A stretch of DNA of 64,000 nucleotides from Mesoplasma seiffertii ATCC 49495. GTDB lineage: Bacteria > Bacillota_I > Bacilli_A > Mycoplasmatales > Mycoplasmataceae. The notes below the pieces were generated by a model. That model had not been told where the DNA came from and made no database searches. It saw only the letters and a program-made list of their open reading frames with translations. The stretch covers positions 188,916 through 252,915 of the forward strand of contig NZ_KI912486.1 of assembly GCF_000518725.1 (NCBI RefSeq), in the 5' to 3' direction. Shown here piece after piece: positions 1 through 64,000 of the stretch; positions within the stretch are counted from its first letter, which is position 1, and the number at the start of each line of letters is the position of its first letter. Both the position numbers and the translations under genes were made by a program.

Positions 1-1
1 C

Positions 2-538
2 GCGAATTCATATGGAGCACTTGCCATGGAAGTCATATCAATTCTTGGTTTATTAGGAAGTTTCGCATTTGCCAATCAAAAGTATCAGTTCTTTAAAATA
101 TTCTTTTATATATTGTTTCCACTGACAATTCCTTATTATATTCTTGAAACTATGGAAAAAAAGAAAAATTACCCAGTTACTCGTGAACAAATTAATTTAA
201 CAATTTGAGTAATGGGGATTATAAATTTGGCTATTCACATACTTTGGTTTTTTGGTTTCATTGTTACAATATTCATTTTTAAATTGCTAAGAGAAAATGC
301 AAAAACAAATGTAGATCTAACATTTTTAATATTAATTCAAATCACATATTCTATCGTCTTTTGTTTAAGCTTTACACTATCAGTTATCTTATTTACAAAG
401 ATCATGTATAAGAACAGAATACCAAAAGGTGTATTGATTGCTTATTCATTAATACCAGTTCCGCTGAACTCATTTTTACTATTCTTTGATATAGCAGTTA
501 AAAATGAAAATGCACGTGAACTAAAAAAGAAGCATTAA
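2..538 (+). CDS. Multi-span membrane protein, function unknown (probably 5'-truncated by window edge)
   Basis: The reading frame is open from the first bases of the window to a TAA at 536-538, with one in-frame TGA (Trp) at 206-208. An ATG at 26 has a GGAG about 8 nt upstream and could be the true start, but the frame stays open and hydrophobic upstream of it, so the gene may begin outside the window. The product has about four hydrophobic segments separated by short charged loops (EKKK, KLLRENAK) and a basic C-terminus. I recognise no family. It ends just before the L10 leader and is therefore a separate unit from rplJ. Confidence 0.6.
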
Positions 539-562
539 TAGTCATTGAAGCATTAAACTAAT

Positions 563-700
563 TGTGGTATTATTTTATTGCTATTAGTACCGAAGAAAGT
601 AACTGGGTTCGCCCTTAATTTGTTACCGAGGAAAAATGTTTTTACTTTAAAAAAACTTTTTTGTTTTCCTCGGTTGAAAAATCGAGGTTTTTTATTAGGT
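563..700 (+). promoter_or_regulatory. L10-type ribosomal protein leader (rplJL autoregulation) with attenuator
   Basis: The 5' UTR of rplJ holds the L10-leader signature: ACCGAAGAAAGTAAC (from 589), a CCCTTAA internal segment near 612, and GTTACCGAGG (622-631). The ACCGAGGAAAA strand at 625-635 is fully complementary to TTTTCCTCGGT at 664-674, which forms an antiterminator. That pairing competes with the hairpin CCTCG/CGAGG (668-672 with 683-687) followed by six T. In known L10 leaders the L10-L12 complex binds the RNA and reduces rplJL expression. That mechanism is inferred here from family knowledge, while the two mutually exclusive hairpins are visible in the sequence. Confidence 0.8.
668..695 (+). 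terminator. Attenuator hairpin in the rplJ leader
   Basis: Stem CCTCG/CGAGG with a 10-nt loop and a T6 run at 688-693. Its 5' strand is shared with the antiterminator helix formed with 625-635. Confidence 0.75.
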
Positions 701-728
701 TAACAAAATAGAACAAGGAGGAATGTCA

Positions 729-1229
729 ATGTCAAATACAAGACCCGCACATGCTAAAAAAGCAGAAATAGTTGAAGAAATTATTTCAAAAATGCAAAAT
801 GCGCAAGGAGTTGCTGTTGCTGAATACAAACACTTAACTGTTGCTCAAATGACTGAATTTAGACGTGAAGCTTTAAAACAAAATATTGAAGTTAAAGTTT
901 ACAAAGATTCATTAGTTACAAGAGCAGCTGAAAAAGCTGGATTTGAAGACTTAAGTGAATTCTTAACTCAACAAAACGTATTCATCTTTTCAAATGATGA
1001 CGCAATTGCTGCAGCAAAATTAGTTTCAAACTTTGCTAAAACAAACAAAGATATGAAATTAAAAGCTGGTATCTATGAAGGAAAAGTTATGGATACAGCT
1101 GCAATTAACGAAATTGCATCTTTACCTTCAAAAGAAGAACTATACTCAATGTTTGCTTCTGGATTGATCTATCCATTACGTCAATTCATGTTATTAACAA
1201 AAGCAATCGCTGAAACAAAAACAAACTAA
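729..1229 (+). CDS. rplJ: 50S ribosomal protein L10
   Basis: Ribosomal protein L10 anchors L7/L12 dimers in the ribosomal stalk where elongation factors bind. The sequence has the family layout: an N-terminal RNA-binding region (KAEIVEEI..M.NAQGVAVAEYKHLTVAQMTEFRREALKQ) and a C-terminal helix (FMLLTKAIAETKTN) that carries L7/L12. Two in-frame ATGs lie at 723 and 729. The Shine-Dalgarno AAGGAGG ends at 721, only 1 nt before the first ATG but 7 nt before the second, so 729 is chosen, giving 166 residues. It is co-transcribed with rplL 76 nt downstream and preceded by the L10 leader, which predicts feedback control by its own product. Confidence 0.96.
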   Translation: MSNTRPAHAKKAEIVEEIISKMQNAQGVAVAEYKHLTVAQMTEFRREALKQNIEVKVYKDSLVTRAAEKAGFEDLSEFLTQQNVFIFSNDDAIAAAKLVSNFAKTNKDMKLKAGIYEGKVMDTAAINEIASLPSKEELYSMFASGLIYPLRQFMLLTKAIAETKTN

Positions 1230-1305
1230 TCAATCAAAAAACACAAAGTGTATTAGTGGCGCAAACACAAACATAAAAAAAGAAAGATAAAAGGAGACAT
1301 ATATT

Positions 1306-1671
1306 ATGGCTATTACAAAAGAACAAATTATTGAAGCATTAGAAGAAATGAAGTTAGCTGAATTAAACGATTTAGTTAGAGCAATCGAAGAACACTTCGG
1401 AGTAGTTGCAGCAGCAGCAGTTGCAGCACCTGCAGCAGGAGCAGCAGACGCTACACCTTCAGAAGTTTCAGTATTATTAACATCAGCAGGATCACAAAAA
1501 GTTCAAGTTATTAAAGTTGTTAAAGAATTAACAGGTTTAGGATTAATGGATGCTAAAAAATTAGTTGATGGAGAAATGCCAGTAACTGTTAAAGCAAACG
1601 TTAAAATTGAAGACGCTGAAGCAATGAAAGCTCAATTAATTGAAGCTGGAGCATCAGTAGATTTGAAATAA
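1306..1671 (+). CDS. rplL: 50S ribosomal protein L7/L12
   Basis: Stalk protein L7/L12, present in several copies per ribosome, which recruits and stimulates translational GTPases. At 121 residues it is the normal length. It has the N-terminal dimerisation helix ([21 protein letters not shown]), an Ala-rich hinge ([16 protein letters not shown]), and the C-terminal domain with the conserved [22 protein letters not shown] stretch. The ribosome binding site AAGGAG is at 1291-1296. It is the second gene of the L10 operon and is followed by a strong terminator. Confidence 0.97.
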
Positions 1672-1694
1672 TTTTAAAATACTTAAAAATAATT

Positions 1695-1717
1695 AACAGA
1701 CATAAGTCTGTTTTTTG
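1695..1717 (+). terminator. Rho-independent terminator of rplJL
   Basis: Hairpin AACAGAC-ATAA-GTCTGTT followed by a T-rich run, 24 nt after the rplL stop. Confidence 0.85.
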
Positions 1718-1749
1718 TTTTTTATATCATTTAAATAGTTGCCCAAAAA

Positions 1750-1769
1750 AGTAAATTTTAAAATTTACT
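1750..1769. repeat. 20-bp perfect palindrome, possible operator
   Basis: AGTAAATTTTAAAATTTACT is a perfect inverted repeat in the 213-nt gap between rplL and the next gene. It has no T-run after it, so it is not an obvious terminator. A related repeat with the same AGTAAA/TTTACT half-sites occurs at 33454-33475. A regulatory role is inferred only. Confidence 0.4.
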
Positions 1770-1884
1770 GTGGAAAACTTATTTTAATAGTGTTAAAATC
1801 TAATAAATTGAGTGTAGTTTAGTTAGTTAAGAGCTTCTACTATTCTCTTAGTCTTATTTTAATAAAGATGAAGGGGAAGGTTTT

Positions 1885-3051
1885 GTGATAGGTTTAGATT
1901 ATTTTTTAGACGACAAATCACTAAACAAGATACTAAAAGATTTAGATAACGGGATATATTACTCATCCATACCAAAGACATATAAAGAAAAGATTCGATT
2001 CAATTTGAGTGAACAAATTGAAGGTGATCGTTACCTTTATAATTATTTGAATGCTTACAACATTAAAAAGATGGATTCGGCAAGTAGCGAAATGAGAGTA
2101 TATGACTTATCTAGTCTTTTAATTCTTGATGGTGGTTTTGAAAATTATACTCCTAAAGAAGTTAGGAAAACGGTAGTTGAAATGATATCTGGTCGACGAC
2201 CAGTGAGCAAAGACGAAAAATTAATTTGAAACGTTGTAGAAGCATACAACTTGATTCAACAAGATAAGTTTGAAATTAATGATGATAACTATGAACTTTT
2301 TATTCACGTAATTTTTAGAAATATTGGACTAGATTTAGATAATAAGCGCAATTATTATCGTAACTCTTTGAAGGACAAAACATTTTTGAAACAGACGGTC
2401 AAGATTGAAAAAATTGACGAAGAATTGCAAGCTTTATTTGATTATATATATGCACTGCGTAAAACACCATTAGCAGGATTTACTCAAGCTTATTTGATTA
2501 TTATTTCAGTGATGATGATTAGTCCTTATAAGAAACACAATTTGATCATTGCTGTATTGTTGTCGCAATGATATATGCATCAAGCAAATGGACAGTTGCA
2601 ATTGATCTTTCCAGGATATGCAATTGGGAATAAAATTTCAGAATTAATAAAAACAATTGATGAAAGTTTTAGTAATCGTATGAATATTTCAGAACCATTA
2701 AAATTATTAAAAAAATTTGCTAAACGCGAAATTAATGTGACTTATCGTTTACATATGTTGAATAAATGAATTGCTGAAGAACCAATTAAACGCCAAAAAT
2801 TGGTTAGTGATAATGAAACATTGATGGTATTATTAACAATTTTAAGTATTCGTGATAAAGAAGTTAGTTTTAGTCGAATTAAACAAGATTTGATGATTGG
2901 AACTTATGAGGTCCTCAATAAAGAGCAACTTCAAAAAAGCCTTACTAAGTTGGAGAACAATCAACTATTAGTTAAAAAAGGAACAGCATCTGCTAAATAT
3001 TTATTGAATGACGATGATTTGTATAAAATTAAGCGTCTATTAAAAGATTAG
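1885..3051 (+). CDS. Fic-like protein with degenerate catalytic motif and C-terminal winged helix
   Basis: A 388-residue protein with Trp TGA codons at 2227, 2569 and 2767. It starts at GTG 1885, with AAGGGGAAGG 4-14 nt upstream; the ATG at 1868 runs into a stop in its own frame. The middle region (about residues 120-235) has the pattern of a Fic domain: a YYR segment, a KIEKIDEELQALFDYIYAL helix, then AYLIIISVMMI-SPYKKHNLIIAVLLSQ where Fic enzymes have HPFxxGNGRxxRLL. Here the catalytic His is Ser213 and the GNGR residues are lost apart from Asn219, so AMPylation activity is doubtful. The last 85 residues resemble a winged helix, as in many Fic proteins. The family assignment is inferred by pattern and not proven. 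The gene stands alone between rplL and rpoB. Confidence 0.55.
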
Positions 3052-3054
3052 CAA

Positions 3055-3083
3055 TTGATTTAGGCATAAAAAATAATTATAAT
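3055..3083 (+). promoter_or_regulatory. Sigma-70 type promoter for rpoBC
   Basis: TTGATT at 3055-3060 and a perfect TATAAT at 3078-3083 are separated by 17 nt, with the rpoB ATG 44 nt downstream. The -35 box lies just after the stop codon of the preceding gene. Confidence 0.75.
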
Positions 3084-3126
3084 TATTATTATGCGCTTTA
3101 TAGTAGAACTCGAAAGGAAATATAAA

Positions 3127-6100
3127 ATGACATATAAAATTAAAACAGTAAACCGTGGTGTTGAAAGACGTGATTATACTAAGGTTTCAGGAGATTTACC
3201 ATTACCAAACTTGATTGAAATTCAAACAGATACATTCAAGTGATTTAAAGAAAAAGGAATTCAAGAAGTATTTGAAGAGTTCTTTCCAATTCTGTCTACA
3301 GATGAGACAGCTATTTTGACTTTAGAAAATTGAGAATTTAGAGAACCGAGAATTACAATTGCAAGAGCAAAAGAGGAATCAAAAATCTTTGAAGCTCCAA
3401 TTTATGCTAATTTAAAGTTATCAGTAAATACAAAAGAAGAAATTTCTAAAGAATTCGATGAAATTATTGAAAAAGATGTTAAAAAAGTTGTAACAAACTG
3501 ATTAAAAGACAAAGTTGAAAGTAAGTCAGTGACTTTTAAAAAAGATGCTGGAGATTCTTTCTTCTTTGAAGTAAAAATTAAAAATTCTGATAAACCAGAC
3601 ATGGTTCAAATTGATATTGTTGAAAACAAAGAAGATATGATTTTGGCAAACGTTTCAATTTATAAATCAGGAGAAGTTTTCCTAGGAGAATTCCCATTGA
3701 TGACAGATTCAGGAACATTTATTATTAATGGTTCACAAAAAGTAATCGTTTCTCAATTAGTAAGATCACCAGGGTCATACTTTAAAAAAGAATTAAACCG
3801 TAAAAACGGGGAAACAATTTATTATGCAGATATTATTCCTTCACGTGGAACATGATTAGAATTTGAAACAGAAACTAAAAAATCTGTTGATAATAAAGCA
3901 ACAAGCGCATTTTATGTAAAAATCGATAAATCAAGAAAAACTACTGCAACATCTTTATTGACTACTTTAGGTCTTAAAAAAGATGCTGTGTTAGATATTT
4001 TTGACAACGAAGAATTAATTGCAAGTACATACGAACAAGATAACTTAACAGGTGATTGAGACACTGATTGAGATAATCAAGTTCAAGAAATTTATAAAAA
4101 AATTCGTCAAGGTGAAACAGCAACTGCTGAGGGAGCTTCTAAGTTCATTTACGGAATGCTATTTGAAAAACGTAAATACGATTTAACAAAAGCTGGAAGA
4201 TTCAAATTACAACAAAAATTAGCAATTAAAAACAGACTTTTAGGTCGTGTTTTAGCTGAAGATATTGTTGATACAAAAGGAAACGTTTTAGTAGCAATGG
4301 GAACAGAAGTTACTAAAGCAAACTTTAGAACTGTAGCTGATGCTTTAGATGCTGGAGCAATGATTTCAAAAATTGATTATGCTCCTGGGATTGCTGGATC
4401 AAGAGAAATTCAAAAAGTTAAAGTTTTTAAAGATAATGATACAAGACAAGAAACTGTGACTTTAGTAGGAATTACTAAAAAAGCAAGTGATGAATTTATT
4501 AACGTTCCTGATATTTTGGCAACAATTTCATATGCAATTACATTAAAAGACAACATTGGGGAAGTTGATGATATTGACCACTTAGGAAACCGTCGTGTTC
4601 GTACAGTTGGGGAATTATTACAAAACCAATTCAGAATGGGTATGAGCCGTATTGAAAAAAATGTTAAAGAAAAATTGGCAACTTCTGATTTATACAAAAT
4701 TAGAACATCAACAATTATTAATAAAAAACCTTTAACTGCGATTATTGGAGAGTTCTTCAACTTATCACAACTATCACAATTTATGGATCAAATTAACCCA
4801 TTATCAGAATTAACAAATAAACGTAGATTAACAGCATTAGGTCCCGGAGGTCTTTCAAGAGATAGAGCCGGACTTGAAGTTCGTGACGTTCACCCCTCAC
4901 ATTATGGAAGAATTTGTCCGATTGAAACACCAGAAGGACCAAATATTGGTTTAATTAACAACTTATCAACATATGCAAAAGTTAATGAGTATGGATTTAT
5001 TACAACTCCTTACCGTAAAGTTGTGGATGGGGTAATCCAAAACAATATTGTAGAATACTTAACAGCAGATGAAGAAAGAAACTTTATTATTGCTCAATCA
5101 AATGTTCAACAAGATGAAACAGGAAAAATTTTAGATGAAGTTGTAGTTTCACGTTATAAAGGTGATGACTACATGGCAAGATTAGAAGAATTAGATTACA
5201 TTGACGTTTCACCAAAACAAATCGTTTCAGTGGCAACAAGTGCGATTCCATTCTTGGAAAACGATGATGCCAACCGTGCCTTGATGGGAGCAAACATGCA
5301 ACGTCAAGCAGTACCGTTAATTAATCCTGAATCACCAATTGTTGGAACAGGGATTGAATTTGAAGCTGCTCGTGACTCAGGTTCTGCTGTAGTAGCAACT
5401 GAATCAGGAATTGTTAAGTATGTTGATTCAAAAATTATTACTGTTGAAGCAAAAACTGGAATTAAAACATACACACTTTCAGATTGAGAAAGATCAAACA
5501 ATGGGTCTGCTTTAGTACATTTCCCAATTGTTAAAGCCGGAGATAAAGTTAAAAAAGGTGAAATTATTGCCGATGGACCATCAATGGAAAAAGGAGAACT
5601 AGCAATTGGGCAAAACGTTGTGGTTGCGTTCTCAACTTATAATGGATACAACTTCGAGGATGCGATTATCATGTCTGAAAGAGTTGTTATGGAAGATCGT
5701 TTTACTTCAGTTCACGTGGATGAATACACAATTGAAGTGCGTAATACAAAACAAGGTGAAGAAGAAGTAACTAGAGAAATTCCAAATATCTCAGAACAAG
5801 CTAAAAAATTCTTAGACTTAGATGGAATTGTTGCTATTGGAACTGAAGTAAAAGTAGGAGATATCCTAGTTGGAAAAGTTACACCAAAAGGACAAGCACA
5901 ATTATCACCAGAAGATAAATTGTTACATGCTATCTTTGGAGAAAAATCTCGTAATGTTAAAGATAACTCATTAAAAGTACCAAATGGTGGAGAAGGAATT
6001 GTTCAAGCAATTAAACGTTTCAAAGCAAAATCACCGTTAAACCCAGATGGAATTGAATTACCAGCAGATGTAATGGAAGTTATTAAAGTTTACATCGTGC

Positions 6101-6993
6101 AAAAACGTAAAATTCAAGAAGGGGATAAAATGTCTGGACGACACGGAAATAAAGGAATTATTTCACGTATCTTACCAATTGAAGACATGCCTCACTTAGA
6201 AGATGGAACACCAGTTGATATTATGTTGAACCCACAAGGGGTACCTTCACGTATGAACATTGGACAAATCTTGGAAATTCACTTGGGAATGGCTGCTAAA
6301 AAATTAGGAGCAAAAATTGCAACTCCAGTATTTGAAGGATTAAACGAAACTGAACTAGATGAAATTATGGCAGAAGCTGGAATGGATAACTACGGAAAAG
6401 TTAAATTAATCGATGGTCAAACTGGTGAAGCAATTGATAAACCAATTGCTGTTGGGGTTATGTACATGTTGAAACTATCACACATGGTAGATGATAAATT
6501 ACATGCTCGTAACGTAGGACCATACTCATTAATTACTCAACAACCATTGGGAGGAAAAGCCCAAAATGGGGGACAACGTTTCGGAGAAATGGAAGTTTGA
6601 GCGTTAGAAGCTTATGGAGCTGCACATACATTGAGAGAAATCTTAACAATTAAATCAGATGACATTAAAGGTCGTACAAAAACTTATGAATCAATCGTTA
6701 GATCAAAACATATTCCTGAACCAGGAATTCCTGAATCATTTAACGTTCTTACAAAAGAAATTATGGGATTAGGATTTGATATGTACATGATCGATGACAA
6801 AGGAAATAAATTGGCAATCAACGCTTATGATGATGCTGAGGACTTTGATGTTGAAGGATACGATGATGAAATCAGTTATGTATCAGCTGAAAAATTAACA
6901 TTAGATAACGATATCTTAATTGAAAACTTAGATAGCTTTGAAGAAGTTGACGAAGAAGAAATTAACCAAGATTTCGTATCAGAAGAAGAATAA
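3127..6993 (+). CDS. rpoB: DNA-directed RNA polymerase subunit beta
   Basis: The beta subunit of RNA polymerase forms one side of the active-site cleft. The 1288-residue frame contains Trp TGA codons and all standard blocks: the fork/rifampicin region ([19 protein letters not shown], then [13 protein letters not shown]), the [23 protein letters not shown] block, [14 protein letters not shown], and the C-terminal [27 protein letters not shown]. In the rifampicin pocket, E. coli His526 corresponds to Asn564 here (4816-4818) and Ser531 to Thr569. Asn at 526 is the change linked to natural rifampicin insensitivity of Spiroplasma. The C-terminus carries an acidic tail ([17 protein letters not shown]). 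The ribosome binding site AAAGGA lies 8 nt before ATG 3127. rpoC follows after 15 nt. Confidence 0.98.
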
Positions 6994-7008
6994 GGATGGG
7001 ATTAGAAA

Positions 7009-10767
<3,759 letters not shown>

Positions 10768-10770
10768 TAG

Positions 10771-10797
10771 AAAATAGACATTAGTCTATTTTTTTAT
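10771..10797 (+). terminator. Terminator of rpoBC
   Basis: Hairpin AATAGAC-ATTA-GTCTATT (10773-10790) followed by T6, 6 nt after the rpoC stop. Confidence 0.85.
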
Positions 10798-10861
10798 TGC
10801 AATAAAATCAACAATTTTATATAATTCCTTTAATGTGTAAAACACAGAGAGAAAGGAAAAT

Positions 10862-11638
10862 ATGCAAAACTGACATATTCATTTTTTAGCAGAAATTGTT
10901 GGCAGTGGTTTATTAACGCTACTTGGTGGAGCGATAATGTGTAATATTTTTTTAAAAGGAACTAATGGTTATAAAGAACGCGGATTAGCGCTAACTATTA
11001 GTTTAGGTTGAGCAGCTGCAGTAGTTGTAGCTGTGACAGTAGCATTATTGATCAGCGCGGGAGTTAATGGGGGAGCTCATATTAACTTTGCGATCACTTT
11101 AATGTACATTGTAGGAGGCTGAAAAACTTACGTCGGATCTTATGGTTTAATTCCGGTATACTTTTTTGGTCAAATAATTGGATTTGTTATAGGCCAAATG
11201 TTGGTTTATGCGCTTTACTGAGTAAATATGAAAATGACTATCGAAGAAGGATTAGGAGTTAATCTTTTAGTAGTTCATTGTTCAATTCCACGAGTAAAGC
11301 AAAAACGTGTAACTATGGTAAATGAATATTTATCGATGGCAATATTTTTAGTGGGATTCGCCTTTATGGTTGGTACTTTAGGTAATCAGCTAATTATTGC
11401 TAAGGGAACTTCATTTGTATTCTTATTTATTTTAGTAACAGCAATTTGCTTAGCATTTAGTGGAACAACAGCTGGAGGAATCAATCCTACTAAGGATTTA
11501 ACTTTAAGAGTTCTATATCAGTTAATGCCGTTCAAAAACAAAGTTAAGGCTCAATGAGAGTTTGCATGAATTCCGGTGGTCTTTCCATTATTAGCAGGAA
11601 CGACTCTTGGAATAATCATTCGTTTTTTTGGTAATTAG
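10862..11638 (+). CDS. MIP-family channel (aquaporin/glycerol facilitator-like) with altered NPA motifs
   Basis: A 258-residue hydrophobic protein with six predicted membrane spans, starting at ATG 10862 after AGAAAGGAAA. It fits the MIP family: an N-terminal AEIVGSGLLTLLGGA segment (compare AEFxGTxxLxxxG), a first half-helix at GGAHINFAITLMY, and a second at GGINPTKDLTLR. The two signature NPA boxes are therefore NFA and NPT, while the Asp/Arg region after the second box (KDLTLR) resembles that of glycerol facilitators (NPARDxxPR). In mollicutes such channels import glycerol. Substrate choice with these motif changes cannot be read from sequence. It is monocistronic and ends at the terminator at 11666. 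Confidence 0.75.
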
Positions 11639-11663
11639 TTTTTCAAGAACATAAAAGTTTCAA

Positions 11664-11688
11664 AAGCACCCAAAAAGGGTGTTTTTTT
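11664..11688 (+). terminator. Terminator of the MIP channel gene
   Basis: Stem GCACCC/GGGTGT (11666-11671, 11677-11682) with an A5 loop, followed by T7. Confidence 0.85.
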
Positions 11689-11724
11689 ATTAAAAAATAA
11701 TAAAAAATAGCAAAAATTAAGTAA

Positions 11725-11752
11725 TTGGGATATGGTTTGCTAAACTTATAAT
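11725..11752 (+). promoter_or_regulatory. Candidate promoter abutting the PAP2 gene
   Basis: TTGGGA (11725-11730), a 16-nt spacer and a perfect TATAAT (11747-11752), which touches the ATG at 11753. If used, transcription would begin about 7 nt downstream, inside the annotated frame, which bears on which start codon is real. Confidence 0.5.
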
Positions 11753-12952
11753 ATGAATAAAAAAGTTACCTTTAACGTCAATTTTAAAAAATCTACAAGT
11801 ATGAAAACTTTTCTTGCGATCGTTGTTTGCTTGTCAATCGTGCTATTTATTATTAGCAGTTTTTTTGATATTCAAATTATGGAATTTTTTGTTGATTGAT
11901 TCAAATTTACAACTTTAAAGATTATTTCAATAGTAAGTTATAAAATAGGGAATTTTATCATTGCAGGGCTATTAGCACCAACATTTATTGCTATTATAGG
12001 ATTAGTGATTTTGGATAAATATCAACAACATAAAATCATTAGTAAGCTTCATAAAAGTCGGAAAAGTTTAATAATTGCTGGATTTATTGGATATTTAATA
12101 GTTTTTTCAACAATTATTTTAACAATTGCAGTTATTCAAATCATTGATTATTATCGAGCAATGAGCCTTTCTAATACCAGCTCAACAGTAGATGTAAAAT
12201 TTTTAGCTTCCACTTTAGTAACAGGAATTATTGATATTGCTTTAATTTTAATAATTGTGATAATAAATTGTTTAATTTTAGGATTGTTTTTAGCTCCTCG
12301 AATTTCAAATAATCAAATTATTCAAAGTCGATATATTAAGCCAATTGTTGTCATAATAGTTTACATTTTCCTTACATATTTAGTAGTAATGATTTTAAAG
12401 CATGCATTTGGAAGACCATTTTACATGAATGTTGGATGAACTAAAGAAAATGCCATCGCTCAAGGATTAAACCCTGATTTATCAATTGAAAGCTACTACG
12501 AAAAACAAGGTTGAGAGTTTAACTCCAAGGGAGTTGAAAATTTTAGTAATGCCGAATATTATGAATGATGACAGCCAAACAATGTACTTAAGAATTGAAT
12601 TAATTGATTTACTTGACCAGAAAAAGTTTGAATTGATTATGGAGATCATTACTGAGATATGGATTTTCCATCAGGACATATTTTTTCTTATACTGCACTT
12701 TTTTCAAGTACTTATATTTTATATTTTTCAAATAGTTATCAACGCACTAAAAAATTTAGTGCTGCTCAAAAAAGCTATTTTGTAATTATGGGACTCCTAG
12801 TTTGCATTTGTGCTATTGGATTAATGGTTCAGATGTTTCACTGACCCACAGACATCTGATTTTCACTTGCAGTTTCACCAATAGCATTTTGAGGTTCAAT
12901 TTCTTTGTATAATTGAAAGAGTTTAAAAACAAAAAAACGAATCATTAAGTAA
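11753..12952 (+). CDS. PAP2-family membrane phosphatase
   Basis: A 399-residue membrane protein rich in Trp TGA codons. The N-terminal half has several membrane spans. The C-terminal half carries the PAP2 (type 2 phosphatidic acid phosphatase) motifs: KHAFGRP, then PSGH within DFPSGHIFSYTALFSS (about 12660), then HWPTD (HxxxD), the nucleophile-region His and Asp. The family dephosphorylates lipid phosphates such as phosphatidic acid or phosphatidylglycerol phosphate at the membrane. No Shine-Dalgarno precedes ATG 11753 and a TATAAT box abuts it. A second in-frame ATG at 11801 would give 383 residues and may be the true, possibly leaderless, start. The stop codon lies inside the loop of a bidirectional terminator. 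Confidence 0.8.
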
Positions 12953-12966
12953 AATGATTCGTTTTT
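12934..12966. terminator. Bidirectional terminator between PAP2 and rhodanese genes
   Basis: 13-bp perfect stem AAAACGAATCATT/AATGATTCGTTTT with a 6-nt loop that contains the PAP2 stop codon, and T/A runs on both sides. It serves the two convergent genes. Confidence 0.85.
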
Positions 12967-12972
12967 TATTTT

Positions 12973-13266
12973 TTATAGTAGTCCTTGTAGTCCATGTTCT
13001 AAAGAAAAAACATTTTCATATCCATGTTGCTGAAAATTACGGGCAGTTAGTCCTGAGCGATTTCCATAGTTGCAAACGATAATTAGCTTAACATCATTTT
13101 CAGGAAAATAAGTTTCACGATTAGTAATGATTTTGGGATAAGGAATATTTAATGAAGGCTCATATTTTCCATAAGACTTCAATTCGTAAGGGTCTCTAAC
13201 ATCAATTACTTGTCAACCGCGTTCAATTAACTGATAAAATTTGTTGTTATCTATGTGGTAATTCAT
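12973..13266 (-). CDS. Rhodanese-like domain protein
   Basis: A 97-residue single-domain rhodanese starting at ATG 13266 on the minus strand after AAGGAG. It shows GWQVIDVRDPYE near the N-terminus and the active-site loop CNYGNRSG, where the Cys is expected to carry a persulfide (CxxGxRS pattern). Family members transfer sulfane sulfur, for example in tRNA thiolation or sulfide handling; the partner here is unknown. The small size matches stand-alone GlpE/PspE-type rhodaneses. It is divergent from the RpiR regulator and convergent with the PAP2 gene. Confidence 0.85.
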
Positions 13267-13362
13267 AAATTCTCCTTAATTGTTTTTATTCTATTTATAA
13301 TTAGTATAGCAAAATACAAAAAAACGCCAGATATATTTCTGAATTGAAAAACATTTTGTGTT

Positions 13363-13368
13363 TATAAT
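13363..13368 (+). promoter_or_regulatory. -10 box upstream of the RpiR regulator
   Basis: A perfect TATAAT at 13363-13368, 32 nt before the ATG. The nearest TTGAAA (13344-13349) is only 13 nt away, so no good -35 box is seen. Confidence 0.35.
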
Positions 13369-13400
13369 ATAAATTATAAGAAAGACAATTTAGGAGTACC

Positions 13401-14156
13401 ATGAACTCAGTTTTAGATAGCCTTTTTAGTATTTTAACATCGCAAAAAAATACAGTATCAAAGGCAATTGCAGAAGAATTAATTAAATCATATGAATTAA
13501 AAAAAATTCCCAATATCAAGGATTTGGCAAATTCCTGCTTTGTGGCACAATCAAGCATTACAAAATTTGCAAAAAATTTTGGATATTCTGGATACAGAGA
13601 ATTACAAACAAAGTTAAAGATGGAAATTCATGATCGAAAAGATATTTGTATAAGTAGCATGACTAATGCTGATGATTATTTTCAAAAATTAGAGCAGCTT
13701 ATTGTTGATACCATTTTAGCGTTTAGTGTGTACAAAAAACATATTCAAGATGCTGCTGAAAAAGTTTTAAAAGCAGAAAAAATTTTTATTTTCAGCAGTT
13801 ATGTGTTATTTAATGAAGCACAAAATTTGTATGATGCTCTGCTATTAAATTCAAAAAATGTTACTTACTCTCAAACAATGTTGCACAACTTAAAAATATA
13901 TAAACAAATTTCGGAAAAAGATTATGTATTTTTTTTAGTAGCAGGACAAGATACAAAAACTTTAGAATTTATTTATAACAGCTTAAATATTAATCAAATT
14001 AGTCATTGTGTAATATTATCGCATTCCAAATCTTTTAAGTTTGTTAATACTAAAAATAAGATAGTTATGGATAGTCCATTTTTGCCTCATGGTCCTGAAG
14101 TAAGAAAAATATTACTAAACTACATTATTTATCAGTTTGCAATGCAACTGAAATAA
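13401..14156 (+). CDS. MurR/RpiR-family transcriptional regulator
   Basis: A 251-residue protein with an N-terminal HTH_6 domain (residues about 1-75, with KIPNIKDLANSCFVAQSSITKFAKNFGYSGYRELQTKL, the family's helix-turn-helix) and a C-terminal SIS-like sugar-phosphate-binding domain (about 105-240). The start ATG 13401 follows TTTAGGAGT. RpiR-family regulators sense sugar phosphates and control sugar transport genes. Its target is probably the PTS/phospho-beta-glucosidase pair immediately downstream, which is inferred from position. A hairpin with T-run separates it from the PTS gene, so the two may be partly uncoupled. Confidence 0.88.
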   Translation: MNSVLDSLFSILTSQKNTVSKAIAEELIKSYELKKIPNIKDLANSCFVAQSSITKFAKNFGYSGYRELQTKLKMEIHDRKDICISSMTNADDYFQKLEQLIVDTILAFSVYKKHIQDAAEKVLKAEKIFIFSSYVLFNEAQNLYDALLLNSKNVTYSQTMLHNLKIYKQISEKDYVFFLVAGQDTKTLEFIYNSLNINQISHCVILSHSKSFKFVNTKNKIVMDSPFLPHGPEVRKILLNYIIYQFAMQLK

Positions 14157-14167
14157 ACAAAATCATC

Positions 14168-14192
14168 AAAAGTGAAGTTCTTCACTTTTTTG
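14168..14192 (+). terminator. Terminator between the RpiR gene and the PTS gene
   Basis: Perfect 10-bp inverted repeat AAAAGTGAAG/CTTCACTTTT (14168-14177, 14080-range partner at 14180-14189) followed by T-rich sequence. Confidence 0.75.
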
Positions 14193-14210
14193 TTTTTTAC
14201 CTTTTTTACC

Positions 14211-14235
14211 CTTTTAAATAAAGTTAATTTAAAAG
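14211..14235. repeat. Inverted repeat upstream of the PTS gene, possible operator
   Basis: CTTTTAAAT (14211-14219) and ATTTAAAAG (14227-14235) form a 9-bp perfect inverted repeat with a 7-nt spacer, ending just before the ribosome binding site AGAAAGGG. Its position beside an RpiR gene makes it a candidate operator. This is inference. Confidence 0.4.
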
Positions 14236-14252
14236 TAGAAAGGGAAAAGAAA

Positions 14253-16838
14253 ATGAAAAAAGTTATTATATATGCGCCAGTTGATGGTTTACTTTCAAAA
14301 ATTGAAGATCTCAATGATGGCGTATTTTCAGAAAAAATGCTTGGTGATGGTTGTGCTATTGAGCCCAGTTCGAACACTTTTTATTCACCAGTAAGTTCTG
14401 GAGAAATTATACAAATCTTTGATACTAAGCATGCTTATTTTTTTAAGGCAGAGTATGACACGACAATTCTCATGCATATAGGATTAGACACTGTCAGTTT
14501 GGAGGGAAAACCCTTTAAAGTCAAAGTGTCAGAAAATAGCAAAGTTGATTTAAAAACAGCAATTGTAGAAGCTAATTTTGAAATGATTGATTCTTATAAA
14601 TTATCCAAAGCTACACCGATAGTATTAGATACAAATTTGAATTCAAATTGAAAATTTAATTTACTAAAAACTGGAAAAGTTAAACAGGGTGAACCAATTG
14701 GGGAGTATTACTTTGATACGTCTAAAGACACTTCAGAAAATGTTAAACTTTCCGATGAAGATAGAATTAATCAACTTATAAACACAAAAGATAGATGACA
14801 AATGTTAGCAGAAAAAATTTATGCTCTAGTTGGTACTAATTCAAACTATAGCAAGGTTTTCAATTGTATGACAAGACTTCGCTTTGAGATCAAAAACAAA
14901 GACTTAGTCGACGAAGCAACAATTAAGAAGATTCCTATCGTTAAAGGAGTAATCTGAGCAGGTAATCAATGTCAAATAATAATTGGGGGAGAAGTATATA
15001 AAGTTAAAGAAGCGATTGATAAGTATGTAGAAAACTTATCATCGAACAACGTAAATATTCAACTGCGAAAAGCCCCAGTTAGAAAAAGAATAATGGTAGC
15101 TATTTCTTCGATTATTCTTCCAAGCTTACCAATATTAATGGCCGCAGGATTACTTATGGGAATTAAATCTGTTTTAGTTCTTAGTGGAGTTGTTATTGAT
15201 ATGGGAATTGGAGCAGGTGGAGAAATCAACATGAATGTTGATACATTTAGTGTTTTTGTAAATGTAGCTGCTGAAACAGGACTTAAACTTTTAGGAATTT
15301 TTATTGGATACAACACTATGAAGTGATTGGGCGGATCAGTGGGTATGCAACTACTTGTATCGTTGGCAATTTCAGGAGCTACTTTAGGCCAAGGAATATT
15401 ACCTGATTTAGTTATATTTAATATTAATGGTTTTGTAATTAAAGCAGGAATGTACACATCTTCAATTATACCTCATATTGTAAGTGCCTTCTTGCTATTC
15501 TATGCTGATCGCTGAGTTAAAACTTGAATGCCAACAACAGTTGATATTTTGTTTAGACCGCTTGTTACGTTTGTACTAGTTTACATGAGTGTTTTCTTTA
15601 TATTTGGACCGATACTATTTATTATTGAGCAAGGGATAGCAATAGTTATGAACTCGGCAACTAAAATTCCTTTCGGAGTTGGAGTAATGATATTTTGTAT
15701 TGCATGGCAACCATTGGTTTTAACTGGAATGCATGTGCCCGTGATTATGCCTGTAGCAATAAACGTAGCTCAAGGAATTCCAACAACTTTGTTGGTTCAT
15801 AATGTCGCAGTCTTTGCACAATTAGGAGCAGTCCTTGGAGTCGCTTTAAGAACCAAAAATTTAAAGCTTAGAATTGCCTCAATCGCCACAATTCCTGGAG
15901 CAATTGTTGGTGTTACAGAACCAATCCTTTATGGAATCAATCTTCCCAAATGAAAACCATTTTTAGCAGGACTATTAGCATCTGGGATATTTGGTTTATT
16001 AAGTGGAATGTTAGCAGTAGAATCAAGAATTCCTGGAGGACTAGGGATATTTGGATTTACCGGAGCAATGGGAGAACCTGTTTTAGATGGATTAATTATT
16101 TCAACAAACAATATATTTACAGGAACACCAAATTCTTTAGTATTGAACACTGTTCTATGATTTGCTATAAATTTAGGAGCTATTCCATGTGGTTTAATAA
16201 TTTCTTATTTCATGTATGAAGAAAGAAAAAGTGAAGTTAAACAATTCAAAAATGCTAACAAAATATTAGTGAAAGCTTATAGCGTCGTTTCAAAAGTAAG
16301 CAGACAGGAAGCTTTAAAAAATTTAGGAGCGGATATTAAAGAAATTAACGAATCCTTAAACGAAGATCATTTGAAAAAAATTAAAGCAATTGAAGATGAA
16401 CTTATTAAAATTACTGTTGAAGAAGTTAAATTAGAAAAACTTATTTCTAAATCTGAAGCAAAAAAAGCTCAAATCATCAAAAAACTTAAAAAACTTAATT
16501 CGGAAAAATTGAATAAAAAACAGCAAATTGCTGATTTAATAGAAACTTTTGATTTGATAGATAGCAATACTAAAATATCCGATTTGGAAAAAACGGTTGT
16601 TTTAATGAATGAGCGAAATAGTCAAAATATGCTATGGTTAGAAAAAACTCAAAATAACATTCTAAACAAGGTAAATATAAAATTAGACGAGATAGCTAAA
16701 AAAACCCAAAATGAAGAGTTTAAAAACTTATTTTCATTATACTGAAACGGAATTCATTCGTTGGATATCAATTATTCATTAACAGAAGCAAAAGAAAACT
16801 CATTTAATATGAAAAAACTAAGAAAGAGTGGAAAATAA
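14253..16838 (+). CDS. Beta-glucoside-family PTS permease, IIA-IIB-IIC order with C-terminal coiled coil
   Basis: An 861-residue PTS permease reading through several Trp TGA codons. The N-terminal IIA domain (about 1-150) is glucose-type, with the paired His residues in DTKHAYF and TTILMHIGLD (His75). IIB (about 180-265) has the phosphocysteine motif FNCMTRLRFE (Cys205). IIC (about 276-650) starts at KRIMVAISSIILPSLPILMAAGLLMG and carries the GVTEPILYGINLP signature. In BglF-type enzymes the order is usually IIB-IIC-IIA. The last 200 residues (about 654-861) form a long Lys/Glu-rich heptad-like coiled coil unknown to me in this family. The sugar is phosphorylated during uptake; a beta-glucoside substrate is inferred from the GH1 gene 1 nt downstream. 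Confidence 0.9.
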
Positions 16839-16839
16839 T

Positions 16840-18255
<1,416 letters not shown>

Positions 18256-18286
18256 CCCAGGATTTGAAAGCCTAGATAGGACTCAT

Positions 18287-19159
18287 ATGTTAAAAATAAA
18301 TGATGATCAGATAAAAGTAATTATTAGTGATTTTGATGGAACTTTAAGAGATGGAACTAATGTCAAAATTCAACCAAAAGATGCCAAAGCAATTAAAGAT
18401 GCAATTGACAGTGGAGTTTATTTTGTAATAAATACAGGAAATTTACCATTTGAAATGAAATCTTCAGTTGAAAGTATTTGTCCAATTTCGAAACTAAACA
18501 AGTATATCATTGCCTCAAATGGTAATGCAATTCATAATTATCTAGAAGGGGAGTTTGAAGTTCAAGCCTATTTTGATAATCAAACAACTAATAAAATTAT
18601 TGATAAAATAAAAGATTTAGATTTAGTTTATGATATTACTTCATATGACTTGCAAAAAATTTATTATTCAGATTCAGGTTATTGTCAGTTCATGATTGAT
18701 TTGGGTTTAAGTGAAAATGCCCATTTAAATCGTTTACCCCTAACTGATAAAGTTTTAAAAAGTATTGATAAGTGTCCCAAAATTACTTTAAAAGATGTTA
18801 AACCTGAAGATAAAGAATATATCGTTAATTTAATTACTAACGAATTTCCAGATTTAAAGATTTATGCTACTTGATTTAGTGCTGACGGAGTTGACTTTAC
18901 AATTGAAGGACCAAATAAGTATCAAGGAATTGTGGCGCTTTTAAAAATTTTAAATGAGCATGAAGGTGAAAACATTGAATTAAATAATGTTATATATTTT
19001 GGTGATCAACATAATGACTATGAAGTTTTTAAAAATTTAAAATATGCGATTGCTATGGGTAATGCTATTGACGAAATTAAAGCGTTAGCATATGACATTA
19101 CTTTAAGTGCTGAAGAACAAGGAGTAGGAGCATATCTGACAAAAATTACAGTTGCATAG
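18287..19159 (+). CDS. HAD-superfamily (Cof-type) phosphatase
   Basis: A 290-residue protein of the Cof/YidA-like HAD hydrolases. Motif I is ISDFDGTLRDG, where the first Asp is the nucleophile, and the C-terminal motif IV is FGDQHNDYEVFKN followed by AMGNAIDEIKALAYDIT, typical of the family. Such enzymes remove phosphate from sugar phosphates or similar metabolites; the substrate here is unknown. It starts 31 nt after bgl with no terminator between them, so it probably belongs to the beta-glucoside operon. It has one UGA Trp codon and ends before a strong terminator. Confidence 0.85.
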
Positions 19160-19177
19160 AATAAATTATCAATGATC

Positions 19178-19206
19178 TAAAAAGCAAGAGGAATCTTGCT
19201 TTTTTA
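19178..19206 (+). terminator. Terminator of the beta-glucoside operon
   Basis: Stem AAAAGCAAGA/TCTTGCTTTT with a GGAA loop followed by T-rich sequence. Confidence 0.85.
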
Positions 19207-19220
19207 ATTTAAAAAAATTA

Positions 19221-19272
19221 AAAGTTGTTTACTACGACAAGAAACGACTTTAGATTTCTAATAAATATCTAA
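19221..19272 (+). promoter_or_regulatory. Structured leader of rpiB-glyA
   Basis: The 116 nt between the terminator and rpiB hold two inverted repeats: AAAGTTGTTT (19221-19230) with AAACGACTTT (19242-19251, one G-U type mismatch), and TTAGAT with ATCTAA (about 19250-19272). They suggest a folded 5' UTR. I cannot match it to a known riboswitch. Confidence 0.3.
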
Positions 19273-19322
19273 GAAATATATATTTAGAGAGTAAAATATA
19301 TTTTAGAAAGGTTAGGTAAATT

Positions 19323-19763
19323 ATGACTCAAAAAATTTATATTACAAACGACCACACGGCTGTGGAAATGAAGCAAGCAATTGTTAAACATTTACAATCA
19401 TTAAATTACGAGGTTATTGATTTGGGAAACAATGATGGAACTTCATGTAGTTATGCTAATAATGGGATTGAACTAGGTGAAGCTGTTGCAAAGAATCAAG
19501 GATCTAAAGGGATTGCTCTTTGTGGAACTGGAGTTGGAATTAGCATTGCAGCTAATAAAGTTTCAGGAATTAGAGCAGGATTAGTTTATGAAACTCAAAC
19601 GGCAGAATTAATTCGTCAACACAACGATTGCAACGTTTTAGCAACTGGAGCAAGATTAATTGCAGTTGATAAGGCAATTAAATTAGTAGATGTCTTTTTA
19701 AATACTGAATTTGAAGGTGGTAGACACGCAGAAAGGATAGGAACAATTGATGAATACTGTTAA
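19323..19763 (+). CDS. rpiB: Ribose 5-phosphate isomerase B
   Basis: A 146-residue RpiB/LacA-LacB family isomerase, converting ribose 5-phosphate and ribulose 5-phosphate in the pentose phosphate pathway. It has the N-terminal [10 protein letters not shown] phosphate-binding segment, the [21 protein letters not shown] loop with the catalytic-base Cys, and the C-terminal GGRHAERI. The usual length is about 145-150. Its 3' end overlaps the glyA start by 14 nt. In this gene-poor organism it links nucleoside ribose salvage with glycolysis. Confidence 0.93.
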
Positions 19764-20988
19764 TAATAAAATTAAAGAAATGTTAAACAAAGAATTAAAT
19801 CGTCAACAAAATCACATTGAATTAATTGCTTCAGAAAATTATGTTTCTCAAGCAGTGCTAATTTGTAATGGATCAATTGCAACAAATAAATATGCTGAAG
19901 GATATCCAGGTAAAAGATACTATGGAGGTTGTGAGTTTATTGACGAGATTGAGCAAATGGGAATTGATTTGGCTAAAAAAATTTTCAACGCAGATCATGC
20001 AAATATTCAGCCTCATTCAGGATCACAAGCAAATGAAGCTGCCTATCGTGCATTGTTAAATTATGGAGACAAAATTGTTTCTATGAGTTTAGATGCTGGA
20101 GGGCACTTAACTCATGGATACCCAATTAATTTTTCAGGAAGTGCATATGACTTTGCGTTTTATGGAGTTAATAAAGAAACTGAACAAATTGACTTTGAAG
20201 AAGTTGAAAGAGTCGTATTAGCGCATCAACCAAAATTAATTGTTGCTGGTGCTAGTGCATATTCACGAACAATTGATTTTAAAAAGTTTAAAGAAATTGC
20301 TGATAAAGTTGGAGCACTATTAATGGTTGATATGGCGCATATTGCTGGACTAGTTGCTGCAGGGGTTCACCCAAATCCAATGGAATACGCCGATATTGTG
20401 ACAACAACAACTCATAAAACTTTAAGAGGAGCTCGTGGGGGACTAATTTTATGTAAAGCTGAATTTGCTAAAAAGGTTGACTCAGCAGTATTTCCGGGAA
20501 CTCAAGGAGGACCGCTAGAAAATTTAATTGCTGGTAAAGTTCAAGCATTAGTTGAAGCCGATACTCCAGAATTTAAAATCTATGCGCAACAAGTTGTTGC
20601 TAATGCAAGAGCATTTGCAGTTTCACTAGAAAAACATGGTATGCGAGTAATTGCTGGAGGAACTGATAATCACTTAATTAATTTAGAAGTTAAAAAAGCT
20701 TTTGGAGTAACTGGTCGTCAAGCAGAAAAGATTCTTGAAAAAATTGGAATTGTAACTAATAAAAACATGATTCCTTTTGATGAAGAAAAACCATTCCATA
20801 CTTCAGGAATTCGAGTAGGAACACCAGCAATGACAACTCGTGGGTTTAAAGAAGCCGAATTTACCTTACTAGGAGAAATTATTGCTAGTGCATTAAAAGA
20901 TCAGTCAGAAAGTAATTTAAATAAACTATCTCAAGAAGTATCAAATCTTTGTGATAAATTTCCAATTTATCCTGACCTTAAATACTAA
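19750..20988 (+). CDS. glyA: Serine hydroxymethyltransferase
   Basis: A 412-residue PLP enzyme that converts serine and tetrahydrofolate to glycine and methylene-tetrahydrofolate, the main source of one-carbon units. Clear family blocks are [63 protein letters not shown] and the PLP-lysine motif [13 protein letters not shown] (Lys223). ATG 19750 is preferred over the adjacent TTG 19747; an AAAGGA lies at 19732-19737 inside rpiB. It overlaps rpiB, so the two are coupled. It needs folate, consistent with the FolC and FolT-like genes further along. Confidence 0.97.
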
Positions 20989-20996
20989 TAATTTTT

Positions 20997-21021
20997 TAGC
21001 AACCATTTTGGTTGCTTTTTC
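20997..21021 (+). terminator. Terminator of rpiB-glyA
   Basis: Stem AGCAACCA/TGGTTGCT (20998-21005, 21009-21016) with a TTT loop and a T-run. Confidence 0.85.
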
Positions 21022-21068
21022 TAAGAAATTTTTATAACATTATTTTTAAAAAGAAAAGAGGAACCACT

Positions 21069-21692
21069 ATGCCATTTACAGAACTAAAACACCCACTTAT
21101 TATCGATAAACTTACTCGTATGCGTAAACACGATACATCATCAAAAGATTTTAGAGAAAACTTAAATGAAATTGCTCAATTAATGGTTTATGAAATTTGT
21201 AGAGATATTCCGTTAACAAAAATTGAAATTGAAACTCCAATTCAAAAAACTGAAGGTTATACAATTGAACAACCAATTGTATTAGTACCAATACTTAGAG
21301 CGGGAATTGGAATGCTAGATGGAATTCAAAAATTAATTCCAACAGCTAGAATTGCTCATGTTGGTTTATATCGTGATGAAGAAACATTAGAAATTCATCA
21401 GTATTTTGCTAAAACTACTAAAGATATTGAAAACAGTTATACATTAATTGTTGATCCAATGCTTGCAACTGGTGGAAGTGCAATTAAAGCAATTGATATT
21501 GTTAAACAATGAGGGGCTAAAAATATTAAATTTGTTTGTCTAGTAGCTGTTCCAGAAGGATTAAAAAAATTGGCTGAAGTACATCCTGAAGTAGAAGTCT
21601 ATGCGGCATGTTTAGATGAGAAACTAAATGAAAAAGGATACATTGTTCCTGGTTTAGGAGATGCCGGAGATCGTATTTTCGGAACTAAATAA
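21069..21692 (+). CDS. upp: Uracil phosphoribosyltransferase
   Basis: A 207-residue enzyme that makes UMP from uracil and PRPP. It has the N-terminal [30 protein letters not shown], the [12 protein letters not shown] flexible loop, the PRPP-binding [10 protein letters not shown] and the C-terminal [12 protein letters not shown] that is diagnostic of Upp. The start ATG 21069 follows AAAAGAGGAAC. One UGA Trp sits at 21510. The gene is single, between two terminators, and provides the salvage route for pyrimidine bases freed by DeoA. Confidence 0.97.
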
Positions 21693-21701
21693 AAATAGAA
21701 T

Positions 21702-21726
21702 AAAATACCGATAGGTATTTTTTTTA
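21702..21726 (+). terminator. Terminator of upp
   Basis: Stem AAATACC/GGTATTT with GATA loop and T-run. Confidence 0.8.
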
Positions 21727-21820
21727 TTGGAAAAAAATTATTGCCCGTAAAAAGGTTCATACTAAATTAAAAAGAGGAGTAAAATATTTACAATGGATAA
21801 ATATATCGAAAGAGGTATAA

Positions 21821-22249
21821 ATGCATAAAAAAGTAAATGATAGAAAAAAATGACAAGAAATTATAAAAATCTTGGGTTTTTTTGCAATTATAAGTTTGAT
21901 ATCGTTAATTGTTATTGCAATCTTGGTTGGTACAAAAACAATTAGCTGAAATTGACTTACAGGATTTATTCTTGGTGAAATTACAGCAGTAATTGCAATT
22001 ATATTAGTGTTTTTTTCAGTTAACTTGTTGATAAAAACAGAGAATCATTATTTATATTATTTTATGTATTTATTACGTCTTGGCGTATATGTTGCTCCAT
22101 TTCTATTAGCATTTTTAATTCCAGCAACACCGTTCTTTTATGGTGGAGTTTTAATTGGAATTCTTCCAGTTGTAGCTTTGTCTTATTTGACTGGAATGTT
22201 GATTAAACAAAAAGTCGTTGTCGCTGAAAGCGAAAGTTTAAGTTGTTAA
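21821..22249 (+). CDS. atpI: AtpI-like membrane protein of the ATP synthase operon
   Basis: A 142-residue protein with four predicted membrane spans and no catalytic motif (FAIISLISLIVIAIL, GEITAVIAIILVFFSV, YLLRLGVYVAPFLLAFLI, LIGILPVVALSYLTGMLI). Its place directly before atpB and its topology match AtpI, thought to help assemble the c-ring or import Mg. Mollicute AtpI proteins diverge strongly, so the name rests mainly on position. ATG 21821 follows AAAGAGG. It is the first gene of the atp operon. Confidence 0.75.
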
Positions 22250-22294
22250 AATTTATTATTTTCGGCTAATGGAAAACAAAGAAGGGGGAAAGTA

Positions 22295-23173
22295 ATGCTA
22301 TTTACTTCGCTTATAGAAGAAATTGAAGGCAATCTTTGAGCATTATCTAACCAACTAACATCAATCATTTTAACAACGATCGTTATTTGCGCGATATCAA
22401 TTACGTACAACGTGAAAATTCGGGCACATAAAGAAGGCGAACAGTTAAGTGGTTTTTTAGTTTTAGTAGATATGTTTGTAAGTTCTGTAGAACATTTAGT
22501 TGTTTCAATAATGGGTCGAAAATATCGTATTTTGACTCCTTATGCAATGTTTATTATTTTGTATATTTGTGTAGGTTCACTATTTGCTTTATTAGGTATA
22601 GAGTCACAAACAACTTCTTACACAGTTACATTATCAATGGGATTTGTAACGTTTGTAATGATTTATTATTTTGGCTTTAAATATCAAAAAGCAGCTTACT
22701 TAAAACGTTATTTTAATCCAATTGAAATTTTTACACAATTTACACCATTGCTTTCAATTTCGTTCCGTTTATTTGGAAACTTACTAGGTGGATCAATTAT
22801 TATGGGGTTAATTTATGCTCTATTTATTGGGATGCAAGCTAGCTGAGGGGGTACATCAACAATCGATGGTCATACTTGACCAAACTGAGATTTTTGAAAC
22901 CCAATGTATCAACCCGATACATGAAAACAGCAATATATTTATTTCTGATCAGGATTAAATATATTCACAACTGTAGTTACACCATTTTTACATATGTATT
23001 TTGATTTATTTGATGCGGTCATTCAATCAATTGTATTTATAATGTTGACATTGTCATATTGATCAGAGGCTATGGGTGATTTAACTGGAGATGATTTGAC
23101 TACAACAACAAGAGCTCGAAAAAGCTCAAAACTTATTGAATTAAAAGAAAGAAACACTGTGCAAACAGTTTAA
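22295..23173 (+). CDS. atpB: ATP synthase Fo subunit a
   Basis: A 292-residue membrane protein forming the proton half-channels beside the c-ring. The essential Arg is in the conserved [19 protein letters not shown] helix. A Trp-rich loop with many UGA codons ([25 protein letters not shown] region) lies before the last spans. A strong GAAGGGGGAAAG ribosome binding site precedes ATG 22295. It is the second gene of the atp operon. Confidence 0.95.
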
Positions 23174-23186
23174 AAGGGAGATTATT

Positions 23187-23501
23187 ATGTTATTTACAAA
23201 CTTAATGGTAAACGTTTATGCAAACTTATTTAGTTCGCTTGCAGCGGTTATACCAACATTAATGGCTGACAACACTATTGGAGAAGGATTAAAATATCTA
23301 GGAGCAGGTGTTTCATCAATTGGATTTATGGGAGCTGGAATTGGTCAAGGACAAGTTGGTCAAGGAGCTTGTATGGCAATTGGAAGAAATCCAGAAATGG
23401 CTTCAAAAATTACTTCAACAATGATTATTGCAGCAGGGATTGCTGAATCAGGAGCTATTTATGCTTTAGTTATTGCAATTCTATTAATTTTTGTGGCTTA
23501 G
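23187..23501 (+). CDS. atpE: ATP synthase Fo subunit c
   Basis: A 104-residue proteolipid that oligomerises into the rotating c-ring. Two membrane hairpin helices are visible: [36 protein letters not shown] with the polar-loop Arg/Asn/Pro, then [23 protein letters not shown] with the proton-binding Glu. The N-terminus has about 30 extra residues with a hydrophobic stretch ([16 protein letters not shown]), which may be a cleaved leader as proposed for some mollicutes. The ribosome binding site AAAGGGAG lies upstream of ATG 23187. Confidence 0.95.
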
Positions 23502-23537
23502 TTGAAAGTTAAAAAAAGATAGAAAGAAAGGTAACAT

Positions 23538-24083
23538 ATGGTTTTAAATTTATTAGCCGAAACCCCTTCAACACCTGGAGTTCCAGAGATTGTTGGAATG
23601 TTGTTTCCAAATTTACCAAACTTTATTGCTCATGCTTTGGCAACTATTGTAATTGTTATTATTCTTTCTAAGTTGGTTTATAAACCATTTAGAAAAACAA
23701 TTAATAATCGTCGAGCAAAAATTAATGAATTATTAGATGATGCAGTTGAAAAACAATTAATTGCTAATAAAGATGTTAAAAAAGCCGAAGCACTGTTAAA
23801 CCAAGCAAAATCAGAATCATTGCTAATTGTTAAAAATGCTAGAGTTGATGCTGAAGTTCAAAAAATGCAAATTTTACAAAATGCTGCAATGGAAGCAAGC
23901 AATATTCAAAATCATGCTAAAAGTTCAATTGAAAGAGAAAAAATTAAGGCTCAAGAAGATATTAAACAAACAATTATTGAAGTAGCTTTTGATGCGGCTT
24001 CAAAGATTTTAGAATCTGAAATTGATAAAAGTAAAAATCAAAAAATTATTGATTCTTTTATTCAAAATCTAGATAAGGATTAA
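23538..24083 (+). CDS. atpF: ATP synthase Fo subunit b
   Basis: A 181-residue stator subunit with one membrane span (FIAHALATIVIVIILSKLVY) followed by a long charged helix (KPFRKTINNRRAKINELLDDAVEKQ to DIKQTIIEVAFDAASKILESEI), the b-type peripheral stalk. Unlike atpF of several mycoplasmas, no lipobox Cys is present. ATG 23538 follows GAAAGAAAGG. The stop is 1 nt before the atpH ATG. Confidence 0.93.
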   Translation: MVLNLLAETPSTPGVPEIVGMLFPNLPNFIAHALATIVIVIILSKLVYKPFRKTINNRRAKINELLDDAVEKQLIANKDVKKAEALLNQAKSESLLIVKNARVDAEVQKMQILQNAAMEASNIQNHAKSSIEREKIKAQEDIKQTIIEVAFDAASKILESEIDKSKNQKIIDSFIQNLDKD

Positions 24084-24084
24084 G

Positions 24085-24636
24085 ATGAATCTAAAAGAAA
24101 ACGTTGTTAAAAATTGAGCTACAGCCTTGACAAATATCGCTGTTGAACAAAATAAAATTGATGATTTTATTGAGCAAAGTAATGTTCTAATTGAAGCATT
24201 AAAAGGTAAAGAAGATTTTGTAAAAATATTAACAGTTAAAAGTCATCATGACGAAATTGCAAAAGTGAAAATTATTGATGAAACTTTTAGCTCTTTTGAA
24301 ATTGATGAAAACATTCTTAATGCGATGAAAATTCTTGTCGAAATGAAAGCTTTTTCAAGTACAAGAACGATTCTTAAACACTTGCGTAAAAATCTTACAG
24401 CTCTACATGATATTACTTATGGAGTTATTTGATCAGTTGAGGAAATTTCTGAGCAACAAATTATAGAGATCGAAAATAAAGTTTCTAAAAAAATCGGCAA
24501 ACATGTAAAGTTAATTAACAAAATAGACAAAAAACTAATTGGAGGACTTCAAGTAATCGTAAACAATCAAATTTTTGATGGTAGTGTTAAAGGTCAACTT
24601 GATGCAATGCGTTATGAAGTTCTTAAAAGAAAGTAA
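24085..24636 (+). CDS. atpH: ATP synthase F1 subunit delta
   Basis: A 183-residue subunit that connects the peripheral stalk to the top of F1. Sequence conservation is low, as usual for delta, but the all-helical N-terminal part, the KLINKIDKKLIGGLQVIVNNQIFDGSVKGQLDAM C-terminal block (compare DxxLIGGxxIxIGDxxxDGSVxxxL) and the position between atpF and atpA identify it. It begins 1 nt after atpF, with translational coupling likely. Two UGA Trp codons occur. Confidence 0.93.
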
Positions 24637-24646
24637 GAGGTAAAAA

Positions 24647-26224
24647 ATGGCTTTAAATATTAAAGAAATCTCTGAAGTAATTGAAAAACAAATTAAAAAC
24701 TACGGAAAAGAAATTATTGAATCTGAACAAGGTTCAATTGCTACTGTAGGAGATGGTGTTGCTTTAATTTACGGATTAGATAAAGCTATGATGGGTGAAC
24801 TTCTAATTTTCCCAAATAACATTTTCGGAATGGTTTTAAACCTTGAAGAAGGTGCAGTTGGTGCAGTTATTCTAGGAGATACTACATTAATTAAAGAGGG
24901 AGACTTAGTTAAACGTTCAGGTAGAGTTGTTGAAACACCAGTTGGTGATGCAATGATTGGTCGTGTTGTTGATGCCTTAGGACAACCAATCGATGATGGC
25001 GGAGCAATTATTACTAATAAGACAAGTCCCGTTGAGAAAATTGCAACTGGAGTAATGGCACGTAAGTCAGTTTCTGAACCTTTAGAAACAGGAATTTTAG
25101 CAATTGATGCAGCAATTCCAATTGGAAAAGGGCAACGTGAATTAATTATTGGGGACCGTCAAACTGGAAAAACAGCAATTGCGATTGATACAATTATTAA
25201 TCAAAAGGGTAAAAATGTTAAATGTATTTATGTTTCAATCGGACAAAAAGATTCGACAATTGCTCAAGTAGTTGAGAAACTTAAAAAGCATGGGGCAATG
25301 GAATATACAACAGTGGTTAACGCTGGTGCTTCTGATCAAGCTCCATTGCAATATTTGGCACCATACACTGGAGTCACAATTGCTGAAGAGTGAATGGCTA
25401 ATGGTGAAGATGTTTTAATTGTTTATGATGATTTATCAAAACATGCCGTTGCTTATCGTGAAATGTCATTGCTATTAAGACGTCCACCAGGGCGTGAAGC
25501 TTATCCAGGAGATGTGTTTTACTTACACTCACGTTTATTAGAACGTGCAGCTAGAGTTAATGAAAAATTTGGTGGGGGTTCAATTACTGCTTTACCAATT
25601 ATTGAAACTCAAGCGGGAGATATTTCAGCTTATATTCCAACTAATGTAATTTCAATTACTGATGGGCAAATTTTCTTATCAGGGGATTTATTCAAAGCAG
25701 GAATTAGACCAGCTGTTAATATTGGTCCATCAGTTTCTCGTGTTGGTTCATCAGCTCAAATTAAGGCGATTAAACAAGTTGGGGGAACTCTTAAATTAGA
25801 GTTGGCTCTTTACTATGAATTAGAAGCTTTTTCAAAATTTGGATCAGATTTAGATGAGGCAACAAAAGCTACTTTAGAACATGGATGAAGAATTATTCAA
25901 ATTTTAATTCAACGTCAATATTCTCCGTTAGAACAAGTTGATGAAGCAATTTTATTATTGGCAATTAAAACTCATGTGATTAAATGGTTGCCAGTTAACT
26001 TAATGAGTGAATTGAAAAATGAAATTTTGACTCACTTTAAACAAGATACTAACGCTAAGAAATTGCGTGCTAAACTTGAAAAAAACAAAGAGTTCGACGA
26101 TGAATTAACAGCACAAATTAATACTGAACTTGAAAAAATTGTTTTAAAATTAACTAAAAATATTCAAGACTACAAACCAGAAATGTACGGTACTAAAAGC
26201 GAATTTAGTAAATTAGGTAAGTAA
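24647..26224 (+). CDS. atpA: ATP synthase F1 subunit alpha
   Basis: A 525-residue non-catalytic nucleotide-binding subunit of F1. It has the P-loop [15 protein letters not shown], the [17 protein letters not shown] segment, and the [33 protein letters not shown] signature near the C-terminus. UGA Trp codons occur at 25391 and 25886. The ribosome binding site AAGAGG lies before ATG 24647. Confidence 0.98.
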
Positions 26225-26227
26225 TTA

Positions 26228-27076
26228 ATGGCAAACTTAAGTGCATTAAAAGCAGAAATTATAGCTATTAATAACATTGGTAAAATTACTAATGCTATGA
26301 AACTAGTAGCTAGTGCTAAATTACGTCGTATTGGTAAAAGAGTAGTCGAAACTCAAGAATATGTCTCAGAAGTTTATACAGTATTTAATGACATTATTAA
26401 ACAAAGTAATGAATCAGTTTTTTTAAAAAAATCTGATGAAGAATTGAAAAAAACTTTATGAGTAGTAATTAATTCAAATTTAGGATTATGTGGTGGATAT
26501 AACCAAAATGTTAATAAAATTGTTGTCAACAGTTTAAAGGAAAATGATGAAGTTTATGCGATTGGAACTAAGGCAGTTGCATTTTATAAAAATCGTAAGA
26601 TTAAAATTAGAGATCAAAGAATTGATGTAGATATTACATTTACCAACCAACAAGCTCGTGAAATGGGAAATGACATTATGTCATGATACACAAGCGGAGA
26701 ATTCGATGAAATTAAAATAGTTTACACAAAATTTATAAATAATGTTACATTTGAGCCAACAGCATTAAGATTATTTCCAATTATTAAAAGTGACGATTCA
26801 AAATCAAATTACAAGGGCCAAGTTTTATTTGAACCAAGTGCTGAAGTAATTTTAGAAACAACAGTCAACATGTTTTTAAACACTGTTTTATTTGGAACAA
26901 TTGTTGAATCACAAGTTTCAGAGCAAGCATCAAGACGTTTGGCAATGGAAAATGCAACAAATAACGGAGAAGAGTTATCAAACGAATTGAATATCAAATA
27001 TAATCGTCGTCGCCAAAGTGCTATTACACAAGAAATTTCTGAAATTGTGTCTGGTGCTAATGCGCAACTAAAATAA
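26228..27076 (+). CDS. atpG: ATP synthase F1 subunit gamma
   Basis: A 282-residue central-shaft subunit. The N-terminal helix (ALKAEIIAINNIGKITNAMKLVASAKLRR) and the C-terminal helix (ESQVSEQASRRLAMENATNNGEEL..YNRRRQSAITQEISEIVSGANA) form the coiled-coil rotor and are well conserved. It starts 3 nt after atpA and has internal UGA Trp codons. Confidence 0.96.
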
Positions 27077-28501
<1,425 letters not shown>

Positions 28502-28517
28502 TTAAGGAGAATAATTT

Positions 28518-28817
28518 ATGGGAATTAAACTAAAAGTTGTTACTCCAAGTGGAACTTTTATTAACGATAAAGAAGTTGATATTGTTAATGTTCAAACTAT
28601 TGATGGTGATATGGGAATTTTAGTAAATATTGTTCCACTAGTATCAGCTTTAAAAATTGGAACAATGTCGTTTAGAATTAAAGATAAAGTTACCTATGTT
28701 CATGTTCATCGTGGGCTAGTAGTTGTTGATGGTAAACAATGTAAAATTATTACTGAACGATTATATCTAATCGATGAAAAGGGTAAAAAACTAGAAACAC
28801 CAGACAAGCTATTTTAA
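28518..28817 (+). CDS. atpC: ATP synthase F1 subunit epsilon, short form
   Basis: A 99-residue epsilon subunit. The N-terminal beta-sandwich is intact (KLKVVTPSGTFINDKEVDIVNVQTIDGDMGIL, with a loop matching the family GxxGILxxHxP position, and the RGLVVVDGKQCKIITERLYLID strand). The usual C-terminal two-helix domain of about 40-45 residues that inhibits ATP hydrolysis is missing; the frame ends 12 residues after the sandwich. ATG 28518 follows AAGGAG. Last gene of the atp operon. Confidence 0.93.
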   Translation: MGIKLKVVTPSGTFINDKEVDIVNVQTIDGDMGILVNIVPLVSALKIGTMSFRIKDKVTYVHVHRGLVVVDGKQCKIITERLYLIDEKGKKLETPDKLF

Positions 28818-28821
28818 TAAT

Positions 28822-28872
28822 AAAAAAACTTAAGCCGTGAAAATCCACAGCTTAAGTTTTTTTTTTTTTTTA
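28822..28872. terminator. Bidirectional terminator between atpC and deoC
   Basis: Long stem AAAAAACTTAAGC/GCTTAAGTTTTTT (about 28823-28862) with an A-run on one side and a 14-T run on the other, serving the two convergent operons. Confidence 0.9.
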
Positions 28873-29532
28873 GTATCCTTGGTTGTGGTCCTCACCTTTA
28901 ACAATGGCAACCCCACCAGATGTTCCTAAGCGGTTAGCACCAGCATCAATCATTGCCATAGCATCTTGATGGTTACGAACTCCACCAGCAGCTTTAACAA
29001 GAGCTTTACCATTAACAGTTTTAAACATCAAAGCAACGTCTTCAACAGTTGCACCACTGCTATTAAATCCTGTTGAAGTTTTAACATAGTCTAACCCAGC
29101 TTCAACAGCTAACTCACAAGCTTTAACAATTTCAGTTTTTGAAAGCAAACAATTTTCCATAATACATTTAACAATTTTATTTTTAGCAGCTTGTTTAACT
29201 GCTTGCATATCAGCCAAAACAGTTTGATAATCTTGATCTTTTAAAGCACCAATATTAACAACCATGTCAATTTCATCGCTTCCATCAGCAATTGCCTGAG
29301 TTGTTTCAAAAACCTTTGTTGCAGTTGAACAAGCACCCAAAGGAAATCCAATGACAGTAGTTACGCCAACATTTGTACCTTTAAGTTGAGTTTTGGCAAA
29401 TTTAGTTCAAAATGAATTTACACAAACTGTTGCAAAGTCATGTTCTTTTGCTTCATCACATAATTTGACTATCTGAGCTTTAGTAGCTTCAGGTTTAAGT
29501 AAAGTATGATCAATATATTTATTTAATTTCAT
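28870..29532 (-). CDS. deoC: Deoxyribose-phosphate aldolase
   Basis: A 220-residue class I aldolase that splits 2-deoxyribose 5-phosphate to glyceraldehyde 3-phosphate and acetaldehyde. It has the N-terminal [25 protein letters not shown] with the proton-relay Asp, the Schiff-base Lys in DYVKTSTGF, and the second Lys in [14 protein letters not shown] at 29532 lies 9 nt after the stop of the mutase gene upstream on the minus strand, so the two form one operon. It completes breakdown of deoxynucleoside sugars freed by DeoA and DeoD. Confidence 0.96.
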
Positions 29533-29541
29533 GGTTTCTCC

Positions 29542-31224
29542 TTAAATATTCATTTTTTCTTTTAATTCGGCATACATAGCTTTTGTTTTGTTGCGAGCGT
29601 CAGCTTCATCGTTACCAACAGTTACAAAGTAAATTTTCAGTTTTGGTTCGGTACCACTAGGGCGAACTGCTAATCAAGATCCATCTTCAAAATAGTACTT
29701 GATAAGGTCTTGGCCGGGCATGTTGTAAAGACCATTAATATAATCTTCGACGTTGACTACTTTTAAACCATTTAGTTGTTCAAAACCATTAGTTCTTAAT
29801 GTTTTCATTAATGGATCAATTTTTGAATCTTTTTCTTCAGGTTTAAAGTTTAAATTTACTGTTTCAGTGTAGTAGTAGCCATATTTATCAAACAAGTCAT
29901 TTAAATGGTCAATTAAGCTTTGATTTTGTCGCTCGTAGTATCAACAAGCCTCAGCAATCATAATTGATGCCTGAATACCGTCTTTGTCTCTTGTAGAAGG
30001 ATCTAAGACATAACCATAGCTCTCTTCATAAGCAAAGACAAAGTTTAAACCGTTATCGACTTCTTTTGCCATCTCATTACCCATTCATTTGAAACCAGTC
30101 AATGTTTTAACAATTGTTGCCCCATAAGTTTCATGAGCAATTCGGTCACCTAAATCTGAGGTTACAAAACTTGAGTATAATGCCGGATTTTTGGGCATTT
30201 GGTTAGTACGAACTAAATTTTTAAGTTTTCAATCAATTAAAATTGGTCCAGTTTGGTTTCCGTCTAAACGATAGAACTCTTCATTATGTTTCACAGCAAT
30301 TCCAATTCGGTCAGCATCAGGATCATTTAAAATGATTAAATCAGCATCATGTTCGTAGCCATATTGTAGAGGAATCTTTCAAGCTGGATCAAACTCGGGA
30401 TTTGGGTTAACAACATGTTCGAATGTTGGATCTTCATAAGCATGTTCAGCTACCTCAATAACTTGATAACCAGATTCTTTTAAGATTACAGGAGTAAATT
30501 CAGTTCCTGTTCCATTAACCGCTGAAAAAACAATTTTCAGATTATGTTTTTCAGCCTGATGATTTTTATAAAACTCTAAATTACGAATCATCTCAAAGTA
30601 CTGATCAATGATCCTTTGATCAACTGTTTTTAGTAAAGCCAAGTTGGGAGTATATTTTCAATCAATAATATTAGTTATTTTATCCATTTCACCAGCAATC
30701 ACGTCAGTATCTTCAGGCATTAATTGGCACCCAAATTGGTCATAAATTTTATATCCATTATATTCAGCAGGATTATGAGAAGCAGTAATCACAACTCCCC
30801 CAATGCAGTTTAAAGCTTTAGTAGCATATGAAACAACTGGAGTTGGTTTCATTTTATTGTCTTTAAAAAGATACGCTGTAATTCCAAAACTGGTTAATAT
30901 CTTAGCAACTTCTTCAGCAAAAATTGCAGAATTGTGACGATTGTCATGACCAATAACAACACCATCGTTTAAACGATCAGGATATTTATTAATTAACAGA
31001 TTGGCATAACTAATTGTGACTTTACGAATAGTATATAAATTAAAACGTCCAGGTCCAGCCCCAAGAACACCGCGAATTCCGGCAGTTCCAAATTCAAGTT
31101 CTAAATTAAACGCAGCAAATAGTTCTTCTTCAGATGCATTTTGAAGCATTTTTTTTAATTCTGGGTCTAAATTTTCATTTTCCATTCAGTCTTTATAAAT
31201 AGGGTTATTTTTGTAATAAATCAT
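29542..31224 (-). CDS. Alpha-D-phosphohexomutase family enzyme (phosphomannomutase/phosphoglucomutase; probable phosphopentomutase role)
   Basis: A 560-residue mutase. Visible motifs are FGTAGIRGVLGAGPGRFN at the N-terminus, the active-site phosphoserine in TASHNPAEYNGYK, the metal-binding NDPDADRIGI loop and a C-terminal phosphate-binding region. Five or more UGA Trp codons interrupt the frame under the standard code. ATG 31224 follows AAGGAGG. Its place in front of deoC suggests it interconverts ribose/deoxyribose 1- and 5-phosphate as in other mollicutes lacking a separate DeoB. A glucose or mannose phosphate role is equally possible. Confidence 0.9.
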
Positions 31225-31341
31225 AATTATTACCTCCTTATATTTATTTTAATCTAAATAACAAATATTTAATAAATAATTGATGCTATGAAATCAAACG
31301 ATTTTAGGAATAAAATATAAATAAGGGGCATAGGAGGCAAA

Positions 31342-32640
31342 ATGAGATTCACAGATTTAATTGAGAAGAAAAAAAACCAACAGCAACTAACGGAAGCTGA
31401 AATTAAATGATTGATTGAAAATTACTTAACCGAAAATGTAGCCGATTATCAAATGGCAAGTATGTTAATGGCAATTTGATTTAATGGAATGACCGATGAA
31501 GAAACGGCAATATTGACAAAAACTTATGTTGAATCAGGGATTACTTATGATGTATCTGATATTGTTGGATTCAAAGCAGATAAACATTCAACTGGTGGAG
31601 TTGGGGACAAAACGACATTAGTGTTTGCTCCGCTAGTCGCTAGTTATGGAATTAAAGTATGTAAATTAAGTGGTCGAGGTTTGGGACAAACTGGAGGAAC
31701 AATTGATAAGTTAGAGTCTTTTCCCGGATGAAAATCAGAGATTAGTGACCAAGAGTTTAAAGAAGTTATTAATAAAGTGGGAATGTCACTAATGAGTCAA
31801 AGCCAAGGATTAGTTCCGGCAGATAAAAAAATTTATGCATTAAGAGATGTTACGGGAACAGTTGATTCGATTCCGTTAATTGCTGCGTCAATTATGAGTA
31901 AAAAGCTAGTAATTGAAAATGATAGTTTAATTCTTGACGTTAAAATGGGTAACGGGGCTTTTATGAAAACTTTAGCAGAAGCTGAAAAATTGGCTCAAGC
32001 GATGATTGGAATTGCTAAACAATATAATCGCCAAATTGCAATTATGATTACTGATATGAATAAACCTTTGGGAAAAGCAATTGGAAATGCCTTAGAAGTC
32101 AAAGAAGCCTGAGATTCTTTAAATGGGCAAGGACCAGAAGATTTTAACGAATTAGTGGCCACTGCTGTGGCAATAACTTTGGTACAAGCAAAGTTATTTA
32201 AAAATTTTGATCAAGCATATCAAAGTGTTTGTCAAAAAATGCAATCGGGAGAAACGGCACATATTTTTAAGGAGTTCGTAGAAGCCCAACATGGGGATTT
32301 TAGTGTTATTGAAAACTATGAGAAGCATTTTAGTGTTAATAATACTTTAGAAATTAAAGCAATGGATTCTGGATATGTAAGTTATACTAATGCTAATGAA
32401 TTAGGTTTATTATCAATGCGTTTGGGAGCAGGACGTGCTACAAAAGAGGATTCAATTGATTTTGCAGCAGGAATTTATTTAAATGCTGATAGTGGAAGTT
32501 TTGTTAACAAAGGCGACGTAATTATGACTTTGTACACAAATAAAGATATTGATCCATGTTGAATCGACATGGCGTATCAAACATTTGTTTTATCTAAAAA
32601 ACAAACAAAAACTCCGGTTATTTTAAAAATAATTAAATAA
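31342..32640 (+). CDS. deoA: Pyrimidine-nucleoside (thymidine) phosphorylase
   Basis: A 432-residue enzyme that cleaves thymidine or uridine with phosphate. It contains the signature [42 protein letters not shown], and [14 protein letters not shown]. The start ATG 31342 follows ATAGGAGG. Internal UGA Trp codons occur. It is transcribed divergently from the mutase-deoC operon and convergently with deoD. Confidence 0.95.
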
Positions 32641-32676
32641 AAACCTAAAAGTTTACAAACTTTTAGGTTTTTTTTC
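32639..32676. terminator. Bidirectional terminator between deoA and deoD
   Basis: Nearly perfect 14-bp inverted repeat AAACCTAAAAGTTT/AAACTTTTAGGTTT (32641-32654, 32657-32670) followed by a T-run and preceded by A residues. Confidence 0.85.
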
Positions 32677-32689
32677 AAAATATTAAGTT

Positions 32690-33340
32690 TTATTTAGTTT
32701 CAAATAATTTGTCTAATACCATTTTATACATTTCTAATGTTGCTTGTTCTCTTTCAAGAGCAGTCATTACTTTTGAAGAATCGTTTAAGCTATCAGAAAC
32801 TGTTAAAACGACATGAGCTTGACGGTTAAATTTATTTCCTAAATATAAAAGTGCATAACTTTCCATGTCAACAACATCTAAGTCGGTTCTTCCTAAGTCG
32901 TTATCATTATAAAATAAATCTCCACAATGAGTTAATACTGGGCGACCAACTCCTAAAGTAAATTTAGGTTCAACTTCTTGTCATCCATTTTTTTCAGGTT
33001 CAAAAATACTATTTTGGCTTACAGCTTTATAAGTTTCAACAACAGTTCCAATTTCAATGTCGTCATTATATGTTCCAGTTGTTCCAACACGAACAATTTT
33101 TTCAACATTGTGATCGACAAATAATTCTGTAGCATAAATTGCAATTGATGGTTGACCCATTCCTGAAGTTGCAAATGAAACTTCATGACCGTTATAAGTT
33201 CCTGTGTATACAGAAGCTCCGCGAACGTCAGATACTAAAACTGGATTAGTTAAAAGCTTTTCAGCAGCTCACTTAGTTCTTTTGGGATCTCCGGCAATTA
33301 ATACAGTTTTAGCAATTTTTGCTTGTTTATCTATGTGCAT
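32690..33340 (-). CDS. deoD: Purine-nucleoside phosphorylase
   Basis: A 216-residue DeoD-type phosphorylase that releases purine bases from (deoxy)inosine, guanosine or adenosine. It has VLIAGDPKRTKW at the N-terminus, TSGMGQPSIAIYATEL, RVGTTGTYNDDIEIGTVV, the ribose-binding VVDMESYALLYL, and the catalytic Asp in TVSDSLND, where hexameric PNPs usually have VSDxI. ATG 33340 follows AAAAGAGG. It is slightly short compared with E. coli DeoD (239). It has two UGA Trp codons. Confidence 0.92.
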
Positions 33341-33453
33341 TGTATAAAACCTCTTTTCTACACTCTTATTTTAACTTATTATTTAAAAAATACTAAGATT
33401 ATAAGTAAAACCCCAATGTGTAGTATTTTAAGTTATTTAAGGTAAAATTATTG

Positions 33454-33475
33454 AGTAAACTTTTTGAAGTTTACT
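33454..33475. repeat. Inverted repeat in the deoD/azoR intergenic region
   Basis: AGTAAACTT (33454-33462) and AAGTTTACT (33467-33475) around a 4-nt loop, in the 290-nt divergent gap between deoD and the azoreductase. No T-run follows, so an operator is more likely than a terminator. It has the same AGTAAA half-site as the palindrome at 1750. The rest of the gap is AT-rich with no gene that I can see. Confidence 0.35.
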
Positions 33476-33630
33476 TAAAAAATCAGTAATGATATTTAAA
33501 AATTAATGAAAGTTTAACTATAAAGTATAAAAGTAAAGCAGTAAAAAGTAATAATATTTTGAAATACTAAATATATCTATTAAGTTGATAATTCAACGAT
33601 TTTTATTATCGATTAGAAAAGGAAATAACT

Positions 33631-34230
33631 ATGAGCAAAGTACTAGCAATATCTGGAACAACCAACCAAACAAATTCACGTTCAATTGAAATGATGAATC
33701 AGTTTTTAAAAACATACAAACAAAATAATCCCAATGATGAAATTATTCATTTGGACTTAGACAAAGAACCAATGGCAGCGATGTCGTTAACTTCATATAA
33801 CCTTGGAGAATTTTATAATCATGAAAACTCAGGTAAATATATTGAACAGTTGAAAACAATTGATAAAGTAATTATTGCAACACCAATGCATAACTTCAGA
33901 GCAAGTGGGGAGCTTATTAATTATATTGATCATATAGCAGTACCAAATTTAACATTTACATATCAAAATCCACTTCCAAATGGAAATCCTCGTGGATTGT
34001 TAGATCATTTAAAAATTCAAATTTTAGCAACTAGAGGAGGAGAAGTAGTTCCTAACTCATGAGCAGATCATACAGTTTGATTAAAAGGGGTTTGAGAGTT
34101 TATGGGAGCAAGTGTAGTTGAGCCAATTTTTATTGGGGGATTGGATCTACCAAAAAACTATCAACTTTCAGCTCAAAAAATTATTGAAGAACACTTACCA
34201 GTAATTCAAAGTGCAGCTAAAAAATTTTAA
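33631..34230 (+). CDS. azoR: FMN-dependent NADH azoreductase-like flavoprotein
   Basis: A 199-residue flavodoxin-fold oxidoreductase of the AzoR/NAD(P)H dehydrogenase (quinone) family. It shows the N-terminal SGTTNQTNSRS phosphate-binding loop, ATPMHNFRASGELINYIDHIAVPNLTFTYQ matching the family PMYNFxxPxxLKxWxDxVxxxGxTF pattern, and ILATRGG. It probably reduces quinones or electrophiles with two-electron transfer from NAD(P)H via FMN. ATG 33631 follows AAAAGG. Three UGA Trp codons lie between 34060 and 34096. Confidence 0.85.
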
Positions 34231-34238
34231 CAAAAATT

Positions 34239-34260
34239 TTAATGGGGAAACCCATTTTTT
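34239..34260 (+). terminator. Terminator of azoR
   Basis: Stem AATGGG/CCCATT with GAAA tetraloop and T-run. Confidence 0.75.
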
Positions 34261-34298
34261 ATTTGATTGAGATATTATTGTTAGAAAGGAGATTTAAA

Positions 34299-35123
34299 AT
34301 GAAACTAAAAATTGATAAAGCGACTTTTGTCAACTGAAGATTTTTTCTATGTATGGGAATGTTTATTCTTCTTAGTGTAATTATTTTTCAAGACTTTATT
34401 AAAACTTTAATTAATATTGAGTCAATAACTTATAAGGCTGAAGACGGAACAGATATTAAAACTTGAGGCTATCTTCGTGATGGGGTTATGTATTATGATC
34501 GTGCCGGATTTATTTTCTATTACTTTGGGTTTTTCACAATTCAAACTAACATCATGATTGCCGTATGATTTTTCGTAATGGCGTTCTTTAACACTAAAGT
34601 AGGAAAAATTAAGTTAATTTCATCAACTTGTTCAGTGGCAATCGCAACATATATTGCAGTAACAATGTTGATTTACAACTTGATGTTACTACCAGTTCAT
34701 GTTCCCAAAGATGGATATGACTGATTTAGACAACTATCATTACACTTGATTGCACCTTTAGTAATGATTTGTTACACATTATTTGAATTAAAAACAGATG
34801 GTGTAATTTCGGTCAAAGAATTTGCAAAAAAATACTTATGAAAACTTTACATTTATCCAATTGCTTACTTAATTGTTAATTTAATTAGGGGAGAAGTTCG
34901 TAGAGCTGGTGGATGACCAAGATTTACTTCATATCCGTATTTCTTTTTAGAAATTCATGAAAAAGAAGCAATTAAAGGCGTTCCAATTCCTGGAGCTGTA
35001 TGATTGTTAATTGCGGCAGTTTTAATTATTGTTATTATTGCTGGATTATCATTAGGATTTACTAAAATCTTGAATAACCGTCATTTAAAAGCAACAACTA
35101 ATGTTATTGTTGAAACAAACTAA
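34299..35123 (+). CDS. Six-span membrane protein, Pr6Pr-like
   Basis: A 274-residue membrane protein with eight or so UGA Trp codons, starting at ATG 34299 after AGAAAGGAGA. About six to seven hydrophobic spans are visible. The blocks YYFGFFTIQTNIMIAVWFFV, LLPVHVPKDGYDWFRQ with LSLHLIAPLVMICYTLFE, and YPIAYLIVNLIRGE with PYFFLEI resemble the Pr6Pr family of membrane proteins in Firmicutes and Mollicutes. Family knowledge gives no firm biochemical role. It is monocistronic between two terminators. Confidence 0.65.
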
Positions 35124-35153
35124 AAAAAAGACATCTAAGCAGATGTCTTTTTA
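35124..35153. terminator. Bidirectional terminator between the membrane protein and exonuclease genes
   Basis: 12-bp perfect stem AAAAAGACATCT/AGATGTCTTTTT with AAGC loop. The exonuclease stop codon (35135-35137) lies inside it. Confidence 0.85.
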
Positions 35154-36115
35154 TTTCCACAAATTTTATTCATCGTAGCGTCAGCACATTTTTGTTCTGA
35201 GCGATCATAACCATTAGCTTTAATATTTTCAATGTTTTTAACAACATTACCTGTGAAAGCTCACATTTTTTGTTCTTTTAAAAATTTTAAATAAGCATAT
35301 CAATTAATGCGCAATTTACGGAAATCAATTCTTCCCAACTGAACATTATTTTGAATGGTTGCGATCTTTTTATTTAATAAAACTTGTTCTTTTGAACTAA
35401 CTAATTTACTACAAATTCCTGGAGGAATCTGATCGATATTGGCATAAATATTTTCAACAGTGCCAAATTTTTCTAATAAATCAGTTGCTTGTTTATAGTG
35501 CAAACATTTAATTCCTTTGATGTTGTCTGAAGAGTCACCCATCATTGCTTTAATATCAGGAACTTGTTTTGGAGAACACCCAAACTTTTCGTAAACTTCA
35601 GAAAGTTCTACAAAAGTTGGTTTTTCTTTTTTGCTGACGTTAGTAATAATTTTTACGTCGTCACTTACTAATTGAAAGGTATCTTTATCATTAGACAAAA
35701 TGTGAACGTTATATCCTAACTTACAAGCAATTTTTGAAATAGTTCCCATAACATCATCACCTTCATAACGAGGTTTTTCATATCAGGGAATATTTGCTGA
35801 CGTTAAGAATTGTCTAATAATTTGCATTTGAGGAATTAATTCCTCAGGCGTTTCTTTTCGTTTTGCTTTGTATTCAGGGTATAAGTCTCTTCTTCAACAT
35901 CCTTGACCAACATCAAAGGTAACAATAATTGTATGATAAATATTCATATCAATTAGCTCATTAATTTTTGCTACAAAAGTGTAAATGGCGTTAATCATAA
36001 CTCCATCACGATTTACAGCAACTGTTTTTCTTTTTAATGATCCATAGTAACCCTTGTGTAATAAATGATAACCGTCAATAATAAGTATTGTCTGTTTTTC
36101 ATTTTTAGTATTCAT
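35135..36115 (-). CDS. 5'-3' exonuclease (PolA N-terminal domain homologue)
   Basis: A 326-residue stand-alone flap-type 5' nuclease, corresponding to the first domain of DNA polymerase I without polymerase or 3' exonuclease domains. Metal-binding acidic motifs are visible: LIIDGYHLLHKGYY, TFDVGQGCWRRDLYPEYKAKR, RYEGDDVMGTI, ILSNDKDTFQLVS, and the helix-hairpin-helix area MGDSSDNIKGIK. It would remove RNA primers and flaps in replication and repair. Mollicutes often keep only this domain. The C-terminus runs into the convergent terminator. Confidence 0.93.
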
Positions 36116-36166
36116 TGTTATTTCAATTCCTTACTAATAAATAATACCATATTCAAAATAAGGTTT

Positions 36167-36760
36167 TTAATGCTTTTCAAGATATATTTCTTCTTGATAG
36201 TAATTTGTAATTGGGACTTGCAAAGATTTGAAAATATCGGGAGTTGAACAAGTTAAAGTGTAAGTTGGGTCGGGGTTATATTGACGTAAATCGATATTTA
36301 AATTGTGTTGACGCAAAAAAGCGTCAATTTTTTTAGTATTAGCAATCGCAAAACTAAAGCTAAGACGATAAGTTTTTTCAAGAGTTATCAAATCTAGAGT
36401 ATTTAACAATTCACTAGCACTTGTTGTATAAGCACGAGTTAACGGACCAGCTCCAAGTTTAATACCTCCAAAATGGCGGATTACTAAAACCACAATATTT
36501 GTCAATTGCATTTTTTCGATGACATTAAAAATTGGTTTTCCAGCAGTTCCTGTGGGTTCACCATCGTCATTAAAACCACCTTGTTGTTGAGTTACCCCAA
36601 TTTTGTAGGCGTAACAATTGTGACGAGCATCAGGATCAGAGTATTTTTCAAGAAAATCTGCCAGTTCAGTTTTCGAATTAATTTGGGTTGCGATTGTAAT
36701 AAACTTTGACTTTTTAATCTCAAATGAGTTTTGGAAAAGATTTTTAGAAATTGTTTTCAA
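36167..36760 (-). CDS. YigZ/IMPACT family protein
   Basis: A 197-residue protein of the UPF0029/IMPACT family. The N-terminal domain includes KSKFITIATQI, DARHNCYAYKIG, GGFNDDGEPTGTAGKPI and VVLVIRHFGGIKLGAGPLTRAY, which are the family signature. The C-terminal part is a DUF1949-like ferredoxin fold. The bacterial role is unclear; the eukaryotic homologue regulates translation through Gcn1/Gcn2. It is on the minus strand, divergent from secA. Confidence 0.9.
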   Translation of the reverse strand: MKTISKNLFQNSFEIKKSKFITIATQINSKTELADFLEKYSDPDARHNCYAYKIGVTQQQGGFNDDGEPTGTAGKPIFNVIEKMQLTNIVVLVIRHFGGIKLGAGPLTRAYTTSASELLNTLDLITLEKTYRLSFSFAIANTKKIDAFLRQHNLNIDLRQYNPDPTYTLTCSTPDIFKSLQVPITNYYQEEIYLEKH

Positions 36761-36839
36761 GGCGAACTCCTTTTCTTTTTAAAATTACTTATAAAATTAG
36801 TATAATTATATTATGTATTTTAACAAGGAGGGTAATTAG

Positions 36840-39674
36840 ATGGCTTCAGATAAAAAGTTAATAAAGTATTATGGAAAAATAGCTGATGAAATTATTAAAT
36901 TAGAACCAAAATATGCGCAATTAAAAGACGAAGATTTTAAAGCTATGACTGCCGAATTTAAACAAAGATTAGCCGATGGAGAAGATTTAGATGATATCTT
37001 AGTTGAAGCTTATGCTGTTGCTCGTGAAGCAGCGTTTAGAGTTTTAGGATTGAAAGCATATCGTGTTCAATTAATAGGGGCAATTATCTTGAACGTTGGA
37101 GATATTGCTGAAATGAGAACCGGAGAAGGAAAAACCCTAACAGGGTTATTTCCAGCATATTTAAATTCATTAACTGGTAAGGGTGTTCACATTGTTACAG
37201 TTAATGAGTACTTATCACGACGAGATTCTGAAATTAACGGAAAAGTTTATGATCTTTTGGGTGTATCTGTGGGACTGAACTCTTCAGAGATTCACAAAGG
37301 GGCAAAACGTGAAGCATATTCAAAAGATATTACCTATACAACAAACTCAGAATTAGGGTTTGATTATTTGAAAGATAATATGGTAATGGATTACGCACAA
37401 AAAGTTCAACGTGGATTAAACTATGCAATTATTGATGAGGCCGATTCAATTTTGATCGATGAATCAAGAACACCATTAATTATTTCTGGGGGTACTTCAT
37501 CAAGAGTTAACCTATATAAACATGCTGATGCTTTTGCAAGAACTTTAAAAAGTCCCGAAGATGTTGATATTGACTTGGAATCTAAGCAAGTTTATTTAAA
37601 CGAATCAGGAATGAAAAAAGCTAAAGAATATTTCACTTTGGAAAACTTATTTGCTTTGGAAAACACTGAGATATTCCACTTAATTATGAATGCATTAAAA
37701 GCTCACTTCACTTTTAAAGAAGGAGTCGAATATACTATTCGCGATAATGAAATCGTTTTAATTGATCAGTTTACTGGTCGAATTATGGATGGACGTGCTT
37801 ATTCAGATGGTTTACAACAAGCCCTTCAAGCTAAAGAAGGTGTGGAAATTGAAGAAGAAACTATCACAATGGCGACAATTACTTACCAAAACTTTTATCG
37901 TCTATATTCTAAAATTGCTGGAATGACAGGAACAGCTAAAACTGAAGAAGAAGAATTTATTAAAATTTACAATACTCGAGTTGTTGTTACTCCAACTAAT
38001 AAACCAATTATTCGTAGAGATGAACCAGATTATACTTTCGGAACAAAAAATGCTGCGCTTAAAAAGTTAATTGCCGATGCTAAAGAAATTCACGAAAAAG
38101 GTAATCCAATTTTGATTGGAACAACATCAGTTGAATCATCAGAACAAATTGCTCGTTATTTAGAAAAAGCTAAACTAAAATTTGAGATGATTAATGCCAA
38201 AAATCACCACCGTGAAGCTGATATTATTGCAATGGCTGGTCAAAAAGGAGCAATCACATTAGCAACTAACATGGCTGGGCGTGGAACTGATATTAAACTA
38301 ACTGAAGAAGTTAAACAACTTGGAGGACTAGTTGTTTTTGGGGTTGAACGAAATGAAGCTCGTCGTATTGATAATCAGCTTCGTGGTCGTGCTGGTCGTC
38401 AAGGAGACCCAGGGATGTCACGTTACTATATTTCAATGGATGATGAATTGATGATTCGATTTTCATCACCAAAAATGCGTGCTAACTTTGCAAAACTTGG
38501 AGATGAACATATTAAATCAAGATTCTTTACAAGAGCCGTTACTAATGCGCAGAAGAAACTTGAAGGAATGAACTTCGATCAACGTAAAAACGTTTTAGAT
38601 TATGACAATATTTTAGCCCAACAACGTGAAGCGATGTATGCACAAAGAGATGATATTTTACAAGCTGAAAGCTTAAAAGTGGTTCTAAAAAAATTCCAGA
38701 TTACTGTAGCCTATGATTTAATTGAAAAATTTAATATTTTAGTTCATGGGGAAAGAACAATTGATGCTAAAAAATTATTTAAAGCGTTAGATGGAAAACT
38801 AGTTGCACATAATAAGTTTAAAGAGACTGATTTCTTTAACAAAGAAAAAATGGATTTAGCTGAAGAAATCGCTCAAGCAATGATGGAGTTTTATTCAATT
38901 CGAATTGCTGATGTTCCTGAAAACGTGATTGTTGATATGGAACGACGTACGATTTTAGAATCATTTGATCGTTATTGAACAAAACATATTGATTTATCAT
39001 CAAAACTAAAATCAGGAATTTATTTACAACAGTATGCTCAAAATAACCCGTTAGCGGAATATGTTGAACAAGCAACAACATTATTTAATAAAATGAAGAT
39101 TAATATTGCTTCAGAAGTAGTTAATAAATTATCTAATGTAGTGTTGAAAGCTGTAGATGCTGAAGAAACAACACCACAACCAATTGAAATTACCGATAAT
39201 GATATTGAAGCAATATTTGCAGAAACTGGGTTAGATAAAACAATGGTTAATAACGAAGCAATTAACAAACGTTTTGATGAGTTAGAAGCAGAAAATGAAG
39301 GAAATATTCAAGTTTTACGAAAATTAAAAATACAAAGAGATATAATGTTAGGGTTAGTTATTGAAATTGAAAAACGATTTGGCAATAATCAACCACAACA
39401 GATTGAAATTGAAATGGAAGCAATTGAAGCAATGCTTAAAATTTTTGGTATTACTAATCCTGAAGACATGAAGGTCGAAATTATCGAAGAAAAGTATCAG
39501 CAATTATTAAAAGAAGCTGAAACTGAAGAAGAACACCAACTTCAATTAAAAATGGCTAAAGAAATTCTAAGTGATTTCATATTAAAAAATGAATTATTCA
39601 AAATTAAAAAACCCAAAGCGGTTGACGAAAATGATGATGGATTAACTAAAGTAACAAAAACAAGAATGGGTTAA
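36840..39674 (+). CDS. secA: Preprotein translocase ATPase SecA
   Basis: A 944-residue motor that drives proteins through SecYEG. It has Walker A MRTGEGKTL (Lys98), the DEAD-like IDEADSILIDESRTPLIISGG, VGLNSSEIHKGAKREAY, and the helicase block TNMAGRGTDIKL, RIDNQLRGRAGRQGDPG. One UGA Trp is at 38976. The C-terminal ~190 residues after the wing domain are long, acidic and Glu-rich, without the usual Cys/His zinc-binding SecB site, which fits an organism with no SecB. ATG 36840 follows AAGGAGGG. Confidence 0.97.
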
Positions 39675-39704
39675 GCAAAAACTAGATGATCTCTAGTTTT
39701 TTTG
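39675..39704 (+). terminator. Terminator of secA
   Basis: Stem AAAAACTAGA/TCTAGTTTTT with a 5-nt loop and a T-run. Confidence 0.85.
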
Positions 39705-39738
39705 CTCTATAAAAGGAGAGCTAGGAGAGAATAAGTAA

Positions 39739-41736
39739 ATGGAATTTAAAAAAGATAACCGATTTAAATTAGTATCAAAATACCAACCTGCAGGAGATCA
39801 ACCAAAGGCGATTGCTCAACTATTGGAAGGAATCGCTAAAGGAAAAAAAGATCAAGTATTATTGGGAGCAACTGGGACAGGTAAAACATTTACAATGGCC
39901 AATATTATTGCTAACCAAAATCGTCAGACTTTAGTTCTTGCACATAACAAAACTTTGGCAATGCAAATTTACTATGAGCTGAAGGAATTCTTTCCCGAAA
40001 ATCGAGTAGAATACTTTGTTTCAAACTTTGACTTTTTCCAACCAGAAGCTTATTTACCATCTAAGGATTTATATATTGACAAAGATGCTCGTCAAAATAT
40101 CGAACTTGATATGATGCGTTTAAGTGCAATGAATGCTTTAATGACAAGAAATGACACAATTGTCGTAGCATCAGTCGCTTCAATTTATGCGGCTCAAGAC
40201 CCTGGTGTTTATAGTAAGTCATTTTTTGAATTAAATGTCGGTCAAAAGTTATCAAAAAAAGAGCTTTTAATGTTTTTTGTTAAAACTGGTTATACTAGAA
40301 ATGATATTGAAAACGCTCCAGGGACATTTAGTGTTAAAGGAGATGTTATTAAGATTGTTCCTGGGTGAACTGCAAATATTATGTTTCGAATTTCAATGTT
40401 TGGTGAAGAGATTGAAATGATTGATGTTTTAGATACTTTAACAGGTAGTTATATTGATCGCACGAGAACAATCACAGTTTTCCCTGCTCAAGCATATGTA
40501 ACCCCAGAAGATAAACTAAAACAAGCATGTGAAAATATTCGTCAAGAAATGGTTCAACGAGTTAACGAATTTACTGAACAAGGACTATTACTAGAAGCTC
40601 AAAGACTTGAACAACGAACTAAATATGATTTAGAATCGTTAGAGGAATTTGGATTTTGTAGTGGAATTGAAAACTATTCAGCGCAATTGGATTTCAGAGA
40701 AAAGGGTCAAACTCCGTATACCTTACTAAATTACTTCCAAAATGACTTTTTAACAATTATTGATGAGTCACATATGATGATTCCTCAAGTTAGAGGAATG
40801 TATAATACTGATCGTTCAAGAAAAGAAACTTTAGTAAAATATGGTTTTAGATTACCATCAGCGTTAGATAATCGTCCGTTAAATTTTGAAGAGTTTACTA
40901 GTCTTTTAAATACAACGATTTATACATCAGCAACTCCAGGAGAATATGAAACATTGTTAACAAACGGTGAAGTTGTTGAACAAATTATTCGTCCAACAGG
41001 ACTGTTAGACCCAATTATTGAAGTTAAACCATCTCAAGGACAAATTGAAGATATTATTGAACAAATTACGCTTCGTAAACAACGTAACGAGCGAGTTTTC
41101 ATTACAACATTGACAATTAGAATGAGTGAAGATTTGACGTCATACTTACAAGAACGAGGAATTAAAGTCGCATACTTACACTCTGAATTAAAAACTTTAG
41201 AACGTAGTGAAATTTTAAATGATTTACGTAAGGGAGTTTATGATGCTGTGGTTGGAGTTAACTTACTTCGTGAAGGTTTGGACTTACCAGAAGTAAGTTT
41301 AGTATGTATTTTAGATGCAGACAAACAAGGGTTTTTAAGAAATACTCGTTCATTGATTCAAACCACTGGACGTGCAGCCCGTAATGCTAATGGGCTGGTC
41401 ATTTTCTATGCTGATACCATTAGTAAAGCAATGCAAGAAACAATGGATGAAACATCTCGAAGACGTGAAATTCAACATCAATATAACTTGAAACATAACA
41501 TAACACCAAAAACAATTATTAAGTCAATTGGTGAAACAATGTTGACTGAAAAAGCGCGTCAGAATATTAATGAACTGAATAAAGTAAAAGGAACAAAAAA
41601 CAAAAAACTGGCAATTCAAAAAGTAATTGACGGTTTAAGAAAAGAAATGTTGCAAGCAGCAAAAGATTTAGATTTTGAAACTGCTGCGACACTTCGAGAT
41701 ACAATTATTGAATTAGAAGGGCAAAAGAATTCATAG
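39739..41736 (+). CDS. uvrB: Excinuclease ABC subunit B
   Basis: A 665-residue damage-verification helicase of nucleotide excision repair. It has the N-terminal [15 protein letters not shown] with the P-loop [13 protein letters not shown], the beta-hairpin region [10 protein letters not shown]-like ([22 protein letters not shown]), DESH in [35 protein letters not shown], and a C-terminal UVR domain ([25 protein letters not shown]) that contacts UvrC. One UGA Trp is at 40366. It is in an operon with uvrA, 10 nt apart. Confidence 0.97.
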
Positions 41737-41746
41737 GTAATAAAAA

Positions 41747-44584
41747 ATGGCTTTAGATAAAATTATAGTAAAAGGAGCTCGAGAAAATAACTTAAAAAAT
41801 GTTGATCTTGAGATCCCTAAAGAAAAATTAATTGTTTTTACAGGTTTGTCAGGTTCAGGAAAATCATCATTAGCGTTTTCAACAATTTATGCTGAAGGAC
41901 GCCGCCGATATATTGAATCATTATCAGCTTATGCACGTCAATTTTTAGGGGGAAATGAAAAACCCGATGTTGATTCAATTGAAGGACTTAGTCCAGCAAT
42001 TTCAATTGATCAAAAAACAACATCACATAACCCACGTTCAACTGTAGGAACAGTTACCGAAATTTATGATTACTTGCGTTTATTATACGCAAGAGTTGGA
42101 ACACCATTTTGTATTAATGGGCATGGAGTTATTAATGCAAGTTCGATTAAGGAAATTGTTTTAAATGTAGCCAAAGACACTGATAAAGGTGAACAAGTCT
42201 ATGTGTTAGCACCAGTTGTCAGAGACAAAAAAGGATCTCATAAAGATTTACTAGAGAAACTTCGTGCTGAAGGATTTATTCGTGTTAAAGTTGACGGACA
42301 AGTTCGCATGTTAGACGAAGAATTTGAGTTAGAAAAAAATACTCGTCACAATATTGATATTGTTGTTGACCGTTTGATCTATCAGGCAAATGATGAAATT
42401 AACTCAAGAATTTATTCAGCAATTGAAGTAAGTTTAAAATACTCAGATGGGTTAATTAAAATATTCTACCCAGAAACTGAAGGTAAAGAAGAAAAACTTT
42501 ATTCAACATCATATTCATGTAGTGTTTGTGGATTTACAATTCCCGAAATGGAACCAAGATTATTTTCATTTAATGCCCCATTAGGTGCTTGTGAAGAGTG
42601 TTCAGGACTAGGAGTTAGTTTAGAAGCAGACCCACATTTATTGGCTCCCGATAAAGAAAAAAGCATTAATCAGGGAGGAATCACTTATTTTAAAAATTTA
42701 GTTGGTTCAGATAACTTGGAATGACAAAAATTCCGTACTTTATGTGACTACTACTATATTGATTTAGATTTACCAATTAAAGATTTGAGTAAACAACAAA
42801 TGAATTACATTATGTGAGGATCAGATGAAGAAATTGAAACTAAGTTACTTAGTTCAAATGGTCGTCGCTATGAATCATATGAATATATTGAAGGAGTTGC
42901 GTCATTAATTCAACGTCGCTATTTTGAAACTAAATCAGAGGATTTACGTAAGTGATACGCTAAATTCATGAGTTCAAAAAAATGTAAAGAATGTAATGGA
43001 GCACGTTTAAATAAAACAGCCTTGTCAATTAAAATTAATGGTGTTTCAATTTTTGAATTTACTGAAAAGTCAATTCAAGAAGAACTTGATTTACTATTAA
43101 ATATTTCGTTATCAGAAAACCAAGCAAAAATTGCTAATTTAGTATTAAAAGAAATTGTTTCAAGAACTAGCTTTTTATATGAAGTTGGATTAGGATACTT
43201 AAATCTATCACGTTCAGCAACAACACTTTCAGGGGGAGAAGCTCAACGAATTCGTTTAGCAAAACAAATCGGATCACAATTAACAGGAATTTTATATGTT
43301 CTTGATGAACCATCAATTGGACTGCACCAACGTGATAATGATAAATTGATTGCAACTTTAAAACACTTACGTGATTTAGGAAACACTTTAATTGTAGTTG
43401 AACACGATGAAGATACAATGAAAGCGTCTGATTGAATCGTTGATGTTGGACCAAGAGCTGGAGAACACGGGGGAGAAATCGTTTTCAGTGGAACTTATGA
43501 AGAAATTTTAAAGTCTGATAGTTTAACAGGAAAATATTTATCAGGAGCTGAAAAAATTGCCGTTCCCACAAAGCGTCGTGGAGGTAATGGCAAAAAACTA
43601 GAAATTCATGGAGCAACTGAAAACAACTTAAAAAATGTTAGCGTATCAGTGCCACTAAATAAATTTGTGACAATTACAGGAGTTTCTGGTTCAGGAAAAT
43701 CTACTTTATTAGAAGATATTATTTATAAAGGAATTATGCAAAAGCTTTCAAAAGAAGCAGTTGTAGCGGGAGAATTTAAAGAAATTAAAGGAATTGAAAA
43801 TGTTGATAAAGTTATCTACATTTCTCAAGAACCAATTGGAAGAACTCCACGTTCAAACCCAGCAACATATACAACTGTGTTTGATGACATTCGTGATTTA
43901 TTTACTAATCTTCCTGAAGCAAAAGTTCGAGGATACAAAAAAGGACGTTTTTCATTTAACGTTCCTGGGGGACGTTGTGAAAATTGTCAAGGTGATGGAA
44001 TTATTACAATTTCAATGCAATTTATGCCAAGTGTTGAAGTTAAATGTGAAATTTGTGAAGGACAACGTTATAATGATGAAACTTTACAAGTTAAATTTAA
44101 AAACAAAAATATTTCTGATGTGTTAAATATGACAGTTGAAGAAGCAACAAAATTCTTTGAAAATATTCCTCAAATTAAAACAAAGTTAGACACAATTGTC
44201 GAAGTTGGATTAGGATATATTCGTTTAGGACAAAGTGCCACTACATTATCAGGTGGAGAATCACAAAGAATTAAGCTATCAACATATCTATTAAAAAAAG
44301 CTACTGGAAAAACAATTTTCTTATTAGATGAACCAACAACTGGGTTACATAATGATGATGTAAAACGTTTAATTGCTGTATTAGATCGTTTGGTTGATTT
44401 AGGAAATACAGTTATTGCAATTGAACATAATTTGGACTTTATTAAGGTTTCTGATTACATTATTGACTTAGGACCTGAAGGTGGAAGCGGTGGAGGAATG
44501 ATCGTCGCTACAGGAACTCCAGAACAAGTAGCCACTAATGAAATTTCTTATACTGCTAAATATTTAAGAGAGTATTTAAAATAA
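41747..44584 (+). CDS. uvrA: Excinuclease ABC subunit A
   Basis: A 945-residue DNA-damage sensor with two ABC ATPase modules. It has Walker [35 protein letters not shown] and [18 protein letters not shown] signatures [17 protein letters not shown] and [11 protein letters not shown], and zinc modules [32 protein letters not shown] and [29 protein letters not shown]. Several UGA Trp codons are present. The stop TAA shares its last A with the folC ATG. Confidence 0.97.
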
Positions 44585-45693
44585 TGATTTCAGTCGATAA
44601 AGACTTTATTCCGATTAAACCGAGATTTGCAAACGAATATAATTTAATTAAAGTTTTAGCAAAATTGGGAAATCCTCAAAAACGTTTACCTACAATTAAT
44701 GTTGTTGGAACAAATGGAAAAGGTTCAACTTCTTATTATTTATCTAAAGGATTGTTAACAAAATATCAAAAAGTTGGTCTATTTATTGGACCGGCATTTT
44801 TGTGACAAAATGAACGAATTCAAATTAATAATGAATATATTAGTGATCAAAATTTAGAAAAATATTTAAATCAAATTTCTGCAGACATCGAAGAGTATAG
44901 TTTGACATTTTTTGAAATTTGAACTTTAATAGCAATTTTATATTTTGCTGATCAAAACGTTGACATTGTAGTTATGGAAGCGGGCATTGGTGGGAAAAAT
45001 GACTGTACTAATTTAATGACTAATCAAATTTTGACAGTTTTAACATCAGTATCTTTTGATCATATGGAGCTTTTGGGAACTTCAATTGAAGCAATATTAG
45101 AACAAAAAATTAATATTGCTAAGCCGGGTACAAAACTAGTAGTTAGTGATGATAATAAAAAGTATCAGTCTGTAATTGAGAAGATAATTGCTGATAAAAA
45201 TGTAGAAATCATTTATGCCGATTTGTTGCCTGATAAAGTTCTTTATCAACAAGGTAACAAGGGTTTAGCACAAAAAACATTAGAAATAATTGGAATTACA
45301 AAGTGTAATATCAGTGAGTTAAATCCACCATTAGGGCGCTTCACAAAAATTGTGCGAAAAAATCAAACAATCATTTTAGATGGAGCTCATAATGTTGATG
45401 GAATTAACCAATTAATTAAAACAGTAAAGGCAGAAAAAGAACCTTATATTGTATTGTATGCATCAATTGCATCTAAGGATTATCAAGCGAATCTTAGTCA
45501 ATTAACAAGTAATTTTGAAAATGTTTATCTTACTAGTTTTGATCATTTTAAGGCTTGAAATTTATCAGAAATTGATTATCCGAATAAGATCATATCTTGA
45601 AAAGAATTTTTAGAAACCCATCAAGATGATAATATTTTAGTATGTGGAAGCTTATATTTTATACCGCAAGTTTATGAATACTTAAATAAGTAA
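44584..45693 (+). CDS. folC: Folylpolyglutamate synthase / dihydrofolate synthase family
   Basis: A 369-residue Mur-ligase-type enzyme that adds glutamates to folate and so retains it in the cell. It has the N-terminal LAKLGNPQKRLPTINVVGTNGKGSTSYYLSKGL (P-loop), VVMEAGIGGKNDCTNLM, SFDHMELLGTSIEAILEQKINIAKPG, and the C-terminal GRFTKIVRKNQTIILDGAHNVDGI. It is shorter than typical FolC (about 420). The overlap ATAATG with uvrA predicts coupling. The neighbouring FolT-like transporter supports a folate uptake and trapping role. Confidence 0.92.
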
Positions 45694-45714
45694 AAGGGTT
45701 AGGAGGGTAAAACG

Positions 45715-46470
45715 ATGTTAATGCTATATACGACAATTGGAGCAGCAATTGGAATTATTCTGCTATTTGCAATTAGCTTTGCAATGGAAAAGTTTAGCTG
45801 ACGTCGTTTTACCGTCAAAAATATTGCGATATTAGGGGTTTTAGTAGCTTTAAGTGTAACTTTAACTAATGTTATTGGCTATACAGTGATTTTTGGGATG
45901 AAAATAATGTTAGGAAATTTTGTAGTCTTCTTAACAGGAATGGTATTTGGACCGTTAGCAGGAGTTGTTACTGGTTTGGCTTCTGATACTGTGGGAGCCT
46001 TTATTCACTTGGGTGGAGTTTTTCATTTAGGTTTTATGTTCATTAAGATTTTAATAGGCTTTGTAGGGTCATTAGTATTTGCTTTTAAAAGCAATCGTTA
46101 TTGAGTTGTTAAAATGGTTGTAGCTTATGTTTTATTCATTTTAGTACACTTATTTTTCTTAACTCCATTATTTACATGAGCTTTATATGGAACCTCTTTT
46201 GCTCAAGTAAACTTTATTAAAAAGGCAATTTTGGCACCATTTCAAATGGTTGTTTATCCATTTTTGACTTATAGCTGCTTTAATGTACTATGAGTTTTAT
46301 TGCGAAAAGATGTCGGAACATCTCGAGCAGTTTGAGTCGGGCGGCACGGAACTTTGAATTTGGTTGTTAAACCTAGAAAAACTGAATATCAAAAATTGAT
46401 TGAATCTAAGGCTGTCAAACCACGAAAAAGGGTCTTTAATCGTCAAAAAAGCATAAAAAAAGATGCCTAA
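45715..46470 (+). CDS. folT: ECF transporter S component, folate type
   Basis: A 251-residue membrane protein with about six spans: a first helix, then RFTVKNIAILGVLVALSVTLTNVIGYTVIFGMKIMLGNFVVFLTGMVFGPLAGVVTGLASDTVGAF, which matches the S-component core of FolT-type energy-coupling factor transporters, and a basic C-terminal tail of about 50 residues. Folate specificity is inferred from the immediately upstream folC. It would need an EcfA/A'/T module, not present in this window. ATG 45715 follows TTAGGAGGG. Confidence 0.8.
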
Positions 46471-46483
46471 GGCATCTTTTTTA
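46456..46483. terminator. Bidirectional terminator after folT
   Basis: Stem AAAAGATGCC/GGCATCTTTT whose TAA loop is the folT stop codon, with A and T runs on both sides. Confidence 0.85.
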
Positions 46484-46565
46484 GCATTATGTTTATCTAA
46501 TTTCAATTTAACTTAATAATATCAATTTGGCATTATTTAAGGATTTAAAACGAAAATGATAATAA

Positions 46566-46802
46566 CTATTTAGCTCTTTTGATTGATAATTTAACTTGTT
46601 TTTTATCGTTGTTGATTTCTAAGATCATTGCATCAACTTCTTCACCTGATGTTACGAATTCTTTTGCGTCTCTTACGAATTGATCAGCGATTTCACTAAT
46701 GTGGATTAGCCCTTTGTATTGTTCACCGTTGATATCAACAGTACAAAATGCTCCAAAATCAACGATATCAGTGATAGTTGCTTTTACGATTGTATTTTCC
46801 AT
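46566..46802 (-). CDS. Small S1 RNA-binding domain protein
   Basis: A 78-residue protein that is a single S1/OB-fold domain: VKATITDIVDFGAFCTVDINGEQYKGLIHISEIADQFVRDAKEFVTSGEEVDAMILEINNDKKQVKLSIKR shows the GAF, GLIHISEI and KQVKLSIK S1 signatures. It resembles the YugI/GSP13 type of small ribosome-associated proteins. It is likely to bind RNA or the ribosome; the target is unknown. Minus strand, single gene, divergent from hprK; its ATG at 46802 follows an AAGGGGGA ribosome binding site. Confidence 0.88.
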   Translation of the reverse strand: MENTIVKATITDIVDFGAFCTVDINGEQYKGLIHISEIADQFVRDAKEFVTSGEEVDAMILEINNDKKQVKLSIKRAK

Positions 46803-46906
46803 TTTAAAGTCCCCCTTAGAAAATAGTATATGTTATAAACTTCAAATATCAATATCAAACCATAATTATAGTAAAATATGTTTATAAAAACATTTGGAGG
46901 TTTTGC

Positions 46907-47845
46907 GTGAAAAAATTAACAATTAAGACATTAGTTGATCATTTTGGGCTAGAAGTCATTTCTGGAAAAGATCATTTAGATACTGAAATTGGGGTTTATG
47001 GTTTAAATCGTGCAGGTTTAGAGTTAACCGGTTTTTTTAGTCCAATTGATGATAAAAAGCACAAAAGAGCCGTAATGATGTCATCAAAGGAAAATATTTA
47101 TATGGACCAATTTGATGAAGCAACAAAACGTCTTAAGTATGGTGCAGTTATCAAATCAGGGGCACCAGTTATTTTAATTACCAAAAAATTTGTTGATGAA
47201 ACGCTAATTTCTGTAGCAAAAGAGCTGGATTTTCCATTATTAAGAACAGATTATCCTTCAACAAGTGAATTAACTCAAAAAATTCTTGATTTGTATGATG
47301 AGTATTTTGCTCCAACTGAAGAAGTACATGCTTCGTTAATTAATATTTTTGGAAAAGGAGTTTTAATTACAGGGGAATCAGGAATTGGAAAATCAGAGAT
47401 TTCTTTGGAATTAATTAAAAATAACCACTTATTTGTAGGAGATGATCGCATTATTTTAACAAATAAAGGAAGTCGTATTTACGGAAAATCACATCCAATT
47501 TTACGTAACCTGGTTGAAGTTCGTGGAATTGGGATTATTGATGTCTCAAAAACTAATGGTTATAAAATCATTATGCAAGAAACAACTTTGGATATGATTA
47601 TCGAATTATTTAAGTTTGGAGCCGATGGAGTTGATGCTTCTGAACGTTTAGGACGTGAAACAACTAATAAAAAAGTTTTAGGTGTTGATGTGCCCTATTT
47701 AAAAATTCCCGTTTCTTCAGGACGAAATATTGCCAATATTATTGAATCCGCTGTTGCTCAACTAAAAATTAATCAAAGTGATGTTGCTGAAGACATCATT
47801 TCATTAATGAACAAACGTATTTCTGAGATTAACGAGGATAACTAA
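46907..47845 (+). CDS. hprK: HPr kinase/phosphorylase
   Basis: A 312-residue enzyme that phosphorylates HPr on a serine and reverses this, tuning PTS sugar uptake. It shows the P-loop GESGIGKSEISLELI, the VEVRGIGIIDV capping motif and a conserved N-terminal regulatory domain (GLEVISGKDHLDTEIGVYGLNRAGLELTGFF). The start is GTG 46907, 6 nt after TTGGAGG; no in-frame ATG is suitably placed. It heads the hprK-lgt1-trxB-lgt2-whiA run, an order related to that of other Firmicutes. Confidence 0.96.
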   Translation: MKKLTIKTLVDHFGLEVISGKDHLDTEIGVYGLNRAGLELTGFFSPIDDKKHKRAVMMSSKENIYMDQFDEATKRLKYGAVIKSGAPVILITKKFVDETLISVAKELDFPLLRTDYPSTSELTQKILDLYDEYFAPTEEVHASLINIFGKGVLITGESGIGKSEISLELIKNNHLFVGDDRIILTNKGSRIYGKSHPILRNLVEVRGIGIIDVSKTNGYKIIMQETTLDMIIELFKFGADGVDASERLGRETTNKKVLGVDVPYLKIPVSSGRNIANIIESAVAQLKINQSDVAEDIISLMNKRISEINEDN

Positions 47846-47847
47846 CA

Positions 47848-49344
47848 ATGAGCTTAATGACAAATATTGGAGGTTGAAGTCTTGCAGATTGGCTTGATAA
47901 ATTTGGTGATCCAGCCAACGAGCGACTTTTTTTTGGAGTAATTCCTGCATATCCTGTTTTTATGTTTAGTGGAATTTTACTTACAATAATTGCTTCGATA
48001 ATTCATTTTAAAATGAAGGGAATTCCTTTACGTGAATTTGAATGAGCAGTTGTTTTAGTTGTGCCATTAGGAGTTATTGGAGCATCAATTTTTGGTAAAG
48101 CCTTTATTCCAGGAATGCCATGATGACGAATCTTTTTCTTTTGAGAACCAGGAATGTCACTTTTTGGAGCGTTATTTTTAGGAATTACAGCTGGTTTTGT
48201 ACTTCTATATAAACGTTCAAAATTAACAATGATTTCTGTTTGAGTATATGCTGATTGTATTATTCCAAATATTTTACTGGGTCAATCACTTGGAAGATGG
48301 GGAAATCTTTTTAACCATGAAATTATGGGAACAGTTGTTGATTATGAAGATTTAAGTTGATTACCAGACTTTATTCGCAACAAGCTTTTCTATTTTCCAA
48401 ATTTAAGCGAGTTTAAAGATAGTCTCGGTCAAGGATTGCCCTCAAACTGATTTGACAATTCTGAAATTTGAGGAAGTTATAGTAATGGAGAAGTTTCGTT
48501 AGCGACCTTTTTAAATGAAACAAAATTAGAATTCCGTCAACCATTATTTTTGTATGAAGCAATGGCAAATTTTGGTTTATGAGTTATTATTACGTTCTTT
48601 ATTGCTAATTTAAGTCGATTTTTTAATAAACCAAAACCATGAGATCTAGAGCCAACTGCCTATCCAGGATGATTTAATAAACACTATAAATCAATTGTAG
48701 AAGACCAATTAACTACAAAATCTACGCTTGTTCCTATAAAATATAAGCAAGTTCGATTGACAGGCGAAAATGGTGAAATCATCGAACTTAAGTTATCATT
48801 TTGAAAAGCTTGAAATAAAGCTTATTATTGATATGAACCAGATTCTTTAGTTGTAGCAGAATTTGAAAACAAAGCTCAAGAGCGCTCAACTCGCCGTTAT
48901 CAAGGTGAACAACGAATTCTACAACTTAAATCACAATATAAAATTAAAGCTAAGCAAACTAAAAACAGTGTAAAAAAAGCTGAATATAAAGAAAGTTATA
49001 TTTTAAAACGTAATGAAATTTACGCGCAAATTGGTAAATGAAGCCGAAGATTCAATATTAATCCGGATGCTAGGGCATTAGAAAAACTTAATAATCCACA
49101 TAATTTCTTTATTATTCGTTCAGGAGTTATTAGTGGATCGTATATTTTTGGATATTTATTGATCAGAATTATTCTTGAGACCTATCGTAAGCCCCAAGAA
49201 TATTTCATTCAAAATATGCCAGGGTTAAACTTTACAGTTTTAGCATTTTTATTGTTGGTTGGGATCGCAGTTATCGTAATAGCACAGTTTATTGCACCAT
49301 ACAAATGAAGAGAGGTAGGATGATTATATGAAAAATCATACTAA
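47848..49344 (+). CDS. lgt: Prolipoprotein diacylglyceryl transferase paralogue 1, lacking the usual HGG motif
   Basis: A 498-residue membrane protein, much longer than typical Lgt (about 290), with many UGA Trp codons. The Lgt signature QSLGRWGNLFNHEIMG is clear. The segment that in active Lgt reads MxxHGG reads MSLFGAL here, so the His shown essential in E. coli (His103) is Phe106. A charged cytoplasmic-looking insertion of about 170 residues (about 285-430) precedes the last spans. It may be an inactive or altered partner of Lgt2 (50312). It starts 2 nt after hprK, and its 3' end overlaps trxB by 17 nt. Confidence 0.85.
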
Positions 49345-50275
49345 TAATGAGAAAGAAATCATTGATGTTTTAATTATTGGAGGAGGACCAGCAGGGATGA
49401 CTGCGGCAGTTTATACTTCAAGAGCAGGTTTAAACACTGTTATTGTTGAAAAGGAAGCCCCGGGTGGTAAGATGATCAAAACAGAAATGATTGAGAACTT
49501 TCCTGGATATGAAGCAATTATGGGTCCAGATTTATCAATGAAAATGTACGCTCATGCAACTAGTTTTGGAACAAAATTTGAATTTAATGAAGTTGTTCAT
49601 GTTAAAAAACTCCAAGAAGGGTTATTTGAAATTCATTTATTGAATGAGGAAATATTATTTGCTAAAACAGTTATTTTAGCAACCGGAACAAAGGAAAATG
49701 AATTAGGAGTTCCTGGAGAACAACGTTTGTACGGTAAAGGGGTAAGTTATTGTGCAGTTTGTGATGGAGCATTTCATAAAGGCAATGATGTCGCTGTTGT
49801 TGGCGGAGGTTATTCAGCTGTTCAAGAGGGAATGTACTTAAAAAAATTTGTTAATAATTTATATGTAATTGTTCGTAAAGATCATTTTAGAACTGATATG
49901 GTGGCAGTCGAGAAGTTGCGTGCCATGCCAAATGTTAAGTTTTTAATGGAATCTGTTGTTGAAGAAATTATTGGAGACACTAAAGTTGAGGCAATTAAAG
50001 TTAAAGATTTAAAAACTGGAACAGTTCAAGAATTAAAAGTTAGCGCGATTTTTCCATACATCGGAGCTACTCCAATTACTCAGTTTGTATCAGATTTAGA
50101 TATTACTGATGAAAATGGTTATGTATTGGCAAATCCAAAAATGCGTACAAGCATTGAAGGATTGTATGTGGCTGGGGACGTTCGTGATGTTCCTTTACGT
50201 CAAATTGCAATTGCAGTTGGTGATGGGGCAATGGCTGGTCAAATGGCTGTGGAATATTTACAAAACTTACGATAA
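49328..50275 (+). CDS. trxB: Thioredoxin reductase
   Basis: A 315-residue FAD/NADPH enzyme that reduces thioredoxin. It has the FAD-binding IIGGGPAGMTAAVYTSRAGL, the redox pair in YCAVCDGAF, the NADPH-binding VVGGGYSAVQEG and the C-terminal GLYVAGDVRDVPLRQIAIAVGDG. The start ATG 49328 follows AGAGGTAGGA and overlaps the end of lgt1. It lies between the two lgt genes in one operon. Confidence 0.96.
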   Translation: MKNHTNNEKEIIDVLIIGGGPAGMTAAVYTSRAGLNTVIVEKEAPGGKMIKTEMIENFPGYEAIMGPDLSMKMYAHATSFGTKFEFNEVVHVKKLQEGLFEIHLLNEEILFAKTVILATGTKENELGVPGEQRLYGKGVSYCAVCDGAFHKGNDVAVVGGGYSAVQEGMYLKKFVNNLYVIVRKDHFRTDMVAVEKLRAMPNVKFLMESVVEEIIGDTKVEAIKVKDLKTGTVQELKVSAIFPYIGATPITQFVSDLDITDENGYVLANPKMRTSIEGLYVAGDVRDVPLRQIAIAVGDGAMAGQMAVEYLQNLR

Positions 50276-50311
50276 TCAAGTTATAATAAAAAAAGAACAT
50301 GGGGTGATACT

Positions 50312-51655
50312 ATGGTTGATTGAATACAAGGCAATAACTGAAATGTTGATGAGACTAAGCACCTATGAGGTTGGGTTAAACCAGACTACGGGTTTATTCA
50401 CGTTTACGCCCTAGCAATGACACTAGGAATTTTAGTATCAGTAATTTTTTGTCTTTGAAAGTTTTCTCGTCGTGGGTTAAACACGATGGAATTATCAATT
50501 GCAGTGATTGTTTTAGTTCCAATTGCTTTAATGGGAGCTAGTTATTTTGGTAAATTGAATGCTGAAGGATATGGACAACATGCCGGAGGTGCTCACGGAA
50601 TTCAATTGCTTTACTTTTGAGAAGCAGGAATGGCAATTCATGGAGGAATTTATACTTCGACATTTGTTGGCCTAATTATGTTTGCCTTTTTGGGTAAAAA
50701 AACCAAGGTTTCTTTATTTACATATATGGATGCAATTTTGCCAAATATTCTTTGAGGTCAAGTAATTGGAAGATGAGGAAATTTCTTTAATCATGAAGTT
50801 ATGGGGCGTCCACTATACAAAGTAGGGGAAGGTTCGCTACATTTACCTCAATGAATTTTAAATAATACACAAGCTGTTTACAGAGGAAGTGCTGATAATC
50901 CTTTTGGATGAATTCCAGGGCAAACTTATCAAATGAACCCAATTTTCTTATGAGAATCATTAGCATTATTAGGGGTTTGAATATTATTTGTTTTGGTATT
51001 GCCCTTTGTTGTTAAAATGTTGGGAAATAAACCTTGAAAAGTAAATCCTGATAAATATGCTTTTGATCTTAAATTTAGTTTCAAAAAATTCTTTATGCCA
51101 TGAGTAAAAAGTGACCAAAAGTCTCACAAGCAAGTTTGAGATGATGCGTTTGTTTTTAATACAAGTGACAGTAATAAAGAAGCCTATTTAGCACAAATAT
51201 CAAAAATTCAAGACGGTCCGGGAAATAGATTTAAAAAACGCTGACAATCTGGAAAAGCCCTAGTCGAAGCTAACAACCCACATCATTACAAAGTTATTAA
51301 AGCTGGGTTTGAAGGGTTTGCATTCTTCTTTGGTTGAAATTTAGTACGTTTTTGTTTGGAAATGGAACGACCTGATGATCATTTATTTATTATGTATAAC
51401 AAGCCACTTTCGTTGACAGTTATTGGTTTAACTGCTTTGGCAGGATTAATTGGAATGATTCTAACACAATACGGAATCCCACAATTATTTAGAAAGCCAG
51501 GGTATTTATACGAAAAAGATTATTTTGGAATTGTTACACCAACAAAAGCTGTTTCTAATGCTTTGCCACCAACTAAGGTTAAACCTGCAAAACAAAGTAA
51601 GCAAACTGCTAAAGAACAAAAAGCTCTTGAAAAGTTAAAGCGTTTAGAAAAATAA
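50312..51655 (+). CDS. lgt: Prolipoprotein diacylglyceryl transferase paralogue 2 (canonical motif)
   Basis: A 447-residue membrane enzyme that attaches diacylglycerol to the lipobox Cys of prelipoproteins. Here the motif is complete: EAGMAIHGG (His110), then QVIGRWGNFFNHEVMG, and MERPDDHLF near the last spans, with the Arg expected for catalysis. A cytoplasmic insertion of about 100 residues and a Lys-rich tail (KVKPAKQSKQTAKEQKALEKLKRLEK) make it longer than usual. It is likely the active Lgt serving the lipoproteins of this cell-wall-less organism. ATG 50312 follows ATGGGGTGA. Confidence 0.9.
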
Positions 51656-51683
51656 TAAAAACAGAGAACAGGAGTGTGAGAGT

Positions 51684-52616
51684 ATGTCGTTTGCTTTAGA
51701 AGTCAAAGAAGAAATAATCTCGCACACTTTCTCAACTCAACAGCGAAAAGCATTACTTAATGGTTTTATAAGAAACAATGCTGAAATGATCTTTTCTAAT
51801 GGAAAAGAAAAGTTAAAATTAGTAACAATTAGTAATCGAATTGCTCGAAGTTTATTAAGTTTTTGCAAAGAATTTTTTGATGGACAAATTGAAATTTCTG
51901 TTATTCAATCGCAAATTTTAAAAAAACAAAAGACTTTTCAAATAACTTTAATCGATAATTTAAATAATTTTTTAAAAGAAATTGGCATTTATGATGAAAA
52001 TTTTCAAAAACAAGATTTTAGTTTTAAAAATTTTAAAAAAGAAAGCTCGTTGTTAAGAGCTTATATTGCTGGTGTTTTTATAGCTACTGGTTCAGTTAAT
52101 TCTCCAGAAACGACTAATTATCATTTAGAAGTACAATTTAAAGACAAAGCAGCAGCAATAAATTTTGTGACAATTACTGATTTATTTAACTTTGAATTTA
52201 AAATTTTAGAGCGAAAAAATAATCGGTATATCTGTTATATTAAAAAATCACTGATGGTTTCTGACTTTATCAAGCTAATTGATGCTTCCAAAGCAGTCAT
52301 GGCATTTGAAAATCAACGAATATCACGAGATGTTTATAATAATATTAATCGGATGAATAATATTGATATTTCTAATCAAACTAAGGCACTAGCAGCTGGT
52401 CAAAAGCAAATTGAACAAATAAATCACATTAAAAATCGTAAAATGTTCCATTTGCTATCAAAAAAAGCACAAATTTTAGCAAAATTGAGATTAGAAAACC
52501 CCGAAGCGCCTTTTAGTGAGTTAGAATATATTATGAATAGCCAAGGAACCCCAATTACAAAATCTGGGGTAAGCAACTTGTTTAAATCAATTAAAAAAAT
52601 TAGTGAAGAGGTGTAG
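51684..52616 (+). CDS. whiA: DNA-binding protein WhiA
   Basis: A 310-residue protein combining a LAGLIDADG-like N-terminal domain (SFALEVKEEIISH, RKALLNGFIRNNAEM, RAYIAGVFIATGSVNSPETTNYHLEVQF) and a C-terminal helix-turn-helix (NRKMFHLLSKKAQILAKLRLENPEAPFSELEYIMNSQGTPITKSGVSNLFKSIKKIS). WhiA is conserved in Gram-positives and mollicutes; in other lineages it affects division and ribosomal gene control. Its usual neighbours YvcJ and YvcK are absent here. ATG 51684 follows AGGAGTG. Confidence 0.94.
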   Translation: MSFALEVKEEIISHTFSTQQRKALLNGFIRNNAEMIFSNGKEKLKLVTISNRIARSLLSFCKEFFDGQIEISVIQSQILKKQKTFQITLIDNLNNFLKEIGIYDENFQKQDFSFKNFKKESSLLRAYIAGVFIATGSVNSPETTNYHLEVQFKDKAAAINFVTITDLFNFEFKILERKNNRYICYIKKSLMVSDFIKLIDASKAVMAFENQRISRDVYNNINRMNNIDISNQTKALAAGQKQIEQINHIKNRKMFHLLSKKAQILAKLRLENPEAPFSELEYIMNSQGTPITKSGVSNLFKSIKKISEEV

Positions 52617-52621
52617 TTGAA

Positions 52622-52846
52622 ATGACAATAGAGAAAAAAGATGACATTATTGACATATTAAGCAGAAATATGAAAAAATTGAGAACTAAAGCAAAAATTA
52701 CTCAGGAAGAATTAAGTTTTAGATCAGGGTTACACAGAAACTATATTTCTGATTCTGAAAGAGGGCGCAGAAATGTGTCTTTAAAAGTAATTGAAAAAAT
52801 AGCTGAGGGACTTGGAGTCGAAGTTAAAGATTTGTTTAAAAAATAA
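52622..52846 (+). CDS. Small XRE-family helix-turn-helix regulator
   Basis: A 74-residue protein that is essentially one Cro/CI-type HTH domain: LSRNMKKLRTKAKITQEELSFRSGLHRNYISDSERGRRNVSLKVIEKIAEGLGVEVKDLF. The pattern (ITQEELS, GLHRNYISDSERGRRNVS) is like that of restriction-modification controllers and small chromosomal XRE regulators, but no restriction genes lie nearby. It starts 5 nt after whiA and is followed by a terminator, so it is the last gene of that operon. Its target is unknown. Confidence 0.85.
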   Translation: MTIEKKDDIIDILSRNMKKLRTKAKITQEELSFRSGLHRNYISDSERGRRNVSLKVIEKIAEGLGVEVKDLFKK

Positions 52847-52851
52847 TATTT

Positions 52852-52878
52852 CAAAAATGGGGTTCCCCATTTTTATTT
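52852..52878 (+). terminator. Terminator after the XRE gene
   Basis: Stem AAAAATGGGG/CCCCATTTTT with a short TT turn, followed by further T residues. Confidence 0.8.
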
Positions 52879-52907
52879 TGTTCAAAGTTTAGTATGATAT
52901 ATATAAT
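52878..52907 (+). promoter_or_regulatory. Promoter of secG-rnr-smpB
   Basis: TTGTTC (52878-52883), an 18-nt spacer and a perfect TATAAT (52902-52907), 24 nt before the secG ATG. Confidence 0.6.
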
Positions 52908-52931
52908 GAAAGTAGAAGGGCAAGAAAAATC

Positions 52932-53222
52932 ATGTTAAATACAGTTATTAATTTATTCGCTTCAAGTACGGGAAGCAAAATCATATTAGGTTTAGAAATT
53001 GTTGCGATGATTGTTGCAGTAGTTATGGTAATCGTTGGTCTTTTACAAAATAAAAAATCACAAACAGGATTAAGCGCAATTAATGGGGGAAATGAAGAAT
53101 TGTTTTCTAACTCAAAAGAACGTGGAATGGACAAGACCTTATCTATTTGAATGTTATCTTTAGGAATTGTGTTCTTCATAGTAGCTTTAGTTATTTGTAT
53201 CTTAACAAACACTATTCTTTAA
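52932..53222 (+). CDS. secG: Preprotein translocase subunit SecG
   Basis: A 96-residue protein with two membrane spans (KIILGLEIVAMIVAVVMVIVGLLQ and IWMLSLGIVFFIVALVICILTNTIL) joined by QNKKSQTGLSAINGGNEELFSNSKERGMDKTLS, matching the SecG loop pattern (Q..k..GLs...GG.ee.F...k.rg.d..L). It helps SecYE-SecA translocation. One UGA Trp is at 53148. Its stop codon lies in the loop side of a terminator hairpin. Gene order secG-rnr-smpB is typical of Firmicutes. Confidence 0.92.
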
Positions 53223-53234
53223 TAGTGTTTTTTA
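53206..53234 (+). terminator. Terminator/attenuator between secG and rnr
   Basis: Stem AAACACTATT/AATAGTGTTT (53207-53216, 53221-53230) overlapping the secG stop, then T-rich. rnr starts 22 nt later, so some readthrough is likely. Confidence 0.75.
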
Positions 53235-53255
53235 TATATTGGTCAAGGAGAGAAA

Positions 53256-55373
53256 ATGGAAAAAAGAATTATAGAAGTATTGCAACAAAACAATGACAAG
53301 ATGTCATTTGATTTGTTGGCAAATAAAATAAGAGCCACAGATCATATGGCTTTTTTAGAGATTTTAAAAATGATGAGTGAAGAAAACGCAATAGCAATTT
53401 CCCCAGCAAATAATATATATTTATTGAATGACCGTCGCTACTTACATGGAATTTTAAAATTAAATGCCAAAGGGTTTGGTTTTGTATCAAATTTAAACGA
53501 TTCTGAACATGAGGATTATTTTGTTCCCCCAGTAAGTTTGAACGGAACTTTTACAAATGATGAAGTAGTTTATACAATTAAAACTGAACTTGATGGTCGT
53601 TTACGCGCTGAAGTTGTCGAATTAGTTAAACGTGAAAAAACTTCAATTATGGGTGAAATTACAAAGTCTCGTGATGGAAGATTTTTAGACTTTATTCCAA
53701 TGGATAAATCATTTTCCAATTTTCGGGTAATTATGGTTAATAAAGCTGACTTTGACTTAAAAGATAATTTAATTGTTAAAGCTAAAATTTTAGAACTAAA
53801 AGATCGTAAGTTATTCGTGCGTCTTAAAAAAGTTATTGGAGATGCTACTAAAGCAGCAGATAGAATCATTTCAATTGCTGAAGAACTAGACATTCGTACT
53901 GAGTTTCCTAAACGAGTATTAACCAATGCTGAAGAAGTTAATATTCCATTAAGTCAACAACCAGAATTGATTAAAAAACGTATGAAACACTCACTTTTAG
54001 ACAAAATGGTTGTGACAATTGATGGGGTTGACTCAAAAGATTTAGATGACGCAATTCATGTAGAAAAAATGTCAAATGGTCATTTTAAATTAATTGTAGC
54101 CATTGCTGATGTTTCACATTATGTACAACCCAAATCAGCGTTAGACAATGAGGCCTTGTTAAGAGGAAACTCAACTTATCTAGCAAATAAAGTAATCCCA
54201 ATGCTGCCAAGAATTTTATCAGATGATTTATGTTCATTAAATCCAAATACTGAAAAATTAGCATTAGCTTGTGAAATGGAATTTGATCAAACTGGAAAAA
54301 TGCTTTCAAAAAAAGTTTATGAAACTATTATGATTTCTAAAGTCAGACTAAATTATAATGAGGTTAACGAGTACTTTGCTAACCAAGTATGAAATCATTG
54401 TGAAGAATCACGTTTAATGATGGATGCAGCTTTTGAATTATATAAATTAATTGATGCTGTCAAAATTAAGCGAGGAACAATCAATTTTGGTGTTCGTGAA
54501 GCTAAAGTTGTTATGGATAAAGATTCAAATGTTGTTGAAATTAAGGCTCGTGAAACTGGAGAATCAGAACAACTAATCGAACAGTTCATGGTTAGTGCAA
54601 ATGAAGCAGTTGCCGAAATTGTTTTTGATCGTGAATTGCCATTTGTTTATCGTAATCACGGAAAGCCCGAAGAACAAGATTTAATTACTTGATATACATC
54701 ATTGAAGTCTTTTGGAATTGATCCAAAATTGACACCAAAAGAAATGCTTGATCCAATTAATATTAATAAAACATTATTACAAATTGATAATCAAACTAGT
54801 GACCCAATTGAAAAAGAGCTTTTGAATTTATCATTATTACGTTACATGGATAAAGCTAAATATAGCTTGGAAAATATTGGACACTTTGGGTTATCAAGTA
54901 AATGCTATACTCACTTTACATCACCAATTCGTCGATACAGTGATTTAATGGTCCACCGTTACTTGAAGCAATATATTTTAAATAATGACACTCGTGATTT
55001 TATGTTAGAAAAAAATATTGCTTTTATTGATAGAGCATGTGCAATAATTAATGATACTGAAGTTACTTCAGTAGAATGTGAACGTGAAGTTATTAAGGCA
55101 TGTATGGTTGAATATATGGCTGATAAAGTTGGTAATATCTATGAAGGAACAATTGCAGTAGCTTTAAAATTTGGAATTTTTGTTCAATTAGAAAACATGG
55201 TTGAAGGATTAGTTCATATTTCAAACCTTGAAGAAGGAATTGTTTATGATGAAACTAACCAAGTTTTAATTAAGAAAGATAATACTTTTTATCGTATGGG
55301 ACAAAAAGTTAAAGTTAAAGTTATTGGAGCAGATATCAAAAAACGTACAATTGATTTTCAAGTAGTAAAATAA
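53256..55373 (+). CDS. rnr: Ribonuclease R
   Basis: A 705-residue 3'-5' exoribonuclease. Domains in order: an N-terminal winged helix (1-60), a cold-shock domain (GILKLNAKGFGFVSNL), the RNB catalytic domain with the acidic motif VTIDGVDSKDLDDAIHVEK, HFTSPIRRYSDLMVHRYLKQY, and a C-terminal S1 domain (GTIAVALKFGIFVQLENMVEGLVHISNLEEG). It degrades structured RNA and, with tmRNA-SmpB, removes non-stop messages. In mollicutes it is often the only processive 3' exonuclease. smpB follows 16 nt downstream. Confidence 0.96.
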
Positions 55374-55389
55374 TCTAAAGGAGGATCTT

Positions 55390-55839
55390 ATGGGTGAACA
55401 TGTAATTGTTAATAATAAAAAAGCCTATTTTAACTATGAGATTCTCGAAAAATGAGAAGCTGGACTAGTTTTAAATGGGCCAGAAATTAAATCAATCCGC
55501 AATAAAGAAGTTTCAATTGCTGAGGCATTTATTTTAATTCGTAAAGAAGAAGCTTTTATTATTAATATGAATATTAATAAGTATGAATATGCTAATAATA
55601 TTAAGGGAATTGAACCGACACGTAATCGTAAGTTATTGTTACATAAAAAAGAAATTAAGAAGATGTTGGAACGAATCAAATTAGAAAATTTAACAGTTGT
55701 TCCATTACGAGTTTATTTAAAAGGCAATTATGCGAAAATTGAGCTGGGACTTGGTCGTGGGAAAAAGAACTATGACAAGCGTGAAACAATTAAAAAACGT
55801 GATGTTGAAAGACGAGAACTTGCCAAAAACAAGTACTAA
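55390..55839 (+). CDS. smpB: SsrA-binding protein SmpB
   Basis: A 149-residue tmRNA partner that delivers tmRNA to stalled ribosomes. It contains [95 protein letters not shown] and the basic C-terminal tail. One UGA Trp is at 55453. ATG 55390 follows AAAGGAGG. Its RNA partner ssrA is encoded at 59172-59579. Confidence 0.97.
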
Positions 55840-55848
55840 GAGGTAACT

Positions 55849-56355
55849 ATGAATCTAGCACAAACAAATACAACAACAATGCCGATTTGATTTTGAATAA
55901 TTGTTTTTCTTTTAACAGCTCTTGGAATTGCTTTAGGTATTTGAAGTTTTATGAGTGGTTTTAAAAGTATTAGTAAGCCTAAAAGTAATCACCAAATTGA
56001 TGAAATTTTATTAACAAAAAAATATTCTTGAACTGAAGTAGAACAATTGCCTGAATCAACAGGACTTTACATAATGTTTATTGGTCAAAAGTATAATGAT
56101 AAAGAATTTTTTATCCCTATTTTTATTGAAAAGGCGACAAATATCAAAGCTGAAGTTTTAACTTTAAAAAAGTTAATCATTGAAGGCAAAGAAAAGACAC
56201 TTGGAGCCGAAATAACTAGTTATTTAATGCAAAAACAATTAACAGCAGCCGATATTAATTTTTACTTTATTGATGTCCCAAAAGAGTCTTTAGATGAAGG
56301 TTTGCAGAAGTATTTGGAAGCAACAAATGCAGCTAAAAGAGGATTTAAAAAATAA
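55849..56355 (+). CDS. Membrane-anchored protein with a GIY-YIG-like soluble domain, function unknown
   Basis: A 168-residue protein with one N-terminal membrane span (MPIWFWIIVFLLTALGIALGIW) and a soluble domain of about 115 residues. The start of that domain, VEQLPESTGLYIMFIGQKYNDKEFFIPIFIEKATNIKAEV, has the spacing of a GIY-YIG fold (LPxxxGIYxxxxx...YIGKAxNI), but Tyr-Ile-Gly is replaced by Phe-Ile-Glu, so nuclease activity is doubtful. This likeness is a guess from pattern. It starts 9 nt after smpB and ends at a terminator, so it is the last gene of the secG-rnr-smpB operon. Confidence 0.65.
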
Positions 56356-56361
56356 ATAAGC

Positions 56362-56392
56362 AACCAAAATCTTAGTTTTGGTTTTTTTTGGT
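56362..56392 (+). terminator. Terminator of the smpB operon
   Basis: Stem AACCAAAA/TTTTGGTT with a 6-nt loop and two T-runs. Confidence 0.8.
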
Positions 56393-56423
56393 TTTTTTGG
56401 AGAATTTTCCGAGGTCTTTATTA

Positions 56424-56429
56424 TATAAT
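56424..56429 (+). promoter_or_regulatory. -10 box upstream of the small membrane protein
   Basis: A perfect TATAAT 22 nt before ATG 56452. No clear -35 box is visible at the right distance. Confidence 0.35.
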
Positions 56430-56451
56430 TACTAATGTTAGGGGGGATTAA

Positions 56452-56709
56452 ATGTTACTAGCAGAATTAGTTTCAAACCAAAAGGTAATTGTAGGAGCTT
56501 CACTTGCAGTTATCGGTGCAATCATTGCTGCGGTTTTCTTATGACTTTATTTTTGACAAAGAAAAAAAGCTGAACGTCGTGGTGATTTTTATAAATACAA
56601 ACAAGAATCAAAAACTATATGAGATTTTATGAAGAAAAACTTTGTCTTTTATGTTTTTTTATTCGGGCTTGTAATGTTTGTTACTGGTTTTGTGACAGCA
56701 ATATTTTAA
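56452..56709 (+). CDS. Small two-span membrane protein, function unknown
   Basis: An 85-residue protein starting at ATG 56452 after GTTAGGGGGGATT. It has a first hydrophobic segment VIVGASLAVIGAIIAAVFLWLYFW, a basic central loop (QRKKAERRGDFYKYKQESK) and a second segment FVFYVFLFGLVMFVTGFVTAIF. Three UGA Trp codons hide it under the standard code. The strong ribosome binding site and the position 38 nt before ptsG make it a real gene, possibly co-transcribed with the glucose permease. I recognise no family. Confidence 0.75.
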
Positions 56710-56747
56710 TTAACTAACCAAATTATAAAAATTTGAAAGGGGATCTT

Positions 56748-59072
56748 ATGGGGACACAAACCGTAAGTACAGGTAAAGCACACAATGGTTTTATTGCAGG
56801 ACTATCTAAGTTCAAAAGCGGAATCATGCCAACTTTATCTAAATTAAGTAAAGCGTTTTTACTACCAATCGCGTTACTACCAATCGCCGGAGTATTTCTA
56901 GGAGTTGGGGCAGCTGTTGCTAATGCAGCAGACCCACAATCATTTCTATGATACTTTGGGACAGTTATGAATAAAATGGGGGATGTTGCTTTTGGTAACT
57001 TGCCTGTTCTATTCTGTATTTCAGTTGCTTTAGCATATACTAAAGACGCTGGGGTTGCTGCATTAACAGCTGTAGTAGGATTTTTAGTAATGAATGCATT
57101 ACAAGGAGCATTATTACATCCAACAATGGTTTCTGCATCTGAAGAATTAGTTAAACAATATAAAGCTTTGTTTAATGGATTTTGAGAAGGAAAAGAAGTT
57201 GTAGTTGGAATGGAAGTACCAAATCTTGATGCTGCTGGAAAAGTCTTGTATTCATTATTATGACATGACAATATTCCAAATGGTCTAATTACATCAAACT
57301 TAGGTGTTCAATCTTTAAACACTGGAGTTTTTGCAGGAATTTTTGTTGGAGCAATTTCAGCAAAATGTTACAACAGTTTCCACAAAACTCAATTGCCATC
57401 AGCAATTAGTTTCTTTAGTGGAACAAAATTAGTACCAATTATTACATTTTTCGCTGTTATTCCTTTAGGTTTCATATTCGTGTTCTTCTGACCATGAATT
57501 GGACAAGGATTAGCATACTTTGGAACAAAATCAGGAGATATTCCAGTTAAAGGAATTGATTCATTAGTTTTTGAAATGATTGAACGTTCATTAGTACCAT
57601 TTGGACTACACCACGTGTTCTATTCACCATTATGATGAACAAGTGCGGGGGGGTCTATTGCTGATGTAGTTACTCGTGCAAATAACGAATGAATTGTTAA
57701 CGGTAATCCAGCTGGATTAATTAACGGATTATCAATGATTGATTGACAAGATAAAGCTTCAGCATTTGCTGGACACTCAATAACATGAGAAGAATTCTTT
57801 AAAGCTGTAACAAATGATAAAAAATTATTTGGAGCAATGGGTGATCAAACAATGATGGCCGCTTTAATTGGAAGCATTAATAATGAAGTTGGAATTAACT
57901 TTACATCATTTGAGTTATTAGGATTAAACCTAGGACGTTTCCAATCTGGTAAGTTTGGATTTATGTTATTAGGATTACCAATGGCTGCATTGGCAATGTG
58001 ATTTAATGTACCAAAAGAAAATCGTCGAAACGTTATGGGAATTTACTTCTCAGCTGCGTTCACTTGTTTCTTAACAGGAATTACAGAACCAATTGAATAT
58101 ACTTTCTTATTCTTAGCACCATGATTATTCTATGGAGTGCATATGCCATTGGCAGCGCTTTCATTCATGTTTGCTGGAATGTTACAAACTCACGTATCAA
58201 TGACTGTTTCAGGAGGATTTATCGATTACATCGTATTCGGAATTATTCCATTCTTTAACGGGGCAATGTCAGCAGTATCAGCATTTGGTGTTCTAGGAGT
58301 TGCCGCCTTAATGGGACCTGTATACTTCTTAGCATTCTACTTCGCAGTAAAATACGGAAAAGTAATGGTTCCAGGACGTGATACATCAGGACCAGCAGAA
58401 TTATTTACAAAAGATGATTATAAAGCATCAAAAGGTCAAAACCGTGATGGATCAAAAATTGCTGATGTTGAAGCTTCAACAGGAACAAGTAAATGAACTA
58501 CTTCTTCAAATCCAACAGAAATCGCTAGATATGAAAAAGCAGCTAAAATTATTGATTTCTTAGGTGGAGAAGCAAACATCACTGACGTTGATTCATGTGC
58601 TTCACGTTTAAGATTGACAGTTATTGATTCAAGTCTTGTAGATAAAGATGGAATTATGTCTTTAGGTGGATCAACTGGAGCTTTAGTTAGAGGAACAAAC
58701 GTACAAGTAGTTTATGGTGGAGAACAAGAAGCCATTAAACCACGTATGAAAGAAATCCTTGATATTCAAAGATCTCAGCCAAAAGCTACTGTTGAAGTTA
58801 AAACTGAAACTACAAAAGTTGAGGTTTCTCAACCAGAAGTTAAAGAAACTACTGTAATTGAAACAAAAAAAGTAGCAGCTTCTAAGCCAGCGGTTAAAAA
58901 GCCAGCAGCTAAAAAAGTGGCAACTGCAAAACCAGTTGCGACTAAATCAGCAGCGGTTAAAAAGCCAGCAGCTAAAAAAGTTGAACCTAAGAAAACAACT
59001 GTTTCTAAGTCAACAACTGCAAAGCCAGCAGCTAAAAAGCCAGCAGCTAAAAAAGTTGAAACTACAAAATAG
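56748..59072 (+). CDS. ptsG: Glucose-type PTS permease IICB with Lys/Ala/Pro-rich C-terminal tail
   Basis: A 774-residue permease. IIC (about 20-585) has [25 protein letters not shown], the [22 protein letters not shown] loop and [24 protein letters not shown] (about 597-680) carries the phosphocysteine motif [11 protein letters not shown] (Cys617) and ends with [10 protein letters not shown]. No IIA domain is present, so a separate IIA-Glc protein or the IIA of the beta-glucoside permease must supply phosphate. The last 90 residues are repeats of [14 protein letters not shown] type resembling histone H1, very unusual for a PTS protein. ATG 56748 follows AAAGGGG; the TTG at 56733 is part of this region and not used. 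Confidence 0.93.
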
Positions 59073-59089
59073 TTAAAAATAATTATTAG

Positions 59090-59124
59090 AATCCTAGGGG
59101 TATTAAAACCCTTGGGATTTTTTT
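59090..59124 (+). terminator. Terminator of ptsG
   Basis: 12-bp stem AATCCTAGGGGT/ACCCTTGGGATT (59090-59101, 59108-59119, with two G-T pairs) and a T7 run. Confidence 0.85.
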
Positions 59125-59126
59125 AA

Positions 59127-59156
59127 ATAAAAAAACTTAGCAAATTACGCTAAGTT
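59127..59156 (-). terminator. Terminator of tmRNA
   Basis: On the minus strand AACTTAGC/GCTAAGTT with a 7-nt loop is followed by a run of T (A-run at 59128-59135 on plus), 16 nt after the tmRNA CCA end. Confidence 0.8.
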
Positions 59157-59171
59157 GGTTGATTTCTTTAA

Positions 59172-59579
59172 TGGTGGAGATGGCGGGAATCGAACCCGCG
59201 TCCAAAATACTTCACCATGCAACGTCTACAGTTTAGTCATGTTTTCTAACTCGACAGTGTTACTAAAACTAACAAAAGTTAAGCACGTCGTTCGTAATTA
59301 ATTTCAAAGTTATTTATTACGATGATAACTTCTATCAAACTTGGGTAATACATATAACATATAAAGCTTGAAATATAGTTATATGTTGAATGCTTTCAGT
59401 TCTAAGACTTATTAAGCAGCAAAGTTTGCTGCTCCAGCAAATTCATTATTGAACATAAATGCTGGCATTTCAAAATTTTCTTCGTTTTTGTTTGCATTTT
59501 ATCAAACCTAGAAGTAGTATGGTCTACCAGACCACTGCAGTTGCATGGCGGCATATCCTGTCGAAACCGGGACATCCCC
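59172..59579 (-). ncRNA. ssrA: Transfer-messenger RNA (tmRNA)
   Basis: The 408-nt RNA begins at 59579 with GGGGATGTCCCGGTTTCGAC and ends at 59172 with a T-arm (CGCGGGTTCGATTCCCGC) and CATCTCCACCA. The acceptor stem pairs GGGGATG with CATCTCC, allowing one G-U, and CCA is encoded. The tag reading frame runs from 59495 to 59415, starts ANKNEENF, ends GAANFAA and is followed by TAA TAA: 27 residues, long as in other mollicutes. It rescues stalled ribosomes together with SmpB and RNase R. It is one piece and not permuted. Confidence 0.97.
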
Positions 59580-59587
59580 ATATAAAA

Positions 59588-59593
59588 ATTATA
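59588..59593 (-). promoter_or_regulatory. -10 box of ssrA
   Basis: TATAAT on the minus strand, with its downstream edge 8 nt before the mature 5' end of tmRNA. No clear -35 box is visible. Confidence 0.55.
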
Positions 59594-59657
59594 TCTCTAA
59601 AACCCAAATAAACTTTAAGGATTTGCTAAAATAATATACAAGTGAGGAAAAAAAAGA

Positions 59658-60224
59658 ATGAAACAAATTTATAATGCCGGAAGTATGTTTAACGAAGCCC
59701 AAGTAAATCAACGTAAGTTAGAAGGGAAAAACTTGCGACAAGCCTTTCCTAATTTTACTATTTCAAACCCAATTGATTTTGATACAAATTTAGGTAATTG
59801 TCCAACACCTTTAGAAATTTGAGATGCTGATTACAAGTGTGTACGAGATTCACAATATATCATCTTTGAATTAGATAGTCTTGATCACGGAATGATTATG
59901 GAATTTGCCTTAGCAATAGAGCAAGCAAAAACTACTCAATTGGATAAAGTTTTAATTCCTGTGATTTCAGATTTTCGCTATCACCAAAAGTCATCAACAA
60001 AACAATTAAACGAATTTTCAATTAATCATTTTGTTTTTGGAGCTATTTTTGATACTCAGTTAAATCAAGAAAACCGTATTTGATTAGCTAAATCTCATAA
60101 TCAAGCAATTGAAATGATTCAAAATAATGAGGATTTTATCAGTACTAATGACAACCAATACTTAAATAAAAATAAAGCGTTAGATTGTAAATTTATTTAT
60201 GCTGATGGTTCAATGTACTTCTAA
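59658..60224 (+). CDS. Nucleoside 2-deoxyribosyltransferase-like protein
   Basis: A 188-residue protein. The N-terminus IYNAGSMFNEAQVNQRKLEGKNLRQAFP matches the family start (YlAGPlFxxaqxxxxxxLxxxLr), and DADYKCVRDSQYIIFELDSLDHGMIMEFALAIEQ matches the region with the conserved Asp and catalytic Glu (D..GT..ELGYA). Such enzymes exchange bases between deoxynucleosides, giving a salvage route to dNTP precursors, and are known in mollicutes. The catalytic Glu is taken as the one in MEFALA. One UGA Trp occurs at 60081. ATG 59658 follows GTGAGGAA. It is divergent from tmRNA. Confidence 0.8.
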
Positions 60225-60362
60225 AATTGCAAAACTTTAGTACTCAAGATAAAAATTAAATTCACTAAAACTTATAAAATAACTAAGGTTTTATTTGCTT
60301 GTTAACAGGTTAGAAGTTGATTAGCCCACAAGTGTTCTAATTCTATTTTTACTTTGTAAGTA
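60225..60362. other. Intergenic region before the candidate small RNA
   Basis: About 138 AT-rich bases without a gene. TTAGAA (about 60309) and TTCTAA (about 60334) could form a weak stem around GATTAGCCCACAAG. No T-run follows. Nothing else is recognised. Confidence 0.3.
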
Positions 60363-60390
60363 TTTACTTTTAAAATTGAAGATGTAAAAT
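60363..60390 (+). promoter_or_regulatory. Candidate promoter of the small RNA
   Basis: TTTACT (60363-60368), a 16-nt spacer, and TAAAAT (60385-60390), placing a start near 60398. Confidence 0.35.
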
Positions 60391-60397
60391 ATAAGTA

Positions 60398-60494
60398 ATC
60401 GCAAGAGGAAGACTACGCATTCACTGGAATGAAGAGATTTAGTAGATCCGTCTACAATCTAACTCGGAAAAGACACCAAGGTGTCTTTTTTTGT
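60398..60494 (+). ncRNA. Candidate structured small RNA with intrinsic terminator
   Basis: A GC-richer island of about 95 nt between a plausible promoter and a perfect terminator (AAAAGACACC/GGTGTCTTTT, 60468-60489, then T). Inside it CATTC/GAATG forms one hairpin (about 60418-60431), and AGATT/AATCT encloses GTAGA-TCCG-TCTAC (about 60434-60460). GAG near 60404 and CTC near 60463 may close the whole. I could not match it to tmRNA, SRP RNA, 6S, RNase P, M-box or another known riboswitch. It may be an independent RNA or a terminated leader of mgtE, whose start is 245 nt further on. Confidence 0.5.
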
Positions 60495-60738
60495 TCTAAA
60501 ATAATTTCGTGGAAAGGTGTCAGCATTAAAATAATAAATGAAATTAATAAAGAACAAGAAATAAAAGAAGGTCAAAAGTTTGTGATTATTTTTCCAGTTT
60601 AAATTAAATAGTTTTTTCTTATTTTTTTCTGTTTAATAAGCTTTTGTTTTATTTAGATTATCGTTATTCACTAAGTAACTTTGGTATACTTTTTGATAAA
60701 ATAATATTATATGTAAAATAGGTAAATAGGAGAATTAA
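60495..60738. other. Gap between the small RNA and mgtE
   Basis: About 244 nt, mostly AT-rich. The frame from 60495 to a TAA at 60600 encodes a peptide-like stretch ending KEQEIKEGQKFVIIFPV, with an AAAGG near 60513 but no ATG/GTG/TTG start in frame at a fitting distance. It could be a gene remnant. No terminator or RNA is seen. The end includes the mgtE leader. Confidence 0.25.
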
Positions 60739-62148
60739 ATGTTAAATATTTCGGAACTCGAAAAACTCTTAATTGAGGCTAGTGAATCAAAAAACATTAA
60801 GCAAGTAAGAGAAATTTCTAAACAGTGTCAATATGTTGATTTTGCTGAGGCCTTAGAACAAACTGATGAAAAAGTAGTTTTAAGAATTTTTCGTATGCTT
60901 GAAGTAGAACAGGCAGCTGAAATTTTTACTTATCTTTCTTCAGAACATCAAGAATTTATTATTAACTCATTTACGTCAGCTGAAGTTCAAGAGATTGTTG
61001 ATGAATTGTATACTGACGATATTATTGATGTTATTGATGATATGCCAGCTCAAGTAGTTAAAAAAGTTTTAAAAGCTGCAACAAAAGAACAACGTAAAGA
61101 AATCAATAGTATTTTAAAGTATGAAGAAGAAACTGCTGGAGGAATAATGTCAGTTAACTTCACAGAGTTAAAAGCTGATGATACAGTTGAAAAAGCAATT
61201 AAAATTATTCGTCGTCGTCATGAAGACTTTGATGAAATTGATGATTTATATGTTACAGATAGTAATGGAAAACTTGTTGGGCACATTGAAATTAAGGACT
61301 TAATTTTAAATCAACCAACTCAAAAAATGGAAGAAATTATGAACTCGAAAATAGTTTCAGTGCCTAGTGAACTTGATCAAGAAGAAGTAGGAATCATTTT
61401 TAAACGTTATGATCTTAATACATTACCAGTTGTTGATAAACAACAACATTTAATTGGAATTATTACAGTTGATGATGTTATTGATGTTTTAGTTGAAGAA
61501 GCGACTGAGGATTTACAAAAGTTTGCTGGAATTAATGATGCTGAGTCAGATTATTTTGAAACTGGAATTTTTAAAATGTTTAAATCTCGTTCAATTTGAT
61601 TAATAGCAATGTTAATTTTGGGAACAATTACTCAAATCTTATTAGTAGTATTTTTCAATATTTATAGTAGTCAAGATGGCACACAAAGTAGTAGTGATCA
61701 ATTGTTATTGTTATTAGTACCAATGTTGTTAATTGTGGCAGGGATTGCGGGAAGTAGTGGTAATCAATCAGCATTAATGATGGTTCGGTCATTGTCATTA
61801 CGTCAAATTCATAAAAAAGAAGTTAAAGAGATTATTTTAAAAGAGTTTACGGTCTCAATTTTAATCACAATGCCGTTAGTAGTAATAAATATTGTTCGAC
61901 TGATTTTAATATATTTAGTGCAATATAATGGTCATTTAGCAGATTCAAATATTTGAATTGCCATTGGAACAAGTTCTTTGGGGTTAATTTTAAGTTTAGT
62001 ATTTGCCAATATTTTAGGATGTATGTTACCGTTATTAGCAAAAACATTCAAATTAGATCCAACTTTAGCGTCATCACCATTAGTAACAACTTTAGTAGAT
62101 ATTGCAGCTGTAGGAATCTTTTTAGGTGTTGGAACTGCGTTTTTATAA
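60739..62148 (+). CDS. mgtE: Magnesium transporter MgtE
   Basis: A 469-residue Mg2+ channel. Domains in order are the superhelical MgtE N domain (about 20-125, with LRIFRMLEVEQAAEIFTYLS and ELYTDDIIDVIDDMPAQVVKKVL), a linker with EEETAGGIMSVNF, a CBS pair (about 140-265, DDLYVTDSNGKLVGHIEIKDLI and TLPVVDKQQHLIGIITVDDVIDVL), and five membrane helices (about 290-469) with the conserved GIAGSSGNQSALMMVRSL. High Mg closes the CBS/N domains and the pore. Two UGA Trp codons occur. ATG 60739 follows AATAGGAG. trmB follows 14 nt later. Confidence 0.96.
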
Positions 62149-62162
62149 AATAAGGGAGAAAT

Positions 62163-62825
62163 ATGAGATTACGAAATAAACCATGAACTGATGAATTTTT
62201 AGTTACCAATCAAAAATATTTGATAAGTTGAAATAGACCAGCAAAAATTGTTTTTAATAAAGAGTTTAAGAATGATGCACCCGTTTATTTAGAAATTGGT
62301 TGTGGTAAAGGAAATTTTATTACTCAACACGCGTTATTAAATCCATCAATTAATTTTATTGGTATGGAAAAAGAAAAAACTGTTGTAGGAGTAGCACTTA
62401 AAAAAACTTTAGCAACGTTTGAAAATAAACCATTAAATAACTTAAAATATTTCAATGATTTTGCTGAAGATTTAAGTGACATGTTTGAAGATAATTCAAT
62501 TGATCAAATCTTTTTGAATTTCTCAGATCCTTGACCTAAGTCACGTCATGCAAAGAAACGATTAACTTATGTAAAGTTTCTAGATATTTATTCAAAAATA
62601 TTAAAGCCTAATGGTGAACTACACTTTAAAACTGATAATGATGGTTTGTTTGCATCAACACTAGAAAATTTAGAGTTGACAGATAAATGAGAAATCATCA
62701 GCCAAACAACTGATTTGTACAATGATGAGGAATTGCTAAAAAATAATATTCCAACAGAATATGAAACTAAATTTCATAATTTAGGTAAAAATATCAATAA
62801 ACTTATTATAAGAAATGTTAAATAG
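62163..62825 (+). CDS. trmB: tRNA (guanine-N7-)-methyltransferase
   Basis: A 220-residue SAM-dependent enzyme that makes m7G46 in tRNA. It has MRLRNKPWTDEFL at the N-terminus, the SAM-binding [12 protein letters not shown], the catalytic and tRNA-binding [18 protein letters not shown], and [17 protein letters not shown] near the C-terminus. Five UGA Trp codons occur. ATG 62163 follows AAGGGAG. It is in an operon with mgtE, and its stop codon lies within the following terminator. Confidence 0.96.
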
Positions 62826-62845
62826 GAGGATTCCTATTTTTTTAT
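62819..62845 (+). terminator. Terminator of mgtE-trmB
   Basis: Stem AATAGGA/TCCTATT overlapping the trmB stop, followed by T7. Confidence 0.8.
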
Positions 62846-62921
62846 TTTTGGGTCTTTAAGCAATAAAAAATTGCTTTAGTGATAAGATAAAAGAGTAGAG
62901 TATTTAAAAAATTACTTTACA

Positions 62922-62949
62922 TTGACATATTAATATCATTCTTGAATGA
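62922..62949 (+). promoter_or_regulatory. Promoter/operator region of the Cys-rich gene
   Basis: A perfect TTGACA -35 box (62922-62927) leads directly into two palindromes: ATATTAATAT (62927-62936) and TCATTC-TT-GAATGA (62936-62949). The second ends at the GAGGAGG ribosome binding site. A standard -10 box is not evident. The layout suits metal-responsive repression, which is inference. Confidence 0.4.
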
Positions 62950-62964
62950 GGAGGAAAATATATT

Positions 62965-63126
62965 ATGACAAAAGACTTAAATTGTACATGTGGTGACAAC
63001 AAAACTACAAAATCTAATTGCGCTGAAAGTAAAACTGAATGTGCTAGTTGTGATTGCAAGTGTGCTAATTCATGTGATACATGCGCAAATTGTAACTGTA
63101 CTTGTCAAAAAAGCTGTCAAGCATAA
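62965..63126 (+). CDS. Metallothionein-like Cys-rich small protein
   Basis: A 53-residue protein with 13 cysteines (positions 7, 9, 19, 26, 29, 31, 33, 37, 40, 43, 45, 47, 51), arranged mostly as CxC and CxxC: CTC near the start, then CASCDCKC, CDTCANCNCTC and a final C. There is no Trp, Tyr, Phe or His and few hydrophobic residues, so it cannot form a normal hydrophobic core and probably folds around metal. The strong GAGGAGG ribosome binding site lies 8-14 nt before ATG 62965. It is monocistronic, with its own terminator. By analogy with metallothioneins it would bind Zn, Cu or Cd, but I know no family member to anchor this. Confidence 0.75.
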   Translation: MTKDLNCTCGDNKTTKSNCAESKTECASCDCKCANSCDTCANCNCTCQKSCQA

Positions 63127-63134
63127 TATAAAAT

Positions 63135-63166
63135 ACAAAAGGGTTTTAAACCCTTTTTGTTTTTTT
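63135..63166 (+). terminator. Terminator of the Cys-rich gene
   Basis: Stem AAAAGGG/CCCTTTT with an AT-rich loop that can extend the stem, then a T-run. Confidence 0.8.
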
Positions 63167-63360
63167 CAAACAATTAATTAAAATGGAAATTCTTTTTTTG
63201 AAATTAGAATAATAATTAGTATGAAGACAGAAAAATGTGTTATTTTTAGCGTTTTCCCCATTTCAACATTAGAAATTTAAAAAGAAAAAACGGAATTTTT
63301 TATTATAAGAAAAATTTTCCCCTTTTTAATTAAGAAAACTATATACTAAAAATAACTTAA
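63167..63360. other. AT-rich upstream region of the riboswitch
   Basis: About 190 nt without a gene. TATACT at 63342-63347 is a plausible -10 box for the riboswitch transcript; the -35 region is poor (TTTTCC-like). The run TTTTCCCC occurs twice (about 63252 and 63316). Nothing else is recognised. Confidence 0.35.
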
Positions 63361-63364
63361 TATG

Positions 63365-63474
63365 AGAAAACTTACATAGGGTAGCAAATGGGCTACTGAC
63401 TCCACCCCTTGCCAAAGAAGGGACTGTAAGTATGAACTTATAAGTTTTCTGTCTAACAACAGAAAACTTTTTTG
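63365..63474 (+). promoter_or_regulatory. Purine-class riboswitch resembling 2'-deoxyguanosine variants, transcriptional OFF switch
   Basis: P1 is ACTTACA/TGTAAGT (63370-63376, 63425-63431). P2 is GTAGC/GCTAC (63381-63385, 63392-63396) with loop AAATGG. P3 is CCCTT/AAGGG (63406-63410, 63418-63422) with loop GCCAAAG. TGG of L2 can kiss CCA of L3. J2/3 is TGACTCCA, and C63424 precedes P1', the position that selects guanine-type ligands. The P2/J2-3 sequence closely follows the Mesoplasma florum 2'-dG riboswitch as I remember it. AGAAAACTTA (63365-63374) is fully complementary to TAAGTTTTCT (63441-63450), giving an antiterminator that excludes P1 and the terminator. Confidence 0.85.
63442..63474 (+). 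terminator. Riboswitch-controlled terminator
   Basis: Stem AAGTTTTCTGT/ACAGAAAACTT (63442-63452, 63459-63469) with a T-run. The 5' strand overlaps the antiterminator partner. Confidence 0.85.
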
Positions 63475-63517
63475 CGAAAAACCCTTTGTTTTCTTTGAAA
63501 GGATGAAAGGGAAATAT

Positions 63518-64000
63518 ATGAAAAAACTTATGCTATCTTTATACACAGCTTCGGCGATTGCTGTGACGTCTACTAGTGTGATTTCGTGTATACCAGCAAG
63601 TTATGCAAAAGGACCTGTTGGACAAAGAGTCTTATTAGTAACAGATGGTGGAAATGTAAGCGATAAATCCTTCAATGAAGGATCATATAATGCAATCAAA
63701 AAATATGCTAGAGAATTAGACGAATGAAATGATATTCAAGACATTTCATACGATGGTACTGGTAATTATGTTGAAGCATCAGAACATACAGCTTCAGGTT
63801 TAATCAGTGGTTACAAAATGGCTACTTTTAAACAAGCAGACGCAATGGTATTGTCAGGATTCATTCATGTCGGAACAATTGAAGTAGCTTCAAAATTAAT
63901 GGAAGATAAAAGTATTATTTTAGCTGATGGAATAGCAGATTATTCTGATGGTAAAAATCAAAATGTTATTAGTATTAGTTTTAATTCGGAATTAGCTGGA
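63518..64000 (+). CDS. BMP/PnrA-family nucleoside-binding lipoprotein (partial, runs off window)
   Basis: The first 161 residues of an ABC-transporter substrate-binding lipoprotein. MKKLMLSLYTASAIAVTSTSVISC is a lipoprotein signal with Cys24 as the lipid site. VLLVTDGGNVSDKSFNEGSYNAIKKY and GFIHVGTIEVASKLMEDKSIILADG are typical of the BMP/Med/PnrA family, which binds purine nucleosides. Of two in-frame ATGs (63503, 63518), the second has AAAGGG 5 nt upstream and gives a normal signal peptide. The riboswitch just upstream predicts repression when (deoxy)guanosine or guanine is plentiful. One UGA Trp is at 63724. Confidence 0.9.

Follow-up and report, generated by a model that had tools for sequence, protein, structure and literature searches.

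The leader at positions 63365-63473 is probably a transcription-terminating OFF riboswitch, built on the scaffold of 2'-dG-I, a class defined from Mesoplasma florum, with a U22-A52/C51/C74 ligand pocket through which 2'-deoxyguanosine would shut down an importer operon. The leader lies in the window, the whole 64,000-nucleotide stretch of Mesoplasma seiffertii ATCC 49495 DNA that was analyzed, and belongs to a genome (G000) of 978 kb in which TGA encodes tryptophan. The reading is based on aptamer homology, covariation, mutually exclusive pairings, the genes downstream, and an association between C51 and the regulated gene. The features are as follows.

63342-63347 (+): putative -10 box TATACT, picked by eye within a block identical in the nearest relative
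63365-63374 (+): antiterminator 5' strand, AGAAAACUUA, with 10 perfect pairs to 63441-63450
63370-63431 (+): 2'-dG-type aptamer, from the RF01510 match, the fold, and covariation in 53 relatives
63370-63376/63425-63431 (+): P1, from the MFE fold
63377-63379 (+): J1/2, UAG, in which U63377 is the 22-equivalent by alignment
63380-63385/63392-63397 (+): P2, from the MFE fold
63398-63405 (+): J2/3, GACUCCAC, in which U63401, C63403, and A63404 are nucleotides 49, 51, and 52 by alignment
63406-63410/63418-63422 (+): P3, from the MFE fold
63423-63424 (+): J3/1, AC, in which C63424 is the 74-equivalent by alignment
63441-63450 (+): antiterminator 3' strand, UAAGUUUUCU, overlapping the left arm of the terminator and paired with 63365-63374
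63442-63473 (+): intrinsic terminator, from pairing, with an 11-bp stem (63442-63452/63459-63469) and a T run to 63473, kept in the nearest relative
63518-64000 (+), continuing past the window end: Bmp/PnrA-like lipoprotein gene, from its Bmp domain and lipobox SVISC

An earlier note had described a purine-family, 2'-dG-like riboswitch with a three-helix aptamer and had proposed that it be checked with Infernal against RF00167 and RF01510. The Rfam 2dG-I model, RF01510, matched 63370-63431(+) across model positions 1-63 of 63 with a score of 50.1 bits (E 5.1e-10), which falls 0.9 bit short of the 51-bit gathering score, and the MFE fold of the aptamer was exactly P1/P2/P3. The kissing bases, UGG in L2 and CCA in L3, and the C before P1' (63424) were found where the note had placed them. 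A whole-genome search detected five RF01510 sites, among which this aptamer ranked second, and six RF00167 sites, from which it was missing; RF00167 gave no match at 63370-63431 at E<=10. Same-subtype sister aptamers reached up to 71.7 bits with RF01510. The aptamer alone folded slightly better than shuffled sequences (z -1.2) and the whole leader clearly better (z -3.0). These data confirm that 63370-63431 is a guanine-family riboswitch aptamer.

Among 60 relatives, RF01510 matches were restricted to the organism's own family and occurred in 21 genomes. 'Acholeplasma' multilocale (G002) and Mesoplasma photuris (G001) share a genus-level group with the window genome. Across 53 non-redundant sequences, 95% of the paired cells were standard and 17 of 21 pairs changed on both sides, a level of covariation matched by none of 500 shuffles when kinship is ignored. 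The two kissing pairs were invariant among relatives and hence fell outside this test.

The earlier note had held that a U was kept at the 51-equivalent and that the ligand was therefore open among guanine, guanosine, and 2'-dG. Alignment of J2/3 and the next base, gapless from P2' to P3, reads GUUUCUACC in the guanine type, GACCCCGCC in the reductase leader of M. florum (G023, which we take to be M. florum L1), and GACUCCACC here. Since J2/3 aligns without gaps, the U in question, U63401, is nucleotide 49, and it is C63403 that occupies the 51-equivalent. The U51 reading is thus ruled out, and the choice of ligand is narrower than the note allowed.

Two of the residues of the 2'-dG-I pocket, the C at 51 (C58) and the C at 74 (C80), are present as C63403 and C63424. 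The C-G pair at 22-52 (C31-G59) is absent, with the compensatory paired replacement U63377-A63404 in its place, and the aptamer was therefore filed as a variant of 2'-dG-I rather than as a plain member. The earlier note had missed this change of pair, which is the real difference from 2'-dG-I. In 2'-dG-I, the C at 58/51 selects the nucleoside over the base, and the C58U change costs 83-fold; conversely, U51C alone shifts a guanine riboswitch towards dG (PMC8872408). The C at the 74-equivalent should base-pair with the ligand through its guanine face (PMC8872408). From these published effects and the U22-A52 pair, the pocket appears to be the natural counterpart of the dG-preferring U51C guanine mutant on a 2'-dG-I scaffold.

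The known classes were compared on this basis. The aptamer resembles 2'-dG-I, as represented by RF01510 and the M. florum reductase leader, in its scaffold, the A-U pair topping P1, a J1/2 ending in AG, C51, C74, two G-C kissing pairs, J2/3 length, the terminator platform, and, in its own genome, a sister leader that precedes ribonucleotide reductase. It differs in having U22-A52 rather than C22-G52, U49 rather than C, an L2 that is one base shorter, and a different P3/L3, and in falling just short of the model cut-off. The first shell of 2'-dG-II, with U22, C51, and a ligand-pairing C (PMC8872408), is shared, as is A52. However, 2'-dG-II carries a two-base insertion in J3/1 and a G-C pair topping P1 (PMC8872408); because J3/1 here is AC without the insertion and the top pair of P1 is A-U, membership in 2'-dG-II was rejected. 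With the guanine riboswitch (RF00167) and its engineered U51C form, the aptamer has U22-A52, U49, C50, and C74 in common. In contrast to the guanine riboswitch, it has C51 and lacks an RF00167 match, for which reasons membership in that guanine/adenine family was also rejected; its P2 and J2/3 resemble those of 2'-dG-I, and the short loops differ. Like 2'-dG-III (PMC9295807), it is a guanine-family variant, probably for G nucleosides, but that class is set apart by its description, which includes deviations in all three junctions, ties to nucleoside hydrolase genes only, and a predicted ON response (PMC9295807). By its sequence, the aptamer is thus best described as 2'-dG-I in scaffold with U22-A52 and C51 in the pocket, a modest departure from a known class. 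No description of this variant was found in the literature searched, a set that did not cover the founding 2007 paper.

From the relatives, 85 aptamers were extracted, and the 82 with a clear J2/3 were used for counts at the pocket positions. The 22-52 pair was C-G in 38 and U-A in 44, with zero mismatches. Nucleotide 51 varied independently of this pair when kinship of the sequences is left uncorrected: C-G occurred with C51 in 24 aptamers and with U51 in 14, and U-A with C51, the type of the window, in 16 and with U51 in 28. The 16 U-A/C51 leaders were distributed over four genus-level groups on the Mesoplasma/Entomoplasma side of the family, with Mesoplasma lactucae, 'Acholeplasma' multilocale, and Mesoplasma photuris as the named matches. 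Further matches in other genera had U51, the single exception being an aptamer from the M. florum group. When columns 22, 51, and 52 were masked, a tree grouped the U-A/C51 aptamers with 2'-dG-I-like rather than guanine aptamers, with modest branch supports.

Leaders were also sampled by gene. Of the 30 loci taken for each gene, 9 for the reductase small chain and 11 for GMP synthase carried an aptamer, and two further genomes were added to each set. C51 was found in all 11 ribonucleotide-reductase leaders (8 C-G and 3 U-A) and U51 in all 13 GMP-synthase (GuaA) leaders (6 C-G and 7 U-A). Thus, nucleotide 51 follows the gene, and the 22-52 pair does not. The leader of a ribonucleotide reductase large-chain gene (PF02867) in another genome (G022) was likewise U-A/C51, and the reductase leader of the window genome (L042) was identical to the 63370-63431 aptamer in J1/2, J2/3, and J3/1. 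Bmp leaders in the relatives were mixed, with 6 C51 and 13 U51. Since these leaders carry either residue, even before neighboring paralogs, the importer alone does not name the ligand; naming it from the downstream Bmp gene was dropped, and the case rests on C51. The RF01510 cut-off was likewise dropped as a test of ligand, because at least 22 U51 aptamers, including GMP-synthase leaders of the M. florum group, scored above 51 bits; automatic '2dG-I' annotation therefore mixes ligands.

Several other leaders bear on the diversity of the family. Three pairs of neighboring Bmp paralogs, L048/L049 (G001), L061/L062 (G006), and L076/L078 (G016), each have their own aptamers, one C51 and the other U51; the G001 aptamers are otherwise rather alike. 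This split between sister genes looks like a recent ligand switch. Some U-A/C51 aptamers were also found before genes for DHH-family phosphoesterases or for a possible PD-(D/E)XK nuclease (L072 in G012, L089 in G022, and L077 in G016), hinting that nucleic-acid breakdown may fall under the same signal. In the window genome, leaders of adenylosuccinate synthetase (L043) and a Xan_ur_permease-family permease (L044) carry U at position 74, a feature of adenine riboswitches. A single scaffold therefore probably serves adenine, guanine, and 2'-dG-type sensing in this genome of about 1 Mb.

In the leader itself, C51 suggests that the ligand is a G nucleoside. The sharing of these junctions by the genome's reductase leader favors 2'-deoxyguanosine, which sequence comparison makes the most likely ligand. 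Counting against this reading are a 22-52 pair unlike that of tested 2'-dG-I aptamers, the short L2, and the RF01510 score just below cut-off. The main rival is the same OFF switch with guanosine or pooled G nucleosides as the natural ligand, which would fit a ribonucleoside importer. It draws on the preference of C51 for nucleosides in general, the ability of 2'-dG-I to accommodate guanosine (PMC8872408), the similar affinity of variant 2'-dG-III for both nucleosides (PMC9295807), and the predicted import of nucleosides by the operon. We nevertheless consider it doubtful, as the genome has identical junctions in front of ribonucleotide reductase, for which a deoxynucleoside makes sense as the signal. 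It is conceivable, at a tentative level, that U22-A52/C51 aptamers form a natural G-nucleoside class in their own right, between guanine and 2'-dG-I, with a distinct selectivity, for instance one that treats 2'-deoxyguanosine and guanosine equally. The four combinations of 22-52 and 51 in one family would then record a specificity shift in which nucleotide 51 set the ligand and the 22-52 pair drifted by compensatory change.

A guanine riboswitch, in which the U22-A52 pair restores guanine binding, is quite unlikely. U22, A52, and C74 are residues of the guanine class, and many Bmp leaders of relatives are U-A/U51, and so of guanine type. However, nucleotide 51 is here the C that by itself turns a guanine riboswitch towards dG (PMC8872408), RF00167 does not match, and the masked tree places the aptamer with those of 2'-dG-I. 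It is very unlikely that the aptamer is decaying and has lost sensing, leaving only a working terminator. The subthreshold score, the base missing from L2, and the weak z of -1.2 for the aptamer fold would suit such decay, but the core residues are all retained, the overlap of antiterminator and P1 is still exact, and the nearest relative (G003) has every letter of the aptamer unchanged while upstream intergenic DNA diverges.

The preferred reading, a 2'-deoxyguanosine OFF switch, is accompanied by an expression platform of competing pairings. As the earlier note had observed, 63365-63374 and 63441-63450 are fully complementary, with 10 pairs, all Watson-Crick. The last five bases of the 5' strand double as the first five of P1, so that the antiterminator pairs at the expense of P1 through its 5' strand and of the terminator at 63442-63469 through its 3' strand. 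When the growing transcript was folded step by step, P1 formed in transcripts ending as far as 63440, gave way to the antiterminator in those ending at 63450-63462, and returned together with the terminator at 63472. For the transcript to 63472, this last state had an energy of -32.2 kcal/mol versus -25.3 for the forced antiterminator state. These mutually exclusive pairings are arranged as in a transcriptional switch that ligand turns off, with a predicted ligand response. From the putative promoter through the terminator end, G003 differed by two positions and one indel, and the upstream spacer DNA diverged more than this leader block did. The candidate -10 box may be compared with the TAWAAT of M. 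florum -10 boxes (PMC7745072). A common terminator layout across the U-A/C51 subtype was rejected: a simple scan of its 16 leaders gave mixed results, with the overlap of antiterminator and terminator clear only here and in L053. Conservation of the platform is therefore claimed for the close relative only.

The gene downstream starts at the conserved ATG 63518; an in-frame ATG at 63503 is not kept in the nearest relative. Its product is a lipoprotein with a Bmp domain (PF02608, E 2.6e-15) and is followed in the genome by an ABC ATPase and then a BPD_transp_2 permease, upholding the earlier proposal that a nucleoside-binding-type lipoprotein is controlled. Lipoprotein, ABC ATPase, and permease are the components of Bmp/PnrA-type nucleoside ABC importers. 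The operon is thus predicted from its domains to be a nucleoside importer, and the three genes probably share one transcript. No aptamer was found before the second Bmp paralog of the genome (G000:C9).

In the proposed mechanism, plentiful 2'-deoxyguanosine would bind the three-way junction and keep P1 closed, making its first bases unavailable to 63441-63450. With P1 closed, the terminator at 63442-63469 would form, and the importer operon (Bmp lipoprotein, ATPase, and permease) would not be transcribed. At low levels of the nucleoside, P1 would be opened and the terminator blocked by the antiterminator, and the importer would be made. Ligand-induced OFF control is thus the direction suggested by the pairings.

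Elsewhere in the window, a 53-residue ORF at 62965-63126(+) with 13 cysteines (MTKDLNCTCGDNKTTKSNCAESKTECASCDCKCANSCDTCANCNCTCQKSCQA) is metallothionein-like and has its own terminator at 63135-63160; it matched nothing in Pfam, and 40 related genomes, the nearest among them, yielded no credible homologue. The only two Rfam matches at gathering level in the window were a tmRNA at 59172-59579(-) and a ribosomal protein L10 leader at 572-702(+).

Both types of 22-52 pair occur with both residues at 51 among the related bacteria, which together offer a naturally made double-mutant series for ligand change in an RNA pocket. The prediction is that nucleotide 51 decides between nucleoside and base and that the 22-52 pair is neutral; an RF01510 match by itself does not denote a 2'-deoxyguanosine sensor. 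If the reading is correct, nucleoside import and ribonucleotide reductase in this organism would be tied to one signal.
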